64,000 nucleotides of DNA from Methanolobus chelungpuianus (GTDB taxonomy: Archaea > Halobacteriota > Methanosarcinia > Methanosarcinales > Methanosarcinaceae): positions 62,001 to 126,000 of the forward strand of contig NZ_JTEO01000006.1 in assembly GCF_024500045.1 (NCBI RefSeq), in the 5' to 3' direction. The notes beneath the pieces were generated by a model. It made no database searches, was not told the DNA's origin, and was given only the letters and a program-made list of their open reading frames with translations. Position numbers and translations under genes: made by a program. This document shows, piece after piece, positions 1 to 64,000 of the stretch (positions are counted from its first letter, which is position 1; the number at the start of each line of letters is the position of its first letter).

Positions 1-143
1 CTCTGGGATGTCAAGGAAGTAAAGGTTGTCTTTACTGAATAAAGGCACCTTTCAAAGCGGGAATGGTCAGAGATACATGACCACTCCTATTTTTGAAATG
101 TTGAAATTGAGAGCCATATTCCGATCACGGTCATTTTCATTAT

Positions 144-180
144 GTTTCAATCCTTGTTATAGTGGATCTTGCTTTGGAAT
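144..180 (-). CRISPR. Orphan CRISPR-repeat-like sequence (single copy)
   Basis: A 37-base stretch begins GTTTCAATCCTTGTTATAG on the plus strand and ends GCTTTGGAAT. Read on the minus strand it ends in GGATTGAAAC, the usual 3' end of archaeal type I-B/III repeats, which yields the ATTGAAAC crRNA handle. Length and sequence resemble, from memory, Methanosarcina repeats. No second copy is visible in bases 1-143 or downstream, so this is not an array: it is a lone repeat, an array terminus whose remainder is gone, or chance. No cas genes are adjacent; a Cas1 fragment lies 59 kb away at 59742. Confidence 0.5.
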
Positions 181-275
181 ACAGGCTTCAGGATCACCGA
201 CTCCGGCAGGCTTGCGGTTATTTGAAATTACTCAGTTTCAGAACTCTTATATACTTATAATTCAAAGTGTCAATT

Positions 276-473
276 ATGAGGAGCGTCCATACTTCAATCC
301 GCAGGCTTGGTAATAAAAAGATAGCTGGAGCCAATAAAGAGTCCTATCCTCCAGAAGAATGTTTCGATCAGGAGTTCATCAAAGAAGTAGAGCGAAGTAT
401 ACAAGACGTTAAAGGCGGAAAAGGCACCAAGTACGATTCACTTGAAGACTTGTTTGCCAGCTACGAAAAATGA
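276..473 (+). CDS. Antitoxin-like protein of a RelE-type toxin-antitoxin pair
   Basis: A short protein of about 65 residues, rich in charged residues, with a C-terminal part (DSLEDLFASYEK) typical of small antitoxins that wrap a RelE toxin. It is called antitoxin mainly from its place: its stop codon overlaps the start of the RelE-like gene at 470 (ATGA overlap), the usual toxin-antitoxin arrangement. A TATA-like box (CTTATATACTTATA, about 245-258) lies some 25 bases before the ATG at 276, which suggests a leaderless transcript and favours this ATG over the GTG at 267. No DNA-binding domain is obvious, so promoter autoregulation cannot be read from the sequence. Confidence 0.7.
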   Translation: MRSVHTSIRRLGNKKIAGANKESYPPEECFDQEFIKEVERSIQDVKGGKGTKYDSLEDLFASYEK

Positions 474-733
474 CGTATCGGATAGTCACATCACCTAATT
501 TTGAGAAAGAAACAAAGATCCTCTTCAAGAAGGATCCTGCTCTTTTCAACCGTTTTAAGAAAGCTGCTACAAGTATCCGTGAGAACCCCGAGTGCGGGAA
601 ACCTTTACGTAATGTTCTCAAAGGATATCGCAGGGTTCATGTTGGCCATTTCGTTCTGATCTATGAGATAGATGACGCCAACAGCATAATAACTCTTGTA
701 AGCTTTAATCATCATGATAAAGCGTACGAGTGA
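470..733 (+). CDS. RelE/ParE-family toxin (mRNA interferase-like)
   Basis: An 87-residue basic protein with the RelE fold pattern: MTYRIVTSPNFEKETKILFKK at the start, a helical FNRFKKAATSIRENP segment, the glycine-rich GKPLRNVLKGYRRVHVGHF strand-turn, then the LIYEIDDANSIITLVSFNHH strand and the ending DKAYE. RelE members cleave mRNA in the ribosomal A site; ParE relatives poison gyrase. The arginine pair in GYRRVHVG and the C-terminal His-His-Asp fit the RelE/YoeB side, but activity is inferred. Translation is coupled to the upstream antitoxin by a 4-base overlap. Confidence 0.85.
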   Translation: MTYRIVTSPNFEKETKILFKKDPALFNRFKKAATSIRENPECGKPLRNVLKGYRRVHVGHFVLIYEIDDANSIITLVSFNHHDKAYE

Positions 734-955
734 GTTAAGTTCATCCTGCTAGCTTTCTGAGAACATCCACCCTCTCACCTTAAGGGCAATACCTGATAAT
801 GATGCATAGACATCATGCTGTCATGTCCCTGACGCAGGCACGCTACATGCAGATAAGATCCTGAAGGCGCTCTGCAAAAAGTATTCAGCAGGAGACCTTT
901 TCAAAAACCGGAAGAAACGCCAAAAAAGTAATGCAGGGGTTGCCCCCTCCATATA

Positions 956-3082
956 TCACGCCGGGACTTCCATCTTCTTCTCACGGTCCCAGTGCCGGTG
1001 CTGTGCTATGGCTTCGATGAAGACCTTATTGAACTTACCGTTACTTCCTGGGTTGCGCACCGTCACAACGCCCTTATCTGATACGATCTCTGTGCCGTCC
1101 TTCGCAAGATTCACTTCCTTGATACTGGAAGATATGAGCAGGTCCACACCTTCAGCAGTGGCCCCTATGGGCTTGCAGTGCCTGAAAGCCTCGTTGATGA
1201 AGTGAATGGCATCACCGTGCATCTTCAGGGTGTCGACGCTCTCGTGTCCTCCGGGGACATAGACAGCGTCGTACACAACGGACGTTGCAACTTCGTAGTT
1301 CTTGTCAACCTCCATCTCCTTTCCATCGGAACTTTTCAGCATCCCTCTGAACTTGGAGATGACATCCGCCTGGGCACCGGCACCCACCAGCACCTTCCTG
1401 AGGCTCTCCACTTCCTGATGACTGTATCCATCAGCCGCGAGAATAGCGACCTTCCTGCTGACAATGGAATCCTTGCGTGTGTGCTCGCTCAGCTCCTGGC
1501 TGAGGTTCCTGGATTTTCTGGTCACCGGGGAACCGCCCTTCCTCTTTGGCGCGTCAGCACCCGCACCTTTTGCTATCTCGATGGCAAGGTCACCGTCCAC
1601 ATTATTGAAAAGGTCCACCACGGCCTGCCTGATGGCGGGATCCTTGACTTTGCCAACCTCGAAGTGGAAGGCTTTTATGATATGCATCTTCTCGGGCTCT
1701 GTCATGCTGTTCCAGAACAGTTTCGCCTGGCTGAAGAAATCCCTGAATTTCTCGCTCCTGGCACGGATCTTGCGGCCATCAACCTTCTCCGTGTAATGCA
1801 CGTAAGCTCCCTCTTCAGCAGAAGCAGGTCTTGGCAGTCCATCAGCCACAGTATTGGGGAAATAGCTTCCTTTGCCTTTGTTGATGGTCATACGGTGATA
1901 GCCTTCACGCTGGTAGTTACTGATGGGTGCAAGCGGCCGGTTGATGGGTATCTCATGGAAGTTCGGACCTCCCAGGCGTATCATCTGCGTGTCCAGGTAG
2001 GAGAACAGTCTGCCCTGCAGGAGGGGGTCGTTTGAGAAATCAATGCCCGGAACAACATTGGCCGGACAGAAAGCAACCTGCTCCGTCTCGGCGAAAAAAT
2101 TGTCCGGGTTGCGGTTGAGCGTCATCTTCCCTATCCACTTTACCGGCACATCCTCCTCGGGCCATACTTTTGTCGGGTCCAGGATATCAAAGTCGAAGTT
2201 GAACTCATCCTTCTCCTCGATCATCTGCACGCCGAACTCAAATTCAGGATAGTGTCCCATCTCAATTGCTTCCCAGAGATCACGCCTGTTGAAATCCGGG
2301 TCCTTCCCGGCTATCTTCTGTGTCTCGTCCCATACAAGCGAGTGGATGCCAAGCATAGGCCTCCAGTGGAACTTGACGAACCTGCCCTTACCCTGTGCAT
2401 TTACGAAACGGAATGTATTGACCCCGAATCCCTGCATCATCCTGTAACTTCTAGGCAGGGCGCGGTCAGAGAGCACCCACATGATCATATGCGCATTCTC
2501 TGGATGCTGTGCCACGAAATCCCAGAATGTGTCGTGTGCTGCCGAAGCCTGAGGAATCTGGTTGTCCTGCTCGGGCTTGATGGCATGGACAAGATCCGGG
2601 AACTTCATTGCATCCTGGATGAAGAAGACCGGGATATTGTTGCCCACCAGATCGTAATTTCCCTCCTCGGTATAGAACTTCGTCGCAAAGCCACGCACAT
2701 CCCTTACAGTATCAGCCGAACCCCTGAAACCGACAACGGTGGAGAACCTGACGAACACAGGCGTCTTCTTGTCCGGGTCCTGCAGGAACTTTGCTGAGGT
2801 GTACTCAGCAAGAGGCTCATACACCTGGAAGAAACCATGTGCGCCGGACCCTCTTGCATGGACGATCCTCTCAGGTATCCTCTCATGATCAAAATGGGTC
2901 AGTCTTTCCCGGAATTGGAAATCTTCCAGCAGCGTCGGACCTCTTTCTCCCGCCTTGAGAGAAATGTCAACATTATCTGCCCTTACTCCCTGGTTCGTTG
3001 TCACGAACTCGTGTTCCTTATCCTCTCTGAACTGTTCAAGCTGCTCGTTTTTACGATTCTCGTCCACTCGCCTCTTACTCAT
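956..3082 (-). CDS. katE: Large-subunit (clade 2, HPII-type) catalase
   Basis: Heme catalase of 708 residues that dismutates H2O2. Core motifs are present: the active-site His in RIVHARGSGAHG (about residue 75), the Asn in DLVGNNIPVFFIQD (about 148), and the heme-ligand Tyr in GRLFSYLDTQ. After the core (ending about residue 520) comes a DJ-1/PfpI-like glutamine-amidotransferase-fold domain (KVAILAADGYSHQEVESLRK), the mark of large-subunit catalases such as E. coli HPII. I start at the ATG at 3082 because GAGGGGGATC precedes it at good spacing; an upstream start at 3136 has no such support. Known small-subunit catalases are commoner in methanogens, so this form suggests transfer from bacteria. 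Monocistronic. Confidence 0.95.
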   Translation of the reverse strand: MSKRRVDENRKNEQLEQFREDKEHEFVTTNQGVRADNVDISLKAGERGPTLLEDFQFRERLTHFDHERIPERIVHARGSGAHGFFQVYEPLAEYTSAKFLQDPDKKTPVFVRFSTVVGFRGSADTVRDVRGFATKFYTEEGNYDLVGNNIPVFFIQDAMKFPDLVHAIKPEQDNQIPQASAAHDTFWDFVAQHPENAHMIMWVLSDRALPRSYRMMQGFGVNTFRFVNAQGKGRFVKFHWRPMLGIHSLVWDETQKIAGKDPDFNRRDLWEAIEMGHYPEFEFGVQMIEEKDEFNFDFDILDPTKVWPEEDVPVKWIGKMTLNRNPDNFFAETEQVAFCPANVVPGIDFSNDPLLQGRLFSYLDTQMIRLGGPNFHEIPINRPLAPISNYQREGYHRMTINKGKGSYFPNTVADGLPRPASAEEGAYVHYTEKVDGRKIRARSEKFRDFFSQAKLFWNSMTEPEKMHIIKAFHFEVGKVKDPAIRQAVVDLFNNVDGDLAIEIAKGAGADAPKRKGGSPVTRKSRNLSQELSEHTRKDSIVSRKVAILAADGYSHQEVESLRKVLVGAGAQADVISKFRGMLKSSDGKEMEVDKNYEVATSVVYDAVYVPGGHESVDTLKMHGDAIHFINEAFRHCKPIGATAEGVDLLISSSIKEVNLAKDGTEIVSDKGVVTVRNPGSNGKFNKVFIEAIAQHRHWDREKKMEVPA

Positions 3083-3217
3083 GAAATGATCCCCCTCTGC
3101 TTCATACAGGCTACATCCGGGCGCCCATGTTACCACCTATGATGGAATATGACACATAGCCGCTTTTGGTAGCACTAGGAAAAAGGCAGGCATGTAACTC
3201 TGATCATGCATCAGGTC

Positions 3218-3275
3218 ACTTTAGCCTAAATAGAACACTTTAGTCCCAAAGGCATTGTCTGCTTATATAGGTACT
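3218..3275 (-). promoter_or_regulatory. Probable catalase promoter region with direct repeats
   Basis: On the minus strand a TATA-like CTATATAAG lies at about 3263-3273, so transcription would start near 3240 and give a leader of roughly 160 bases before katE. The word CACTTTAG occurs twice (3218-3225 and 3236-3243), 18 bases apart, at the predicted start, a plausible operator. The rest of 3137-3446 shows nothing else I can support. Confidence 0.35.
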
Positions 3276-3446
3276 ATCCTTTAACTATAGTCCAAGCTAC
3301 TTTCTGCCACCCATTCCCCTTTAAAGGTAAGGTTCATTATTACTTGAATGTTTTTATATGTCTTAGGGCAGATATTTAAAAGGCTCAGCTTCATCAATGC
3401 AAGAAGTATGGGAGCGCAGATGGAAAAACAAAAGAGGCCGCCTGAT

Positions 3447-5969
3447 CTACAGCACGCCCTCGAAATAGTGGCCCTGCGTGATATTCTCATCCTTCCGGAG
3501 AGGCCTGCTTCTTTTCCCTTCAAGGGCGCTCCTGTAGGCTCGTATGGTCTCACGTACTTCTTTTTTGCTGTTCATGGACAGGTCCAGCCGCAGTACGTCC
3601 ACACCGCTATCCCTGAACTCTTCCAGATGCTCCCTCATGTCAAGCACCTTTGAGTGATATACCAGGGTGCGGTTTCCCAGGCGCATGACAGGGAATGCAT
3701 CGCCCCTGTTATCCTCCAGTGCCACCTTGCTGTCCATGTTAAGGAGCTTGCTGTCAATAAGTGGCTTCAGAAGGTCGTTCTCTGTAATAAGCAGAAGCTC
3801 CCGGCCATAAGCAAGCACTTCCAGCTGCTTTTGCCCCTTCCCGTCATCGAGGGCTTTGGAAAGTTCCCTGATCTCTTCCATGTTAAGCTCGGTGGACAGC
3901 GTGACCCGGCGAGCCCCATATCCAAAATAGGCTCCGGCAGTGACAGCATTGAACACATTCAACTCCCTCTGTGCCACGAAGGGCAGCCCCATCCGGGATG
4001 CAACCCTAACGGTACCGGCATTGGAACAGGCTGCCATGAACCCTGCGTTCCTTATGTCTTCCATTCCTTTCCTCACGCTCTCAAGCTCGTGGTCAAAGGC
4101 TACCTGGGGAGTCACAAAGACGATCTCTGTTCCCTTGGACCTGAGTTCGCCCAGCTGAAGGCTGTTCACGGTATTTGTCAGCTCGCTGAAGCATTCCATG
4201 GGAAGGTAAATGATATCAGCACCTGCGTGTGCTGCAATGAACAGTGATTCGGGGCTGCTGACATCAACACTGAGAAGAAGCTTTTTCCTGGCCCGGGAAA
4301 CGGTTTCCTCATGTGCCGGGGTATTCGCTGTTCCTGCCACTTCAGGAGCCAGTATTCCTGAAAGAGGCTTCTTCATCTCTTTTTTATATGAACGGAGCAC
4401 AGCCCGCTGGAGAAGGGATGCAGCCTGACGTCTTGCATTATTAAGGACCCCGACGGGTATGAATATGTCCCCTTCAGCGATCACTTCCACTGAGCCTGCA
4501 TGATAAGGGGTTTCCCCGAGCTTTTCCATTGTCGCCGATATCTGCTCTGTGGTTGTTGGGGAACTTTTCGCCTCCGGGACAATGAACCCGTCAGTAAAGG
4601 ATATGCAGCCCCTGGCTTCCTCCATCTCTATCCTGAGATTCTCTCCCAGACGTGCAAAGACCCTGAGAGTGGCAGGAACTGTCTTAGGCTTCTTTTTCTG
4701 GAGAGCATCGATAAGCTTACTGTCGGTTGAAAGGAAAACCTCATCCTGCACTCGCACAGCCTTGCCGGTCTTGGGACTGATCTCAAGGATGACATCATCC
4801 CCTTTTGATGCCTTCTCAACTTTCTCTCCGGCTGATATTATTCTATCCACCCTGCAGCCGAGCATTCTCATACTGGTGAGTATCCCGATGCCGTCCTTAT
4901 CGTTGATATCCTGCAGTAGTTTTATCCTCAGGCCTGCATGGTGCTTTGAACGGGAGATCTCTTTCACTTTACCAAGGAGCAGACCGTAGCTTGAGCTGTA
5001 TTTCTGGTGCGTGACATCCCTTTCGCCCGAGACGAAACCTCTGGTAAATCCCCTGTAGAACAGTTTTGCAAGGTCTGTTTCATAGGCTTCTATTTCCTCA
5101 GGGTCCAGGTTCCTGCCCGTGCTGCATATACTCTCCACTGCAGCCTTATAGGCTTGGGAGCTTGCGGTCACATACTCGGGTTTTTTCATACGCCCCTCTA
5201 TCTTCAGGCTTCTTACCCCTGTCTTTACTATGCGGTCAAGTTCCGGAAGGGTGCACAGTTCGGCGCAGCTGATGGGATATTCACCAAACAGCCCCTTATC
5301 TGCCTCCTTCCCGTCAATGGTCAGGTGATACTGCCTGCGGCAGGGCTGCGTGCAGGCTCCCCTGTTGGCACTGCGGTCGCTGAGGAAACTGCTAAAAAGG
5401 CATCTTCCTGAATATGAATAGCAAAGGGCACCGTGGACAAAGAGCTCGATCTCGATATTGCTCCTGTCAACTATGTCCTTCACCTGTTCTACGGTGAGCT
5501 CCCTTGATACTATGACCCGTGAAGCGCCTGCCTCTTCAGCAAAGTCAACGCCTTCAAGATTATGTATGGTCATCTGCGTGCTTACATGCAGCGGGAGTTC
5601 GGGATAGGCCCTGCTGAGCATTCTCATAAGGCCCAGGTCTTCAAGTATTATGGCGTCAATGCCCCATGAGTATGCCTTGTCTACCACATCGAGGGCAGCC
5701 TGAAGTTCCTTCTGCTTGATGGGGATATTCAGTGCCAGGAATACTTTGATACCTCTTGAGTGGGCCAGGTCGATTGCTTCCTCCAGTTTGTCCAGGCTGA
5801 AATTCCTTGCTCCCTTTCTCGCATTGAAGTCCTCCACTCCCAGGTAAACTGCATCTGCTGCTCCTTTTATTGCACCAAGCAAAGCTTCCGCGTCGCCCAC
5901 AGGGGCAAGTATCTCAGGCGGCTGGCAGTGTTTATGCTTATGTCCGTAGTTACTCTGATCACTGGTCAT
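3447..5969 (-). CDS. U32 family peptidase / RlhA-like protein
   Basis: 840 residues. The N-terminal half is a TIM-barrel U32 peptidase domain (LAPVGDAEALLGAIKGAADAVYLG) with the family signature ELFVHGALCYSYSGRCLFS near residue 175; Cys183, Cys190, Cys206 and Cys210 match the FeS-ligand cysteines of the RlhA branch. A DUF3656-like region and a second, shorter U32-like barrel (from about residue 570) follow, so the protein is longer than E. coli RlhA (about 650). E. coli RlhA hydroxylates C2501 of 23S rRNA; whether this archaeal protein does so or acts as a peptidase is unknown. It stands alone on the minus strand. Confidence 0.88.
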   Translation of the reverse strand: MTSDQSNYGHKHKHCQPPEILAPVGDAEALLGAIKGAADAVYLGVEDFNARKGARNFSLDKLEEAIDLAHSRGIKVFLALNIPIKQKELQAALDVVDKAYSWGIDAIILEDLGLMRMLSRAYPELPLHVSTQMTIHNLEGVDFAEEAGASRVIVSRELTVEQVKDIVDRSNIEIELFVHGALCYSYSGRCLFSSFLSDRSANRGACTQPCRRQYHLTIDGKEADKGLFGEYPISCAELCTLPELDRIVKTGVRSLKIEGRMKKPEYVTASSQAYKAAVESICSTGRNLDPEEIEAYETDLAKLFYRGFTRGFVSGERDVTHQKYSSSYGLLLGKVKEISRSKHHAGLRIKLLQDINDKDGIGILTSMRMLGCRVDRIISAGEKVEKASKGDDVILEISPKTGKAVRVQDEVFLSTDSKLIDALQKKKPKTVPATLRVFARLGENLRIEMEEARGCISFTDGFIVPEAKSSPTTTEQISATMEKLGETPYHAGSVEVIAEGDIFIPVGVLNNARRQAASLLQRAVLRSYKKEMKKPLSGILAPEVAGTANTPAHEETVSRARKKLLLSVDVSSPESLFIAAHAGADIIYLPMECFSELTNTVNSLQLGELRSKGTEIVFVTPQVAFDHELESVRKGMEDIRNAGFMAACSNAGTVRVASRMGLPFVAQRELNVFNAVTAGAYFGYGARRVTLSTELNMEEIRELSKALDDGKGQKQLEVLAYGRELLLITENDLLKPLIDSKLLNMDSKVALEDNRGDAFPVMRLGNRTLVYHSKVLDMREHLEEFRDSGVDVLRLDLSMNSKKEVRETIRAYRSALEGKRSRPLRKDENITQGHYFEGVL

Positions 5970-6211
5970 TTAGTATCGTCAATGTTGTCTCAGGTCAATG
6001 TGTTCGGGCGTTCCGTGATATATTCTGATGTTCTGATACTACAATATAGATATGATTTAAATCAGTTTCTCAGGAAACCCCCTGATATCACTGTGGAACT
6101 CCAGGTGCTTCTTGCGCGTATTTCCTGGGACGACACGGATAAATAAGATGATCTATCTCTTTAATTTGAGAGAAAAGTAAAACCTGTGAAGGTTCAGGAA
6201 GGGGTGCCAGT

Positions 6212-6415
6212 TTGTCAGGGATAAGCAGAGTGACTTTTCAGATAGTGTTCTTTGTCCTGTTCTCACTTGCATATGTACTCCTGGTCAATATATATTTCAT
6301 GCAGAGGGGATCCGGTAACTGGGTCTTTGTCCCTGGAACCCTGCTGGTCGGCCTTGTTGGATACTGGATAGCCGGTTATCTTTATAAGCGCTACTTTATG
6401 GGAGTATATAAATAA
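6212..6415 (+). CDS. Small two-helix membrane protein
   Basis: 67 residues with two transmembrane helices: residues about 8-28 (VTFQIVFFVLFSLAYVLLVN) and about 37-57 (WVFVPGTLLVGLVGYWIAGY), ending in a basic, aromatic tail KRYFMGVYK. I do not recognise the family. The start is a TTG preceded by GGAAGGGGTG; no in-frame ATG exists before the first helix. It lies between the divergent U32 gene and the corrinoid-protein fragment without evident operon links. Confidence 0.6.
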   Translation: MSGISRVTFQIVFFVLFSLAYVLLVNIYFMQRGSGNWVFVPGTLLVGLVGYWIAGYLYKRYFMGVYK

Positions 6416-6505
6416 TAGCTTCAAAATTTAATTTCCCGTACCGAAAGAAATATATATGTACCAATATTATGAGATTTGATATATAATATAAAGGTTGTTT
6501 TAACA

Positions 6506-6823
6506 ATGCAAACTGCACAACTGACCGGCCAGGACATTATCAATATGGCAAAGCATGCCGTATTAAGCCTTGACAAGAGAGAAGCTGAATGTGCTGCAAG
6601 AAAGGCACTGGAAGCAGGCCTTGATCCTGTAATGTTCATCGAAAAGGGTTTCGTGGCCGGGATGAAGGAAATAGGAGACATGTTCGAGGAAGATAAGATC
6701 ACCCTGACGCAGATATTTGCAGCCTCAAAGATTATGGACGCCGGTATGAACATCCTCAAACCTTGGATGGACAGCCCCGAGCACAAGTTCTGTCTTTTCG
6801 GCAATATAGCCATGAACGTTTGA
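6506..6823 (+). CDS. Truncated methyl-corrinoid protein (helical cap domain only)
   Basis: 105 residues matching the N-terminal helical cap (B12-binding-2) of MtaC/MtmC/MtbC-type corrinoid proteins: four helices with ALEAGLDPVMFIEKGFVAGMKEIGDMFEEDKITLTQ-like sequence. Full-length proteins have about 210-250 residues and continue with the Rossmann domain whose DxHDxG motif gives the cobalt-ligand His. Here the chain ends at FGNIAMNV, exactly where that motif should begin, and no continuation is found in other frames to 6956. It therefore cannot carry a methyl-corrinoid by the usual His-on ligation. Gene remnant or a stand-alone cap protein; a TATA-like stretch (about 6478-6487) precedes it. 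Confidence 0.75.
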   Translation: MQTAQLTGQDIINMAKHAVLSLDKREAECAARKALEAGLDPVMFIEKGFVAGMKEIGDMFEEDKITLTQIFAASKIMDAGMNILKPWMDSPEHKFCLFGNIAMNV

Positions 6824-6956
6824 CAGGTTTGGATCCGATGAGTTCGGATTCCCTGTCGATCCGGTAAGTTCAGGCATTGTGCCCGCACTCCGGGTCTTCC
6901 TTTTTTACAGGAAAGACATAACAAAATATTTAAAGTAGAGCCCTGTATTATCTTTT

Positions 6957-8015
6957 ATGAGTTGGTATGTCTTAGATGCGCTGGACAGGGCTATTGAAAG
7001 GACGCGAAAATGTCTTTTCGAGCCTTTTGACTTCTGGAAATGGATGAGGCTCGCTGTTATCGTATTACTTCTCGGTGGTCTTGGATCCAGCGGAGGGAAC
7101 GGCAGCAATTACTCATATGGTGAGTCGGACATGGGTCCATTCTCAGACGTACCGGCAGGAATAGCAGGTCCCCTTCAGGGCATTTATAATATGTACTCTG
7201 CTAATGCCTTTGAGATAATTGCAGGTCTCATCCTGTTCTTCATAGTTATCATACTCCTGTTCTCCTACATTTCAAGCGTAATGGAGTTCGTCTTTGTTGA
7301 GTCCCTCGTCAAGAATGAGGTACGTTTCCGGGAATACTCCCGCAGGTATCTTGGCAAGGGATTCGGCCTTTTCCTTTTCCGCTTGATACTGGGTCTGCTC
7401 ATGCTGGCCATTATTGCAGCCATTGTTATGTCCTTCCTCTATCCTGCCATGGCTGGTTCTGCAGATGTGTCAAATATCCCTGATTCAAGCATAGTTGCAT
7501 TTGTGCTGGTGCTGCTTGCCGTTATCCTTGTGCTGGCACTTATCATTGGCCTAGTGAACTCGCTCATAGGCCTGTCAATACCGGTTGCCCTGTACACGAA
7601 CAACAATATCTTCCGAGCCTTTTCCATGGTACTGAGGAAGTTCAGGCAGGACGCGGGACAGATCGTTCTGTACTGGATCGGAAGGATGATCCTGGGTATT
7701 GCAGCAGCCATTGTAGTGGGAATACTGGCACTGATAGTCATCGTTGCGGCCTTGCTTATCGTGCTGGTGGTGGACGGGCTGGTCTACCTCACGATCACAA
7801 GCCTTCTGCCGGGTTCTATGCTGGTGTGGATAGTCCTGGCGCCTCTGATCCTTGTCCAGTTCATTCTCTTCATACTGGCGCTGGCATTTATCAGTGTGCC
7901 TGCCCAGGTATTCCTCAGGTATCACCTGATCACTTTCCTGCAGGCATGGTATCCTGAGATAGCGATACCTGTCTTTGACGGACTGGCGGGTACCGGCAAG
8001 GAGGATGTATTGTGA
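6957..8015 (+). CDS. Multi-pass membrane protein, unknown function
   Basis: 352 residues with about six transmembrane segments: one near 30-45, 85-110, 135-160, 180-210, a very hydrophobic 245-275 and 290-325. The N-terminus SWYVLDALDRAIERTRKCLFEPFDFWKWMRLAVI is typical of an archaeal family of DUF-type integral membrane proteins. No catalytic or transport motif is seen. A TATA-like ATATTTAAAG (about 6928-6937) lies about 25 bases before the ATG, so the transcript is probably leaderless. It ends 59 bases before maf. Confidence 0.75.
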   Translation: MSWYVLDALDRAIERTRKCLFEPFDFWKWMRLAVIVLLLGGLGSSGGNGSNYSYGESDMGPFSDVPAGIAGPLQGIYNMYSANAFEIIAGLILFFIVIILLFSYISSVMEFVFVESLVKNEVRFREYSRRYLGKGFGLFLFRLILGLLMLAIIAAIVMSFLYPAMAGSADVSNIPDSSIVAFVLVLLAVILVLALIIGLVNSLIGLSIPVALYTNNNIFRAFSMVLRKFRQDAGQIVLYWIGRMILGIAAAIVVGILALIVIVAALLIVLVVDGLVYLTITSLLPGSMLVWIVLAPLILVQFILFILALAFISVPAQVFLRYHLITFLQAWYPEIAIPVFDGLAGTGKEDVL

Positions 8016-8074
8016 TCATGCTCTGGTGAGCGCTGATTCATCAGGGCTATATCCCTGGTCTGCAGAGTAAGTAC

Positions 8075-8665
8075 ATGAAAAAAGTGATACTTGCCTCGGC
8101 ATCCCCGCGAAGACGGGAATTGCTGGAACAGCTTATAGGGGACAGATTTGAGATATGCGCCAGCTCTTACGGGGAGGAACCCCTGGAAGGCCTCAGTCCG
8201 GAGGAGCTTGCTCTTCATCATTCCCGTGAGAAGGCCAGGGACATAGCATCCAGAAGCCAGGAATCACTCATCATATCAGCTGATACATTTGTTGTCTGTA
8301 AAGGCGAAATACTGGGCAAGCCCTCATCTGAGGATAATGCAAGAGAGACCCTCGGGAAGATAAGCGGTCAGGTGATTGAGGTTATCACCGGGGTCACGCT
8401 GCTGGATACCGGCAGCGGCATGGAGATAAGTGAACATGAGGTCACCAGGGTATTCATCAAAAGCCTGAGCGAGCAAGAGATAGATTCCTACGTCAGGACC
8501 GGAGAGCCCTTCGGCAAGGCAGGCTCATTCGCGATCCAGGGGAAGGGGGCGCTGTTTGTGGAGAGAATCGAAGGCGACTATCCCAATGTGGTCGGGCTGC
8601 CTCTTTTCAGGTTGGGGAGAATGCTGGAGAAGACCCACACGGATGATATCCTCTGGAAGCTGTAG
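8075..8665 (+). CDS. maf: Maf-family nucleoside triphosphate pyrophosphatase
   Basis: 196 residues. The signature [16 protein letters not shown] is at residues 4-20, ISADTFVV near 70 holds the conserved Asp, and [31 protein letters not shown] is the conserved C-terminal block. Maf proteins hydrolyse non-canonical or modified NTPs (dTTP/UTP or m7GTP type) to NMP and pyrophosphate, cleaning the nucleotide pool. Length is normal (about 190-200). It lies between a membrane protein and the mtaA-like gene on the same strand; a 73-base gap to the latter, with its own ribosome site, makes co-transcription possible. Confidence 0.93.
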
Positions 8666-8738
8666 TGATTATCGCAAGCTTAAAATAGCTATCTGGAAAC
8701 ATAGTTTAGAACATCTTGGAAAACAGGAGGATGGCAAA

Positions 8739-9776
8739 TTGGGCGACATGACATTGAAAGAGCGCTTCGTGCGCTCCGTTAAAGGGGAAGAAGTGGACAA
8801 AGTGCCTGTATGCTCGGTCACTCAGACCGGCACCGTTGACCTTATGGAGCTGTCCGGAGCCAGCTGGCCAAAGGCAAACTATGATCCTGGGCAGATGGCC
8901 ACACTTGCCATTGCAGGCCATGAGATAGCAGGCCTTGAAGCTGTACGTTATCCATTCTGCACGACCGTAATTGCAGAGACTCTGGGATGCGTAATTGAGG
9001 AGGGTTCCTTTGATACGCAGCCCTACCAGCTGGATTTCCCATGCAAGAAGAAAGAGGATGCAGGCAAGATCAGCATCCCTGAGAAACTTCTCGAAAGCAG
9101 GAGGATCAATACTATGCTTGAGGCTACCGACATCATAAGGCAGAAGATCGGTGACGACATACCGCTGGTAGCCGGGATGATTGGCCCTGCAGCCACAGCT
9201 TTCTATCTTGCGGGTGCGAACAATTACCTGAGGTGGTGTATTACGGACCCCGATGAACTAATGGAACTGATGAGGATTGGGGAATCCGTATGTGCCGAAT
9301 ATGCAAACGCCCTGTATGAGCGAGGCGCAGATGCGGTAATCATCATCGATTCCGAGGCAGGCCCTGACATTTTCCCTCCTCCGATGTTCGAATCCATGAT
9401 ACTTCCTGTCTATAAGTCCCTCACAGCTAAATTAAAGGGGCTGAAGCTGCTTCACATGTGCGGGGACGCCACGGCTATCCTGGAGCCTATCGCAGAGTCC
9501 GGCTTCCAGGGCGTCAGTATAGAAGAGAAGGTCGATGTGGCCTATGCCAGCCAGCTGATCGGCGACAGGGTATGCCTGATAGGTAATGTTTCCCCTTCAG
9601 AGACACTCCTGCACAAGTCCCGGGAAGTCATCAGAAGGGAAGCAAAACAGTGTATAGACGACGGCATTGGTATCCTTGCCCCCGGCTGCGGCATCGCCCC
9701 CAGGACACCTCTTGAGCACCTGAAGGCTTTTGTAGCTGCCAGGGATGAGTACTATCAGGAGAAAGGACTTCTTTAG
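8739..9776 (+). CDS. mtaA: Methylcobamide:coenzyme M methyltransferase, MtaA/CmuA family
   Basis: 345 residues of the uroporphyrinogen-decarboxylase fold. These enzymes move the methyl group from a methylated corrinoid protein to coenzyme M in methylotrophic methanogenesis. The zinc site HxC...C is intact: His239 and Cys241 (LLHMCGD) and Cys317 (APGCGIAPRTP). The sequence DKVPVCSVTQTGTVDLME near the start matches MtaA (methanol branch) better than MtbA (methylamines) in my memory, so the symbol is tentative. I choose the TTG at 8739 because AGGAGG ends 8 bases before it; the ATG at 8748 is 17 away. No corrinoid or substrate methyltransferase partner is adjacent except the truncated corrinoid gene at 6506. 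Confidence 0.87.
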   Translation: MGDMTLKERFVRSVKGEEVDKVPVCSVTQTGTVDLMELSGASWPKANYDPGQMATLAIAGHEIAGLEAVRYPFCTTVIAETLGCVIEEGSFDTQPYQLDFPCKKKEDAGKISIPEKLLESRRINTMLEATDIIRQKIGDDIPLVAGMIGPAATAFYLAGANNYLRWCITDPDELMELMRIGESVCAEYANALYERGADAVIIIDSEAGPDIFPPPMFESMILPVYKSLTAKLKGLKLLHMCGDATAILEPIAESGFQGVSIEEKVDVAYASQLIGDRVCLIGNVSPSETLLHKSREVIRREAKQCIDDGIGILAPGCGIAPRTPLEHLKAFVAARDEYYQEKGLL

Positions 9777-9836
9777 AAACTTCGTTAGAAGCTACTCCTG
9801 GTTCCGCGGTCTTATCAGGAAGGCTTTTGCCTTCTT

Positions 9837-10139
9837 TCACTCTTTACTCTCATCTTCCGCGAAGATATCGTTGTAGATGTCGGTCCAGTGGAGCGTGGAG
9901 CCTGCCGATATGAACATAGCAACAGCGATTGCCTCTGCAAGTTCATCCTTTGTAGCCCCGCCGGCCATAGCCCTCTGCGAGTGGATCTCTGTGCAGCGTT
10001 CACATTTGAGCAGCACGGAAGCAGCCACCGCAATAAGTTCCTTTGTTCTTGCATCAAGAGCGCCGTCCTTGAAAATAGTGCCGCGCATCTGTACAAAAGA
10101 TGCAGCCGTATCAGGTAGTCTGTCTATCAGGAATTGCAT
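9837..10139 (-). CDS. Carboxymuconolactone decarboxylase / AhpD-like protein
   Basis: 100 residues, all-helical CMD domain. The redox CxxC and following His are present (Cys46, Cys49, His53 in LLKCERCTEIHSQRAM), as in AhpD-type alkylhydroperoxidases that act with peroxiredoxins. The remainder (GGATKDELAEAIAVAMFISAGS) matches the family. Function as peroxidase or thiol redox partner is inferred from the motif. It converges on the mtaA-like gene and lies 58 bases downstream of the K+ channel gene on the same strand, perhaps in one transcript. Confidence 0.88.
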   Translation of the reverse strand: MQFLIDRLPDTAASFVQMRGTIFKDGALDARTKELIAVAASVLLKCERCTEIHSQRAMAGGATKDELAEAIAVAMFISAGSTLHWTDIYNDIFAEDESKE

Positions 10140-10197
10140 ATTGTTTCCTCATCCTATCAATTGAGAAGAACACATAAAAAGTTATACAGGGTAATGT

Positions 10198-10647
10198 TCA
10201 TTCTTCAGTATCGCTTTTTTTTACCTGCCCGTTAATCCGCTCTTGCCTGATCTCTTCATTGTCGTGAGGATCGCTGTCACGGGAGCGAGACCAGAATGCC
10301 AGTCCCGCATCACCTGCTGCCCGCTGGTGCTGTCGTTTTTGCAGATATTCTCCGGTTGCGGTAACAAACCCCACAAGCACACCCAGTCCCATGAACACGT
10401 ACATGATGGTGAATAATTTACCGATGTCCGTGGAGGGGCTGAGATCGCCATAGCCGATCGTGGTCAGCGTGATGACCGAAAAGTACAGGGAGTCAAGCCA
10501 TCCCCAGCCTTCTATATTGTGATAGACGACGGTCCCCAGCGCAAGAATGATGCCCACAAGGATGAAAAGCTGCCTGAATTCCTGCTCTTTGAGCATCTGG
10601 AAGAGCGCCCGTACAAAGACCACAAAAGCCAGAATGAAAGGGATCAT
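10198..10647 (-). CDS. Two-transmembrane potassium channel
   Basis: 149 residues with two membrane helices (about 27-42 and 78-100) flanking a pore loop that carries the K+ selectivity filter LTTIGYGDLSP (residues 61-71). There is a short amphipathic N-terminal helix and a charged C-terminal tail of about 45 residues without an RCK/TrkA domain, so ligand gating is not evident. Tetrameric assembly in the cell membrane is expected from the KcsA-type family. Confidence 0.93.
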   Translation of the reverse strand: MIPFILAFVVFVRALFQMLKEQEFRQLFILVGIILALGTVVYHNIEGWGWLDSLYFSVITLTTIGYGDLSPSTDIGKLFTIMYVFMGLGVLVGFVTATGEYLQKRQHQRAAGDAGLAFWSRSRDSDPHDNEEIRQERINGQVKKSDTEE

Positions 10648-10834
10648 GTATGATTCTCCTGTTTCAAATGTCCTGTTCTAGATGATGTAATATCTGGCAG
10701 TCCTGAATATATAATGGATTACCCGATGACCGGGCAGGATACTGAGAATTGATCCTTAACATTGTTTCTCAGGTTTTAATCAGTCCAGGATCTAAATATC
10801 AATGGGAAAAAGTGGAACAGTTGTGGGGTAATCC

Positions 10835-11233
10835 ATGGGTCTTGAGACTGCTTACTGTAAAGTATGTCCTATGCATGCAAAGATAGGTATCAGGGATTTT
10901 TTCTATGAGACCAGGTACATTTTCCTGTTCTATGTAATAGGCGACATAGCAACAACCGTCTTTGCTCTTGAGAGCGAGCTTGGCTACGAGGCAAATTCCA
11001 TCATCTCAGGTTTCCTTGCCAATTATGGATACGCTAGCCTTGTACTGATCAAACTGCTATTTCTTTTTATATGCTTCCTGGACTACGTTTACCTTAAGAA
11101 ATGCAACTACCTTTCCACATGGAATGCCACAAGACACTGCGTGTCTCTTCTCGGGATACTGCTGGTTGTAAACAACATTCTGGTCATCGGTGGCGCAGGC
11201 AGTCCGCTGGACAGGCTATTAGATGGATACTAA
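10835..11233 (+). CDS. DUF5658-like membrane protein
   Basis: 132 residues with about three or four membrane helices. The segment YVIGDIATTVFALESELGYEANSI matches the D-x-x-T-T ... E-x-N pattern of DUF5658-type proteins, followed by FLANYGYASLVLIKLLFLFICFLDYVYLKK. The N-terminal CKVCPMH could bind a metal or be redox active. Function unknown. It has its own ATG after GTGGGGTAATCC and stands alone between divergent neighbours. Confidence 0.65.
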   Translation: MGLETAYCKVCPMHAKIGIRDFFYETRYIFLFYVIGDIATTVFALESELGYEANSIISGFLANYGYASLVLIKLLFLFICFLDYVYLKKCNYLSTWNATRHCVSLLGILLVVNNILVIGGAGSPLDRLLDGY

Positions 11234-11384
11234 TGTGGCCCTTTGCCTTTGGTTCTAAATATCCTTTTAATAAAAGATGAACAGCGCTTTCCTTCCCACC
11301 CTGACACGATGTAAGTGCTGAAATATACGTTATTCCTGCAACTGTACCAAAAATGCCTTTAAAGATGAGATAGAATTTCCGGGT

Positions 11385-12740
11385 ATGGCAGGTAAAAATG
11401 TAGCATCAGACCCTGTTTCCCTTATTCATCCCCGCTCACTGAAGAATCTTAGCTATCACCTGCAGTCCCTTGTCAGGGGCAGGCTGTGGCTGAAGATACT
11501 GATAGGGATGATGCTTGGCATTATCACCGGACTGGCACTTGGCCCATCTGCAGGGCTTGTGGATACGCAGCTTTCATACATTATTGGTGAATGGCTGGCA
11601 CTCCCCGGATACATTTTCCTTGCATTGCTGCAGATGATAGTCATCCCTCTGGTGTTCGCTTCTATTATCCGTGGAATAGCCGCAGGCGAGGATATGCAGC
11701 AGTTGAAGCAGGTGGGCCTGCGGACAGTTGCCTATTTCATCGCGACCACTGTGTTCGCCATACTGGTAGGGCTTGGCCTGGCACTGCTCATAAGCCCGGG
11801 CAGTTACATAAGCAGTGAGATGGTCCAGCAGACATTGGGCACAGGAGCCCCCGCAGCCGTGAACAGTACAGCGGGCGCACAAGGAAGTGCGCCGGCGGGC
11901 TTGGATGTCGCCAGCGTCCCGGCTATGATCACTACTATACTCCCTACAAATCCCCTGGGTGCGCTTGCCACGGGACAGATGCTGCAGGAGGTAAGCATGA
12001 CCATCGTGCGCTGGAGCATGCTTCTCGCGCCTCTTGCGGTGTTTGGCCTGATATGCAAGTTCACTATCAACCTTGGCATTGATGCCCTGCTGGGCATGCT
12101 GGTGTATGTAGGTACGGTGCTGCTGGGGCTTCTTGTACTTCTGGCAGCCTATATGCTGATAGTGTTTGCCGTTTCTGGAAAAGGCCCTCTCGGATTCATG
12201 AGTTCCATAAGGGATGTGCTGCTGCTTGCCTTCTCGACTTCCAGCTCTGCTGCAGTGATGCCTCTCTCCATCAAGACCGCCGAGGAAAAAGTGGGTGTGA
12301 GACCATCCATTTCCCAGTTCGTCATTCCCCTGGGCGCCACCATCAACATGAACGGCACGGCGCTGTACCAGAGCGTGGCAACGGTCTTCCTGGCCCAGGT
12401 CTTCGGGGTCGAGCTTGGCTTCTGGGCATTGGTGCTTCTTATGATAACCGTTGTAGGAGCGTCCATTGGTACTCCATCGACCCCCGGTGTGGGTATCGTC
12501 ATCCTTGCCATGATCCTTGGCAGCGTAGGCGTGCCAACAGCAGGGATAGCACTTATTATCGGAGTGGACAGGATACTGGATATGAGCCGTACCGCTGTTA
12601 ATGTCACAGGCGATATAGTCACATGTGTTGTCATGGACAAGTGGGTGGGCGGTAAAAAGTCAGCAAGGCAGGAGCTTGCCGAAGCGGAAAAGGACGAAAG
12701 GCAGAGGAGAGAGCTGGGTGAAGATGTGATAGTTAATTAA
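11385..12740 (+). CDS. Sodium/proton:dicarboxylate (glutamate/aspartate) symporter, DAACS family
   Basis: 451 residues, the usual length for GltP/DctA-type carriers. Eight helices and two re-entrant loops are predicted; the serine-rich HP1 loop is AFSTSSSAAVMPLSIK (about residue 283-298) and the NMNGTALYQ motif of helix 7 is present (GATINMNGTALYQSVATVF). HP2 has GTPSTPGVGIVILAMIL, and helix 8 holds DRILDMSRTAVNVTGD with the substrate-binding Asp and Asn. Probable uptake of acidic amino acids or C4-dicarboxylates. The N-terminal 30 residues are an extra hydrophilic extension. A TATA-like CCTTTAAAGATG precedes it. Confidence 0.93.
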   Translation: MAGKNVASDPVSLIHPRSLKNLSYHLQSLVRGRLWLKILIGMMLGIITGLALGPSAGLVDTQLSYIIGEWLALPGYIFLALLQMIVIPLVFASIIRGIAAGEDMQQLKQVGLRTVAYFIATTVFAILVGLGLALLISPGSYISSEMVQQTLGTGAPAAVNSTAGAQGSAPAGLDVASVPAMITTILPTNPLGALATGQMLQEVSMTIVRWSMLLAPLAVFGLICKFTINLGIDALLGMLVYVGTVLLGLLVLLAAYMLIVFAVSGKGPLGFMSSIRDVLLLAFSTSSSAAVMPLSIKTAEEKVGVRPSISQFVIPLGATINMNGTALYQSVATVFLAQVFGVELGFWALVLLMITVVGASIGTPSTPGVGIVILAMILGSVGVPTAGIALIIGVDRILDMSRTAVNVTGDIVTCVVMDKWVGGKKSARQELAEAEKDERQRRELGEDVIVN

Positions 12741-12775
12741 CAGGCCCCCATCAATTTCAACGCCTTGAAAATTAA

Positions 12776-12981
12776 GGCAGCCGTTTTTGATTAATTAACG
12801 GTTGTGTTAAGTAGGATGAAGATCTACTATTAATTACAGCTCCATTTCAAATGGGGCTGCCGGGACATAGGGTTCTGCCAGGAACTGAAAGGCAGGATCC
12901 TATCTCGTTAGTGAAAGGCAGGGTTGATCCGAAGATCAACAGAGGAAGCAGGCATTAGTTAAGTCTTCCACTGCCTTTCAC
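12776..12981 (+). ncRNA. Candidate structured RNA between symporter gene and hisG
   Basis: This gap folds strikingly well by eye. A 13-bp stem pairs 12867-12879 with 12891-12903 (ATAGGGTTCTGCC with GGCAGGATCCTAT, including two G-U pairs), 11-base loop. An 11-bp perfect stem pairs GTGAAAGGCAG (12911-12921) with CTGCCTTTCAC (12971-12981). Inside it sit a 7-bp hairpin GTTGATC/GATCAAC with a CGAA loop (12923-12940) and a 5-bp hairpin GGAAG/CTTCC (12944-12969), giving a three-way junction. Upstream, AGCTCCAT/ATGGGGCT forms an 8-bp hairpin (about 12838-12858), and GGCAGCC (12776-12782) could pair with GGCTGCC (12855-12861). Leader of hisG, symporter 3' element or independent RNA: not resolved. Strand is assumed from the flanking genes. 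Confidence 0.55.
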
Positions 12982-13140
12982 AAGTGCTTCCTGAATAATA
13001 GAGACAAGAATTGGATTTTTAAACGATTACACTTGACAGCATAAAATCTATTTGTTTTATCATAGTAAGAATGCCAGCGCTCTACAAGGTATGTCTCTGT
13101 AGAGAACTCTCGCAGCGGTTAGTGTTTAACACCCCTTAAA

Positions 13141-13162
13141 TACCATAATATCCCTTATGGTA
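13141..13162. promoter_or_regulatory. Inverted repeat upstream of hisG
   Basis: TACCATAA and TTATGGTA form a perfect 8-bp inverted repeat around TATCCC, 34 bases before the hisG ATG. Its place fits an operator near the promoter or a leader hairpin. A second imperfect element CTCTACA/TGTAGAG (13080-13104) lies 36 bases upstream. Confidence 0.4.
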
Positions 13163-13196
13163 TATCCACAAGATCATAAATAAGCGAGATGTAAAA

Positions 13197-14069
13197 ATGA
13201 TAAGCATAGCTCTTCCCAAAGGCAGTTTAGAGGAACAGACCTTCCTTTTGTTCAAGCAGGCGGACCTTGAGATAAAAAAGACTGACAGGGACTACAATCC
13301 AACCATCAGCGACCCGAGGATCGGCAAGATAAAGATCCTCCGGCCTCAGGAGATCCCCGGTTATGTATCTGAGGGTTACTTTGACCTGGGCATCTCAGGC
13401 CTGGACTGGGTCAGGGAGTCGAATGCCGATATCGTGGAAGTGGCGGACCTGCCCTACAGCAAGCAGGGAGCCGGTAATGTTAAGATCGTCATCGCCGTGC
13501 CTAAGGACAGCGACATCCAGAGCGCAAGGGACGTGAAGCCAGGCAGCAGGGTGGCTTCCGAATACCCGAACATGACAAAGAAGTTCTTCGAGGACCGCGG
13601 CGTCCCCGTGGATGTGCACTTCTCCTACGGAGCCACCGAGGCCAAGGTCCCTGACCTTATGGACGTCGTGGTGGACCTCACAGAGACCGGTTCCACGCTC
13701 AGGAAGAACGGCCTCAAGATCGTGGATATCATCATGGAGTCCTCCTCCAAGCTCATCGCCAACAGGAAGAGCTGGGAAGATCCGGTGAAAAGGAAGGAGA
13801 TAGAAGAGATCAGGACCCTGCTGCTCTCTGTGATAGAGGCAAGGGGTAAAGTGCTCCTGGACATGAACGTACCCGCAGATAAGCTGGATATTGTTATCGA
13901 GGCCCTGCCTTCCATGAAGCGCCCCACAGTGTCCCAGCTCTACAAGTCCGACTACTATGCCGTGGAGACCGTCGTCAACAAGAGCGAGGTCAACCTGCTC
14001 ATACCCAGACTCAAGGAGCTGGGAGCAGAGGACATCCTTGAGATGGATATCTCAAAGATCGTTTACTGA
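13197..14069 (+). CDS. hisG: ATP phosphoribosyltransferase, long form
   Basis: 290 residues. It catalyses the first step of histidine synthesis, joining ATP and PRPP. The catalytic domain runs from ALPKGSLEEQTFLLF at the start through GYFDLGISGLDWV (about 60-72) to the PRPP loop DVVVDLTETGSTLRKNGL (about 158-175). The C-terminal 75 residues form the ACT-like regulatory domain (LLDMNVPADKLDIVIEALPSMKRPTVSQLY), so this is the long, histidine-feedback-inhibited, hexameric form that needs no HisZ. It is not beside other his genes. The inverted repeat at 13141 and the RNA candidate at 12776 may regulate it. Confidence 0.97.
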   Translation: MISIALPKGSLEEQTFLLFKQADLEIKKTDRDYNPTISDPRIGKIKILRPQEIPGYVSEGYFDLGISGLDWVRESNADIVEVADLPYSKQGAGNVKIVIAVPKDSDIQSARDVKPGSRVASEYPNMTKKFFEDRGVPVDVHFSYGATEAKVPDLMDVVVDLTETGSTLRKNGLKIVDIIMESSSKLIANRKSWEDPVKRKEIEEIRTLLLSVIEARGKVLLDMNVPADKLDIVIEALPSMKRPTVSQLYKSDYYAVETVVNKSEVNLLIPRLKELGAEDILEMDISKIVY

Positions 14070-14203
14070 AAGCTGTACGCAGAGGGGGTCCCGGTTGAAC
14101 CCTTCTGCTTAATTTCATCAGTAGGGTAATATATAATTCTATATCCCTCTTCTAATTTTAATGATGCTGTTTACTTGTCACATTATTTACTTAGAATGAT
14201 TTT

Positions 14204-14214
14204 TTTATATATAA
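14204..14214 (+). promoter_or_regulatory. TATA box of the LysE-family gene
   Basis: TTTATATATAA ends 28 bases before the ATG at 14243, the distance expected for a leaderless or very short-leader archaeal transcript. Confidence 0.55.
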
Positions 14215-14242
14215 CTGCCTTCTATATAGGCATTGATTTTGC

Positions 14243-14911
14243 ATGGTTACGGAAATGCTGGTCCTGGCCCAGGCGTTCATTCTGGGATTCACTATAGGTG
14301 TATCCGCTGCGCTTGTTCCTGGTCCCATGATGCTTGCAACGGTCAGTATATCCTTCAGGAAGGGATGGAAGACAGGCTTGTATGTCTTCAGCGGCCATTC
14401 CATTGTGGAGACCGCTATAGTCCTGGTCATCATCATGGGTGCAGCATCTTTTGTCGTTAAGGATATGCTGTCCCACATCGCCATAATAGGCGGCCTTGCA
14501 ATGGCCCTTTTCGGGCTGATCATCATCAGGAAAGCAAAAGAGGCGCTGACAATGGACATTAATGATGCGGCCGGTAAGCTCAACATATCCGGCGGTCCTG
14601 TTTCGGCAGGCATCCTTACATCAGCCCTGAACCCCACTTTCCTCTTCTGGTGGCTCACAGCGGGCAGCGCCATTGTCATGCAGCAGTATCTTGCAGGCGT
14701 GTTCGCGGTAATTGCTTTCATAATCGGCCACTGGCTTGCAGATCTCGGGTTCCTTGTATCCGTATCCTCAACATTCTCCAGAGGTAAGGAATTCCTGTCG
14801 CGCCGCACACACCAGAAGCTGCTTTATGTATGCGGTGGCTTCCTGGCAGCGATCGGTTTCTTCTTTATCATCAGCCATAACAACGTTGCTGCAATGATGT
14901 CAATGATATAA
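14243..14911 (+). CDS. LysE/RhtB-family amino-acid exporter
   Basis: 222 residues and six predicted membrane helices. The family signature GVSAALVPGPMMLATVSISFRKGWKTGL lies at about residues 18-45, and LTSALNPTFLFWW near residue 130 matches the second conserved block of LysE-type translocators. Substrate cannot be told; the family exports basic amino acids, threonine or homoserine. Threonine synthase lies just beyond on the other strand, a weak hint. One gene per transcript, with the TATA box at 14204. Confidence 0.9.
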   Translation: MVTEMLVLAQAFILGFTIGVSAALVPGPMMLATVSISFRKGWKTGLYVFSGHSIVETAIVLVIIMGAASFVVKDMLSHIAIIGGLAMALFGLIIIRKAKEALTMDINDAAGKLNISGGPVSAGILTSALNPTFLFWWLTAGSAIVMQQYLAGVFAVIAFIIGHWLADLGFLVSVSSTFSRGKEFLSRRTHQKLLYVCGGFLAAIGFFFIISHNNVAAMMSMI

Positions 14912-14993
14912 GAGGGTATCAGATAAGATTCCCTATAAAAGAACTGCTCTCTTTTCCATTCCGACTGATGCTTTTTCGCAATCTCTCCTGACA

Positions 14994-15086
14994 CACGGAT
15001 CTACGCGGATGGATACGGATTTAAGGGACATTGGATTTAGAAACCCATGCCACGTCAGATCCGTGCAAATCAGTGTTAATCCGCGT
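14994..15086. repeat. CGGAT-word inverted repeats
   Basis: The left side reads CACGGATCT-ACGCGGAT-GGATACGGAT and the right side AGATCCGTG (15057-15065) and ATCCGCGT (15079-15086). CACGGATCT is exactly complementary to AGATCCGTG and ACGCGGAT to ATCCGCGT, but the pairs cross rather than nest. Similar words (GTCCGTTGATGTCCGTGTTAA) occur at about 17900, so this may be a dispersed repeat. No gene is seen in 14912-15198. Confidence 0.4.
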
Positions 15087-15172
15087 CTGAAAAATAAACC
15101 TGGAAAAATCCATTATTTACAGACAGGCAGAGCAAACATAAGAATAAAAGGGAGGCAGCCTTACAGCACAAA

Positions 15173-15193
15173 AAGGGCTACGCTCCGGCCCTT
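15173..15193 (-). terminator. Hairpin after threonine synthase
   Basis: AAGGGC and GCCCTT form a 6-bp stem over a 9-base loop, just past the thrC stop at 15199. The A-rich run before it on the plus strand becomes a short U-rich tail on the minus transcript, as in an intrinsic terminator. Confidence 0.45.
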
Positions 15194-15198
15194 ATAGA

Positions 15199-16542
15199 TT
15201 AACCCAGCTTTTTCTGGAGATAGGCCTTGAACTGCCCGTAGTCGGTGCTCAGGTGTTCCATATGCTCCGGCCTGGACTCTATGTCCTTCAGGTGCTGTGG
15301 TGGCTCAGGTTCGACACCTATCACCGATCTGACCTCTGCCGGAAACTTGGCGGGGTCTGCGGTCTCAAGGGTCACAGCAAGGGTGCTGTCCTTTGTGGCC
15401 TTCCTGTATTCCATCAGGCCCTTTATGCCTACGGCACCATGGGGTTCTATCAGGATATTGTGCTCCTCATAGAATTCCTTTATAGTGGCTTTTGTATCCA
15501 CATCTGTTACAGGGATCGAATATATGTCCTGCTTCAGTTTTTCCATATCAGGGGCCTTGTGGATGTAGCCTTTTTCGTCCATCTGCCCGCCGTACATGCT
15601 TATCAGCCTTGCCAGATTGCTTGGGTGACCCACGTTCATGGCATTGGACAGGCAGTTCTTGGAAGGCTCGATCTTGCTGTAGCTGCCTGTATCAAGGAAT
15701 ATCGGCACTTCATCGTTCTCGTTGACCGAGGCCACGATCTTCTTCACAGGCAGTCCCATGTTCTTTGCAAGCACGCAGCCCATCATGTTCCCGAAGTTAC
15801 CGGAGGGTATGGAGAACACTATCTCTTCAGGGTAATTCTTCAGCTTCAGGTATGCATAGAAATAATAGATCGACTGGGGCACCAGGCGTCCTATGTTGAT
15901 TGAATTTGCCGAGGACAGATTCATGTGCTTCAGGTCCTCGTCCGCAAAAGCCTGCTTGACCATTGCCTGGCAGTCATCGAACTTACCTTCGATCGAGAGG
16001 GCACTTATGTTCTTGCCCAGGGTTGTCATCTGCTTGCGCTGGCGGTCGGATACCTCGGTCCGCGGGAAGAGTACGATAACGTCTATATTGTCCAGCCCGT
16101 AAAAAGCGTCTGCCACAGCACTTCCCGTGTCTCCCGAGGTCGCTGTGAGTATCCTGAGCTTCCTGTTCTCCTTCTTGAGATAGTACTGCATCAGTCTTGC
16201 CATCATGCGGGCGGCGAAGTCCTTGAAAGAGGATGTAGGGCCGCGGTCAAGGCGCATGATGTACGTGGACCCGTCAACTCTCTCCAGAGGGACTTCGTAG
16301 TTGTAGGCGTCGTATGTGATTGCCCTCAGGGACGCCTCATCGACCTCACCGGCCAGTATCTTTCTCAGTAGCCTGAATGCGATCTCGGGATAGGGCTCAC
16401 CTTTCATGGACGTGAGTTCCTCTTTCGAGAACATGGGAAGCTGCTTTGGCATGTACAGGCCTTTGTCAGGTGCAAGGCCGGTTATCAGGGCGGTTTCGAA
16501 GGAAACTTCCTCTGCCTTGAGATTGGTGCTGTAGAGTCTCAT
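15199..16542 (-). CDS. thrC: Threonine synthase
   Basis: 447 residues, PLP-dependent, converting O-phosphohomoserine to threonine. The N-terminal MRLYSTNLKAEEVSFETALITGLAPDKGLY-type start and the PLP-lysine motif GPTSSFKDFAARMM (Lys about 107) place it in the thrC1 (bacterial/yeast-like) class; ILTATSGDTGSAVADAF and IPSGNFGNMMG are the phosphate- and PLP-binding glycine/serine loops. Length is standard for this class. It is monocistronic. Confidence 0.96.
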   Translation of the reverse strand: MRLYSTNLKAEEVSFETALITGLAPDKGLYMPKQLPMFSKEELTSMKGEPYPEIAFRLLRKILAGEVDEASLRAITYDAYNYEVPLERVDGSTYIMRLDRGPTSSFKDFAARMMARLMQYYLKKENRKLRILTATSGDTGSAVADAFYGLDNIDVIVLFPRTEVSDRQRKQMTTLGKNISALSIEGKFDDCQAMVKQAFADEDLKHMNLSSANSINIGRLVPQSIYYFYAYLKLKNYPEEIVFSIPSGNFGNMMGCVLAKNMGLPVKKIVASVNENDEVPIFLDTGSYSKIEPSKNCLSNAMNVGHPSNLARLISMYGGQMDEKGYIHKAPDMEKLKQDIYSIPVTDVDTKATIKEFYEEHNILIEPHGAVGIKGLMEYRKATKDSTLAVTLETADPAKFPAEVRSVIGVEPEPPQHLKDIESRPEHMEHLSTDYGQFKAYLQKKLG

Positions 16543-16721
16543 TGTTATCAGGGCTCGATAAGGGTCTTTGAAGTAATTGCAAGTATCTGGAAGCTCAATG
16601 GCCTGCTTTCAGATGTTCTTTACCTTTTTTGTATCAGAATCATGGTTCACATTTATGAGCTTTTCCATCATTTTCTGCAAGCCGTTGAGGGCATTTGTCC
16701 GGCTGTCGTCTTCTTCTGATG

Positions 16722-17468
16722 TCAGGCCTTTCTCTCCAAGGCAAGCGTGTACACTTCTATACCGGCTCCCTTGCATGCATTCAGCCTGCTTTCCGCTATC
16801 CTTGCACACACGATCCCAGGCCTGATCCGGTCTGCAGGAACGTCATATTCCTGTGCATAGGGTATCCTGAACCTCTGGACCTGCCCTATGGCATTGTCCC
16901 TGGCCTCGATCTCAATTTCCACAAGCAGGTGATCTCCGCGTTCATCGGTGAAGACAGCATCTATCCTGCCTCCGCTGACCTCGATCTCAGTATCCATGAA
17001 TTTCAGTCCCGGTTCTATCATTCCAGGAAAGGTCGAGATCATCCTGGAGATATCCTGCTCGGAGACGGACTCCTGTCCAATGGCCTCGCTGAGCTCGCTG
17101 GCTCTCAGGAGACTGTTCAGGTGAGACGCTATCTCCATCCTTTTCTTGTTCATCTCATGCGGATATACATCCTTCAGCCTCCCGTCCTCCAGCCGGAGCA
17201 GTATGACGTGCTTGCTCACTTTCTTGTTGCGCGAAATGGGAAGAGCCCCGCCTCCCTTGCTCACAACCCCGATACTGTTCCTGCGGCTGACCAGCCTGAT
17301 GGCTTCGGCAAGTTCCTCCCTTTCCGTATCTTCAAGCATGGCAAGATCTATGATCTCATAACGGACCCCATGCTTTTCCCCGATGCCTTCAAGCAAAGCC
17401 TTGTATGAGCCAACACTGACCGCATCGGTCTCCTCGGTAATGTACAGTCTGTATTCCAGCAAGAACAT
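16722..17468 (-). CDS. NucS-like (DUF91) RecB-fold nuclease-related protein, copy 1
   Basis: 248 residues. The N-terminal half is a DNA-binding-like domain with GGGALPISRNKK (about 72-83); the C-terminal half has the RecB/NucS pattern GGRIDAVFTD (Asp170), LLVEIEIEARDNAIGQVQRF (Glu184, Gln196). NucS/EndoMS cuts mismatched or branched DNA using Asp, Glu and Lys of a D-ExK site. Here the ExK Lys is replaced by Glu (EIE, 184-186), as in the paralog at 23815, so ordinary nuclease chemistry is doubtful. The ending CKGAGIEVYTLAL matches the paralog closely. Confidence 0.78.
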   Translation of the reverse strand: MFLLEYRLYITEETDAVSVGSYKALLEGIGEKHGVRYEIIDLAMLEDTEREELAEAIRLVSRRNSIGVVSKGGGALPISRNKKVSKHVILLRLEDGRLKDVYPHEMNKKRMEIASHLNSLLRASELSEAIGQESVSEQDISRMISTFPGMIEPGLKFMDTEIEVSGGRIDAVFTDERGDHLLVEIEIEARDNAIGQVQRFRIPYAQEYDVPADRIRPGIVCARIAESRLNACKGAGIEVYTLALERKA

Positions 17469-18012
17469 CCTTCCCCTGCACAGCCACGATGCTCAGGCAG
17501 CGCGCATGGTCTATTGCAGTATAACTTCTATTGCAGGACATGAGCGCTGATCTGATTTAAGCACTCACATCCGGGATTATTTTTCTGACAGTCTCCTGAC
17601 GCAAATTTGTTTGAAAAGTGTCTGTTCCCTTAAAGTTTCCTCAGGGCCGGTTTGAAAGGTGAAAGCCTTCAGAATGGCAGAAATAGTTCTAGGAAAAAGC
17701 AGGTCCTTTTTAGGGTTAAAAGAAGGTTAATCGAACTCTTTAATCGATAAAGCAGTTTTAAATGAATATTATGGCTTTTCAAACCTTATTATATCCCTGT
17801 CCTTCTCAGGAATTAGTTTTAAATACTCGAAATGCAATTTAGACAAATTCACTCATGTGTTATCAAAATAATGGGTTAAAAGGTCTTAGAAATCCATTTA
17901 AGTCCGTTGATGTCCGTGTTAACAAAATGTACGGCTATGAAGCCTTCAAAACCAAGCCGGACCGTTCAAGTGCTAAAGTCATGAGCAGCCCCACAGGCAG
18001 AAAGGAGTAGAT
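17469..18012. other. Intergenic region between nuclease-like gene and decarboxylase gene
   Basis: About 540 bases without a supportable gene. AT-rich from 17690 on, with TATA-like TTTTAAAT stretches at about 17755-17763 and 17817-17824 and a CGGAT-type repeat word (GTCCGTTGATGTCCGTGTTAA) at about 17901-17921. AGAAAGGAG at 17999-18007 is the ribosome site of the next gene. Confidence 0.5.
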
Positions 18013-19185
18013 ATGAGAAAAGAGATGTATGAGTTTCCTCTGGCAGATTTCATTTCCGAGAAAGATTTCAAGCAGATCAAAAAATTCTCCCAGGATAAGG
18101 AAACCCCCTTTTTGATAATAGATCTGAAAAAGATCGAGAAAATGTACGATCAGATCATTGAGAACATGCCCTTTGCCAAAGTCCATTATGCAGTCAAGGC
18201 AAATCCCATGGATGAGGTCGTTGTTGCCCTGAAGAACAAAGGCTCTAATTTTGATGCGGCAACGGTATATGAGATAGACCAGCTCCTCAGGCTCGGCGTG
18301 GAACCTGAACGCATCAGCTACGGCAACACCATCAAGAAAGAAAAGGATATCGCCTATGCCTATGAAAAAGGTATAAGGCTTTTTGTCACTGACTCAGAGA
18401 ACGATCTGAAGAAACTGGCAAAACAAGCACCCGGAGTAAGGGTCTTCTTCCGTGTGCTCACAGAGAGCGACGGAGCAGACTGGCCTCTCTCGCGCAAGTT
18501 CGGGGCTCATCCTGACGTGATATACAAACTCATCCTCAAGGCCAGGAAACTTGGACTGGTGCCTTACGGACTCTCTTTCCATGTAGGTTCCCAGCAGCGT
18601 GACATCGGCCAGTGGGACAGCGCCATTTCCATGTGCAAGTATCTTTTTGATGCAGCTGCTGAGAAGGGTATCGAGCTGAAGATGATCAACCTGGGCGGCG
18701 GTTTCCCTGCCAAGTACATAGCTCCTGCCCAGGAACTTGAGACCTATGCCCATGAGATCATCCGCTTCCTGCACGAGGATTTCGGCGACGAGCTGCCGGA
18801 GATCATCATCGAGCCGGGCAGGTCACTGACAGCAGATGCAGGAGTCATAGTGACCGAGGTCGTCATGATCTCACAGAAGGCCAGGTACAACCAGTACAGC
18901 TGGGTGTATCTTGATATAGGCAAGTTCGGCGGCCTTATAGAGACCCTTGAGGAGTCTATCAAGTACCCTATCTACTGCGAAAAGAAAGGCTATGCAGAAG
19001 AAGTTATCCTTGCGGGCCCGACCTGCGACAGCATGGATATCCTTTACGAACATCATAAATATGCTTTCCCGCATACTCTCAAGGAAGGCAACCGCCTCTA
19101 TATTTTCACCACGGGCGCATATACGCAAAGTTACAGCTCTGTGGCTTTCAACGGCTTCCCGCCACTGAAAGCCTATATTATCTGA
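18013..19185 (+). CDS. Ornithine/lysine-type decarboxylase (PLP fold III)
   Basis: 390 residues of the alanine-racemase-fold decarboxylases. The PLP lysine is in HYAVKANP (Lys62); FHVGSQQ and INLGGGFPAKY (about 225) and EPGRSLTADAGV (about 270) bind the cofactor phosphate; GPTCDSMDILYE near residue 335 carries the Cys-Asp pair typical of eukaryotic-like ornithine decarboxylases. Shorter than diaminopimelate decarboxylase, and the CDSMD motif favours ornithine or lysine, so putrescine or cadaverine synthesis is likely. GGAGTAGAT precedes the ATG. Confidence 0.9.
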   Translation: MRKEMYEFPLADFISEKDFKQIKKFSQDKETPFLIIDLKKIEKMYDQIIENMPFAKVHYAVKANPMDEVVVALKNKGSNFDAATVYEIDQLLRLGVEPERISYGNTIKKEKDIAYAYEKGIRLFVTDSENDLKKLAKQAPGVRVFFRVLTESDGADWPLSRKFGAHPDVIYKLILKARKLGLVPYGLSFHVGSQQRDIGQWDSAISMCKYLFDAAAEKGIELKMINLGGGFPAKYIAPAQELETYAHEIIRFLHEDFGDELPEIIIEPGRSLTADAGVIVTEVVMISQKARYNQYSWVYLDIGKFGGLIETLEESIKYPIYCEKKGYAEEVILAGPTCDSMDILYEHHKYAFPHTLKEGNRLYIFTTGAYTQSYSSVAFNGFPPLKAYII

Positions 19186-19205
19186 AGGGCATTATCCTGC
19201 CCTTC
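19184..19205 (+). terminator. Hairpin at the end of the decarboxylase gene
   Basis: GAAGGGCA and TGCCCTTC form a perfect 8-bp stem with a TTATCC loop that begins inside the stop codon. A short U-rich stretch follows (TTTTTCC). Confidence 0.5.
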
Positions 19206-19236
19206 GAAGCTTTTTCCATGACCCTGCCAGCCCCGA

Positions 19237-20607
19237 TCATTTCACTACTTCATATCCTGCGCTCTTCCATGCGCTCATGCTGCCCAGGACATTGAAAACC
19301 TTCTTATAACCATTCATTTTCAGTATGGACGCAGCGATATTGGAGCGCCGTCCCGAGCCGCAGTAGACGACTACCTGGCAGTCCTTCGGTATCTTATCCA
19401 GGTTCTCTTCCACATGTCCCACGTACATGTGTCTTGCACCTTCGATGTGCCCGCTTTCCCACTCCTCGTCGCCCCTGACATCAAGAATGAACAGTTCCTC
19501 ATTCTCATCCAGTTTGCTTTTCAGGTCATGGACCGACAGGAGATTAAAACCTTCCACAGGCAGGGCTTCGATGTACCAGGCTGCAATACCGCCGCTCAGG
19601 AAACCTTTGATGTTGTCGTATCCCAGGCGCACAAGGTACCTGACAGCAGTTTCCAGGTGAGCCTGATCTTCCAGCACCAGAAGGATAGGGGTATCATACG
19701 GGAGCACCCATCCTGCAAAGGAAGGCAGGCCCCCCAGCCATATACTATAGGTATCCCTGATATGCGCCCCGCCGAAGGAGTGAGGGAGGCGGGTATCCAC
19801 GACCATGGCCCCTTTTTCCATCTCTTCCCTGAATTCCCGGGGGAGAAGAAGCTCCGGGCTTGGCAGGCCGCTCATGAGAGGCGGGCCTTGCAGGTTATAT
19901 TTCTCCATCTGCCTGAAGTAGGGAGGGAACTCAAGACGCTCCCGGAGCTTGTACCTGATGAATTTCTCCTTATCTGTATACCTGAGCGCAGGGTTCTGGA
20001 TGCGCTCAAGTCCCAGGGTACTGTGTTCCCGTGACCCTATCGCACCGCCGCACATTGACCCGGCACCATGCGCGGGACAGAGTATTACCTCATCACCCAG
20101 CGGGAGTATCCTGTTGAATATGCTGTCGTAGAGCTTAGCTGCCATTCCAGGCGCTTCTTCAGGACCATAGAGGTCTGTCCTCCCCGCATCGCCAATGAAA
20201 AGAGCATCCCCTGTGAAGACCATTACAGGCTCCTCGCCGGCCTCAAGGTCGGCTAGCACATAGGACATACTCTCATAAGTGTGGCCCGGAGTGTGCATCG
20301 CCCTCAGCCCCAGGGAAGCAAACCGTATTTCCTGCCCGTCATCCACATACTCGCCGTATTTGAAATCCACACCCCTGCCATGGTATATCCTTGCACCTGT
20401 CATTCGCTGCAGTTCAAGGGACCCGATCACATAGTCCTCATTGCGGTGTGTCTCAAGGATATATTTTATCTTCATGCCTTCGTTCCTGGCAAGGTCGGCA
20501 TATATACTGCAATCCCTTCTGGGATCGATAACAACTGCTTCAGTTCCCGAACCAATGAAATAGGACAGATGGGAAAGCCCCTCTGACTTGATACGCTTGA
20601 ATAACAC
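19237..20607 (-). CDS. MBL-fold hydrolase with two rhodanese domains (persulfide dioxygenase-like)
   Basis: 456 residues. Residues 1-240 are an ETHE1/glyoxalase II-like metallo-beta-lactamase domain; metal ligands are in LETHRNEDYVIG (altered from THxHxDH: His-Arg-Asn-Glu-Asp), HTPGHTYESM and FTGDALFIGDAGRTD. Two rhodanese domains follow: the first (about 275-360) lacks a Cys, the second (about 370-455) has the active loop VVYCGSGRRS with its Cys. Such fusions act in sulfur transfer or persulfide oxidation. The HxHxDH change (second His lost) makes dioxygenase activity uncertain. I start at the GTG at 20607, after GGGGGTATCCAT. Confidence 0.85.
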   Translation of the reverse strand: MLFKRIKSEGLSHLSYFIGSGTEAVVIDPRRDCSIYADLARNEGMKIKYILETHRNEDYVIGSLELQRMTGARIYHGRGVDFKYGEYVDDGQEIRFASLGLRAMHTPGHTYESMSYVLADLEAGEEPVMVFTGDALFIGDAGRTDLYGPEEAPGMAAKLYDSIFNRILPLGDEVILCPAHGAGSMCGGAIGSREHSTLGLERIQNPALRYTDKEKFIRYKLRERLEFPPYFRQMEKYNLQGPPLMSGLPSPELLLPREFREEMEKGAMVVDTRLPHSFGGAHIRDTYSIWLGGLPSFAGWVLPYDTPILLVLEDQAHLETAVRYLVRLGYDNIKGFLSGGIAAWYIEALPVEGFNLLSVHDLKSKLDENEELFILDVRGDEEWESGHIEGARHMYVGHVEENLDKIPKDCQVVVYCGSGRRSNIAASILKMNGYKKVFNVLGSMSAWKSAGYEVVK

Positions 20608-20805
20608 ATGGATACCCCCGATCCAATCTGATCTTGTATGGTAGTATACGATGACATATTTCATATCTTTTTCTTTTCAGGCCATCTGAAATTTTGACAG
20701 AGTTGTAAGAAAAGGTCCTGTTTAAAAATGACCTGCTGCACCATCTTCAATTGAGGAGGGAAATTAAGCAAGGTCCAGGTTATATAAAAAAAGCAACTAC
20801 CAGGT

Positions 20806-20945
20806 ATTGCGGGCTGTGGGGAAATGAACCGCAAATCGGGAGTGGAGTAGCAGAGAGATGTTGGGGAACATCCCGGATCCGTTAAGGAGAGAGGCGCCTT
20901 AAAGCATGGTGGTTTGTCCGCGCCTCATACTACCTTGAACTTTTA
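20806..20945 (+). ncRNA. Repeated structured RNA element, copy A
   Basis: TATA box GTTATATAA at 20779-20787 predicts a start near 20808, where the first hairpin begins (GCGG 20809-20812 / CCGC 20829-20832, loop with GTGGGGAAAT). P2 is GATGTT-GGGG-AACATC (20857-20872), partly clasped by CGGG/CCCG. P3 pairs GAGGCGC (20891-20897) with GCGCCTC (20920-20926) around TTAAAGCATGGTGGTTTG. A U-rich stretch (GTTGTTCTTTTCAT) follows. It lies 215 bases before the FilR1 gene at 21161. Copy A shares its upstream 60 bases with copy D. Confidence 0.75.
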
Positions 20946-21160
20946 CCTGTTGTTCTTTTCATACTAATGTAAGTGTTCCTGTAGAAGGGACCTGTTTACC
21001 CTGAATCTGTTACCCATACTATTTTTGAGGCAGCCATTATACATGTTCCTGTTCTGCGTAATATGCTTTAAGTATCAGTATCTCTAATAATAAATCAGGT
21101 ACATACTGCATGTGGGGAACCACGCCAGATATGAGTTATTGGTGAGCAGGGGGGTCACTG

Positions 21161-21949
21161 ATAAAGAAATCATTACTTGATGTCATATTTGCATCCGGGA
21201 AGAGAAAAAACACACTGTTACTGCTGCGTGAGGGGTCTCAGGAAATGAAAGTACTCCTCCAGTCCATGGATACCACAAGACAGGCACTGCTTCCTCAATT
21301 GAAGATCCTGGAAGAGAATTATCTTATAACCCGTTACGGAGATACATATGAACTGACCCCCATCTCAAAGCTCATTGTCAATGAGATGGCTCCTTTTGTA
21401 GAGACATTGAAAGTACTGGACTCCAATATGGATTTCTGGGGAGAGCGTGACCTTCGTTTTATCCCTCCTGAGCTTCTGGACAGGATCAGGGAACTTGACC
21501 CTTATCAGATAAATGAGCCTGCCATATCCAATATACATGAGCTTAACAGGGATTTCACGGAGACATCGGCGTCCTCAAAGTGTATGTGTGCTGTAACCAA
21601 TATATTCCACCCTAACTTCATGGAGCTTTTTGCACTCTGGACCGGGAATAAAGTAAAGATAACAATGGTTATCTCGGAGGATCTTTACAACAAACTCAAA
21701 ACACAGAACCGGGATGATTTTCAGCAACTCCTGGACAACGAATACATCCGTTTCAAGCTCTATAGCAAGCCCTTCGACTTTGTTTATTTTGCACTGAACG
21801 ACCGCTGCCTGCTAATAACGATGCTGAGAAAGGATGGCTGGTACGACAACAAGGAACTGATCTCTTTCAGCAGAAGTGCAATTAACTGGGGAAGGAATCT
21901 CCTTGAATACTATGAGCACAGTTCCACTCCAATCACCAGTATTGATTGA
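21161..21949 (+). CDS. FilR1/Msr-type regulator 1, start codon apparently ATA
   Basis: 262 residues if read from 21161. FilR1 (DUF1724) proteins have an N-terminal winged helix (residues about 1-85, with DVIFASGKRK, TTRQALLPQLKILEE and YELTPISKLIV) and a C-terminal FilR1 sensor domain (about 125-255); Methanosarcina Msr members control methyltransferase genes. Here the codon where all paralogs have ATG or GTG is ATA (before AAGAAATCATTACTTGATG); a GGGGGG ribosome site is correctly spaced, and a stop codon lies just upstream. The next ATG, 21245, would remove 28 residues of the DNA-binding domain. Either ATA (or CTG at 21158) starts it or the gene is failing. Ends with LLEYYEHSSTPITSID. Confidence 0.85.
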   Translation: MKKSLLDVIFASGKRKNTLLLLREGSQEMKVLLQSMDTTRQALLPQLKILEENYLITRYGDTYELTPISKLIVNEMAPFVETLKVLDSNMDFWGERDLRFIPPELLDRIRELDPYQINEPAISNIHELNRDFTETSASSKCMCAVTNIFHPNFMELFALWTGNKVKITMVISEDLYNKLKTQNRDDFQQLLDNEYIRFKLYSKPFDFVYFALNDRCLLITMLRKDGWYDNKELISFSRSAINWGRNLLEYYEHSSTPITSID

Positions 21950-22079
21950 CACGCAGGGTACTTTCTGAGATTAACGGGTTTGTTCGTAACACGACGATTG
22001 AAAATTCAATGACATTGAAATAGATGCTCAAGTAGATAATTAAGATGAGTTTAGGTTAAATAAAAAAAGTGCCTACTAC

Positions 22080-22215
22080 TGATTGCGGGTTAGGGAAATA
22101 ACTCGCGGGTTCGTTAAAAGACTCATCCGGGTATTGGGGAATCCTCGGATCTGCAAGGACGGAGGCACCTTAAAGCGTGGTGGTTTCCAGGTGCCTCACC
22201 TTTCCTTGGATAATA
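22080..22215 (+). ncRNA. Repeated structured RNA element, copy B (ahead of RuBisCO)
   Basis: TATA box TTAAATAA at 22056-22063. P1 is a perfect 8-bp stem GCGGGTTA/TAACTCGC (22085-22106, loop GGGAAA). P2 pairs CCGGGTATT (22127-22135) with AATCCTCGG (22140-22148), one mismatch, loop GGGG. P3 is GAGGCACC (22162-22169) with GGTGCCTC (22190-22197), 8 perfect pairs, around TTAAAGCGTGGTGGTTTCC. It differs most from the other copies, and its differences are paired on both sides of each stem. The RuBisCO ATG is about 70 bases downstream, so it may be a 5' leader or a separate RNA. Confidence 0.75.
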
Positions 22216-22282
22216 TCTTTCTACACTGCCTTGTTTTGATGATTCCAAAAACTCAAATAGTTTGCAAACTCATATTCTGTTT

Positions 22283-23722
22283 ATGAGCCTGACTGAAGAG
22301 CAACTGTTACAATCACTGAATCCAAAGCAGCAGGGTTATGTTAACCTTAAGCTTGAGAACCCTGCCAATGGAGAATATCTGCTTGGTGTCTTCCACATGG
22401 TCCCTGAAGGAAGGCTGAACATACTGCAGACAGCAGCTGAAGTTGCGGCTGAATCATCCACAGGTACCAATTTCAGGGTAAATACTGAGACTCCTTTCTC
22501 AAAGGTAATGAATGCCCTTGTGTACAAACTTGATCTGGAAAAGGATCTGGTATGGATAGCTTATCCCTGGAGGCTTTTTGACAGGGGAGGCAACATTCAG
22601 AACATCCTGACCTACATAGTGGGGAACATCCTTGGTATCAAGGAGATCAAGGCCCTCAAGCTGCTTGATGTGTGGTTCCCTCCGTCGATGCTGGAGCAGT
22701 ACGATGGTCCCAGCTATACGCTGGATGATATGCGCAAGTACCTGGGTGTGTATGGCAGGCCTATCCTCGGAACAATCATAAAACCAAAGATGGGGCTTAC
22801 TTCTGCTGAGTATGCGGAAGTCTGCTACGATTTCTGGGTTGGCGGCGGTGATTTTGTCAAGAATGACGAGCCACAGGCAAACCAGGATTTCTGTCCCTAT
22901 GACAAGATGGTTAAGCATGTCAAGGAAGCCATGGACAAGGCTGTGAAAGAGACCGGCAAGAAGAAGGTCCACTCTTTCAATGTCTCGGCAGCAGATTTTG
23001 ACACCATGATAGGGAGATGCGAGATGATCATAAATGCAGGATTCGAGCCAGGCAGCTATGCGTTCCTCATAGACGGGATAACTGCCGGCTGGATGGCTGT
23101 ACAGACCCTCAGAAGAAGGTATCCGGGTGTCTTCATCCACTTCCACAGGGCAGGCCACGGAGCTTTCACAAGACCCGAGAACCCAATAGGCTTCTCTGTG
23201 CTGGTGTTGTCCAAGTTCGCACGCCTTGCCGGCACTTCGGGCATACACACGGGTACTGCAGGTGTCGGGAAAATGAAAGGTACGCCTGAGGAAGACGTGG
23301 TTGCAGCACACGGGATACTCTACCTGAGATCCAAAGGGCACTTCTTTGAGCAGTCCTGGACAAAGATACCGGATATGGACAGGGACATCGAGGAACTTGT
23401 GAGTAAGGACAAAGCACATGGCGTCATCCTGGAGGACGACAGCTGGAGAGCCGTCAGGAAGTGCTGTCCCATCGTCTCCGGAGGGCTCAACCCCATCAGG
23501 CTGAAACCCTTTATAGATGTCATGGGCAACGTTGATTTCATTACCACAATGGGCTCTGGAGTGCATGCCCATCCCGGCGGAACGCGGGTGGGAGCAATGT
23601 CCCTTGTACAGGCATGTGAGGCGTATCTGAAAGGTATCGACATCAATGAGTATGCCAAAGACCACAAGGAACTTGCACAGGCGATAGATTACTTCTCCAG
23701 GGCATCAAAAGATGCCATGTGA
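22283..23722 (+). CDS. rbcL: RuBisCO large subunit, archaeal form II/III
   Basis: 479 residues, longer than ordinary archaeal form III (about 430) and matching the M. burtonii-type form II/III enzyme, which carries an extra assembly insertion. It fixes CO2 onto ribulose-1,5-bisphosphate, in archaea mainly in the AMP/nucleoside salvage route. Catalytic motifs: GTIIKPKMGL (Lys167, Lys169), GGGDFVKNDEPQANQ with the carbamylated Lys193 and metal ligands Asp195 and Glu196, HFHRAGHGAF, and SGGLNP. Start at ATG 22283, after which the protein aligns with known homologs. No small subunit, AMP phosphorylase or R15P isomerase gene is beside it. The RNA element at 22080 precedes it; a strong terminator follows. 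Confidence 0.97.
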   Translation: MSLTEEQLLQSLNPKQQGYVNLKLENPANGEYLLGVFHMVPEGRLNILQTAAEVAAESSTGTNFRVNTETPFSKVMNALVYKLDLEKDLVWIAYPWRLFDRGGNIQNILTYIVGNILGIKEIKALKLLDVWFPPSMLEQYDGPSYTLDDMRKYLGVYGRPILGTIIKPKMGLTSAEYAEVCYDFWVGGGDFVKNDEPQANQDFCPYDKMVKHVKEAMDKAVKETGKKKVHSFNVSAADFDTMIGRCEMIINAGFEPGSYAFLIDGITAGWMAVQTLRRRYPGVFIHFHRAGHGAFTRPENPIGFSVLVLSKFARLAGTSGIHTGTAGVGKMKGTPEEDVVAAHGILYLRSKGHFFEQSWTKIPDMDRDIEELVSKDKAHGVILEDDSWRAVRKCCPIVSGGLNPIRLKPFIDVMGNVDFITTMGSGVHAHPGGTRVGAMSLVQACEAYLKGIDINEYAKDHKELAQAIDYFSRASKDAM

Positions 23723-23734
23723 TTCAAAATAGTT

Positions 23735-23766
23735 CAAATAACCCAGATTACATTCTGGGTTATTTG
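23735..23766 (+). terminator. Strong hairpin after RuBisCO
   Basis: CAAATAACCCAGA pairs perfectly with TCTGGGTTATTTG (13 bp) over a TTACAT loop, 12 bases after the rbcL stop. It also lies between convergent genes and may serve both. Confidence 0.7.
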
Positions 23767-23814
23767 CATTCAGCCTGCAATCTGTCTTTTTTAGTGCTAA
23801 TTAGTGTTATAGAT

Positions 23815-24555
23815 TCAGGCTTTCTTGACTAAACAGAGAGTATAGACCTCAATACTTGCGCCTTTGCATGCATTCAGCCTGCTCTCCGGTATCTTGGCGC
23901 AGACAAAGCCCAACCGTATCTGGTTCTGAGGGATTCCATATTTTTCAGAATATGTAATAAACCTCTGCACTTGTCCAATAGCATTATCACCTACCTCGAT
24001 CTCTATTTCGATGAGCAGGTGTCTTCCATTATTATCCTTGAAGACAGCATCGATCCTTCCTCCCTCAACTTCTACTTCCGTGTCCAGAAACTGCAGGCCC
24101 GGCTCAATAAGTTCAGGAAATGTCGATATCATCCTGGAAATATCTGCTTCTGTAATGCTCTGTGAGTCGAAGGCGGTATTGACATCGTCAATTAAAAGCA
24201 TCTTTTCAAGGTAAGGCAGGATATCGATCCTCTTCTGGTTCTTCACATGAGGGTATACTCCAATTAGTTTATTATCATCATAAACCAGCAGGGTACATAT
24301 CTTTCCAAGTGAATTGGTATTGCGCGATATTGGAAGCGGTCCCTTCCCTTGGCTCTTGACTGCAATTCCCTGCGCAGCACTCACATGGCGGATACTGTTG
24401 GTCAGATGCTGCCTTTCATCGTCTCCAAGAAAGCTGATATCAAGGATATCATAACTTACTGAGTGCTTATCTCTTATGTGTTCAAGCAATGAAGTACATT
24501 TGTCTATTTCCTGCTGATCGCTGTCATTCCTTATACAAAGCATATAGTTTCTCAT
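23815..24555 (-). CDS. NucS-like (DUF91) RecB-fold nuclease-related protein, copy 2
   Basis: 246 residues, clearly paralogous to the gene at 16722: both share ISRMISTFPxxIEPGLxFxDTE, GGRIDAVF, DNAIGQVQRF and the ending ESRLNACKGAxIEVYTL. The nuclease-site pattern is GGRIDAVFKD...LLIEIEIEVGDNAIGQVQRF; again the Lys of ExK is Glu. Conservation of the same substitution in two diverged copies argues for a real subfamily rather than decay. It starts at ATG 24555 after AGGAGAGATATAT and is convergent with RuBisCO. Confidence 0.77.
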   Translation of the reverse strand: MRNYMLCIRNDSDQQEIDKCTSLLEHIRDKHSVSYDILDISFLGDDERQHLTNSIRHVSAAQGIAVKSQGKGPLPISRNTNSLGKICTLLVYDDNKLIGVYPHVKNQKRIDILPYLEKMLLIDDVNTAFDSQSITEADISRMISTFPELIEPGLQFLDTEVEVEGGRIDAVFKDNNGRHLLIEIEIEVGDNAIGQVQRFITYSEKYGIPQNQIRLGFVCAKIPESRLNACKGASIEVYTLCLVKKA

Positions 24556-25071
24556 ATATATCTCTCCTTATACTTTTCTTTATATCTTGACAGTCGATAG
24601 TCTTTATAAGGGAAGAGCTTTTACGACAGGCATAACAACTCTACAGTAACAACTATAGAGTAGTCCTATTTGGAAAAGACAGCAAAAAACAATTATAGCT
24701 ATAATTAGCAGAACATGTTGTTTAACAAAATCACAGGCCAATATTTATGCTTGACAGGTTCAGATACTAGTTCCGAAACTTCAAACACAATTAGTAAACT
24801 GTGACCTTCTTTTACAATATGCACTGATAATTATAGCTACAAATATTGTTTGATATATTTTCTGAACTCTCTTACTATTAACTTTCGACTGCTGAAAGTT
24901 AGTATGTAGTTTCACTATATATTACTATTGCTATGATAAAATAATAGATATCTTCAAAATAAGTATTGTCTAATGAGGTAAATCATAAATAGGATTAACT
25001 CCTTTTCTGCACTTTCTTTCCCTCAAAGGGGAGAAAATGATCTGCCTGGCATCAACTGTAAGACCGATAAG
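24556..25071. other. AT-rich divergent intergenic region
   Basis: 516 bases without a supportable gene, between the minus-strand NucS-like gene and azlC. It holds a perfect 16-bp palindrome AATTATAGCTATAATT (24691-24706) and a second half-copy AATTATAGCTA at about 24829-24839, which may be operators. TATA-like stretches are abundant (for example CACTATATATTAC near 24912). Confidence 0.5.
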
Positions 25072-25080
25072 GTGTACTTC

Positions 25081-25821
25081 ATGACCCATGAGAGTGAAAA
25101 ACTCCTCTTTAGCGCCTTCAAGACCACACTTCCTGTTCTCTTTGGCTATATCCCTCTGGGAATGGCTTTCGGATTACTGCTGGCAGGAGCCGGATATCAC
25201 TGGATATATGCTCTTGTGATGAGCATTTTCATCTATACGGGGGCGGGACAGTTCATAGCCGTAGCGCTGCTGGCAGCAGGTGCACAACTCATGGAATTTA
25301 TCACCGTCACTCTCCTGATAAACCTGCGTCATTCCTTTTACGGGCTCTCCCTGCTCGATAAGTTCTCAGGGGTCGGGAAGGTCAAGCCTTATCTCATGTT
25401 CGCACTCACCGATGAGACTTACGCTCTGCTCACCACCACCACTGTTCCGGAAGGAGCGTCAAAGGCAAGGTTCTACTTCTATATCTCGGCACTTGACCAC
25501 CTTTACTGGATAGCAGGCTCCGTCCTGGGTGCTGTGCTGGGTTCCATGCTAAGGCTTAACCTGGAGGGCCTCACCTTTGTCCTGGCTGCTCTGTTCGTAG
25601 TGCTGACTATCGAGCAGTACTATGCTTCGAGAGCGCGCTTTCCTTTCGTTGCTGCGATTAGCGCCGGAGTGCTGTCCCTCCTGCTTTTCAGCCCGGATAA
25701 CATGCTGTTACTCTCCATTGTGATCGGGACTTTCATCCTGATAATGTACGAGAGAACGATAAAGGGTAAGAACAGTGAGCCCTCATCCAGTGATAGTGCC
25801 CCGAGGGAGGAACTGCTATGA
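25081..25821 (+). CDS. azlC: Branched-chain amino acid exporter large subunit
   Basis: 246 residues with about seven membrane helices. The N-terminal FKTTLPVLFGYIPLGMAFGLLLAGAGY and the following YTGAGQFIAVALLAAGA and LLINLRHSFYGLSL blocks are the AzlC family signature. With AzlD it exports branched-chain amino acids or analogues. The start could be the ATG at 25081 or the GTG at 25072. Its end overlaps azlD by 4 bases (ATGA), so the two are translationally coupled. Confidence 0.93.
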   Translation: MTHESEKLLFSAFKTTLPVLFGYIPLGMAFGLLLAGAGYHWIYALVMSIFIYTGAGQFIAVALLAAGAQLMEFITVTLLINLRHSFYGLSLLDKFSGVGKVKPYLMFALTDETYALLTTTTVPEGASKARFYFYISALDHLYWIAGSVLGAVLGSMLRLNLEGLTFVLAALFVVLTIEQYYASRARFPFVAAISAGVLSLLLFSPDNMLLLSIVIGTFILIMYERTIKGKNSEPSSSDSAPREELL

Positions 25822-26144
25822 CCGACACAGCCTACATGCTTGTCGTTATCGCAGCCGTGGCACTTGCAACCTTTGCCACAAGAGCCCTGCCGTTTATCTT
25901 TTTCAGCAGGAGGGAGCCTCCTCAGCTTCTGTCCACCATCGAGAAGAACCTTCCGCCAATGATACTCCTCCTGCTGGTCATCTACTGCCTGAAGGACGTG
26001 CAATGGCTCGAGCCACCCTACGGGGTCCCGGAGATATTCACGATAGCAGTAGTGTCTGCCCTGCACATATGGAGGCGTAATGCCATGCTTAGCATCTTTG
26101 CAGGGACAGGGCTGTATATGCTGCTGGTGCAGCTAATATTTTAA
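25818..26144 (+). CDS. azlD: Branched-chain amino acid exporter small subunit
   Basis: 108 residues with four membrane helices. VIAAVALATFATRALPFIFF near the start and MILLLLVIYCLKDVQW in the middle are typical of AzlD, the small partner of AzlC. Preceded by GAGGGAGGAACTGCT, with an ATGA overlap to azlC. A FilR1 gene follows 72 bases downstream with its own promoter-like stretch. Confidence 0.93.
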   Translation: MTDTAYMLVVIAAVALATFATRALPFIFFSRREPPQLLSTIEKNLPPMILLLLVIYCLKDVQWLEPPYGVPEIFTIAVVSALHIWRRNAMLSIFAGTGLYMLLVQLIF

Positions 26145-26216
26145 GTATCAGCAGGCACATAGAATCAATTTGGTACCAAAAAGGGATAGTTTGGTTCAAC
26201 GGGAGCGGGGGAGTGT

Positions 26217-27023
26217 ATGAAATCAATACTTGAGTTGATATTCTCATCTGAGAAAAGAAAGAAGATGCTTTTACTTTTGCAGGGAGGACCCAGGGAAATG
26301 ACAGAACTCATGGAAGCACTGGATACGACCAGGCAGGTCTTGCTTCCCCAGGCTAAGATCCTCGCTGAAAAACACCTTATCCGAAGGACCGATGACAGTT
26401 ACGAACTGACGACCCTTGGAAGACTTGTTGTTGATGATATGCTGCCTTTGATCGGAACTGCCAGCCTGCTGGACAACGGATGCGACTATATGGGCACTCA
26501 CTATCTGGATTTCATCCCTCCTTACCTTCTGAAAAGGCTGCGTGAACTGGAGTCATGCAGACTGATCGAAGTCCCTTTGGCCCAGTTGTTCGATATAGAT
26601 GAGCGTTTCTTTGAGGAGGCTAAAAGGACTAAGTTCCTGTACATGGTCACTGCGTTTATGTTTCCTACCTTCGGGAAGATATTCTCCGAACTGGCGGCAG
26701 ATGATGTGGAGATCTCGGTCATCGTTTCAAAGGACCTTTATGAAAAGCTACTGCACGATAACCGAGAAGAACTTCAGGACCTGCTGGAAAACAGGAACAT
26801 TTCTTTTTACTCGTATCCTGAGAACTTTGACTTCGTGTCTTTCTCACTGACCGATCATAGTATCCTGCTGAGATTATTAACGCAGGAGGGCAACTACGAC
26901 AACAAGAAAATAATGTTCTCCAGTGACAGTGCACGCGAATGGGGCAGGGAGTTCTTTGAGCATTATAAAACAGACTCAAAAGAGATGAGCATGGAGAAAA
27001 TTCCCGACCGGACAAATGATTAG
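26217..27023 (+). CDS. FilR1/Msr-type regulator 2
   Basis: 268 residues. Winged helix at the N-terminus (ILELIFSSEKRKKMLLLLQGG, DTTRQVLLPQAKILAEKHLI, YELTTLGRLVV) and the FilR1 domain behind the conserved linker (YMGTHYLDFIPPYLLKRLREL; most paralogs have YWGTH, here YMGTH). The tail SKEMSMEKIPDRTND is longer than in the paralogs and lacks their usual PITxI ending. GCGGGGGAG lies close to the ATG. Binding targets are unknown; azlCD upstream is the nearest candidate neighbour. Confidence 0.9.
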   Translation: MKSILELIFSSEKRKKMLLLLQGGPREMTELMEALDTTRQVLLPQAKILAEKHLIRRTDDSYELTTLGRLVVDDMLPLIGTASLLDNGCDYMGTHYLDFIPPYLLKRLRELESCRLIEVPLAQLFDIDERFFEEAKRTKFLYMVTAFMFPTFGKIFSELAADDVEISVIVSKDLYEKLLHDNREELQDLLENRNISFYSYPENFDFVSFSLTDHSILLRLLTQEGNYDNKKIMFSSDSAREWGREFFEHYKTDSKEMSMEKIPDRTND

Positions 27024-27108
27024 ATAAACAATTCAAAAAAGGCTGCCAAGAAAAAAATGTCGAAGGTTTCCCTTCTTTGAATGCAAACCGGTTCTAGCTT
27101 ACACATTG

Positions 27109-27219
27109 TTACTTCTTTTTTGTTCCGCTGGAAGGATACGTGTGGTAAAGTACATCCTCATTAGAAGACTTGACCTCAGGTTTCTTGGATCCTCCCTTTC
27201 TCTGCTCCTTTACTACCAT
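27109..27219 (-). CDS. Small basic protein (36 residues)
   Basis: An ORF of 36 codons from ATG (27219) to TAA, preceded by a perfect GGAGGTGA ribosome site 5 bases upstream of the ATG. The peptide begins MVVKEQRKGGSKKPEVK and ends YPSSGTKKK; it is lysine-rich, has no membrane segment and looks disordered. AT-rich sequence with TATA-like TTTATATATTT on the minus strand (about 27335-27347) lies upstream. I do not recognise a family. The strength of the ribosome site is the main support. Confidence 0.55.
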   Translation of the reverse strand: MVVKEQRKGGSKKPEVKSSNEDVLYHTYPSSGTKKK

Positions 27220-27560
27220 ATATCTCACCTCCTAAGTGGCAAGAAATGCTGGTATTCATTTCTGCTTTTGCATTAACATGCAATATACCGGACACCGCTT
27301 GTTGATAGCTGTCGGTAGATAATATATACATATTCAAATATATAAATTTAATTTTAACAAAAAGACTAATGATACGTAAATCTTTAATCGATTAATTAGA
27401 ACCACTATGATCCTATCTGGACAGAGGCTGCTCTTGTTGGCATGGCAATAAACCTAAAAGAACAAACTGTTCCGGGAGTCAGAAGTACGGGGACAAGAAG
27501 ACTATTATACCTCTTCACATCATTTCTTACCTGAATACATATTGAGGGGACTGATAGATA
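27220..27560. other. Intergenic region
   Basis: AT-rich sequence carrying the likely promoter of the minus-strand small protein (about 27325-27350) and, near 27540, the short leader of the DUF2227 gene. Nothing else is supportable. Confidence 0.4.
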
Positions 27561-28031
27561 ATGCCGGACGGAAAAACGCATGAAGTCATCAATGCTGCAG
27601 TACTGATGGCCTCAATAGGAGGCCTGTATTACTTTTCAGCAGGATACGGAAATGCTGTGATTGCCACATACCTTGATACCTACACGATACTTACCTTTGC
27701 CGCAGCGTATATATTCGCAACGCTTTTCCTTAGCCCTGACCTTGACATTGACAGCAAGCCCTACAGGAGATGGAGGATGCTCAGGGTACTATGGTGGCCC
27801 TATAAAACAATATTCAAACACAGGGGCCTTTCCCATAATCCTGTCATCGGGCCCGTTTCCATAGTGCTGAACCTTGCATTGATAGTGGTTCCGCTGCTCC
27901 TGCTTGCAGGCGTTAGTCTGCAGAGCCTGCCTTCAGGCTCCGTTATAGCAGCCATAGCGGGTATTGTGCTGTCGATAGAGGTTCACATTATCTCTGATAA
28001 TGTCATCTCAAGGATGAAGAGTGCTTTTTAA
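27561..28031 (+). CDS. DUF2227-type membrane metal-binding protein
   Basis: 156 residues. Begins MPDGKTHEVINAAVL, with the His of GKTHE, then FLSPDLDIDSKPYRRW and FKHRGLSHNPVIGP, the His/Asp pattern that marks the DUF2227 (putative metal-binding) family related to membrane-bound metal-dependent hydrolases. Three or four membrane helices (about 12-28, 40-60, 95-118, 125-145). The final HIISDN keeps a further His. Activity unknown. Confidence 0.83.
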   Translation: MPDGKTHEVINAAVLMASIGGLYYFSAGYGNAVIATYLDTYTILTFAAAYIFATLFLSPDLDIDSKPYRRWRMLRVLWWPYKTIFKHRGLSHNPVIGPVSIVLNLALIVVPLLLLAGVSLQSLPSGSVIAAIAGIVLSIEVHIISDNVISRMKSAF

Positions 28032-28073
28032 TAAGAGGGAGGTCCAGTTCTTCTTTTTTGATTCTTACAGAAG

Positions 28074-28859
28074 CTATAGTTTTGTTATTGGTACGGAATC
28101 CTTCATGTAATGATCAAAAAGGTCTCTGGCCCACTGGTGTGCCCTGGGAGTACAGCAGGCCAGCTGCTTGTTGCAGAACGTGTTGTCCCTTGAGAAGAGC
28201 CTTAAGACAAAGCAGCTGTCATTAATGGCCAGGGACAGCAGCTTCATTTCTTTTTCATGGAGACAACATCTCATCTTACCACCTGTAATAAACCTCTCGG
28301 TCACTTCATGCAATTCCTCTTTGAGTTTTTTCAGCACATCCTTGCTGACTATGATGTATACATCTATATTTCTCTGTAAGAACTGATCGATGATTGAAGG
28401 GAGACTGGGGTGCATAAAATTGAATATGAAGTATAGGGAACTGCTCCTATATGCCATTTCGAGGAAGTCCCTGTTGACCTCATATGTGTCCACAAGACTG
28501 GGTTCTGTTACCGTGCACTCCCTGATATCGCCAATACGGTCCAGCAGGTGAGGCGGGATAAAACCAAGATCGTGGGTGCCCCAGTAATCCAGATTCACTC
28601 CCATAACTTCAGCTTTATCGATCAGAGGGATTATCTCAGCGACCAATAGCTCTCCGATCGCTGTCAGTTCATAAGAGTCGTTCCTGTGAGTAACAAGATG
28701 ATGCTCTTCAAGCACTTTTGCCTGCGGGAGCAATGCCTGCCTGGTGGTATCAAGAGAGCTGAGAATATCTCCCATTTCCATCTTTCCTTCCCGCAGTAGC
28801 AAGAGCATATCCTTCCTTTTCTCGGAAGCGAATATCACATCTACCAGCATTTTCCTCAT
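28074..28859 (-). CDS. FilR1/Msr-type regulator 3
   Basis: 261 residues, starting MRKMLVDVIFASEKRKDMLLLL. Winged helix with DTTRQALLPQAKVLEEHHLV and YELTAIGELLV; FilR1 linker YWGTHDLGFIPPHLLDRIGDI. The sensor part has unusual Cys residues (KMRCCLHEKEM, CNKQLACCTP). It ends YMKDSVPITKL. Tandem and same orientation with copy 4 at 29025, 165 bases apart. A TATA-like AAGTATAAATAG precedes it on the minus strand (about 28955), next to a TTTAGGC-containing half site also seen before copy 7. Confidence 0.92.
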   Translation of the reverse strand: MRKMLVDVIFASEKRKDMLLLLREGKMEMGDILSSLDTTRQALLPQAKVLEEHHLVTHRNDSYELTAIGELLVAEIIPLIDKAEVMGVNLDYWGTHDLGFIPPHLLDRIGDIRECTVTEPSLVDTYEVNRDFLEMAYRSSSLYFIFNFMHPSLPSIIDQFLQRNIDVYIIVSKDVLKKLKEELHEVTERFITGGKMRCCLHEKEMKLLSLAINDSCFVLRLFSRDNTFCNKQLACCTPRAHQWARDLFDHYMKDSVPITKL

Positions 28860-29024
28860 TTACGGCAAGTCCCCTCAGGCAAGTTTGATCCCATTTCACC
28901 CACACCCATGATTATATGAGAAACGACATTTAGGCAAAACGAAATGCTGCTATTTATACTTAATGGGAACAGAATATGTCATTATTCATGAGAGTAACTG
29001 ATGCTTGCTGCCAGATGGCATTGG

Positions 29025-29810
29025 TCATATATCAGTTATCCGTGCCGCTCCCTTCAGATAATGTTCAAACAGTTCCCTTGCCCAGCCTACTGCTTCCTGA
29101 TCGAAGGATATGAGATGTTTGAAATCATACCGTCCTGTGTCTGTCAGCGGACTCATCCTCATGTAGAGGTCATTATAGGCAAAGGACATGAACTTCATCT
29201 CCTCCCCGTATACCCAAAGCTGGAAGAACTCACTTCCTATCATGCTATCAAGCACTTCACCTACATTGGTTCTGCTCTTTTCCACCATGTCCTCAGAGGC
29301 GATGACACGCACACTTATTCCCGCCCGGATGAGATCAGCAAACAGCCCAATGAATTGAGGATGATAGAATATAGTGGCTATATTAAGTGATTTCGACTTT
29401 ATGGAAGTTTCATAGAAATCTTTCATGAGGTCGTGCAGGTCTATAACAGAAGGATTCACTATCGTGCTGTTCCTTATCTCACCGATCCTTTCCAGAAGAC
29501 GGGGCGGGATAAAATTCAGGTCATGAGTTCCCCAGTAATCAGTATCGATCTCAAGTGCCTTGACGGTACCCAGAAGGTAAGGCATTCTCTCAACCACCAG
29601 ATGCCCGATAGTTGTCAGTTCGTAAGAATCATCTGTCCGGCCGACAAGCTGATGCTCCTCCAAAATCCTTATCTGCGGGAGCAAAGCCTGCCTTGTCGTC
29701 TTCATAGAATCAAGCAGTACTTCAGTTCTTTGCGGACCATCCTGCAGCAACAGAAGGACATTCTTCCTTTTATCTGATGCAAATATCACGTCAAGTAAAG
29801 GCTTTCTCAT
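29025..29810 (-). CDS. FilR1/Msr-type regulator 4
   Basis: 261 residues from the ATG giving MRKPLLDVIFASDKRKN, aligned with all paralogs; an upstream in-frame ATG (29852) adds 14 residues and lies 25 bases after a TATA-like TTTATAAATACT (about 29869-29880), so the longer form is possible. Winged helix (MKTTRQALLPQIRILEEHQLV, YELTTIGHLVV) and FilR1 domain (YWGTHDLNFIPPRLLERIGEI). Faces RNA element C across a 220-base divergent region. Confidence 0.91.
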   Translation of the reverse strand: MRKPLLDVIFASDKRKNVLLLLQDGPQRTEVLLDSMKTTRQALLPQIRILEEHQLVGRTDDSYELTTIGHLVVERMPYLLGTVKALEIDTDYWGTHDLNFIPPRLLERIGEIRNSTIVNPSVIDLHDLMKDFYETSIKSKSLNIATIFYHPQFIGLFADLIRAGISVRVIASEDMVEKSRTNVGEVLDSMIGSEFFQLWVYGEEMKFMSFAYNDLYMRMSPLTDTGRYDFKHLISFDQEAVGWARELFEHYLKGAARITDI

Positions 29811-30027
29811 GTAAGGTGCTTCCTGTAGCGCAGCAATCTCCTTTAACCCCATAATAAGTATGTAAGTGGTAGTATTTATAAAAGCCCATTAATGTAAAGC
29901 AAGCACAGCTTTTATTTTAAGAACAGGGCTGAAATTGTAACGGCGCTGAAACTTCGCTTTCAGATTAAACATAACGCCGTTCGTAAGATTAAGAGGGATT
30001 TAGGTTAAATAAAAAACAACTACCAGG

Positions 30028-30165
30028 TATTGCGGGTCGTGGGGAAATAAACCGCAAATCGGGAGTGGAGTAGCAGAGAGATGCTGGGGAACATCCCGGA
30101 TTCGTCAGGAAGGAGGAGCCTTAAAGCGTGGTGGTTTCCGGGCGCCTCACCTTACCTTCAGATTT
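30028..30165 (+). ncRNA. Repeated structured RNA element, copy C
   Basis: TATA box TTAAATAA at 30005-30012. P1 GCGG/CCGC (30032-30055). P2 GATGCT-GGGG-AACATC (30080-30095), with one C-A mismatch. P3 GAGGAGCC (30113-30120) with GGCGCCTC (30141-30148), one mismatch, around TTAAAGCGTGGTGGTTTCC. U-rich tail ATTTTACTCTTTTCAT follows. Similarity with copy D continues past the tail to about 30215. The MarR-like gene starts 205 bases downstream with its own promoter, so this is probably a separate transcript. Confidence 0.75.
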
Positions 30166-30334
30166 TACTCTTTTCATGCTAAACTGTAGCATTCCTATAT
30201 AGACTAATCCTGTTGTCTAGGTCTTATCCTTTTAACCTTAAGCTCAATTCCCGGCAATTACCTGGAAAGCATACTATTCCGAGATTTCCATGCCGGTTTC
30301 TGGTGATACCTGACAGGTGCCGAAAGGCTTATAA

Positions 30335-30353
30335 TTAGGTAAAGACTAACTAA
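30335..30353. promoter_or_regulatory. Operator-like sequence before the MarR-like gene
   Basis: TTAGGTAAAGACTAACTAA, an imperfect palindrome (TTAGKTA half sites), lies 17 bases before the MarR-like ATG and directly after a TATA-like CTTATAAT. The sequence before lon at 30810 is the same at 16 of 19 positions. Confidence 0.6.
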
Positions 30354-30369
30354 TGGTCCGGATGAAAAT

Positions 30370-30789
30370 ATGATGGATAAAAAAGAGCATTTATTGGCGG
30401 TCTTTGAGAGACTGCTCAGTATCAGGAATGAATGCTCTTGTGAGATCCTGTCTTCATGCGGGCTTCCGGATATTACCGTGAAGCAGATAGGATACCTGAA
30501 AGTCATAGACGAACATGGGAAAGTGACATTCAGCAGCCTTGCAAAGATCACCCAAAACTCAAAGCCTACCATTTCGGAGATGGTAAACAGATTCGTTCAG
30601 ATGGAATGTGTGTACAGGGAAAGATCCCCCAATGACGGCAGGATATTCTATATTCGCCTGACAGAGAAAGGGCAGATGATAGCCCGTTCAGATGAGAGTG
30701 CCTTGCTGAGGCTTATTGAAAGGATGACGGATTCGCTGGATGAGAGAGAAATGAATACCCTGGTGCGTATATTAAGGAAAGTGGAATGA
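30370..30789 (+). CDS. MarR-family transcriptional regulator
   Basis: 139 residues: dimerisation helix (DKKEHLLAVFERLLSIRNE), winged helix with LPDITVKQIGYLKVI, FSSLAKITQNSKPTISEMVNRFVQMECV (recognition helix) and the wing RSPNDGRIFYIRLTEKG, then a C-terminal helix. MarR proteins usually repress neighbouring genes and release DNA on binding a ligand or oxidant; the two Cys in NECSCEILSSC could be a redox switch, though this is only a possibility. The same operator-like sequence lies before it and before lon. Confidence 0.9.
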   Translation: MMDKKEHLLAVFERLLSIRNECSCEILSSCGLPDITVKQIGYLKVIDEHGKVTFSSLAKITQNSKPTISEMVNRFVQMECVYRERSPNDGRIFYIRLTEKGQMIARSDESALLRLIERMTDSLDEREMNTLVRILRKVE

Positions 30790-30809
30790 GTTTTATTTTC
30801 CACTGATAG

Positions 30810-30828
30810 TTAGGTCAAGTATAACTAA
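30810..30828. promoter_or_regulatory. Operator-like sequence before lon
   Basis: TTAGGTCAAGTATAACTAA matches the MarR-gene copy at 30335 at 16 of 19 positions. It overlaps a TATA-like GTATAACTAA, so a bound protein would block the lon promoter. The lon ATG follows 27 bases later. Confidence 0.6.
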
Positions 30829-30855
30829 GCAATTGTAACAATTAAGTGAGTGATA

Positions 30856-33234
30856 ATGTATTTCCAACTGACTAAAGAAAACAGAGAGGGTCTTGTGATC
30901 CCTCTCTTTGAGATGGTCGTTTACCCGGGAAGCCAGACAAAGTTCCTGGCTGACAGGAACACCGGGGAAATAATGCTGAAGGAGATGGAAGATAACAGTT
31001 CTGCCTATGCAGTAGGACTGACCCTGAAAAAGGGTGCGAAGCTCCCGGACCTGTCAGAGGACAGCCTGTATAAGACAGGGAACCTGCTTGAGATCAAATC
31101 GGTCCAGGCTGCAGATGAGGGATATGTGATCGTGGCGAAGTCTGTCCAGAGAATAAAGGCTGCTTCCATATACCAGAAGGAAGGACTGCTCTATGCAACA
31201 TACAGGCCTGTCCCGGATATTGATGACCTTGATGAGGATTTCAGGGAAAAGCTGATGGCTGACGTGAAAAAGACAGTTCATGAGATAGGTGACCGCTTCC
31301 AGGGAGCCGGCCAGTTCACGAGGCTGGTAGAGAAAATGGATTCCATTGACCAGATAATGGGATTCGTAATGCCCTACATGCCAATCGAGCTGGAGGAAAA
31401 GCAGGATCTGCTGGAGACTGTCTCTGCCCGCGAGCGTTACCTGACATTCCTCTATGTCCTGACGAACCAGAAAGAGAACATCAACCTGCAGATCGAGGTG
31501 GCAAAGAAGGTGGCAGACAAGGTGAGCAAATCCAACAGGGAAGCCATGCTGCGTGAGCAGCTCAAGGTGATACAGGAGGAACTTAACGGAGCCGACGACC
31601 CTGTCTCAGGCGAGGGAGGATACAGGGAGAGGATCGAGAGTTCCACAATGCCTGACGAGGTAAAGAAGAAGGCATTCTCCGAACTGAAGAAACTCGAAAC
31701 TGGAGGACCTCATAACCCCGAGGGTTCAGTCATAAGGAACTACCTGGACCTTCTGCTTGACCTTCCGTGGACAGTGCAAGAGAAAAAGAGCATTGACATT
31801 ACAGAGGCCCGTCGCGTTCTCGAGAGCAACCACAACGGCCTTGAAAAGGTTAAGGAGAGGATCATCCAGCATCTTGCAGTGATGAAGCTCAGGCACGAGA
31901 AACAGGGTTCGATCCTGCTCTTCGCAGGGCCGCCTGGAACAGGTAAGACAAGCCTCGGTAAGAGCATTGCGGATGCCCTTGGCAGGGAATATGTCCGCGT
32001 GAGCCTCGGAGGAGTAAGGGATGAAGCTGAGATCAGGGGCCACAGGCGCACCTACGTGGGAGCCCTCCCCGGAAGGATCATACAGGGCATGAGGAAGGCA
32101 GGCACCAAAAACCCGGTGTTCATCCTGGACGAGATCGACAAGCTCTCAGCCTCCTACTCGGGAGATCCGGCAAGCGCCCTCCTGGAAGTACTGGACCCGG
32201 AGCAGAACAGCAGCTTCTCGGACCATTACCTGGAAGTTCCCTATGACCTCTCAGAGGTGCTCTTCATAGCGACTGCCAACTCCCTGGCAAGCATACCGGC
32301 ACCGCTCCTTGACAGGATGGAGATGATAGAGATCTCGGGCTACACGAAGAACGAGAAACTTTCCATTGCAAGGGACCACATACTGCCTGCTATACTGGAA
32401 GACCACGGCCTTGATGGGGATAAGCTGAGGATCGAGGACGATGCCCTGAAGGCCATCATCGATAAGTACACCAGGGAAGCGGGAGTGCGCGGACTGAAGA
32501 AGCAGCTTGCAAGAACTGCAAGGTTCGTATCCGAGAAGATAGTTTCAGGAAAGGCCGAGCTCCCCTGTGTGGTAAAGGCAGACATGCTCAAGGATATCCT
32601 CGGTAAAGAAATGATCCGGCAGGAAGAGGCCCGGAAAGAGAACGTGCCCGGAGTGGTTACAGGACTCGCATGGACTCCCTTCGGAGGGGATATCCTCTTC
32701 ATAGAGGGGACATTCATGCCAGGGACCGGTAAGCTCACGCTTACAGGCCAGCTTGGCGACGTCATGAAAGAATCGGCACATATCTCCCTGAGCCTTGTCA
32801 GGTCCAGGCTTTCAGGTACATCCAGCAGCTTCGACTTTGCCGCAAGCGATATCCACGTGCATGTGCCATCCGGTGCGACTCCCAAGGACGGACCTTCGGC
32901 AGGTGTGACCCTCTTCACGGCCCTGACCTCCATGATCACGGGCAAGGCGGTCGATCCCAGGCTTGCCATGACCGGCGAGATAACACTCAGCGGCGCAGTA
33001 ATGCCCGTGGGAGGCATAAAGGAGAAGGTGCTGGCTGCACACAGGGCTGGCATAAGGAAGGTCATCCTGCCCAGGGAGAACGAAAGGGACCTGGAGGATG
33101 TGCCTGAGGATGTCAGGAACGAGCTTAAGTTCGTAACTGTGGAGACCATCGAGGAGGTCCTGAAAGAGGCCCTGGGTATAGACATGCCCAGGACCCTTGT
33201 GTCCTATGCGGGGAACAGCTACGTCCATGCATGA
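30856..33234 (+). CDS. lon: ATP-dependent Lon protease, soluble LonA type
   Basis: 792 residues with the full LonA order: N-terminal substrate domain (residues 1-200; GLVIPLFEMVVYPGSQTKF), coiled helical region, AAA+ module with Walker A GPPGTGKTSLGKS and Walker B VFILDEIDKL, and protease domain with catalytic Ser in DGPSAGVTLFTAL (about 680) and Lys in GIKEKVLAAHRAG (about 722). There are no membrane helices, unlike the usual archaeal LonB. It degrades damaged and regulatory proteins. Start ATG 30856 (or GTG 30850). The shared operator-like motif suggests control by the MarR-like protein. Confidence 0.96.
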   Translation: MYFQLTKENREGLVIPLFEMVVYPGSQTKFLADRNTGEIMLKEMEDNSSAYAVGLTLKKGAKLPDLSEDSLYKTGNLLEIKSVQAADEGYVIVAKSVQRIKAASIYQKEGLLYATYRPVPDIDDLDEDFREKLMADVKKTVHEIGDRFQGAGQFTRLVEKMDSIDQIMGFVMPYMPIELEEKQDLLETVSARERYLTFLYVLTNQKENINLQIEVAKKVADKVSKSNREAMLREQLKVIQEELNGADDPVSGEGGYRERIESSTMPDEVKKKAFSELKKLETGGPHNPEGSVIRNYLDLLLDLPWTVQEKKSIDITEARRVLESNHNGLEKVKERIIQHLAVMKLRHEKQGSILLFAGPPGTGKTSLGKSIADALGREYVRVSLGGVRDEAEIRGHRRTYVGALPGRIIQGMRKAGTKNPVFILDEIDKLSASYSGDPASALLEVLDPEQNSSFSDHYLEVPYDLSEVLFIATANSLASIPAPLLDRMEMIEISGYTKNEKLSIARDHILPAILEDHGLDGDKLRIEDDALKAIIDKYTREAGVRGLKKQLARTARFVSEKIVSGKAELPCVVKADMLKDILGKEMIRQEEARKENVPGVVTGLAWTPFGGDILFIEGTFMPGTGKLTLTGQLGDVMKESAHISLSLVRSRLSGTSSSFDFAASDIHVHVPSGATPKDGPSAGVTLFTALTSMITGKAVDPRLAMTGEITLSGAVMPVGGIKEKVLAAHRAGIRKVILPRENERDLEDVPEDVRNELKFVTVETIEEVLKEALGIDMPRTLVSYAGNSYVHA

Positions 33235-33376
33235 TCGCCTGGAGCAGATCCTTTTACGGTCCTGACAGGCCGTAGAAGATCTCTTCCTGTTTTTTCCCCA
33301 TTTCTGTTATAAAGGGCTTGACTGTATGTTTTTTATATGTTGATGCTACAGTAAATACTAGTTTTGCCGGTCAGTG

Positions 33377-34876
33377 ATGCATATGGTAGGGAAAGCACCC
33401 AGTCAGGAGGGGAGTACAGGTCGTTCTGTGAAAGATACTGAAATACCTTCGCAGGAACCCGGCATATGCCAGACTGCTGATACCGTTATCACTAAAACGC
33501 AGAAGCAGCTTGTGCTTTTGATAGCGATACTGGCTGGTTTCATCACTCCTTTTGACGGCTCCGCAGTTAATATCGCCCTGCCGACCATCGGCGCGGAGTT
33601 CCATATGGACGCGATCGCTCTTTCCTGGGTAGCCACCGCGTACCTGCTCTCATCCGCAGTGTTCCTTGTGCCCTTCGGGAAGATCGCCGATATCTACGGG
33701 AGGAAAAAGGTCTTCCTTTATGGTATAACAGTCTTCAGCCTTGCATCCCTGGCAATGGTAATGGTGCCCTCAACGGAAATGCTCATCGGGGTCCGGGTTG
33801 TCCAGGGGCTGGGAAGTGCCATGATCTTCGGGACAGGAGTTGCGATCCTTACTTCAGTTTTCCCTCCGGGTGAAAGAGGAGCGGCCCTTGGCATTTATAT
33901 CACTGCGGTCTATGTCGGACTATCCAGCGGGCCCTTCCTGGGTGGTATAATGACCCAGCAGCTTGGATGGAGGAGCATATTCCTTGTGAATGTCCCCATC
34001 GGTATTGCAGCTATCCTGCTCATTCTCTGGAAGCTCAGAGGTGAGTGGGCCGAGTGCCGGGGGGAGAGATTTGACCTGGCAGGCTCTGTCATCTACGGCC
34101 TCTCAGTGGTTGCGGTCATGTACGGTTTCTCACTGCTCCCGGACATGCAGGGCTTTTCACTTATAGCGGCAGGGATTATCGGACTTATCATCTTTGCCCT
34201 TTATGAGTTGAGAGTGCCTTTCCCTGTCCTGGACATGAGGCTCCTGACAGGGAACAGGGTGTTCGCTCTCTCGAACCTTTCCGCGCTCATCAACTACAGT
34301 GCTACCTTCGCGGTGGCTTTTCTCCTTAGCCTGGACCTGCAGTACACCAAGGGTTTCACTCCGCAGGATGCGGGTTTTATTCTCATAGTCCAGCCGGTCG
34401 TTCAGGCTATCCTTTCCCCGGTTGCAGGCCGCCTGTCTGACAGGGTAGAGCCACGCTTTATTGCTTCTGCCGGGATGGCCTTTACAGCGGCAGGGCTCTT
34501 CATGCTTACCTTCGTTACGGAAACGACGTCTATCTATTACATCATACTCGCACTCCTGGTACTTGGGACGGGCTTCGGCCTTTTCTCATCTCCCAACACA
34601 AACGTTATCATGAGCTCAGTGGACAAGAAGTTCTATGGCGTTGCATCGGGCATGAACGGAACAATGCGACTTCTCGGGCAGATGCTCTCAATGGGTATCG
34701 CAATGATGATACTTGCCATTGTCACGGGTCCTGTAGTAATAACGCCTGAATACTACCCTCAGTTCATTGCAAGCATGCGTTATGCTTTCAGCCTCTTCAC
34801 AATATTCTGTATAGTGGGGATCTTTGCTTCACTTGCCAGGGGAAAAGTTGAGAGGGCGGCTCCTGCAAAAAGGTAG
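33377..34876 (+). CDS. MFS multidrug transporter, 14-helix DHA2 family
   Basis: 499 residues with 14 predicted membrane helices. ILAGFITPFDGSAVNIALPTIGAEF at helix 1 and LVPFGKIADIYGRKKVFLYG (motif A, helix 2-3 loop) mark the DHA2/EmrB-QacA group of proton-driven drug exporters; GPFLGGIMTQQLGWRSIFLVNVPIG is motif C in helix 5. The first 35 residues are hydrophilic. GTG at 33374 and ATG at 33377 and 33383 are all possible starts. It stands after lon, 140 bases apart, possibly with a separate promoter (TTTTTATATG about 33330). Confidence 0.93.
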   Translation: MHMVGKAPSQEGSTGRSVKDTEIPSQEPGICQTADTVITKTQKQLVLLIAILAGFITPFDGSAVNIALPTIGAEFHMDAIALSWVATAYLLSSAVFLVPFGKIADIYGRKKVFLYGITVFSLASLAMVMVPSTEMLIGVRVVQGLGSAMIFGTGVAILTSVFPPGERGAALGIYITAVYVGLSSGPFLGGIMTQQLGWRSIFLVNVPIGIAAILLILWKLRGEWAECRGERFDLAGSVIYGLSVVAVMYGFSLLPDMQGFSLIAAGIIGLIIFALYELRVPFPVLDMRLLTGNRVFALSNLSALINYSATFAVAFLLSLDLQYTKGFTPQDAGFILIVQPVVQAILSPVAGRLSDRVEPRFIASAGMAFTAAGLFMLTFVTETTSIYYIILALLVLGTGFGLFSSPNTNVIMSSVDKKFYGVASGMNGTMRLLGQMLSMGIAMMILAIVTGPVVITPEYYPQFIASMRYAFSLFTIFCIVGIFASLARGKVERAAPAKR

Positions 34877-34897
34877 ATGCAACCGGCATATACGTTA

Positions 34898-34969
34898 ATG
34901 GAGAAGCCTTTACCTGATGTCATATTCGCATCCGGGAAAAGAAAAGAGAAGTTATTTGAATATTTTTAA
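34898..34969 (+). pseudogene. N-terminal remnant of a FilR1 regulator
   Basis: ATG followed by 22 further codons encoding MEKPLPDVIFASGKRKEKLF, plainly the first 20 residues of the FilR1 paralogs (consensus MKKPLLDVIFASEKRK), then a stop after EYF. The winged helix and sensor domain are absent. This is a deletion remnant or the product of duplication by recombination. RNA element D starts about 200 bases downstream. Confidence 0.75.
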
Positions 34970-35172
34970 GGGATTCAATCACATTATCTGAGCCGGATTC
35001 CCGCCGGGTGCGTCAGAGCTAGGTAAAATGATGGTAAATGCTCAACTCGCTGTTTGAAATTTCAATGCCGTTAAAAGAACATTTCTTTTGTGAAAATCGT
35101 TCATGGGATCATCTTCAATAGAGGAAGGAAATTAATCAAGGTTCAGGTTAAATAAAAAAAGCAACTATCAGG

Positions 35173-35310
35173 TATTGCGGGTCGTGGGGAAATGGACCGC
35201 AAATCGGGAGTGGAATGATAGAGATGTTGGGGAACATCTCGGATTCGTTAAGGAGAGAGGTGCCTTAAAGCGTGGTGGTTTCAGGGCGCCTCATCTTACC
35301 TTCAGATTTT
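35173..35310 (+). ncRNA. Repeated structured RNA element, copy D
   Basis: TATA box TTAAATAA at 35148-35155. P1 GCGG/CCGC (35177-35200) extended by a G-A mismatch and two further pairs. P2 GAGATGTT-GGGG-AACATCTC (35221-35240), 8 perfect pairs. P3 GAGGTGCC (35257-35264) with GGCGCCTC (35285-35292), 8 pairs with one G-U, around TTAAAGCGTGGTGGTTTC. U-rich tail follows (ATTTTACTCTTTTCAT). Lies between a FilR1 remnant and a full FilR1 gene. Confidence 0.75.
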
Positions 35311-35515
35311 ACTCTTTTCATGCCAGATTGTAGCATTCCTATAAAAACTAACCTCGTTTTCCACTGTTCATTCAGTTCGGTAAGGAATAGTTGTGGCTCG
35401 TACAATCAATGTATAAAACATTTTAAGTACAAGTATGTCAATAGCGAAGTAAAGAAACTCTTTCCGGATTATGTGAGTCCGGACTGCATTTTAAGCCTGA
35501 GTCCATGGGATGCCT

Positions 35516-36301
35516 ATGAAGAAGCCGCTGCTTGATGTCATATTTGCTTCAGAGAAGAGAATGAATATGATGCTAATGCTACAGGATGGTCCCAGGCCGA
35601 TGGAAGAAATACTTGAGCAACTGGAAGTGGCAAGACCGGCTCTGCTTCCCCAGGTAAGGATCCTGGAGGAGCACTATCTGGTTAAGGGTTCAAATGACAT
35701 CTATGAACTGACCCCCCTGGGAAAAATGGTCATTGACAAAATGACGCCTCTCATGGGAACAATTGAGGTTTTTCAGGATGATACGGAATACTGGGGCACT
35801 CATCACCTTGGCTTCATCCCACCCCATCTTTTTGAACGTATCCGGGAGATCGGGAAATGCCAGGAGGTGAACCTGACACTCACGGAGTCATACCAGCTTA
35901 ACCAGGAAGTGGTCCGGACAACTTTCATGTCCAAGGCTTTCCATGTAATAACTTCTTTTTTTCATCCGAACTATCCCAGGGTGTTTCCTGAAATGAACCG
36001 GGAAGGTGTCAGCTTACATATCATTACTACTCCGGGAGTAATTGAAACAATGCGTACCTACCACGCAGACGTATTTGGCGAGCTCCTCAAAAGTGAATCG
36101 TTCCATCTTTATACCTATCCTGAGGAAATGGGTATCCAGGTAGTTGCATATAACGACTATTACCTTCTGCTGCGCCTGCTGACCAACGAAAAGTATGTCG
36201 ATATCAATCACATGCTCTGCTCAAATCCGGGTGCTCTCCAGTGGGGAAAGGAACTCTTCGATCATTATATGAAAGGCTCGCAGCCCGTTACGAAACTATA
36301 A
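35516..36301 (+). CDS. FilR1/Msr-type regulator 5
   Basis: 261 residues from the ATG giving MKKPLLDVIFASEKRMNMMLML; an ATG at 35510 adds two residues. The winged helix recognition segment is VARPALLPQVRILEEHYLV, where the usual TTRQ is VARP, a likely change in DNA specificity. FilR1 linker YWGTHHLGFIPPHLFERIREI; ending YMKGSQPVTKL. No strong ribosome site is visible close to the ATG. Confidence 0.91.
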   Translation: MKKPLLDVIFASEKRMNMMLMLQDGPRPMEEILEQLEVARPALLPQVRILEEHYLVKGSNDIYELTPLGKMVIDKMTPLMGTIEVFQDDTEYWGTHHLGFIPPHLFERIREIGKCQEVNLTLTESYQLNQEVVRTTFMSKAFHVITSFFHPNYPRVFPEMNREGVSLHIITTPGVIETMRTYHADVFGELLKSESFHLYTYPEEMGIQVVAYNDYYLLLRLLTNEKYVDINHMLCSNPGALQWGKELFDHYMKGSQPVTKL

Positions 36302-36556
36302 GGATGCAGGATGCAAAAAGTGCCTCTATCCTTAAAGGATCATAAATATCCCAATATTCCCTCAGAGTTTGTTTTTAAGTATGCGAACAATTTATCTTTG
36401 GTTTAAAACTGATATTTCAATGAGACCATAATTTCATATCAAGCCTTAAAGTAACAAGAGCAGTGGCTATATAATATTAGTTCTTTTAAATGTCCTGACT
36501 GTATATTTGGTCTTCAGCAATCCTAGATTGAATACATCTGACAGGATATGGTATGT

Positions 36557-37342
36557 ATGAAAAAATCCTTACTTGATCTCTTATTCAAGTCAGAGAGGAG
36601 AAAAAATATACTCCTTCTTCTGCAGGATAGCCCCATGGACATGGAAGCTCTCCTAAGATCCATTAATTCCCCGCGGCAGTCACTGCTTCCCCAGCTGCGC
36701 TTACTTGAGACTCACTACCTGATAGCACAATCGGACGATGCCTATGAGCTGACATCGGTAGGCAGACTGCTTATGGAAAGGATGAAACCTTTGCTGGGCA
36801 TTGTGGATACGCTTGATTGCGATATCAACTACTGGGGAAAGCATAAACTGGACTTCATTCCTCCGCACCTGCTGAGCCGCATGCGCGACCTTGGCATCTG
36901 CAAAGTGATAACACCCTGCCTGGTGAACCTTTACGACATCAATGAGGAGTTCTTTGAGAAATGCAAAACTTCAAAGTCCCTGACAATAGCGGTTACATTC
37001 CTCTATCCAAATTTTCCCGAAATATATAATGCGTGGATAGACAGAGGGGTGCAGGTGACAGTTATTGTAAGTAAAGGGCTCTTTGAGATAATTAGGTCAA
37101 ACTATGCCGATGAATTCAGAAAACTCCTTTCCGGTGGGAAACTTCACCTTCTTGTGTATAATGATGTAATGGATTTCGTCTCCTTTGGCCACAATGACCA
37201 TTGCGCATTTTTCAGGCTTTTCCTGAATACAGGAGAGTACGACAACAACCAGCTGATGTGCTGCAGTCCAGGTGCGGTGGAATGGGCCAGGGAGCTCTGT
37301 GAACACTACAGGAAGAATTCCACTCCTGTAAATGACGTTTAA
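36557..37342 (+). CDS. FilR1/Msr-type regulator 6
   Basis: 261 residues starting MKKSLLDLLFKSERRKNILLLL. Winged helix with INSPRQSLLPQLRLLETHYLI (TTRQ replaced by SPRQ) and YELTSVGRLLM. Linker YWGKHKLDFIPPHLLSRMRDL. The sensor domain has several Cys (ICKVITPC, KCKTSKS). A TATA-like CTATATAATATTAG lies at about 36466-36479, giving a leader of about 65 bases. Downstream, at 37360, is a decayed gene fragment also found after copy 11. Confidence 0.91.
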   Translation: MKKSLLDLLFKSERRKNILLLLQDSPMDMEALLRSINSPRQSLLPQLRLLETHYLIAQSDDAYELTSVGRLLMERMKPLLGIVDTLDCDINYWGKHKLDFIPPHLLSRMRDLGICKVITPCLVNLYDINEEFFEKCKTSKSLTIAVTFLYPNFPEIYNAWIDRGVQVTVIVSKGLFEIIRSNYADEFRKLLSGGKLHLLVYNDVMDFVSFGHNDHCAFFRLFLNTGEYDNNQLMCCSPGAVEWARELCEHYRKNSTPVNDV

Positions 37343-37359
37343 GCGGGTATCACTTTTCT

Positions 37360-37471
37360 TTCAACCGATTGCCTGATGGTAACTGAAATGGATATTAGAA
37401 AGAACATGGATATGAGATATGGGCAGGAGACTCTTCAAATGATCAACTCAGAACTGGAAAAATACCTCTAG
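37360..37471 (+). pseudogene. C-terminal gene fragment, homologous to that at 53510
   Basis: The frame ending in TAG at 37469-37471 encodes LMVTEMDIRKNMDMRYGQE followed by a tail ending NSELEKYL. It matches the fragment at 53510-53748 (LVATDPELKRSMDMKYGQE ... VKADLEKYV). Only the last 35 or so residues remain. Parent protein not recognised. Each fragment sits directly downstream of a FilR1 gene. Confidence 0.5.
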
Positions 37472-37682
37472 TGCTTTTTCTGCTGATCCTTTATGTTGAT
37501 ATCCTCTTTTTCATCCTGATTCATTTTAATTGTTCTCTACTTCACAAGGATCATCCCGCTCAGCTTATTTGCTGCTCTCTGGAAGAAACAGGCGGGTGTT
37601 CACTTTCTAAAGACTGCCGCTATCTGTGCATTATGGCAACAATTGGTCCGATTAAACCCAACAATTTTAAATATGAACATTT

Positions 37683-37718
37683 CATTTAGCCTAAATGTTG
37701 CGTTTTAGATTTGTCAGA
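37683..37718. promoter_or_regulatory. Palindrome and shared box before FilR1 copy 7
   Basis: CATTTAGCCTAAATG (37683-37697) is a perfect palindrome around a central C, a good operator candidate. TTTAGATTTGTCAGA (37704-37718) recurs identically before FilR1 copy 11 at 52397-52411. Confidence 0.5.
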
Positions 37719-37757
37719 TGATCTTATCATTATCAGTTTGAGCAGGAGGGGTCGTTA

Positions 37758-38576
37758 GTGAAAAAATCATTGGTTGATGTAGTTTTCATGTCCGAGAAGA
37801 GAAAACTGGTGCTTTTGCTATTGAAAGACGGCGCCAGGGATATGGAAGACCTTCTTTTTGCTCTTGATACCAGCAGAGTGGCACTGCTTCCCCAGATAAG
37901 GATACTTGAGGAGCATCACCTTGTGTCTCACTACAGGGACACTTACGATCTGACAAAGATAGGAAAGCTCGTGGTCGATGAGATGTGCCCGTTACTGGAT
38001 ACTATCGACGTTCTCAATGAAGAGATATCTTACTGGGGCACCCGCAGTCTTGATTTCATCCCTCCTCACCTCTTGAACAGGATAAATGAACTTGGGAAAA
38101 GCAAGATCATTAGCCCTTCTCCTGCAGATATGTATGATGTTCATGATGATTTCCATGAGATGGCTAAAAATTCATCAGATGTGTTTTCAGTTACTTCGTT
38201 CCTGTACTCACATTTCCCCGAACTGTTCGATGAAATAACCTCCTGTGATACGCATATGCATGTCATCGTTCCCCGGGAGCTGTTCGATAAACTAAGAATG
38301 AACGACTCCATTGGTCTTGAAAGGATACTCAGTAATAACAAGGTCGATCTTTTTGTCCATCCTGGCAGTTTCAGGTTCCTGTCTTTCGGATACAATGACA
38401 ATAATGCAATACTGTCCCCGCTTAACGACAGTGGCGATTTTGATAACAGGCATATGCTCTGTACAGATTCCCATGCACTTCAGTGGGTAAAAGACCTTTA
38501 TGAGCATTATGTGAAAGATGCAGTAGCAGTGACCCTAATGGATGTAAGGCCTACGTTACAGGCTGATGTTAACTGA
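37758..38576 (+). CDS. FilR1/Msr-type regulator 7
   Basis: 272 residues from a GTG preceded by GGAGGGGTC. Winged helix with LDTSRVALLPQIRILEEHHLV (TTRQ replaced by TSRV) and YDLTKIGKLVV; linker YWGTRSLDFIPPHLLNRINEL. The C-terminus runs about 12 residues past the usual VTL end (MDVRPTLQADVN). The palindrome at 37683 lies 60 bases upstream and may be its own binding site. Confidence 0.91.
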   Translation: MKKSLVDVVFMSEKRKLVLLLLKDGARDMEDLLFALDTSRVALLPQIRILEEHHLVSHYRDTYDLTKIGKLVVDEMCPLLDTIDVLNEEISYWGTRSLDFIPPHLLNRINELGKSKIISPSPADMYDVHDDFHEMAKNSSDVFSVTSFLYSHFPELFDEITSCDTHMHVIVPRELFDKLRMNDSIGLERILSNNKVDLFVHPGSFRFLSFGYNDNNAILSPLNDSGDFDNRHMLCTDSHALQWVKDLYEHYVKDAVAVTLMDVRPTLQADVN

Positions 38577-38607
38577 AATTCGCAGGATTGGAACAACCCG
38601 GGACCGT

Positions 38608-39264
38608 TCAGTACTCCCTGTCCCCGAAAATAGAAGAGCCAAGCCTCACCATGGTAGCTCCTTCCTCGATGGCAACCCTGTAATCCCCGGACATTCCCAT
38701 TGACAGCTCCCTGATATCGATGTTACCTGCATTCCCATATGTGTCTCTGATATTCCCGAAAAGCGTTTTCATTCTCCTGAAATATGGCCTGGTCTCTTCA
38801 GCCGGTACAAAAGGAGCCATGCACATGAGTCCTTCCACCCTGACGTGACGGAGTGAACGGACCTCTGCCAGCACTTGCCCAAGCTCCCCCTCTGCAAAAC
38901 CGAATTTCTGTGACTCCTCGCTGATGTTGACCTGGAGGAGTAACTTCTGCACTTTACCGAGAGACCCGGCTTTCCTGTCAATGTCCTGCAGCAGTTTCAG
39001 GGAATCCGCAGACTGGATCACATCAAAGAGCTGAACAGCCTTTCGGACCTTATTGGTCTGCAAATGGCCAATGAGGTGCCTCTCAGAGGGCAGAAGCTCT
39101 TCAAGCTTGCGCTCTAATTCCTGGACCCTGTTCTCTCCTATGATCGTAGCCCCGGCCCTGATGGCCTCGTTTATCATTGCAGGCTCCACTGTCTTGGTAA
39201 CGCAGACAAGCTTTACGGTTCCAAGCTCCCGGAGGAGATCCTTTACTGTATCATGGACTGACAT
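38608..39264 (-). CDS. YggS/PLPBP-family PLP-binding protein
   Basis: 218 residues, single-domain TIM barrel of the alanine racemase N-terminal type. The PLP lysine is in KLVCVTKTVEP (Lys24); IGENRVQELERK, HLIGHLQTNKVRKAV, LLLQVNISEESQKFGF and LSMGMSGDYRVAIEEGATMVRLGSSIFG are the family blocks. PLPBP proteins keep PLP and amino-acid pools in balance and have no proven catalysis. Convergent with the FilR1 copy 7 gene. Confidence 0.95.
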   Translation of the reverse strand: MSVHDTVKDLLRELGTVKLVCVTKTVEPAMINEAIRAGATIIGENRVQELERKLEELLPSERHLIGHLQTNKVRKAVQLFDVIQSADSLKLLQDIDRKAGSLGKVQKLLLQVNISEESQKFGFAEGELGQVLAEVRSLRHVRVEGLMCMAPFVPAEETRPYFRRMKTLFGNIRDTYGNAGNIDIRELSMGMSGDYRVAIEEGATMVRLGSSIFGDREY

Positions 39265-39416
39265 ACGTGCTCCAAACAGTTCCTGCCAGATGCGCCTTCT
39301 GACTTATCACAAACGATGGCCACATAAAGTAATGCAAATGACAAGATATAAAAAGCTTGTTTTTCCGTGCATCCTGCTTAACAGGCTGCCAGACTGAAGG
39401 CCATCAGTACATACTA

Positions 39417-40010
39417 TCATTCCTTATGCCGGGGGATTATCCTGTGTACGCGTTTCTGGTACTCCCTGTACTCATCCCCGAACTGTGCCACCAGCCGGCT
39501 TTCCCAGTGCAGTGACCCCATATACAGGTATATGGTCGTCAGAAGGTAGATGATGAGCAGGTTGACAGTCATGAAAGGTGTGAGCCACATTATGACCAGC
39601 CCGGAGAGCAGGAAGGGATCCCTTACCCAGCGATAGACTCCCCGGATATCAAGATGGCCTGCTTCAGCTGTCCCGGGTCCGGATAGCTGTGAGCTTACCC
39701 TGAACCTGTGGGGAGCATCCCGGAAGGCCCTGGGGGCCACTATGGCAGCGGCCAGCTGTCCGCCGACCATCAGCCATCGCCATGGAGAAGGTACTATGTA
39801 GAGGAAAGGCCCCGGGTTCTTATAAAGGACATATGCAAGCGGCAATATCGTCAGCACTGCCATGACACTGAACGCAGGCATATACAGTGTATCCACCCGG
39901 GGTCCCAGGCGTCGTCTGAGGAAGCGCTTGAAGCGCAGGCTTGCCACGATACTGTGGAGTGCTGCAAATGCGAACAGGCAAAGGACAAGGATAAGTATGG
40001 ACGAAACCAA
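39417..40010 (-). CDS. NnrU / isoprenylcysteine methyltransferase-like membrane protein
   Basis: 197 residues with about five membrane helices. The C-terminal GVYRWVRDPFLLSGLVIMW and HWESRLVAQFGDEYREYQKRVHRIIP match the ICMT/PEMT-like membrane methyltransferase fold and the NnrU relatives; the RxPxY and E...R positions fit SAM binding (here RDPFLL). The N-terminal FAALHSIVASLRFKRFLRRRLG resembles NnrU. Substrate unknown. Confidence 0.75.
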   Translation of the reverse strand: MVSSILILVLCLFAFAALHSIVASLRFKRFLRRRLGPRVDTLYMPAFSVMAVLTILPLAYVLYKNPGPFLYIVPSPWRWLMVGGQLAAAIVAPRAFRDAPHRFRVSSQLSGPGTAEAGHLDIRGVYRWVRDPFLLSGLVIMWLTPFMTVNLLIIYLLTTIYLYMGSLHWESRLVAQFGDEYREYQKRVHRIIPRHKE

Positions 40011-40568
40011 TAACGTGATCTCCTGATTTTTATCTGGAGGAAGTTGTATTTAGGGGTTTTGAGCAGGATGCATGGAATGATCAGGCAATGCAGAACATAT
40101 ATCTATTCCGATGCTGCAGATGATGTTCCTCTTCCACTGCAGGACAGGGCTTTTGTCTATGCCGTAATGCCCAGGAAAACCACAGAAGGCCGAGAAGCAT
40201 TTTTGTGAGTGAAGCTAGGAAGCTGGGATATGATGAGTTCTGCGGATGGCTGGATATCATCCCCCAGACAACAGGAAAATTACCTTTTCTTAAGACCATT
40301 TTAAAGCACAGTAAAAAGATAAGTAATTCCAGGGTAGAGATAATTGATAACTGAGGACATGCATGTTCAATCGAGCAATACGAGAAATTCAATCGGATTG
40401 TTCTTGATCACTCAATTTCGGGCACATGATTCCTTATCTCAAGACTGACGTCCCCCGCTGCTGTTTGACAGATGTGGCTTGTCCGGTAAACAGTTTTTGA
40501 ACAGGAGAGAACCTATTTAAGGGAGTAGGTCACATTGCTAATGTATCTTAAAGACGGGAGTGAACAGG
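40011..40568. other. Intergenic region, possible decayed gene
   Basis: About 560 bases. On the plus strand a frame without a start reads (from about 40175) RPRSIFVSEARKLGYDEF then CGWLDIIPQTTGKLPFLKT to a stop near 40353; it looks protein-like but has no recognisable family or start codon. The rest, including TTTAAGGGAG before the VOC gene, shows nothing more. Confidence 0.3.
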
Positions 40569-41000
40569 ATGTCCGTAGAGGCATACATAAATTTTAACGG
40601 GAATTGTAGTGAAGCTGTTGAATTCTATACTGAGGTCTTTGGAACTGAAGAGCCTGAGATTATGTACTTCAAAGATGCACCTGAGGACATGGGCTTTCCC
40701 CTGACAGAAGAGAACAGGGACCTGGTATTGCATACCTCCCTGGAAATAGAAGGAAGCACCGTGATGTTCTCTGATGTTCCGCCAGGCATGTCCCTTATCG
40801 TAGGCAACAATATTGGTCTTGTGATTAGCAGCAACGACATGAGCAGGATAAGATCCATGTTCAGTAAGCTCAAGCCTGCAGGCACTGTAGTCATGGATCT
40901 GCAGGAAACCTTCTGGAGTAAACTGTATGGTGCCGTGACAGACAAGTTCGGTGTCACCTGGCAGTTCAATCATTACAGTGAAGAAGCCGGCCTGTTTTGA
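40569..41000 (+). CDS. VOC-family protein, PhnB/glyoxalase-like
   Basis: 143 residues. The start VEAYINFNGNCSEAVEFYTEVFG and VMFSDVPPG and FGVTWQFNHY blocks are those of PhnB-like vicinal oxygen chelate proteins. This branch often lacks the metal ligands and its substrates are unknown; the His ligand usually near the N-terminus is Asn here (YINFNG). GGGAGTG lies 7-8 bases before the ATG; a GTG three codons earlier is an alternative. Confidence 0.88.
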   Translation: MSVEAYINFNGNCSEAVEFYTEVFGTEEPEIMYFKDAPEDMGFPLTEENRDLVLHTSLEIEGSTVMFSDVPPGMSLIVGNNIGLVISSNDMSRIRSMFSKLKPAGTVVMDLQETFWSKLYGAVTDKFGVTWQFNHYSEEAGLF

Positions 41001-41013
41001 AGCCCTTACAGGC

Positions 41014-41037
41014 AGGACATGTATATATCTGTCCTGT
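41014..41037 (+). terminator. Hairpin after the VOC gene
   Basis: CAGGACA and TGTCCTG form a 7-bp stem over a 10-base loop, followed by TTTCAGG; 14 bases past the stop codon. Confidence 0.45.
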
Positions 41038-41318
41038 TTCAGGCCCTCCAGAAAAGAAATGCAGAGTGTGGCAATTGAGAGGAACGAATCCAGGGGCAGG
41101 AATTCAGTTCAACGGTTTTTACAAAGCATGACTAACTTGTACTTAGCATTTGTGCTTTCGCCCTGATAGGAATTATCTTCCGGGAGGTCAGTAAGCTAAC
41201 AAGGTTTATCTTGAAGCACGCTGTTTTTACGGAAAGGATACCTGATGACGGGTCTAAGCCAGAGTCATTACGTGTACTTTGTACCAGAATATTTTTTAAT
41301 GTCCACTGTCCATTTCAG

Positions 41319-41336
41319 TGTACTATTTATAGTACA
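41319..41336. promoter_or_regulatory. 18-bp palindrome over the promoter of FilR1 copy 8
   Basis: TGTACTATTTATAGTACA has perfect 7-bp arms around TTTA, and its centre is also the best TATA box of the gene (CTATTTATAG). It lies 61 bases before the ATG at 41398. A dimeric regulator bound here would occlude TBP. Confidence 0.6.
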
Positions 41337-41397
41337 GTGCAAGTCCCTATATTGTCCGGCAGATTAGCATACGATACTGGGGTAGGATGTGCGGCAA

Positions 41398-42180
41398 ATG
41401 AAAAATGGCTTGCTTGATGTGGTGTTTGCTTCAGAGAAGAGAAAAAATGTCCTTTTATTGCTGAAGGATGGAAAAAAGAGCATGGAGACCTTCCTTGAAG
41501 TCCTGGATACAACGAGACAGGCTTTGCTTCCCCAGATAAAGATACTGGAAGAACATCACCTGTTATCTCATCATGACCACTGCTATGAATTGACCCCCAT
41601 TGGAAAACTGCTTATAGAGGACATGTCACTTTTAGTCAGTACAATCGGGGTCTTTGACCAAGCGGAGGAATACTGGGGGACTCACAATATTGATTTCATT
41701 CCTCCCCATCTTTTGAAAAGACTGAGGGACCTGAAAGAGTACAGGATAATAAGTCCATCTGTCACAGAATTGTACTCGATTCACAAAAGCTTCCACCGGG
41801 ATAAAACCACACAATCAATATATAAGGTCACCAATTTCCTTTATCCCGATCACAAGGCCATATTCACCGAGCTGATAGATGCTAATGTCACTTTTTATTA
41901 CATTGTATCCAAAGAGCTGCTAGGGAAGATAAGAGCCCAGCATGCAGAGGATTTCAGGAACTATATCCTATCCGGTCATTTTAACCTATATGTCTGCAAC
42001 AGGGACATAGATTTCCTTTTCTTTACATTTGATGATTACCACATTATCATTAACCTGTTCAGTAAAGATGGCCGTGTTGACAGTAAATATGTACTCTGCA
42101 GTACCCGGGATGCTCTGGAATGGGGAAAAGAACTTTATGAGCACTATCTGAAGGAATCTGCTCCAGTAAGAGATATCTGA
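41398..42180 (+). CDS. FilR1/Msr-type regulator 8
   Basis: 260 residues starting MKNGLLDVVFASEKRKNVLLLL; a GTG/ATG three codons earlier is possible. Winged helix LDTTRQALLPQIKILEEHHLL, YELTPIGKLLI; linker YWGTHNIDFIPPHLLKRLRDL. The sensor domain is aromatic-rich (VTFYYIVS, IDFLFFTFDDYHI). Ending YLKESAPVRDI. The palindrome at 41319 covers its promoter. Confidence 0.92.
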   Translation: MKNGLLDVVFASEKRKNVLLLLKDGKKSMETFLEVLDTTRQALLPQIKILEEHHLLSHHDHCYELTPIGKLLIEDMSLLVSTIGVFDQAEEYWGTHNIDFIPPHLLKRLRDLKEYRIISPSVTELYSIHKSFHRDKTTQSIYKVTNFLYPDHKAIFTELIDANVTFYYIVSKELLGKIRAQHAEDFRNYILSGHFNLYVCNRDIDFLFFTFDDYHIIINLFSKDGRVDSKYVLCSTRDALEWGKELYEHYLKESAPVRDI

Positions 42181-42302
42181 CTATTTTTATCAAGACCAGC
42201 AAGCTATCTATTTCCCGTTCATCTCCTAGAAAGGGCAAATAACAATGTTTATAAAGACATAGCAGATAACCACTTATTTAGTTTACTGAGTGGGAGGTAA
42301 AT

Positions 42303-42800
42303 ATGAACAAGGATCTAATTGCAGCAGTTCTATTAGTGATGATAGTGTTGCTTGTCTTACCTATTGCAACAGCACGACCTGCATATCTGGAAGCTTACAG
42401 GCAACAATATGACATAGAAGGCACAAGACTTGACGCATGTCTTAACTGTCACCTTGATCCAAACGGCGGAGGCCCCAGGAACCTTTACGGCCTGGCATAT
42501 GCAGAAAGTGGCAGGGACTTTGGATCAATTGAAGCAGTCGATTCTGACGGGGATGGTTTTACCAATCTGGAGGAGATCAATGCCCTGACCTTCCCTGGAG
42601 ATCCTGCCGATCACCCCCGGGTAACATCGGATAATTCCCCGGAGGCAGAGGCAAACATAACTGACCCTGCGGACAGCCCGGAGCAGGAAACCAGCGAAGA
42701 AACGGGAAGTGACCCCGCCCCGGAGCAACAGTCTCCAGCATTCGGTGCTCTTCTTGCGATGGCAGGACTATTGTCGGCTGTTTACTTAGTGAGAAGATGA
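42303..42800 (+). CDS. Surface monoheme c-type cytochrome with EF-hand-like loop and C-terminal sorting tail
   Basis: 165 residues. Signal peptide about 1-24 (LIAAVLLVMIVLLVLPIATARP). One heme site CLNCH (46-50) in LDACLNCHLDPNGGGPRNLYG. A calcium-binding-type loop DSDGDGFTNLEE (80-91). Then an acidic, Pro/Ser/Thr linker and a final SPAFGALLAMAGLLSAVYLVRR, which resembles PGF-CTERM-type archaeosortase tails (Pro-x-Phe-Gly, hydrophobic helix, Arg-Arg). So an anchored, outward-facing electron carrier is likely. Preceded by GGGAGGTAAAT. No electron-transfer partner is adjacent. Confidence 0.82.
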   Translation: MNKDLIAAVLLVMIVLLVLPIATARPAYLEAYRQQYDIEGTRLDACLNCHLDPNGGGPRNLYGLAYAESGRDFGSIEAVDSDGDGFTNLEEINALTFPGDPADHPRVTSDNSPEAEANITDPADSPEQETSEETGSDPAPEQQSPAFGALLAMAGLLSAVYLVRR

Positions 42801-42868
42801 ACAGGAGTTCACCCGGACGCAAGAGCAAGACGAGTCCGGGATTGCATACCCGGAGAAAGTGCGTATCT

Positions 42869-43477
42869 TCAGGCTTCTCCGGGAAACATGTCCTCAAGGT
42901 AGCTTGCAAGCACCTGCTGGACATTGGTATCCCGGGCTGGCATTTTTCCACACTCTTCAGAACGCATGATGTACTTTGGGAACACATAGGCCCAGCCGCC
43001 GGTCCCGTCCATGATCGCCCGGAGCCTGCTTCCGGGGGCCATTAAGGCGAACTGGAGCTGGGACAGGCCGGACACGCTTTCCGGGACCATGAGGACAGTG
43101 GAACCCCTGAAGAAGTGGTAGAGGAGTCCTTCCCTTATTGAGGGGTCATAAGCAACAGTGGCTTTTGGATCCATCGATGTGCTGGCCTCGATGCTCTCAA
43201 GGAGAGTGTCGTAGAGCCTGCATTTCCTGCTAAAAGGAGGAACGAACTGTATAGAGCCGGAGTTTCCGGAGTACGACAAAGAACCTGAATTCTCGGCAAC
43301 CGTAGCGCATATGTCGGATTCGGTGATGCCAAATACTTCCGTATCTGCCCGGATACCGGCCACAGGGATCACGAAAGTGAGGGGCTTTTCGCTGATCCTG
43401 GACGACGGATCGCTTTCAGTGAAAGCATAAATTGTTGCTTCGATCAGGGCATGTTTAAGGGCTGCGGGCAAATTCAT
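42869..43477 (-). CDS. Conserved-looking protein of unknown function
   Basis: 202 residues from the ATG preceded by GAGGATCTTTCTG. The sequence MNLPAALKHALIEATIYAFTES, a central SGSIQFVPPFSRKCRLYDTLLESI and a C-terminal LMAPGSRLRAIMDGTGGWAYVFPKY segment suggest a soluble alpha/beta protein; no membrane segment or metal motif stands out. I do not recognise the family. It overlaps no neighbour and is convergent with the cytochrome gene, 68 bases away. Confidence 0.6.
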   Translation of the reverse strand: MNLPAALKHALIEATIYAFTESDPSSRISEKPLTFVIPVAGIRADTEVFGITESDICATVAENSGSLSYSGNSGSIQFVPPFSRKCRLYDTLLESIEASTSMDPKATVAYDPSIREGLLYHFFRGSTVLMVPESVSGLSQLQFALMAPGSRLRAIMDGTGGWAYVFPKYIMRSEECGKMPARDTNVQQVLASYLEDMFPGEA

Positions 43478-43568
43478 CAGAAAGATCCTCACGGTCTTGG
43501 ATTTGTTTAAATAGTGAGATCATGCCCGATATCCTTGACCGGTCCCAAGGCCTGTAAAAAGCACACTA

Positions 43569-43703
43569 TCATTCTGTACCGGATGCATGATCACCCGGAA
43601 TTGCCTGTGAGCTGCCAGCCTTTTTTGCGTATCCCAGTCTGAATCCATGTAATACGGGAGGCAGTGGCGAGGAAGTGAACACTCTTTCTTCTTTTTGAGG
43701 CAT
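43569..43703 (-). CDS. Small protein (44 residues)
   Basis: ATG at 43703 preceded at 7 bases by AGGAGA on the minus strand; the frame ends TGA at 43569. Begins MPQKEERVFTSSPLPPVLHG and continues FRLGYAKKAGSS. An in-frame ATG six codons earlier (43721) lies just after the expected start of a transcript from the TATA-like TTTATAAATGG (about 43746-43756). Soluble, basic, no known family. Support is the promoter plus the ribosome site. Confidence 0.45.
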   Translation of the reverse strand: MPQKEERVFTSSPLPPVLHGFRLGYAKKAGSSQAIPGDHASGTE

Positions 43704-43960
43704 TGAAGTTTCTCCTTTCATATCGGTTAATTTTAGATGTTGCTGCCATTTATAAAGGTAAAAGGCAACCTAATACTGATGTTTTAATATATATTATTTG
43801 TGACTAATTCCTAAAAGAAGTATAAGGAAAACATTCATGGGGAAGAAGCTTCTTTGCAATCCACCTGAAAGGTCTTGTCCTGTTACGGAAATACAGGCTC
43901 CCTGAAAACCCGTTAAAAAGAGAAAGCAATAAATGAGAGGCAGTCTGTGGCAAATGAAGC

Positions 43961-44704
43961 TTATTTAAATGTACCTATGAGCGACCTTATCGCCCGGATG
44001 AACTTTGCGGCATAGCCTGCAGGCTCCTCGTTTTTCCCAGGGCGGTCATCGGCAGTGCTGTCATCAGTGCGATTATCGCTTATGTTATCTGTTATGTCGT
44101 CTGGCATGGCTGTAATGCCAGTTGTATTGCCGGAAAGGTTTTCAGATAACACAAAAGCAGTGCGGTCTTCATATCCTGCAATACCGTTTGTAAGATTTTC
44201 CTGAGCCTCATATGTATAATCAAAGAACTCATTACGGTTGTCCTTTAATATCGTATATACCCTTATAACGCCCGCTTCATCCGGGATGAAATGGAAGTAT
44301 GTTTCACCTTCCCATTGTCTGGAGAAAATGCCCGGGAAGTCCTTGTAGTAGGGTACTGTCATGGGCCCGTCCACGATCGGTATCTCATATGTGATGTCCA
44401 CCTGCGCTTCATGTATCAGAAGCCTGTTGTCGTCGATCATGTAATTGGTCATATGGGGCTGGACACTAAAACGCGGCGACGGAGAGAGAATGACCATCCC
44501 CCACCCTGGATTGTGCCTTGAGTAGTTCACTGCATGGTCCACGCACACCCAGTCGTCTTTATTTTCCTTCAGCAAATCCCAGCTGTTCCTGTAGGAGTCG
44601 TAATCAATACCGTTCTCACCAGAACTTGCACCAGCTGGCATTATCAGCAGAAGCAGTGATATTAGGACCATTGTTCTTATAGTAATACACTTCCGGACAT
44701 ACAA
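43961..44704 (-). CDS. Exported protein of unknown function
   Basis: 247 residues with a signal peptide (about 1-27, TMVLISLLLLIMPAGAS). The mature part DYDSYRNSWDLLKENKDDWVCVDHAVNYSRHNPGWGMV has features of archaeal surface proteins annotated near transglutaminase-like domains, with Cys-x-Asp-His (WVCVDH); a catalytic role is not shown. Then many N-glycosylation sequons (NLT, NLSGN, NIS, NRTD) in a Thr/Asp-rich tail and a weak amphipathic C-terminal helix (AAKFIRAIRSLIGTFK). No sorting signal. Confidence 0.65.
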   Translation of the reverse strand: MYVRKCITIRTMVLISLLLLIMPAGASSGENGIDYDSYRNSWDLLKENKDDWVCVDHAVNYSRHNPGWGMVILSPSPRFSVQPHMTNYMIDDNRLLIHEAQVDITYEIPIVDGPMTVPYYKDFPGIFSRQWEGETYFHFIPDEAGVIRVYTILKDNRNEFFDYTYEAQENLTNGIAGYEDRTAFVLSENLSGNTTGITAMPDDITDNISDNRTDDSTADDRPGKNEEPAGYAAKFIRAIRSLIGTFK

Positions 44705-44755
44705 TTTACACTTAATGCGTACATATAAAATTTTAATATATAAAAATTGGTGCGT

Positions 44756-45133
44756 TCACTTTTCCCCTGATCCCCAGGGTCCATAAACATTCATTCTTTG
44801 AGCACATTCGCTGCATCTTGCCAGCAGGTCACGTATGCTACGCTCAACGTTCACATGGCCTGAATGCTCATTCCCGGCCGAGTACTCTTCAACAATCCGG
44901 GCATCTTCCTCAGATACATCGGATCTGTGGTGATATCCCCGGTTTTGCATTTCCCGTGCGAGTTCATTGTGGCGCTTGACTATCCTTTCCGGCTCGACCA
45001 GGCCATTAGCCAGATAACCTGCTATCGATCTGTTTTCAAGTATCGCGTTAATGAACATGTGCATTTCCAGGTGTTCCCCAAGTAAATGCTTCCGGCACAA
45101 TAATTTTGGATCTACATTCCACATTCTCAACAT
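44756..45133 (-). CDS. Pyrimidine dimer DNA glycosylase / endonuclease V family protein
   Basis: 125 residues. The start MLRMWNVDPKLLCRKHLLGEHLEMHMF, RSIAGYLANGLVEPERIVKRHNELAREMQNRGYHHRS is the PF03013 (T4 DenV-related) signature. Relatives cut out UV-induced pyrimidine dimers, using the N-terminal residue as nucleophile, with Glu (in GEHLEMH) aiding. The true N-terminus matters: starts at Met1 or Met4 leave Leu or Trp next to Met rather than the Thr of T4, so chemistry is uncertain. The acidic C-terminal 45 residues are extra. Confidence 0.85.
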   Translation of the reverse strand: MLRMWNVDPKLLCRKHLLGEHLEMHMFINAILENRSIAGYLANGLVEPERIVKRHNELAREMQNRGYHHRSDVSEEDARIVEEYSAGNEHSGHVNVERSIRDLLARCSECAQRMNVYGPWGSGEK

Positions 45134-45317
45134 TTATCCCCTTTCAGTAAAGAAGCAAAAAGCCTTTTGTACTCTTTATTCCATATTCAATCCTTCCTTC
45201 AAAAACATATAGTTATCACCTGTTATTCCAAGGATCATTCAGAATCAGGGACCGCTAGGGATTCTTGTGATAAGAGATAGTTCAATCTTTAAATACCTGT
45301 AAAAATAAGCTATGTGT

Positions 45318-45719
45318 ATGGCTGAAATAAATTACATAAATCCCTCCGATATGGCAGCACCACAGGGATACTCGCATGCTATATCCGTCACCGGAAACCG
45401 CACTACATTATACATCGGCGGACAGAATGCTGTAGATGGGAAAGGCCGTCTTGTAGGTAAGGACAACCTTAAGGAGCAGACTGGACAGGTACTGGATAAT
45501 ATAGAAAAGATACTCAGGGATGCAGGCGCAAATATAGAGAGCATTGTTAAATTCAATATCTATCTTCTTCAAGGGCAGAATCCTCAGGAGGGATTCCTGG
45601 CTTTCCAAAGTAAATGGGGTTACCTCCGGCACTCTCCGGTTATCACCGTTCTGTTCGTTGCCGGGCTTGGCAATCCGGACTGGCTTGTTGAGATCGACGC
45701 AATTGCAGTAATCCCATGA
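45318..45719 (+). CDS. RidA/YjgF family protein, catalytic Arg apparently missing
   Basis: 133 residues of the trimeric RidA fold: GYSHAISVTGNRTTLYIGGQNAVDGKG, GQVLDNIEKILRDAGANIESIVKFNIYL. In RidA deaminases an Arg near residue 105 (motif RxxxxV) binds the imine substrate; here the block reads HSPVITVLFVAGLGNPDWLVEID without Arg, so 2-iminobutanoate deaminase activity is unlikely. TTTAAATA at 45288-45295 places the start of a leaderless transcript at the ATG 45318 (ATG 45312 is an alternative). Confidence 0.87.
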   Translation: MAEINYINPSDMAAPQGYSHAISVTGNRTTLYIGGQNAVDGKGRLVGKDNLKEQTGQVLDNIEKILRDAGANIESIVKFNIYLLQGQNPQEGFLAFQSKWGYLRHSPVITVLFVAGLGNPDWLVEIDAIAVIP

Positions 45720-45837
45720 GATTCCCCATTAACTGCTTGGAGGAGAGGGCAATCGGCACTGTTTGAAGCGGATCTGCGTCCGGTTTCCGAACGAGAGCGT
45801 AAAGGTAAGTATAGGGACACAGCATAATTATAACCGG

Positions 45838-46566
45838 ATGAAGAAATACCATATAGGTACCTCGGGATGGGATTACAGGCACTGGAGAGGCAGGTTTTAT
45901 CCGGAGCATATAAGGAAGAAGGATTGGTTCGACTACTATTGCAAGCATTTTGACACCGTGGAGATAAACTACTCATTCTATCACTGGCCAAAGCGAGACA
46001 CCATTAAAAAATGGTATGAGCGGGCACCGGCTGAATTTAAGTATACCCTGAAGGCTCCCCGGACTATCACCCACATTAAACGCTTCAAGGACCCTGAAGG
46101 AGATCTTGATGAGTTCTACAGCCTGACAGCCGGCCTTGGGGACAAGACGGGCTGCTTTCTATTTCAGGCTCCCCCGTCATTTGAGTGTAATGAAAGGAAC
46201 CTGGAGAGAATTGGCATTTTCCTTGACCATCCGGACCGGAGAAGTAAAAACGTAGTGGAATTCCGTCACAGCTCGTGGTGGGATGAAAGGGTTTACAGGA
46301 TGTTTGAAGAAAAGGGTGCTGTATTCTGTACCGTGGCAGGCCTGAGCATGCCGGATGATGTAGTAGTGACCGGAGATACTGCATATTTTCGTTTTCATGG
46401 CCAGAACTACTCAACAGTTTATACGGAAGATGAGATCGCCGCTTATGCTCAACAGATGGAAGATCTCAACTGCAGATTTGTCTTCGCATATTTTAACAAT
46501 GATCTCAACGCATATGCCACGCACAACGCAGCCGGTCTGGAAAAAGCACTGCAGAACATCGGCTGA
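45838..46566 (+). CDS. DUF72 family protein
   Basis: 242 residues. The TIM-barrel DUF72 start YHIGTSGWDYRHWRGRFYPEHI, then YYCKHFDTVEINYSFYHWPKRDTIKKW, FLFQAPPSFECNERNLERI, VVEFRHSSWW and the ending YFNNDLNAYATHNAAGLEKAL are all present. Function of the family is unproven. Start ATG 45838; the longer reading from 45763 has no ribosome site. About 120 bases after the RidA-like gene, same strand. Confidence 0.92.
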   Translation: MKKYHIGTSGWDYRHWRGRFYPEHIRKKDWFDYYCKHFDTVEINYSFYHWPKRDTIKKWYERAPAEFKYTLKAPRTITHIKRFKDPEGDLDEFYSLTAGLGDKTGCFLFQAPPSFECNERNLERIGIFLDHPDRRSKNVVEFRHSSWWDERVYRMFEEKGAVFCTVAGLSMPDDVVVTGDTAYFRFHGQNYSTVYTEDEIAAYAQQMEDLNCRFVFAYFNNDLNAYATHNAAGLEKALQNIG

Positions 46567-46759
46567 TTGATCTTTACGTTGCTTGGAAATGGATAAGGCC
46601 GCAGGTGGTCACCTGGCCTGAGAAGACGTAAACCGGGGGAGCAATGGTTAGCAGTTGGGATAAAAGCTGATGCCAAACGCAGATGACATTTTATATTGAA
46701 AGAGTATAGTGCATCGATACTTCTAGGAAATGGTTTGAAGGGACGAATCACCTCCCCTT

Positions 46760-46861
46760 ATGAATGCATATGTTAAAAGCAAAGAAAAGCAAGATATGGT
46801 CCAGAGGTACTTCAACGGTACTTTAATGGTGAACCATGAGATACAGGAGCGAGCAAAATGA
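46760..46861 (+). CDS. Small ORF overlapping the next gene (33 residues)
   Basis: ATG at 46760 to TGA at 46859-46861, the stop overlapping the ATG of the next gene (ATGA). Encodes MNAYVKSKEKQDMVQRYFNG and then TLMVNHEIQERAK, a charged helical peptide. The overlap suggests translational coupling with the gene at 46858, but the latter has its own GGAGCGAG ribosome site within this ORF, and no clear site precedes 46760. Confidence 0.35.
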   Translation: MNAYVKSKEKQDMVQRYFNGTLMVNHEIQERAK

Positions 46862-47118
46862 GTGAATACGAATTGAGCGACATTGAAAGAAAGACTCTGG
46901 ATAACTGGATACTGCTAAACATACTTCCGCAGAAAGGTCCAAATAAGAACTACACCAGTTATGCACTTAAGGTCTTGTTCGAACAGGCACCAGAGGGCTT
47001 CTTCATCACAAATAAGCAGTTTAAGGAAGCAATGGTCAGGTGTAATTTCGTACCTGTAAATAAGAACAAATTGAACTGGGATTTCCGGGTCTCACTGAAA
47101 TCTCCAGGCCCGAAATGA
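46858..47118 (+). CDS. Small protein of unknown function
   Basis: 86 residues, preceded by AGGAGCGAGCAAA. Sequence MSEYELSDIERKTLDNWILL, then PNKNYTSYALKVLFEQAPEG and FFITNKQFKEAMVRCNF: resembles a small helical domain found in phage or mobile-element replication-linked proteins where a winged helix is predicted, but I cannot name the family. Basic C-terminus. Convergent with FilR1 copy 9. Confidence 0.6.
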   Translation: MSEYELSDIERKTLDNWILLNILPQKGPNKNYTSYALKVLFEQAPEGFFITNKQFKEAMVRCNFVPVNKNKLNWDFRVSLKSPGPK

Positions 47119-47186
47119 TCTGAATGAAATTCCGGGATAGCAGATATATGGCTTATTAAAGGATATTGAAAGCATAAGACGTATTG

Positions 47187-47990
47187 TCAAAAAGAGGAAT
47201 CCATTGATTCTTCAGTTACCTGTATAGATCCTTTCAGGTAATGATCGAATAACTCTTTTCCCCAGTTGACGGCATTCGGTCCCTCCAGGATCAGCTGCTT
47301 ACCGTCATATTCACCACTTACTGTCAGTAATCTAAGAAGCAGGGAGTTATCATTCGATGAAAAACTGATAAGCTTCATTGGCTTGTTATATACAAAGACC
47401 CTGATCTTATCATTAGTTATCAGCTGCTTTAGATCAGCATGATTCTCTGCTCTGGTCTTCCGGAAGAGCCCGTAGGAAAGGATAAGCTGGATGTCCACTC
47501 CGTGCTCGACCAGGTCGAGATAAATATCCTTGAACTGGGGATGCAAGAGCGTGGTAACTGTATGGAGGGACATTGATCTGTAAGCGTCATTAATATATTT
47601 CCTGTTGAGCTCGAATAGCTCAGTAACGCAAGGTTCTACGATGGCACAGCTTCTTATTTCATTAATTCTCCTTAAGAGACCAGCCGGAATGAAATCAAGC
47701 CTGTGCGTTCCCCAGTAGTCAATATCAGTGTCAAGGATATTAACTGTGTCCAGTACAGGCGTCATCCCGTCAACTATGAGGTTTCCAATAGGTGTCAGCT
47801 CATAAGTGTCCTTTTCGTGAGAAACAAGATGATGCTCTTCAAGCACCCTTATCTGAGGAAGTAAAGCAGTCCTCGGTGTATCCAGAGAACTGAGAAGAAA
47901 AGCCATTTCCCGGGGCCTCTCGCGTAAAAGCAGAAGAGTGCCTTTTCTTTTCTCTGATGCAAATACTATATCAAGTATCTGTTTTTTCAT
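47187..47990 (-). CDS. FilR1/Msr-type regulator 9
   Basis: 267 residues starting MKKQILDIVFASEKRKGTLLLL. Winged helix LDTPRTALLPQIRVLEEHHLV (TTRQ replaced by TPRT), YELTPIGNLIV; linker YWGTHRLDFIPAGLLRRINEI. Ending YLKGSIQVTEESMDSSF, six residues past the usual end. The AGGATGGAAAGCAA ahead of the ATG is a fair ribosome site. The only minus-strand copy in the second half of the cluster. Confidence 0.92.
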   Translation of the reverse strand: MKKQILDIVFASEKRKGTLLLLRERPREMAFLLSSLDTPRTALLPQIRVLEEHHLVSHEKDTYELTPIGNLIVDGMTPVLDTVNILDTDIDYWGTHRLDFIPAGLLRRINEIRSCAIVEPCVTELFELNRKYINDAYRSMSLHTVTTLLHPQFKDIYLDLVEHGVDIQLILSYGLFRKTRAENHADLKQLITNDKIRVFVYNKPMKLISFSSNDNSLLLRLLTVSGEYDGKQLILEGPNAVNWGKELFDHYLKGSIQVTEESMDSSF

Positions 47991-48000
47991 TTGCTTTCCA

Positions 48001-48421
48001 TCCTCTTAAGCCGTTACAATCTGATATGGCATTAAGAATAATATATGCTTGTTAGTGCTTATACCTAATCAATAGAATGTTATGACTCCTTTAAATTTGG
48101 CCCGGTTCACCTTATGAAAACCTATATATTATACATTTCCACTACATAAAAAATTCAAGGTGAATAAGCCTTTGTTTTGACAAAAAAACCAACCCGGATA
48201 TTACCTTTCAAATAACTTCGAATTGACATTCTTTCCAGAGTATTGAAGATTCCTACGTAGTTAAGAGAGAAATCTTTCAAGAGAAAAAAACATTTAAAGA
48301 ATAAAATAGATAGAGGTGGCAATAACACCCACGATAACAAGGTATGGTAATTCCATTATACTGATAAGCAATATAAGTAAATATCATTGTCTTGTGTGTT
48401 CACATTTATTCAGGCATTCAT
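48001..48421. other. Intergenic region
   Basis: AT-rich divergent region between FilR1 copy 9 and the serine hydrolase. TATA-like sequences occur near 48041 (ATAATATATG) and 48122-48133 (CTATATATTATA). No gene or conserved repeat is visible. Confidence 0.45.
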
Positions 48422-49633
48422 ATGGGACCAACTGACCAGAACGAGCCATACAGAGCTAATATTGCTCATGAAGGTATAGCAGAGAAACTGCAGGAGGTAC
48501 TGAATAGTATGGCTAAGGTGCGAGATGTCAATCATGCTGTTCTTGCAGTTGAGAGCATCGATGGATCCTTTCGCTGGTCTGGTGCAATAGGAATAGCGCA
48601 TCCCGATGGAACACCCATGAGGACAAACACACCTTTCTGGATAGCCAGTGTCACTAAGCTCTATATAGCATCAGCAGTGCTTAAACTTCATGAGCAGGGA
48701 CACCTTAGTATCTATGAGAAAATGACATCATATTTGCCCCGAAATTTAACAGAAGGGCTTAATAGAACAAAAGATGGTGTGGATCACAGCGATAAGATAA
48801 CCCTGCTGCATTTGTTAAGCCACTCTTCAGGTATTCCCGATTATCTTGAGATCCATCAAAAAGGCGAGAAACTCCTGTGGAACAGCATTCTTGAAGATGG
48901 TGACCGCTCATGGTCTATCGAAGACAGCATACAACTTGTCAGGAATGTGAACCATCCTCTCTTCAGGCCCCAGCCAATGGATGTGAAAGGAAGGAAGTCC
49001 CGCTATTCTGACACAAACTTCCAGCTGCTTATTGCTATAATTGAGAATGTTACCGGAAAACCTGTTCACCATGTTTTTGAAGAGATGTTCTGCAGGCCAC
49101 TGAATCTGAAAAGGACCTATTTTCCCTCAGCATCAGCTTACAAAAGATTTCCTATAGCTGCTAGTATCTGGTACAAAGACCAGAGCCTGGATCTTCCATA
49201 TGCCCTTGAATCTGCCCGGGATCTGATCAGCACAGCAGATGAACTTATAATTTTTATGAGAGCACTTATCAGGGGAGATTTCTTTGACGATCCAGGCACT
49301 ACTGAGCTGATGCAGAGTGACTGGAACAGGTTTGGCTTAATGCTCAGCCCCGTAGCTCCCGGATGGCCCATTGAGTATGGTCTGGGGATAATGCGCTTTA
49401 AAGTCCCTCCGCCATTTTCTTTCTTCCGGTCATTCCCGGAACTTCGTGGACACACAGGGGTTTCCAGCGCATGGTTATTCTACTGTCCGGAGATAGACAT
49501 GATAATAACAGGCACTGTAAGCCAGCTCAGCGCGGTAGCTGTACCATTTAAACTTGTTCCAAAAATAGCAGGCCTTCTTTCCAGGGAGCTCAGGACCGGG
49601 AATTATTCAGATAATGCCTTTTTTCCTAAATAA
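48422..49633 (+). CDS. Serine beta-lactamase-like hydrolase
   Basis: 403 residues of the class C beta-lactamase/penicillin-binding-like family. The SxxK motif is SVTK (76-79, in FWIASVTKLYIASAVLKLH), the YxN is YSDTN (about 195), and the third motif is GHTGVSS near residue 345. There is no signal peptide, so it acts inside the cell, perhaps as an esterase or peptidase; methanogens lack murein. Start ATG 48422; a TTG 10 codons earlier is unsupported. Confidence 0.9.
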   Translation: MGPTDQNEPYRANIAHEGIAEKLQEVLNSMAKVRDVNHAVLAVESIDGSFRWSGAIGIAHPDGTPMRTNTPFWIASVTKLYIASAVLKLHEQGHLSIYEKMTSYLPRNLTEGLNRTKDGVDHSDKITLLHLLSHSSGIPDYLEIHQKGEKLLWNSILEDGDRSWSIEDSIQLVRNVNHPLFRPQPMDVKGRKSRYSDTNFQLLIAIIENVTGKPVHHVFEEMFCRPLNLKRTYFPSASAYKRFPIAASIWYKDQSLDLPYALESARDLISTADELIIFMRALIRGDFFDDPGTTELMQSDWNRFGLMLSPVAPGWPIEYGLGIMRFKVPPPFSFFRSFPELRGHTGVSSAWLFYCPEIDMIITGTVSQLSAVAVPFKLVPKIAGLLSRELRTGNYSDNAFFPK

Positions 49634-49800
49634 TCTGTCCGTCCAGAACTTTTCCATGGGGAAAGGGTAAATAAAGTATAATCTCCAGAAGTTCTTGGTT
49701 TACAGATAATAGAAATAACGGTTTGCGGGCTCGATACTCTTTGTGATTAATTTTAGAGGGTATATGGTTCATGAACATTTCTACGGAGTCTGACTTTGTA

Positions 49801-49840
49801 TTATTTATAAGCATTCAAATTAAATTAGTATAACTAGGAG
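49801..49840 (+). promoter_or_regulatory. Promoter of FilR1 copy 10, shared with copy 11
   Basis: A 40-base stretch starting TTATTTATAAGCATTCAAAT matches 52313-52352 before copy 11 at 33 of 40 positions. Both contain TTTATAA and a second GTATAA box. It lies 36 bases before the ATG of copy 10. Confidence 0.55.
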
Positions 49841-49875
49841 TAACCATACAAATAATACTGTGAGGGATGTGCGGT

Positions 49876-50661
49876 ATGAAGAAACCGTTACTTGATGTGC
49901 TGTTTGCTTCAGAGAAGAGAAAACAGGTGATCTTGCTGTTAAGGGATGGAGCAAAGGAAATGCAAGATCTCCTGAGTATTCTGAACACAACAAGAAATGC
50001 ACTGCTTTCACAAATAAGAATGCTTGAAGAACACTACCTGGTATCACACTCTCAGGACACATATGAATTGACAACCCTGGGAAAAATGGTTGCCGATCAA
50101 ATCGCTCCTTTGGTTGGCACTGTTGAGACTTTCGGTTCTGATGTTGAGTACTGGGGAACACATAAAATTGATTTTCTCTCCCCGGACCTATCAGGATCGA
50201 TTACTGCAATGAAGGACTGTGATATAGTGAGCCCTTCAGTCACAGAGATGTACGAGATCCACAAGTCATTTCAAAGGAACAGCAAACTGCCTACCTTCAT
50301 ATATGTGGTTACTCCGTTTCTTTACCCTAACTACCAGGAGTCGTTTTCTGAGATGCTTGGAAACGGTGTTAATTTATATTTCATTATTCCCCGGGAAGTG
50401 CTTGACAAGATAAAAACCTCTCATCGTGCAGATTTTGAAGAATTCATGAAGAGTAAGCATTTGCATCTTTTTATGTACAATAGGAAAATGGATTTCTTAT
50501 TCTTGGTAGTTGATGATTTCCATCTGTTGATGGGCCTGTTTAAGAAGAACGGGGATTATGATAACAGATACCTCCTATGCAGTGGCATCAATGCCGTGAA
50601 CTGGGGGAAAGCCTTTTTTGAATATTGTCTGGAGGATTCTACTCCTATAGCTGAAATCTGA
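49876..50661 (+). CDS. FilR1/Msr-type regulator 10
   Basis: 261 residues starting MKKPLLDVLFASEKRKQVILLL. Winged helix LNTTRNALLSQIRMLEEHYLV (Gln to Asn, and LLPQ to LLSQ), YELTTLGKMVA. Linker YWGTHKIDFLSPDLSGSITAM departs from the FIPPHLL consensus, so the hinge region has drifted. Sensor domain VNLYFIIPREVLDKIK and MDFLFLVVDDF resemble copy 8. Ending CLEDSTPIAEI. Confidence 0.91.
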   Translation: MKKPLLDVLFASEKRKQVILLLRDGAKEMQDLLSILNTTRNALLSQIRMLEEHYLVSHSQDTYELTTLGKMVADQIAPLVGTVETFGSDVEYWGTHKIDFLSPDLSGSITAMKDCDIVSPSVTEMYEIHKSFQRNSKLPTFIYVVTPFLYPNYQESFSEMLGNGVNLYFIIPREVLDKIKTSHRADFEEFMKSKHLHLFMYNRKMDFLFLVVDDFHLLMGLFKKNGDYDNRYLLCSGINAVNWGKAFFEYCLEDSTPIAEI

Positions 50662-50783
50662 CGATCTCAAACTTTTCGGAGTGAGGAACATCACATAAAC
50701 CAAATACCAGAATAACACAATAATAAATTAATGAATAGCATCAGATAAATTCACTTTAACATATCCTAAAGGAGGTGTAGGTT

Positions 50784-51173
50784 TTGGAAGATTGGAAGAT
50801 AAGGACCTCAGTACTCTGGCTGCTTGCATCTATTGCCTTTTTAGCCCATCAGATAATAGTTCTTATGGAACCTGGGGTTATAGCACAATTAATGGCGGGA
50901 GAAGCGGAAGGGCAGAGAATAAGCCCTGGCATGATACTATTCTTTTCAATCCTGATCCTGGTTCCAATGGTTATGGCTTTCCTGTCCCTTACCCTGAAAG
51001 ACCCGCTGAACCGGCGGTTAAACATCCTCGTGGGCGCGGTCTTTGCTCTCCTGTGGTCCTTCAGCGTAATTGAAGCTATGCAGTCTGCATACTGGGGAGG
51101 AGCACTAATAACGCTCTCAGCGGTCGTGGCTTCGGCACTCATCGTCCGGTATGCACGGAAGCATCGCATGTAA
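50784..51173 (+). CDS. Four-helix membrane protein
   Basis: 129 residues with four membrane helices (about 9-30, 45-66, 78-96, 101-120). TTG start preceded by AAAGGAGGTG at 6 bases. The end YARKHRM is basic. It resembles DUF6326-type small membrane proteins (start WKIRTSVLWLLASIAFLAHQI), though I hold that loosely. Monocistronic. Confidence 0.7.
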   Translation: MEDWKIRTSVLWLLASIAFLAHQIIVLMEPGVIAQLMAGEAEGQRISPGMILFFSILILVPMVMAFLSLTLKDPLNRRLNILVGAVFALLWSFSVIEAMQSAYWGGALITLSAVVASALIVRYARKHRM

Positions 51174-51302
51174 GTGGATAATAAAAGCAGGTCCATTATT
51201 CTTTTTTCCAAGGGGCTCTTAATAAGGCTCCGTTTTCCTGTTAACTGTAGCCCAGGAGCAGATATTACAATAAAATGAAAAAAGGGCTTTAGGTTGAGAA
51301 AA

Positions 51303-51602
51303 TCAGGTCACGGCATCAACTAGAGAACCTTCCGGGAATATTTCCCGGAATACGAAACCAACAAGCTGACCTGCGAAAAGTACTATCAGAGGATATGCAA
51401 ATGCAGCATTAGCAGCAAGATCATAAGCCCATGTCAAAGGTAGGTCTCTCTTAGCCAGGTCACTTTGATCATATCTGCAGAAAATCCCTGATGGAATGTT
51501 ATGTTGTACGCGGTCATTACAAGTGCCATAAAGCAAACATACATGTATATGTATCAAAAAAATTTGGCATCTTCTTATAATACGAGTTAGTAAACGAATC
51601 AA
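51303..51602 (-). pseudogene. Possible fragment of a membrane protein
   Basis: The last 45 or so residues (DLPLTWAYDLAANAAFAYPL, then IVLFAGQLVGFVFREIFP) read as the C-terminal end of a membrane protein; the preceding part is Cys/His-rich and unconvincing, with no ribosome site or promoter. Probably a gene remnant; low certainty. Confidence 0.3.
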
Positions 51603-51743
51603 CGATAAATTTAACGCCTGTTATCCCTGCTTGCAATTAAACTCATTTCTATGACCCCCCTCCGGTACTTCAAATTTAGCAGATAGGTATAAGTGGTATC
51701 ACTTCGAATGTTAAATTGAGGTAATCAAGTGGGAGGGAAACAA

Positions 51744-52073
51744 ATGCCAGATTATTTACTCCAAATATCATTTACGCCTGAGGCAGTAGCAACATTAGTA
51801 ACAAATCCTCAAAATCGTGAAGAAGTAGCATCTTCCTTAATTGAAAGCCTTGGAGGGAAACTTAAGGGTTACTGGTTAGCACTTGGTGATTATGATGTGG
51901 TAGAAATCGCATCACTGCCTGATAATGTGAGCGAATTAGCTCTCTCAATGGCTGTCATGGGCGGAGGTGCTGTAAGGGTGTTCAAGACTACCCCGTTGCT
52001 ATCGGTAAATGAGGGCATTGAAGCCATGAAGAAAGCATCGGGATTGGGATATAAACCACCGGCAAAAAGTTAA
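51744..52073 (+). CDS. GYD-domain protein
   Basis: 109 residues. The family motif is in LKGYWLALGDYDVVEIASLPDN (GDYD), with the preceding VASSLIESLGGK. GYD proteins are small ferredoxin-like-fold proteins of unknown role, common in bacteria and archaea. GGGAGGGAAACAA precedes the ATG at 51744. Single gene. Confidence 0.9.
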   Translation: MPDYLLQISFTPEAVATLVTNPQNREEVASSLIESLGGKLKGYWLALGDYDVVEIASLPDNVSELALSMAVMGGGAVRVFKTTPLLSVNEGIEAMKKASGLGYKPPAKS

Positions 52074-52080
52074 GGCTAAT

Positions 52081-52425
52081 CACTTTTTTGATTAGATATG
52101 AGTCGGTTCTTGGATACGTCATATGGACTATGAAGAGATATTCAAATGCAGGCCAATATTGAAAAAAACATGCAGCTTTTATCTATATCTCTTTTTGTTT
52201 GAAGAAGGGTACCAGACTGATAAGCCATTCACAATTATTTACTTAAGGGAGAGGCGAGATATATGAAAGGATGCCGGCCATTGTTTAAAATGAACGGTGC
52301 TGGAACTTCGGATTATTTATAAGTACTCAGATTAAATCAGTATAAATAACAGTGGGCACACAATTTAACACTGTGGAAGTGAGAGGTTAAATGAAATTTA
52401 GATTTGTCAGAGAGGAACATATCCT
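52081..52425 (+). promoter_or_regulatory. Leader and promoter region of FilR1 copy 11
   Basis: 345 bases without a clear gene. Contains the copy-10-like promoter block at 52313-52352 and the box TTTAGATTTGTCAGA (52397-52411) shared with copy 7. A 19-codon ORF with a GGGAGAGGCGAG ribosome site begins at 52263 (MKGCRPLFKMNG) and may be a chance or leader peptide. Confidence 0.45.
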
Positions 52426-53211
52426 ATGAAAAAGCCTCTACTTGATGTCATCTTTATGTCAGATAAGAGAAAGAGTACTCTTCTGCTGTTACAAGATGGG
52501 GCAAGAGAGATGGAGGATTTGCTCACATCATTAAAAACAAACCGACAATCATTGCTTCCTCAAATAAGGGTACTTGAAGAGCATAATCTTGTTTCTCACG
52601 AAAAGGACGTTTATGAACTGACACCTATAGGCAAGTCAATTGTCGATAAGATGGCCCCTCTCGTTCACACTACAGAGGCGCTTGATGTTGATATTGATTA
52701 TTGGGGAACCCATGATATCAGTTTCATTCCACCTGGTCTCTTAGAGAGAATGGATGAGCTTACACCATGTGCTATCATGAGCCCGTCTACTGAGAAGATA
52801 TATGAGGCTCATTATGAATTCAATCAAATGACAAAACAGCAAAAATTCCAGTTCTCGATCACCAGTTTCTTCTATCCGAACTTTCCAGTGATATTCGAAG
52901 AATTGTTATCCAGCGGCGTAGAGATGCATGTAATCGTTTCTCAGAGCCTGTTTGACAAATTAAAAGCTGATAGTTACGAAGATATACATAAAATAATAAG
53001 CCATAAGCTAACCAAGTTCTATGTATATCCGAAGAAAATGAATTTTCTGGCCTTCGTGTTCAATGAGGCCAGTGTTATGATAAGTCCCCTGAAGAGCACC
53101 GGAGAGTTTGACAACAGGCATGTTCTTTGCAAAAGCCCGGGTGCTGTCCGGTGGGCAAAAGAGTTTTCTGAACATTACTTAAAAATGTCAGTACAAATAA
53201 CTGAGATTTGA
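52426..53211 (+). CDS. FilR1/Msr-type regulator 11
   Basis: 261 residues starting MKKPLLDVIFMSDKRKSTLLLL. Winged helix LKTNRQSLLPQIRVLEEHNLV, YELTPIGKSIV; linker YWGTHDISFIPPGLLERMDEL. Sensor domain VEMHVIVSQSLFDKLKADSY. Ends YLKMSVQITEI. A fragment homologous to the one after copy 6 follows at 53510. Its promoter combines blocks also found before copies 7 and 10, evidence of recombination among the copies. Confidence 0.92.
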   Translation: MKKPLLDVIFMSDKRKSTLLLLQDGAREMEDLLTSLKTNRQSLLPQIRVLEEHNLVSHEKDVYELTPIGKSIVDKMAPLVHTTEALDVDIDYWGTHDISFIPPGLLERMDELTPCAIMSPSTEKIYEAHYEFNQMTKQQKFQFSITSFFYPNFPVIFEELLSSGVEMHVIVSQSLFDKLKADSYEDIHKIISHKLTKFYVYPKKMNFLAFVFNEASVMISPLKSTGEFDNRHVLCKSPGAVRWAKEFSEHYLKMSVQITEI

Positions 53212-53509
53212 CCTGGTCCGAAAATACCAATCTTTTAATTTCATTATCTTACGTATCTTCAAGCCCTTTTAAAAGGAACTTTGCTTCTGAAAGGATCCAC
53301 TCTCAAAGAATCCAATCGTCAAGCCTATTTCGGATTTTGGCGGTATAATGATGACTGCCACCAAAGAGGGGAGGATATAGGGAAGTAATTCCTGACGCGG
53401 TATTTCTAAATTACGCAGAGCCAGGACCAATCCGGAGAAACGCACCTCGCTCCCTGCATTTTCTTATCTTTCCCCTTCACCGCCTCACACGATCTCCCAC
53501 GTCCTTTTG

Positions 53510-53748
53510 ATGAACAGGCAGGCAATTAAGGATGCCCTTAACGGTGCCTGTAAGTTTCTTCACCTGGAAGAAAGTTATTCGCTCGACAGGTTTTCAAATA
53601 ACTGTGCCTCTAAAACGCGGAATGAAGCAGGGATCAGGCCAGGGATTTACCTGGTTGCGACCGACCCGGAACTAAAGAGGAGTATGGATATGAAGTATGG
53701 ACAGGAAGAAGTACAAAAGTGAAAGCAGACCTGGAAAAATATGTCTGA
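53510..53748 (+). pseudogene. Frameshifted small gene, homologous to fragment at 37360
   Basis: Frame from ATG 53510 encodes MNRQAIKDALNGACKFLHLE ... IRPGIYLVATDPELKRSMDM, then KYGQEEVQK and stop at 53722. In the next frame VKADLEKYV runs from 53719 to a TGA at 53746-53748, matching NSELEKYL of the fragment at 37360. A one-base slip in the AAAAG run therefore ended the first frame. The parent family is not recognised. Confidence 0.5.
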
Positions 53749-53752
53749 TCAA

Positions 53753-54427
53753 TCATGCATTGAATCCTTCTACAGCATTATCGATGCTCTTCTTTAGCTT
53801 CTTTTGCTTCTCTACGAACTGTTTTACTAAATTATCCCTTGGATACCTAAGATAAAACAATCCTGTAAGAGAGATGATCAATGCTCCGACTGTATCGGCA
53901 ACAAGGTCTGCCATTGTGTCTGTCAGGCTTGAGAGCTGTAATTCTGTTCCAAATAAGTAGTCGACAGTGAATTCAGTTATTTCCCATAAGGTTCCGATTG
54001 CCACAGAAAAAGCAAATGCAAAGATCGCTACCATACCGGGACTGAGTCTGGCGGATTGAGGCCTGTGCTTAGTCAGTTCAAGGACAAGCAAGAAACCGAT
54101 GGAGCCAACAACGAGGCCTAAAAGGAGATGTACAAAGAGGTCCCACCACCAGTATTTTTCAAAATAGCCTATAAGGCTCCCTAATATTGCAGACATGTAA
54201 AGGTAGATAACTATCTGCGTTACGATAAAATCAGGGTAATCTACAGATATCCTTCTGTTGAGAACACTAGGCAGAAAAATCAGTAGTAGAGTAAGCACAG
54301 AGAGGATCAGACTAAACCAATTTCCCTGAATAAGGAAAACGATCTGGACCAGAACCACAAGAAGTATTGTTATCGAGAATAAAGTTATCTTTATCCGATT
54401 TTCGAAATCCACACATATCATCCCCAA
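53753..54427 (-). CDS. DUF2238-like membrane protein
   Basis: 224 residues with about six membrane helices. WWWDLFVHLLLGLVVGSIGFL with its Asp and His, and GTLWEITEFTVDYLFGTELQLSSLTDTMADLVADTVGAL with Glu-x-x-Glu and Asp-x-x-x-Asp, are the DUF2238 (YjdF-like) signature, a possible metal-dependent membrane enzyme. The role is unknown. The last 40 residues are basic and cytoplasmic. Confidence 0.8.
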   Translation of the reverse strand: MGMICVDFENRIKITLFSITILLVVLVQIVFLIQGNWFSLILSVLTLLLIFLPSVLNRRISVDYPDFIVTQIVIYLYMSAILGSLIGYFEKYWWWDLFVHLLLGLVVGSIGFLLVLELTKHRPQSARLSPGMVAIFAFAFSVAIGTLWEITEFTVDYLFGTELQLSSLTDTMADLVADTVGALIISLTGLFYLRYPRDNLVKQFVEKQKKLKKSIDNAVEGFNA

Positions 54428-54440
54428 CCATTCTTATAAT

Positions 54441-54821
54441 CTAAAATATAGATCGGGTAGTATTTAAGATTTTGATCAACCAAGCCTCTTTATCCCCAGA
54501 GTCTGCAAAAGTTGTGTAACCAGATAGTATGAATCCTCCGTCTATTGTCTGCTGAACGGAATAAGCCCGGTCATAATCTATATCACCGAACGTCTTGTTC
54601 CATTGTTCGTCTCCTGTTTCACTGGTTTTGATCAACCAGGCATCCCATTCGCCTTCACCAAAAGAATTTGTATGACCTGCGAGTACATATCCACCATCTG
54701 ATGTTTCCTGGACAGAATTGAAAATATTAGAATTTCCTGGACCGCCAAAAGTTATGTTCCATTCTTCTGCTGGTGCCTCTATAGCAATGGCAGTTCCCAC
54801 AGTCATTAATAGCAAAGCCAT
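54441..54821 (-). pseudogene. Truncated beta-propeller surface protein
   Basis: 126 residues with a short signal-like start (MALLLMTVGTAIAIEAPAEE) and two and a half repeats of the type W-N-x-T-F-G-G ... SVQETSDGGYVLAGHTNSFG ... DAWLIKT, as in large archaeal surface propellers with many such repeats. It stops after the second WLIK (ILNTTRSIF), so the rest of the propeller is lost. Confidence 0.65.
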
Positions 54822-55166
54822 TCAAAACTTGTCAGTATATTTTGTTCAACTCTCATTTTCGTACCACCTAACATTAACAGTTTCATCCAAGTCTATAGAG
54901 ATCACTTTCATAAGGCAGGACATGCCAAGAATCATCGCATTCAAAAAAAGAGGTAGTGAGGCCTTGCCAACCTTAACAGACAGATACGAAATTATAGTAA
55001 CAACTCAGATTTCCAAATATATTAACATTATCAATTAATTTTATGTATTTGTTTAAGTATATCTTCTAAATATATCAATACTAATCCCATTAACAGCGCT
55101 AAATAATAAGCAAGTTCAGGAGATAAGTGGACCGATAATAAACTGAGTTTTGAAACAAGTTCGTTG
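54822..55166. other. Intergenic region
   Basis: 345 bases between the truncated surface protein and the GH16 gene, AT-rich, with no supported gene. TATA-like TTTATG/TATATT stretches occur around 55017-55075. Confidence 0.45.
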
Positions 55167-56171
55167 TTAATGTCTGATCCAGTCCACGAGAAGGTATTGG
55201 TCGGATGTTGCTGCCGTGCCCGATAGCCAATTTGGATACCATGCGTTTACCAGAAGGTGCATGGAGTTCGTGGTCGTTTCATCTGTCCATCTCTGCATCA
55301 GCTGGCCGTCGACATAGAAGCTCAGGTTCCCCGGGTAGAAATCGAATCTGTATTCGTGGAAACCAGCCGTTGGATCAAAACCCAGACTCTCAGTAGCAAT
55401 GTGCTGTTTTCTTCCATCTACGTAAGTAGTGAACGATATATTGCCGTCAGGCTCATTGTATATCTCAATATCGATTTCATTATGATAATCCGGGTCCATG
55501 TACAAGAAGAAGCCTGTGATAGAAGAGGGTGCATTTGGAAGCTTCATCATTATGCGGTATGTGCCATACTGATAGACATCCGCAGATTGGATCTCTCCGC
55601 CACTGAGCGTACCTGCAGTAAGTTTGATCCTCAGGTTACCATTACTGACATTAATGTTAGCTGGCTGGAAATCTGTTCTCTCTAACTTGAAAGATGATTT
55701 CGACCAGCGATCCGTGTCAAAGGATTCAAAATCATCAACGAAATTAAAAGTCTCAAATGCACTTTTCTGCTCAGTACGCGCCAGCTCAGTAGCGCTTGCA
55801 TCTTCAGGCTTATTCTTCCATACAGCCATTACTACATTGTAACTGCCTGTCGTCAGTAACGAGTCTGACGGCACGTACCATGTCATGTTTTGTGTGCCTG
55901 ATACCTCTCCGGGGGTCAGTGTAACCGACCGAGAGGGTATATTGTGCCATTTTCCGGCACCATCCTGAACGCTGTATCCTACCCAGAAAGTCCAATTCTC
56001 AGTACCGGTATTCTTGAAACTGAGAGAAGATACAACCGCATCTCCCGGATAGTAGGTGCCGGATGCCGGATTAAAGGATGTTATATCTGCGCTTACTGAA
56101 GAGGTATATACTGATATAATAAGTAAAAATAAAACAATGACAACTGCCACTAAAGCAATCTTTTTCTTCAT
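55167..56171 (-). CDS. Secreted GH16-family glycoside hydrolase
   Basis: 334 residues. Signal or anchor helix about 3-26 (IALVAVVIVLFLLIISVYTS), an Ig-like N-terminal domain (ITSFNPASGTYYPGDAVVSSLSFKN, about 30-135), then a GH16 jelly roll with the catalytic motif NEIDIEI (Glu232, Asp234, Glu236). Product cleavage of beta-glucan-like chains is expected from the family. AAGGA lies before the ATG at 56171; the reading from 56213 starts at an unsupported TTG. Last gene of the exopolysaccharide operon; 47 bases after the GT2 gene. Confidence 0.9.
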   Translation of the reverse strand: MKKKIALVAVVIVLFLLIISVYTSSVSADITSFNPASGTYYPGDAVVSSLSFKNTGTENWTFWVGYSVQDGAGKWHNIPSRSVTLTPGEVSGTQNMTWYVPSDSLLTTGSYNVVMAVWKNKPEDASATELARTEQKSAFETFNFVDDFESFDTDRWSKSSFKLERTDFQPANINVSNGNLRIKLTAGTLSGGEIQSADVYQYGTYRIMMKLPNAPSSITGFFLYMDPDYHNEIDIEIYNEPDGNISFTTYVDGRKQHIATESLGFDPTAGFHEYRFDFYPGNLSFYVDGQLMQRWTDETTTNSMHLLVNAWYPNWLSGTAATSDQYLLVDWIRH

Positions 56172-56218
56172 CTGTTTGTGTTCCTTCTTTTTGACCGCAT
56201 TACTTATTTCCAATTCAT

Positions 56219-57415
56219 TTATAAATCAGGAAGATCGAGTTCGTTCTTGCCCAACCTGTTTATCTTGTTCCACGAGGTCTTTTTCCCCCTTATGTAATCT
56301 ATAAAAGCATTTAAGGTGACGAGACAGATTATTTGCCTGTACAGTACAATATGGAATGGCCAGTAAAAGTACAGTCTTTTATCTTCATGGTCTATCAGAA
56401 TAGTGTACATGATCAGTATATTCTGCATAACCAGCATTGTAGATAGTAAGGTTAACAGGTAAGGAGAATTGCCATAAAAGGCCACTCTTATCACCAGATA
56501 CAAGAATATGAACAGGAGAGCAATATTCATAAAAAGCGTATATACTGTAAAAGGCAGGCCCACTATTCCTAGTTCTTTGCCAGATTTGTAGCTGAATAAG
56601 ATGTTCTTATACTTATTTACTATCTCAAAAGTGCCATAAGTCCATCTATACCTTTGCTTGTAAAAGTCCTTATAACTTTCAGGTGCCTCTGTGTACGCAA
56701 TTGCTTCCCCGGTATACTCGATCTTGTACCCTCGTTTACTGATAGCCATAGTTATGTCCATGTCCTCCACAACTGTGTCCAGTGAATAGCCCCCTACTTC
56801 CAAAACCACATCTTTTCTAAATGCTCCAATGGCACCCGGTATCACCGGAACGCAGTTTAAGTTTGTGAACATCCTCCGATGTAAGTTCAATCCGATAATA
56901 TATTCAAGCGCCTGATTTTTTAAGAGAACTTTTTTTCTGTTCACCACTTTCACATTACCAGCGACAGCGGCAGTTTTAGGATCTGAGAATGGTTTCAATA
57001 ATTTTGACAGAGTATCACTTAAAAATATTGAATCGGCGTCTACACAAACCAAAATACTACCTTTGGAATGCTTGGTCCCAAAATTCAAAGCACTGGCTTT
57101 TCCACCATTTGGTTTTGTCAATACCACTACATTCTTGTAACGGAGGAAAGATCTTGCGACCTCAAGTGTCCTATCTTTACTGCCGTCATCAACTATTATG
57201 ATCTCATATTTATCATAGGTCTGGGATACCATACTTTCTACACAATTGCTTAAAGTAAGCTCTTCGTTATAACAGGGTATAATGATTGAAACAAAAGCAT
57301 CACCATCATATTTCCCATAAAATGAATTCGTATAGTGCCGTACAGAGCAGATGAGATACATAATCGTCTCAAAAGTGAATATATAAGCAAAAGCAATTAG
57401 TGCCAGACTCGCCAT
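56219..57415 (-). CDS. Family 2 glycosyltransferase, processive polysaccharide synthase-like
   Basis: 398 residues. N-terminal membrane helix, GT-A domain with IIPCYNEE, VDDGSKD (Asp76-77), CVDADS (Asp126, Asp128), VVEDMD (Glu217-Asp218) and QRYRW (254-258), then three or four membrane helices (about 280-355). The D-D-D-QxxRW set marks processive synthases such as BcsA, HasA or IcaA that make and export a polymer. It overlaps neither neighbour: 2 bases after the archaeosortase gene. Confidence 0.94.
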   Translation of the reverse strand: MASLALIAFAYIFTFETIMYLICSVRHYTNSFYGKYDGDAFVSIIIPCYNEELTLSNCVESMVSQTYDKYEIIIVDDGSKDRTLEVARSFLRYKNVVVLTKPNGGKASALNFGTKHSKGSILVCVDADSIFLSDTLSKLLKPFSDPKTAAVAGNVKVVNRKKVLLKNQALEYIIGLNLHRRMFTNLNCVPVIPGAIGAFRKDVVLEVGGYSLDTVVEDMDITMAISKRGYKIEYTGEAIAYTEAPESYKDFYKQRYRWTYGTFEIVNKYKNILFSYKSGKELGIVGLPFTVYTLFMNIALLFIFLYLVIRVAFYGNSPYLLTLLSTMLVMQNILIMYTILIDHEDKRLYFYWPFHIVLYRQIICLVTLNAFIDYIRGKKTSWNKINRLGKNELDLPDL

Positions 57416-57417
57416 AT

Positions 57418-57912
57418 TTACAAACCCCTCTTTAACTTAATGTATCCAAAAGTGCTAAGGAACAAGAGTAGTGTCACTATTGTGAAGATCACCAGGATCA
57501 CCTGCCCCACAGTATCGTGAAATAAGGTCATCAGATGTATGTCTTCTGTGTAGGTCCCTAAGCTGATTCCTATGATGATCCTTGCAATATTTGCAAGATA
57601 GATCAGTGGTAATAGCAGAAGGGACAAAAGCCTGTGTTTTAATCTGATATCCGGCAGTACGAACATTGTCAATAAAAAAATTGAAATGAACATGAGGCCT
57701 GTACATTCAAAGGATATAAGAATTGGGACTATATATTCATCCATTTTCAGGAATAATATGTTTCCTGAAGTGGCTGGGACTATTCCTATAATGTAAGCTA
57801 GCAAAGTTGCTACGTATAGGTTAGTTAATTCGGACAGGGCAGCATTTTCAAAGTACGTAAGAGCGATAAAACTGAGTATTATCAGGACTGTGAGCCTTCT
57901 GGATATGTTCAT
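57418..57912 (-). CDS. Archaeosortase/exosortase-family membrane transpeptidase
   Basis: 164 residues, about five membrane helices. The exosortase catalytic triad is in place: Cys70 in SFECTGL, Arg111 in LANIARIIIG, His132 in FHDTVGQ. These enzymes cut proteins with a C-terminal tripartite tail and attach the product to lipid. It is short, the small EPS-linked type, and lies 7 bases upstream-gap to the substrate-like gene and 2 bases to the GT2 gene, so all are co-transcribed. Confidence 0.87.
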   Translation of the reverse strand: MNISRRLTVLIILSFIALTYFENAALSELTNLYVATLLAYIIGIVPATSGNILFLKMDEYIVPILISFECTGLMFISIFLLTMFVLPDIRLKHRLLSLLLLPLIYLANIARIIIGISLGTYTEDIHLMTLFHDTVGQVILVIFTIVTLLLFLSTFGYIKLKRGL

Positions 57913-57919
57913 GGAGCCT

Positions 57920-58318
57920 CTATATAATCCTTTTTGAAATGTAATATGCTATGCACACGAACGCCACAACAACCAGAAAGTTTACCGGCATTGAGATCAG
58001 ATAATTTTTATCGCTGCCGAAAGTATTTTGATCAGATGTGGAGACCTTATGTTTTTGTGTATTAACCAGTCGATTCACTATCTCTTCGGAGGAGTACCAG
58101 GATTGCTCCACATACCAAAAAGTACCATTGGCGCCTTCTGCTACCGGCATGCCGTAATACTCTGACAGATTTTTGTCTATTTGAGTACCACTTGGAGGAT
58201 TGACAGTAAGATCAATAGCCTGAGCCGACTCATTTGCAGTTTTGGAAGTTACCGGAGTTACAGTAACAAGTACTACAAAGAATGCTATCAAGCAAGTGCA
58301 TAGAGTTCTCTCTGTCAA
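57920..58318 (-). CDS. Probable archaeosortase substrate or partner, exported
   Basis: 132 residues: signal peptide (about 1-25, LCTCLIAFFVVLVTVTPVTS), an extracellular middle (SEYYGMPVAEGANGTFWYVEQSWY) and a C-terminal membrane helix with basic end (NYLISMPVNFLVVVAFVCIAYYISKRII). This layout fits a sorted or membrane-anchored protein. The tail lacks the canonical PGF/PEF motif; being first gene of the operon, directly before the sortase, is the main ground for calling it a candidate substrate. Confidence 0.6.
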   Translation of the reverse strand: MTERTLCTCLIAFFVVLVTVTPVTSKTANESAQAIDLTVNPPSGTQIDKNLSEYYGMPVAEGANGTFWYVEQSWYSSEEIVNRLVNTQKHKVSTSDQNTFGSDKNYLISMPVNFLVVVAFVCIAYYISKRII

Positions 58319-58931
58319 CTAATTCCACCACCCCGCTGGAAACCAACTGTTTGAAGCTTGGTTTACTTACTCCCAATGGCACCTTTTAAACATGCAACTA
58401 TTTAGTCTTTTGCGTCAGCAGAAACTTTCTTCTTTGGCACACAACTTTCATCAAGAAGTATGTTTTCTATAAATCTTAGGCAAGTAATTAAGTAAGCATG
58501 AATAGCAAACAATTCTAACAAACTTTTGTTGCAAAAGGCATTCAGAAAAAGCTAATCAAAGTTAAAATGCTTGGAATCGCGATTGATCCTGAAGAAAATA
58601 ACCTTGTCAAGTACTCATTGAGCATTGAGAAAAGAACCTTGTTGACTTCTGCAAGCCGGAATACGCTATTGGAAGGGTCTCAAGGCTGAGAAATCGTTTA
58701 TTCTGAACTCTTTTGTCGGAAAGATATATCGGCCCTTACTGTAGGAAATGAATAAACGGAAACCTTTCTTAAGCCGCTTAAAATAAACATATGCAGATTC
58801 TGGCTTATGAAGGAGTATTCTAGATTGATATTTCCAAAATACCATATATGATTAAGCAAGATAATATATGTTTCTCTATAGCACGAAAATGCTCTAATAA
58901 CCATTTGGGAAAGTAAACATGGGGAATCAGA
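58319..58931. other. Intergenic region
   Basis: About 610 bases with the promoter of the minus-strand EPS operon near its left end and no convincing gene. A frame from ATG 58567 (MLGIAIDPEENNLVKYSLSI, 40 codons) looks like a fragment of an older gene; it has no ribosome site. Confidence 0.4.
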
Positions 58932-59615
58932 ATGAAGTTAGCAATGAAGATATGCTGTTCATTAATAGCTCTGGTAATGGCATCACCCACTATTTCTTTT
59001 GCTAGTGAGTACGAAGACTGGAAGACATCTAACAGCGTCACTGCCGAAGACGCTTTTAAGATTGGTGAAAAGCTTGGCATAACATGGGAACCCACGGGGG
59101 ACGGGAACTATATAGCGATTGACAAAGGATTTGATCTCGAACAGTTCACAGAGGGCATGAATGTCGAACTGGAGCATGGAAAGCGATATAAGGTTACTAG
59201 CGTGACCTATGACAATCAACTCAAGACCGGCAAGGTTGCTCTCGCCCATCTGAATGAGTTCCCGGATTATTATACAAGGCTTGAAGCGATGGAAGTGGAA
59301 GCACACGAAGAATGGGAAGCCGGGAACCTGCAACTACCTGTCGTGACCGACCCCGCCATGGATACTGTGAAGACGTTCACCACTGAAGAAGCACAGGCAA
59401 TAGGCGAACAACTGGGTATCACATGGGACAAGTTTGATGTCGAGCAGTTCAGGGCAGGGATGGATATAGAACTTGAACACGGCAGCGTGGATAAAGTAAC
59501 CGATGTCACACATAATGATCCACTGCTGACTGGTAAAATAGCTCTGGGTCACCTGGTTGAATTCCCGGACTACTACACCAGACTTTACGAAATGGAGGAA
59601 GAGGCCGAAGCTTAA
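58932..59615 (+). CDS. Exported protein with two DUF5661 repeats
   Basis: 227 residues. Signal peptide about 1-25 (KICCSLIALVMASPTISFAS). Two tandem copies of DUF5661: about 35-120 (TAEDAFKIGEKLGITWE ... FPDYYTRLEAME) and about 140-222 (TTEEAQAIGEQLGITWDKFDVEQFRAGMDIELEHG ... FPDYYTRLYEME). Single-domain DUF5661 proteins are usual; secreted double copies are less so. The domain has no known function; the acidic, His-containing ELEHG could bind metal. GGGGAATCAGA precedes the ATG. Confidence 0.85.
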   Translation: MKLAMKICCSLIALVMASPTISFASEYEDWKTSNSVTAEDAFKIGEKLGITWEPTGDGNYIAIDKGFDLEQFTEGMNVELEHGKRYKVTSVTYDNQLKTGKVALAHLNEFPDYYTRLEAMEVEAHEEWEAGNLQLPVVTDPAMDTVKTFTTEEAQAIGEQLGITWDKFDVEQFRAGMDIELEHGSVDKVTDVTHNDPLLTGKIALGHLVEFPDYYTRLYEMEEEAEA

Positions 59616-59741
59616 TGAGAGGATATAGAGGGAATAACTCCCTCTTTTTTAGTCTTATGCTATCTTATTAAGCACCCTAGAATCTACTAAGAGCTTAATA
59701 GATAAGGAAAACGGTATTCTTTTGATGAATATTAGCTATAT

Positions 59742-60395
59742 TTGCTTGTGGAAAATCTAACTTCTGTTGATCCAGAGTTAATCAATAAATTCCTTGTCAT
59801 GTTGAATTATGGCTATGCACTCCTTGAAGCTGAGTGTATGAGAGCCATTAATGCTGTTGGAATGGATGTTCATGTAGGCTTTTTGCATGAGATGGCAACA
59901 GGTAAGAACAGTTTAGCCTATGATTTCCAAGAGCCTTTCAGATTCCTTGTTGATCTGGCAGTAATCAATCTTATTGAAACAGATAGGATGGAGAAGAAGG
60001 ACTTCATCAGGACTGATAATTATGCACTCAGGGTTAGACCAAGTGGTGCTAAGAAACTTACAGAAGAGTTCCAGACTTGGATGAATAAAAGTGTAACTTA
60101 TCAAGACAAATCAATGATGTGGAGCTATGTTCTTTTACTCAAAACAAGAGAGCTGGCTCAGTTCCTCAATGGCAAAACGAAGAAGATTGATTTTGCGACT
60201 CCTTCATATACTATTGAAAGGCAGGATACTGATGAGATCAGGAAGAAGATTCTTGCTATCAGCTATACAGAATGGAAAGATATGGGATTCTCAAAGGGTA
60301 CTCTCCATTACATGAAGCAAAATGCAAAAGGGGATAAACCGTTTACAATGAACAAGCATGTAAGGGAAAGATTGGAAATGTGGGAAGAAAGCTGA
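59742..60395 (+). CDS. Cas1 C-terminal domain protein, truncated
   Basis: 217 residues that align with the C-terminal helical half of CRISPR integrase Cas1: LVMLNYGYALLEAECMRAIN, MDVHVGFLHEMATGKNSLAYDFQEPFRFLVDLAVIN. Two of three metal ligands remain (His49, Asp61); the Glu that precedes the DPxNxxLNYGY segment, and the whole N-terminal beta domain, are missing; full Cas1 has about 320-340 residues. A stop lies just before the TTG used as start, with TATA-like GCTATATTTG ahead of it. No cas2, cas4 or array is nearby. Remnant of a CRISPR locus, or a reused domain. Confidence 0.8.
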   Translation: MLVENLTSVDPELINKFLVMLNYGYALLEAECMRAINAVGMDVHVGFLHEMATGKNSLAYDFQEPFRFLVDLAVINLIETDRMEKKDFIRTDNYALRVRPSGAKKLTEEFQTWMNKSVTYQDKSMMWSYVLLLKTRELAQFLNGKTKKIDFATPSYTIERQDTDEIRKKILAISYTEWKDMGFSKGTLHYMKQNAKGDKPFTMNKHVRERLEMWEES

Positions 60396-60405
60396 TAAGA
60401 TATTT

Positions 60406-61002
60406 TTATCTAAATGTTCTTTTGACAGAATTCAGAATCTTTGATATTCCTTTATTCTTGGATTTTGGTTTTGTTTGTGGTATTCCTTTTTGTTTAGGTT
60501 CTGGTTCATGCCCGATTTTTTTAATTGGTTCAGCTATTCCCTTTTTATTCCCACAATAAATGCATTCTATTTCGAAGTAGTCAAAGTATTCATCGCTTCT
60601 AATTAAACTTTTCAGATATTTATGACTGCATTCTTTTTTTAATTTTTCTTCAGATTTTTGTTCACACCCCTTGCAAATGTTCGTTAAGACAAAACTATTT
60701 TTGTCTTTATAGTATGATTTAATACATTCTGGACAAAATGCACCGCCACAAGTTGAACAAATTAATGAATTTTGTCTTTCAACAACTACTTCGATAATTT
60801 CATCAATTACTAAACCTCTCTCAATTTTGGACCTTGTTTGTTTTTCTGTTACTAACTTAATCTCTATCTCTTTTTTACAATAATCACATAGCAAACTAGA
60901 TTTTTGAATTATGTTTGATACATTTTGTGTGTACTGTATCTTAGCACCATAATTTCTGTTTGTGTTATCTCTATTAGTGTAATCTCTATCAGCCAAACCC
61001 AT
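60406..61002 (-). CDS. Multi-zinc-finger protein of unknown function
   Basis: 198 residues. Cys pairs LLCDYCKKE (about 38-42), LICSTCGGAFCPECIK (about 80-93), ICKGCEQ (about 108) and CSHKY...IECIYCGNKKG (about 123-150) suggest a RING/FYVE-like treble-clef arrangement and a zinc ribbon. The C-terminal 40 residues are Lys/Pro-rich. No homolog recalled. Promoter and codon use are AT-rich like the other genes of 59.7-64 kb. It ends close to the Cas1 fragment and 16 bases after the membrane protein gene. Confidence 0.6.
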   Translation of the reverse strand: MGLADRDYTNRDNTNRNYGAKIQYTQNVSNIIQKSSLLCDYCKKEIEIKLVTEKQTRSKIERGLVIDEIIEVVVERQNSLICSTCGGAFCPECIKSYYKDKNSFVLTNICKGCEQKSEEKLKKECSHKYLKSLIRSDEYFDYFEIECIYCGNKKGIAEPIKKIGHEPEPKQKGIPQTKPKSKNKGISKILNSVKRTFR

Positions 61003-61018
61003 TCCTAAACCTCCCTAA

Positions 61019-61726
61019 TTATCTCATATATACAAAAACCCCATGTCTTCTGAAAGAACGATACTCACTAAACGTACCCAAAAGCATTAAACAAATACCA
61101 GCTATCCAAAAGATGTTAGAACTTGTAGCGTCACTAAATGCCATAGCAAAAGTTCCACTACTAAACAGTATAAATCCAAAGAACAACAATGCAAGCCCTA
61201 TTAATCGCAAACCCCAACAATACAAGTCATTTTCTAAATTGAATGAATCTACAATTTTTGCTATAAGCCAGGTAGAAGCTAAAACAACATAAAGAAGAAT
61301 AAAGAATATGAGAGAATCAAACATTCCTCCAATCACTGAATTATATATTATATGATTTGAAAAAACGACAATTGATGCTGCAAACAAAATCTGCTCAGTA
61401 AATTTTTTGTTTTTTTGAATTATACGATAATTCATAAGCCAATAATTATAGCCTGTCCAAATTACGATTAATATTAATATTGTAGTAACAACTTGTGTTG
61501 TATCTGAAAAATTAAAACTGTTTTGGAAATCTGTTAAAAAGTAAACAAGCTGATTTTTTAAAGATTGATCTGTTGAAAAGCCGGCATCATTGCCTGAATT
61601 TAAAAAAATAATCGCCAATATGCACAATATAGGGATAATTTTAAAGTAATTACGATATTTAGGATTATTTACATATCTTGATAGCTTGTATTTTAACTTG
61701 ATTTTGCCACTTTTTCCATGTTTCAT
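61019..61726 (-). CDS. Membrane protein of unknown function, AT-rich island
   Basis: 235 residues with about six membrane helices (about 25-42, 70-90, 105-125, 130-150, 170-190, 200-218), a basic N-terminus (MKHGKSGKIKLKYKLSRYV). No family recognised. It lies directly upstream of the zinc-finger gene on the same strand (16-base gap), so the two are likely one operon. Confidence 0.6.
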   Translation of the reverse strand: MKHGKSGKIKLKYKLSRYVNNPKYRNYFKIIPILCILAIIFLNSGNDAGFSTDQSLKNQLVYFLTDFQNSFNFSDTTQVVTTILILIVIWTGYNYWLMNYRIIQKNKKFTEQILFAASIVVFSNHIIYNSVIGGMFDSLIFFILLYVVLASTWLIAKIVDSFNLENDLYCWGLRLIGLALLFFGFILFSSGTFAMAFSDATSSNIFWIAGICLMLLGTFSEYRSFRRHGVFVYMR

Positions 61727-62081
61727 ATAATAAGTAATTAAAAGAGTTATGTATAAATGTTTTGTTATAATCCTAAACAGAATTAATTTAAGATAAGAGT
61801 TCGGTTTTTTATGCTTTTGAGATTAACAGAACAGTAATAATTAAAGTTAACAGTTCCGTTTTTTGCTGTTAACTATAACCCAAAAACCATATGCGGGGAT
61901 ATATACAACGCTAAAAAAGTGTACGCTATTTTTTTAAAGTCTTTTATCTTAGATGTAATAAAAATAGAGTGATAAAAAAGTTAATATATTTGACCTATTT
62001 TAAACAAAGGCATGTTATTTTTGATGTTTCTAAAGTTAAAGTTTGATTTTGACGAGTATTTACATTGCTTTTGGTGATTTT
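61727..62081. other. Divergent intergenic region with inverted repeat
   Basis: AGTTAACAG (61844-61852) and CTGTTAACT (61866-61874) form a 9-bp inverted repeat over a 13-base spacer rich in T. It lies between divergent genes and could be an operator or a hairpin. The TATGCGG word of 61893 recurs near 63135. No gene seen. Confidence 0.4.
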
Positions 62082-62966
62082 ATGACATTTGATAGTACTA
62101 AATATACAGGGTTACCACACGGGTATCTAGATTATCACTATATACTTATGCATTTTGAAGAAGAAGACATTGCTAAAAAAGCTAGCAAAATTCAATCTTT
62201 ATTCTCTAAACAAACAAAAAAATGGACAGATCAACTCAATTCTGAATGGATTGCAAGGAATTACTTATCTGCCAAGTTCATTCTTTCAACAAACTTATTA
62301 GCTAGCTCACTAGATTATTCTATTGACCGAAATTTACAAACTGTTGTACCTTATCTATCATATTATTCAATTCTTACTGCTAGTAGATCTTATCTTATGA
62401 CTTTGCCAAATGTCAGTTGGAATGATGGTTCTATTCTTACATATACACATGACAAAACAATAAAAATAGTTTCAGATTCATTACGTACTATTAATAAGGA
62501 AATAGCAGATGATTTTCAAGAAAAGGTTTACTATTTAAAGGCTATTAGAGAACTATTTTCATACAAGTTTCCTTCAACCGGAATCGATTGCGTAACAAAC
62601 AAATCAATGATTGGTTTGAATGATACTTTAAATTATTGTGGTCTTTTGTGTGAATTAGCTCAGCTAAACAGTGAATTTTTAGAAGCTTCATTTAACAAAA
62701 ATGCAGAAAAAAGACGATTCCCAATTATTGAAGAAATCTTTTGGGGAATAATGCAATATGAAGATAGACCTTCACAAATTTCTTTTGTAGATGACTTTGA
62801 TTGGGAGCGAATTGCACAATGGACAAGGACTGAAAGACCTGTTAATCTAACTCTTTCAATGCGGGAAGGTTGGATTGATGATTTTTTTGCATCCTGGGAA
62901 GAAGGTTCTCATTCTGATAATGACGACTTTATTCCAAACCCAAGAATTGTGTTTTCAGTTCCTTAA
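62082..62966 (+). CDS. Protein of unknown function, AT-rich island
   Basis: 294 residues, mostly helical, starting MTFDSTKYTGLPHGYLDYHY and rich in aromatic residues; no membrane helix, nuclease or ATPase motif is seen. Some features (Cys/His pairs, ELFSYKFPSTGIDCV) are not enough for a call. A start at 62043 (TTG) is possible, but ATG 62082 follows GGTGATTTT. Composition is like the neighbouring island genes. Confidence 0.55.
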   Translation: MTFDSTKYTGLPHGYLDYHYILMHFEEEDIAKKASKIQSLFSKQTKKWTDQLNSEWIARNYLSAKFILSTNLLASSLDYSIDRNLQTVVPYLSYYSILTASRSYLMTLPNVSWNDGSILTYTHDKTIKIVSDSLRTINKEIADDFQEKVYYLKAIRELFSYKFPSTGIDCVTNKSMIGLNDTLNYCGLLCELAQLNSEFLEASFNKNAEKRRFPIIEEIFWGIMQYEDRPSQISFVDDFDWERIAQWTRTERPVNLTLSMREGWIDDFFASWEEGSHSDNDDFIPNPRIVFSVP

Positions 62967-63174
62967 ATAAGCCATATATTCATTTAAACTGTTATATTAA
63001 AAAGAAATTGTGAATAAATTCACTTATGCAACTGTTCTAATTTGGTTTGTATCAAATCAAAAATTCAATTTTTACGTTGATACAAATCGTGTTATTTCTA
63101 TAAGGTACTAATAATCTTTATTTAACTAAAATCCGTATGCGGATATTTTATGGAATTAATTCTAAACAGATAGT

Positions 63175-63990
63175 TTAGCTTTTATTCGAGAATTCAACCG
63201 ATTGATTAGTATTGTCAAAAGTATTTAGCAAATAACTGCTAGCTAAAATAGTATTTGAATCTAAATCAGAACTAATATTGCTGGCTTGGTCATTAAGAGA
63301 TGAAAGGCTATTGTTAATTGCACCGAGTTTTGTATCTATATTGCCTAGTTGTTGTTCATAATTTGTTTCAAGTATAAGGTATGTGTTAAATATCGTTAAG
63401 AGAATTACTAATACAGTCATAGCGGCTGTTAATTTGAAATGAAATGCATTTTGCTTTGATCCCTCATCTAATTGTTTTTTTATATTTATTGATGCTTTGA
63501 TGATTCCTGCATCGGCAGGTTCACAAAAATTATACAACTTAGGTGATAGAAGGCCATGTTCATAATCCAAACGTTCCTGCTTTTCGCAAATACCTCTTAT
63601 ATTTCCAAGATCAAGGCAATCATAATAACTAGAGCATCTTCTAACTTCATAGAGTTCATATTCTTCAATTGTCTCTTCATGTTTGTCAGAAAACTCTTTA
63701 AGGCATGAGTCTGAGCAAAAATTATCACATTCAATTAGCTTATCTTCCAAGTGGTTTCCAACTTGTACTTCTTCATATTTTCTCAAAGAAAAAAACATGT
63801 AGTTATTGATATTTTTATTGCATATTTCACAAACATCTATAGACTCAGCATTGCCACTGTTGTCTGAATCGTTTATTTGTGCGATTGTCTTTTTTACGGA
63901 CTTTTGTCTACCCTGAAATAAAGAAGTATGAGATGGAAGCATCATTTTATTTAGATCGCTTAGAGTTGAACCAATGTTTAGAGAAGACAA
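63175..63990 (-). CDS. Zinc-finger plus transmembrane protein, possibly cut by the window edge
   Basis: 271 residues as seen. Cytoplasmic part with a Cys cluster (VCEICNKNINNYM, ECDNFCSDSCLKEF) like a MYM/FCS-type zinc finger, one membrane helix (about 192-212, TAAMTVLVILLTIFNTYLIL), and a coiled-coil-like C-terminal part (LGNIDTKLGAINNSLSSLNDQ). The TTG at 63990 has no ribosome site and the frame is open to the window end, so the N-terminus may lie outside. Unknown function; resembles in plan the island protein at 60406 only in having zinc sites. Confidence 0.55.
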   Translation of the reverse strand: MSSLNIGSTLSDLNKMMLPSHTSLFQGRQKSVKKTIAQINDSDNSGNAESIDVCEICNKNINNYMFFSLRKYEEVQVGNHLEDKLIECDNFCSDSCLKEFSDKHEETIEEYELYEVRRCSSYYDCLDLGNIRGICEKQERLDYEHGLLSPKLYNFCEPADAGIIKASINIKKQLDEGSKQNAFHFKLTAAMTVLVILLTIFNTYLILETNYEQQLGNIDTKLGAINNSLSSLNDQASNISSDLDSNTILASSYLLNTFDNTNQSVEFSNKS

Positions 63991-64000
63991 TATTTTTTCG

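Follow-up and report, generated by a model that had tools for sequence, protein, structure and literature searches.

A probable small RNA gene between a symporter gene and hisG in Methanolobus, with a promoter type common to a repeat family

The window, i.e., the whole stretch of 64,000 nucleotides of Methanolobus chelungpuianus DNA analysed here (contig NZ_JTEO01000006.1, positions 62,001 to 126,000), carries on its plus strand a gene of a sodium:dicarboxylate symporter (11385–12740; Pfam PF00375, 2.6e-96), followed on the same strand by hisG (13197–14069; Pfam PF01634 and PF08029). The latter is preceded by a TATA-like box of its own, CTTAAATA (13135–13142, plus strand), located about 54–61 nt before the hisG start codon. 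Between the two genes a multi-stem RNA had been predicted at 12776–12981, and it is this element that is considered below. The symporter is found in 24 of the 27 Methanolobus genomes, mostly apart from hisG. In the source genome it misses about 36 residues around position 195 when compared with intact relatives, which may reflect either a deletion that keeps the frame or a fault of the assembly, and the gene may thus be inactivated. A CRISPR repeat (Rfam CRISPR-DR7) occupies positions 144–180, at the left edge of the window.

The 206 nt of the predicted interval (12776–12981) fold with a minimum free energy of −83.5 kcal/mol, as compared with −52.9 ± 4.6 kcal/mol for dinucleotide shuffles (z = −6.7), and none of the 200 shuffles reached the energy of the native sequence; the pairing is indeed far above chance, as the original prediction had stated. 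Folding is strong on the minus strand too (z −5.9, −68.5 kcal/mol), which inverted repeats lead one to expect, and the direction of the element is taken as plus on account of the promoter evidence and the lower plus-strand energy. All the stems named beforehand were recovered, including the perfect 11-bp stem, the CGAA-capped 7-bp hairpin and the three-way junction. Hairpin H1 (12837–12859, plus strand) comprises 10 bp and is paired in 96.8% of its cells over the seven copies, and hairpin H2 (12861–12907, plus strand) consists of 5 + 12 bp (17 pairs with a 2-nt bulge) closed by an 11-nt loop. Domain H3 (12911–12981, plus strand), which like H2 rests on the fold and on the alignment of the copies, is the three-way junction, in which the outer stem of 11 perfect base pairs (12911–12921 with 12971–12981) encloses the CGAA-capped hairpin (12923–12940) and a second hairpin (12944–12948/12965–12969). 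Beyond H3 a T-run at 13016–13020 (plus strand) is a candidate terminator that would give a transcript of about 185 nt; T-runs are present beyond H3 also in the copies of genomes G005, G018 and G011. In Rfam release 15 nothing above the gathering threshold was found for the element (chance matches only, at E ≤ 10), and no Rfam guide RNA family, either C/D or H/ACA, matched it.

A covariance model of the element, R1, detected seven copies only in 112 genomes of the family and no relative in the remaining 13 sampled genera of the family, while two weak R1 matches elsewhere proved to be members of the repeat family described below. Syntenic copies lie in the symporter-hisG gap of G018, G017, G011, G008 and G005 (C1:332,315–332,551, minus strand), the last of which we take to be probably M. 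psychrophilus R15, and show 78–80% identity in BLAST. Most of the 27 Methanolobus genomes are without the RNA, and it is absent from hisG upstream regions in other species and genera; in G013 and G026 the symporter adjoins hisG across a gap of 130–136 nt with no RNA in it. The source genome (G000) contains a second copy at C6:199887–200067 on the minus strand (74% identity, BLAST), placed between two unrelated genes named from their sequences, one sfsA-like and one PhnB-like, and following a repeat-family RNA of the same strand at a distance of about 230 nt. No match of the element was found in phage and plasmid collections.

The body stems are kept in these homologous copies, with 93.5% of their cells paired across the seven known copies, vs 35–45% when the partners are slid. 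In each of the seven copies the body folds more strongly (z −1.8 to −4.4) than the promoter part does (−0.6 to −2.2). Changes on both sides of a stem affect only 4 pairs of the element body, not above shuffles, and therefore covariation by itself is weak here. The upper part of H2 is deleted in the G017 copy, and the diverged copy retains the outer 8 bp of the H3 stem. A small-peptide reading of the element was rejected, as no reading frame is conserved among the copies.

The repeat family is represented in the window by plus-strand small RNAs at 20760–20940 (177.5 bits; promoter layout common with the element), 22036–22211, 29985–30162 and 35128–35306 (196.3 bits), all matched by R2, a model built only from the repeat family, which had been noted at 20.8–35.3 kb. 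The window copies sit among genes of FilR1-like winged-helix regulators (Pfam PF08350). With R2, nine Methanolobus genomes have 9–29 matches each, and 13 of the 27 genomes of the genus have one or more; no other genus of the family is matched, and the repeat family is absent from Rfam. Its covariation is strong (two-sided changes at 9 pairs, vs 0 of 500 shuffles). G005 carries the element together with about 20 repeat-family matches; two loci of this genome (L211 and L201; C1:2815–2957 and 600888–601043) match R2 weakly, have another start, AAAAAATAGAGACAATCGGGATGGTT, and are perhaps another related RNA type.

The consensus structure of R2 begins at TATTGCGGG, and the part upstream of it is unpaired and AT-rich, as for promoter DNA. 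Only R2 positions 1–47 and a short tail align to the element (24 bits), the body being skipped. Since this match is confined to the promoter part, which is unpaired in the R2 consensus, the segment 12753–12832 is most likely promoter DNA of the element, and the RNA would start near 12835. The interval proposed originally thus holds real stems, yet promoter DNA most likely makes up its first portion, from 12776 to about 12832, and the whole feature starts at 12753. The 5′ hairpins were rejected as RNA structure: their fold differs among the copies, and the same region is an unstructured promoter in the repeat family.

The candidate promoter opens with an upstream box, AATTTCAACGCCTTGAAAATT (12753–12773, plus strand), that resembles a regulator site and has the repeat-family counterpart AATTTCAATGCCGTTAAAA. 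It was recognised by a pattern match with 2 mismatches, by its distance to the TATA and by a weight matrix, yielding AATTTCAATGCCATTAAAA, for which 33 promoters of the repeat family in G000 and G005 served as the training set; with this matrix, derived from repeat-family promoters only, the element box scores 14.7 bits (p ~3e-4 vs Markov-1 shuffles). In the relatives from G008, G005, G018 and G017 the box scores 14.0 to 17.1 bits, whereas that of the second copy reaches no more than 4.4 bits (p = 0.07). An AATTAA element, GGTTGTG and the TATA-like box GTTAAGTA follow at 12787–12813 (plus strand; TATA 12806–12813) in the R2 alignment; the TATA-like box is weak, and the same box occurs in three repeat-family copies of the source genome. 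The predicted transcription start region, 12833–12836 (plus strand), with the initiator CTACTATTAATTACAG vs CTACTANNTATTGCGGG in the repeat family, was placed from the promoter alignment and from the TATA-TSS distance of 19–22 nt reported for M. psychrophilus (PMC5378194).

The most surprising part of this common promoter is its 18-nt ladder. In nearly all training promoters the box starts at −53, −71, −89, −107 or −125 (±1) relative to the TATA, and of 27 further promoters that could be scored (G002, G018, G026 and G008), 26 keep the ladder, with p ~1e-19, a value which overstates independence because some of the check loci are orthologues of training loci; it is also kept in the more distant G002 and G026. 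In the window the ladder is seen before the repeat-family RNAs that begin at 20760, 22036, 29985 and 35128. The element stands at −53, on the same rung as the repeat-family RNA at 22036–22211, and the distance is −53 or −54 in all six element copies checked. The longer ladder classes gain 18-nt steps, some with A-rich sites, e.g., ACAAAAGATAGTA. A genome-wide scan of G000 with the box pattern (up to 2 mismatches) returned ten sites, all before small RNA genes (nine of the repeat family and the element). Additional box matches, five of them in G005 and three in G026, were set aside, having no TATA-like box on the ladder and lying in several cases inside apparent coding sequence, and 31 matches of the 18-mer in viral contigs were judged to be chance, since the 18-mer is degenerate.

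The repeat family is therefore both like and unlike the element. Common to them are the upstream box, the AATTAA element, the TATA-like box, the initiator and the 18-nt register, as well as the succession of three hairpin domains downstream of the start and a similar size. Repeat-family bodies, in contrast, carry a GCGTGGTGG loop, a TTGGGGAA hairpin and a AAGCGTGGTGG loop hairpin, none of which is found in the element body, and the latter shows no clear homology to the former; hence the common promoter need not imply a common function. The earlier view that the element is unlike the repeats at 20.8–35.3 kb holds for the RNA body, which R2 skips, and fails for the promoter, which both have in common as judged by the 24-bit match, the box and the rung.

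How should an RNA-like element be explained that lies between two genes of the same orientation? It had been suggested that it could belong to the 5′ end of the hisG mRNA as a cis-regulatory leader sensing histidine, PRPP or a nucleotide, and in 6 of 6 genomes with a syntenic copy it does precede hisG in the same orientation, which would agree with that. However, the TATA-like box of hisG lies downstream of the element, and this promoter block is kept in every copy and also in the RNA-less gaps of G013 and G026; given this separate promoter and the second copy, which stands without hisG, the element is independent of hisG and should not be regarded as its leader. Moreover, the gap after the RNA is poorly conserved and varies in length, reaching about 800 nt in G008, the RNA is missing from most Methanolobus genomes and before most hisG genes, and no Rfam riboswitch matched it, all of which leaves the leader very improbable. 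The suggestion of a free RNA fared better, as the element has its own promoter-like block, a conserved structured body and a second copy between unrelated genes.

The upstream gene offers another explanation, in which the hairpins belong to the 3′ untranslated region of the symporter mRNA, as a stability element or as a small RNA processed from the 3′ end, with no independent gene. The conserved block begins 12 nt past the symporter stop codon and in the syntenic copies is always downstream of the symporter, and the element might be co-transcribed from that gene; but the promoter match would then be fortuitous, no symporter adjoins the second copy and the symporters of other species lack the element, so this origin appears unlikely. 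A small mobile or repetitive (MITE-like) DNA element, the hairpins of which would be relics of transposition devoid of RNA function, would account for two copies at different places in the source genome and for the G013 and G026 gaps without it. Against it speak the single syntenic place in six species, the seven copies only in 112 genomes, the conservation of promoter-like block and hairpins despite about 20% divergence, and the edges of the element, at which no terminal inverted repeats are evident; we consider such a relic hardly credible.

The element is probably a real small RNA gene, which to our knowledge has not been described, and we are fairly confident that it represents an independent non-coding RNA gene of Methanolobus with a promoter common to the repeat family. 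It is best read as a free small RNA of 150–190 nt: the promoter at 12753–12832 would drive an RNA with its 5′ end near 12835 and its 3′ end either at 12981 or at the T-run (13020), and this RNA would form three hairpin domains. Since the promoter type is common to both, one regulator probably controls the element and the repeat family (about 20 copies per genome) and would switch their RNAs together, possibly in the cold. A DNA-binding regulator would contact the box, a site in 18-bp register from the TATA box, and perhaps also A-rich sites of lower affinity that recur at 18-bp intervals as far as the promoter. The element RNA itself may act in trans on other RNAs or on a protein; its predicted pairing with the hisG start, the symporter start or a repeat-family RNA (z −0.1, −2.1 and −1.2) was not convincingly above 25 shuffles. 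A wider model is slightly favoured, in which about 20 genes per genome form a small RNA regulon, the activator site is accepted only at 53 + 18n nt from the TATA, the regulator spreads in 18-bp steps and two unrelated bodies have been recruited to one promoter type.

Some known archaeal small RNAs bear comparison with the element. Methanosarcina mazei sRNA162 (PMC3510493) and sRNA154 are likewise structured intergenic RNAs of the Methanosarcinaceae with their own promoters, a likeness by description in which the promoter of the element is a predicted one; the trans-acting small RNAs of Methanosarcina mazei differ in that the element is without relatives in those 13 further genera that were sampled. 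Within the same genus are the small RNAs of M. psychrophilus R15, for which the published study reports 195 small RNAs, nine of them highly conserved, cold-induced (induction at 8 °C) and preceded by a "cold box" (PMC5378194). They too are several conserved small RNAs with a common motif upstream of their promoters, and the element and the repeat family are possibly these very "cold box" RNAs (PMC5378194). In a form suited to comparison with the published cold box, the motif found here reads AATTTCAAYGCCRTTAAAA.

Archaeal small RNAs are poorly understood, and neither the element RNA nor the repeat family is contained in Rfam. A multi-gene small RNA regulon with quantised promoter spacing would be an unusual mode of transcription control in archaea, here in a genus that is in culture and has sequenced genomes, and, if this regulon is the "cold box" regulon, it would link these RNAs to the cold adaptation of methanogens.
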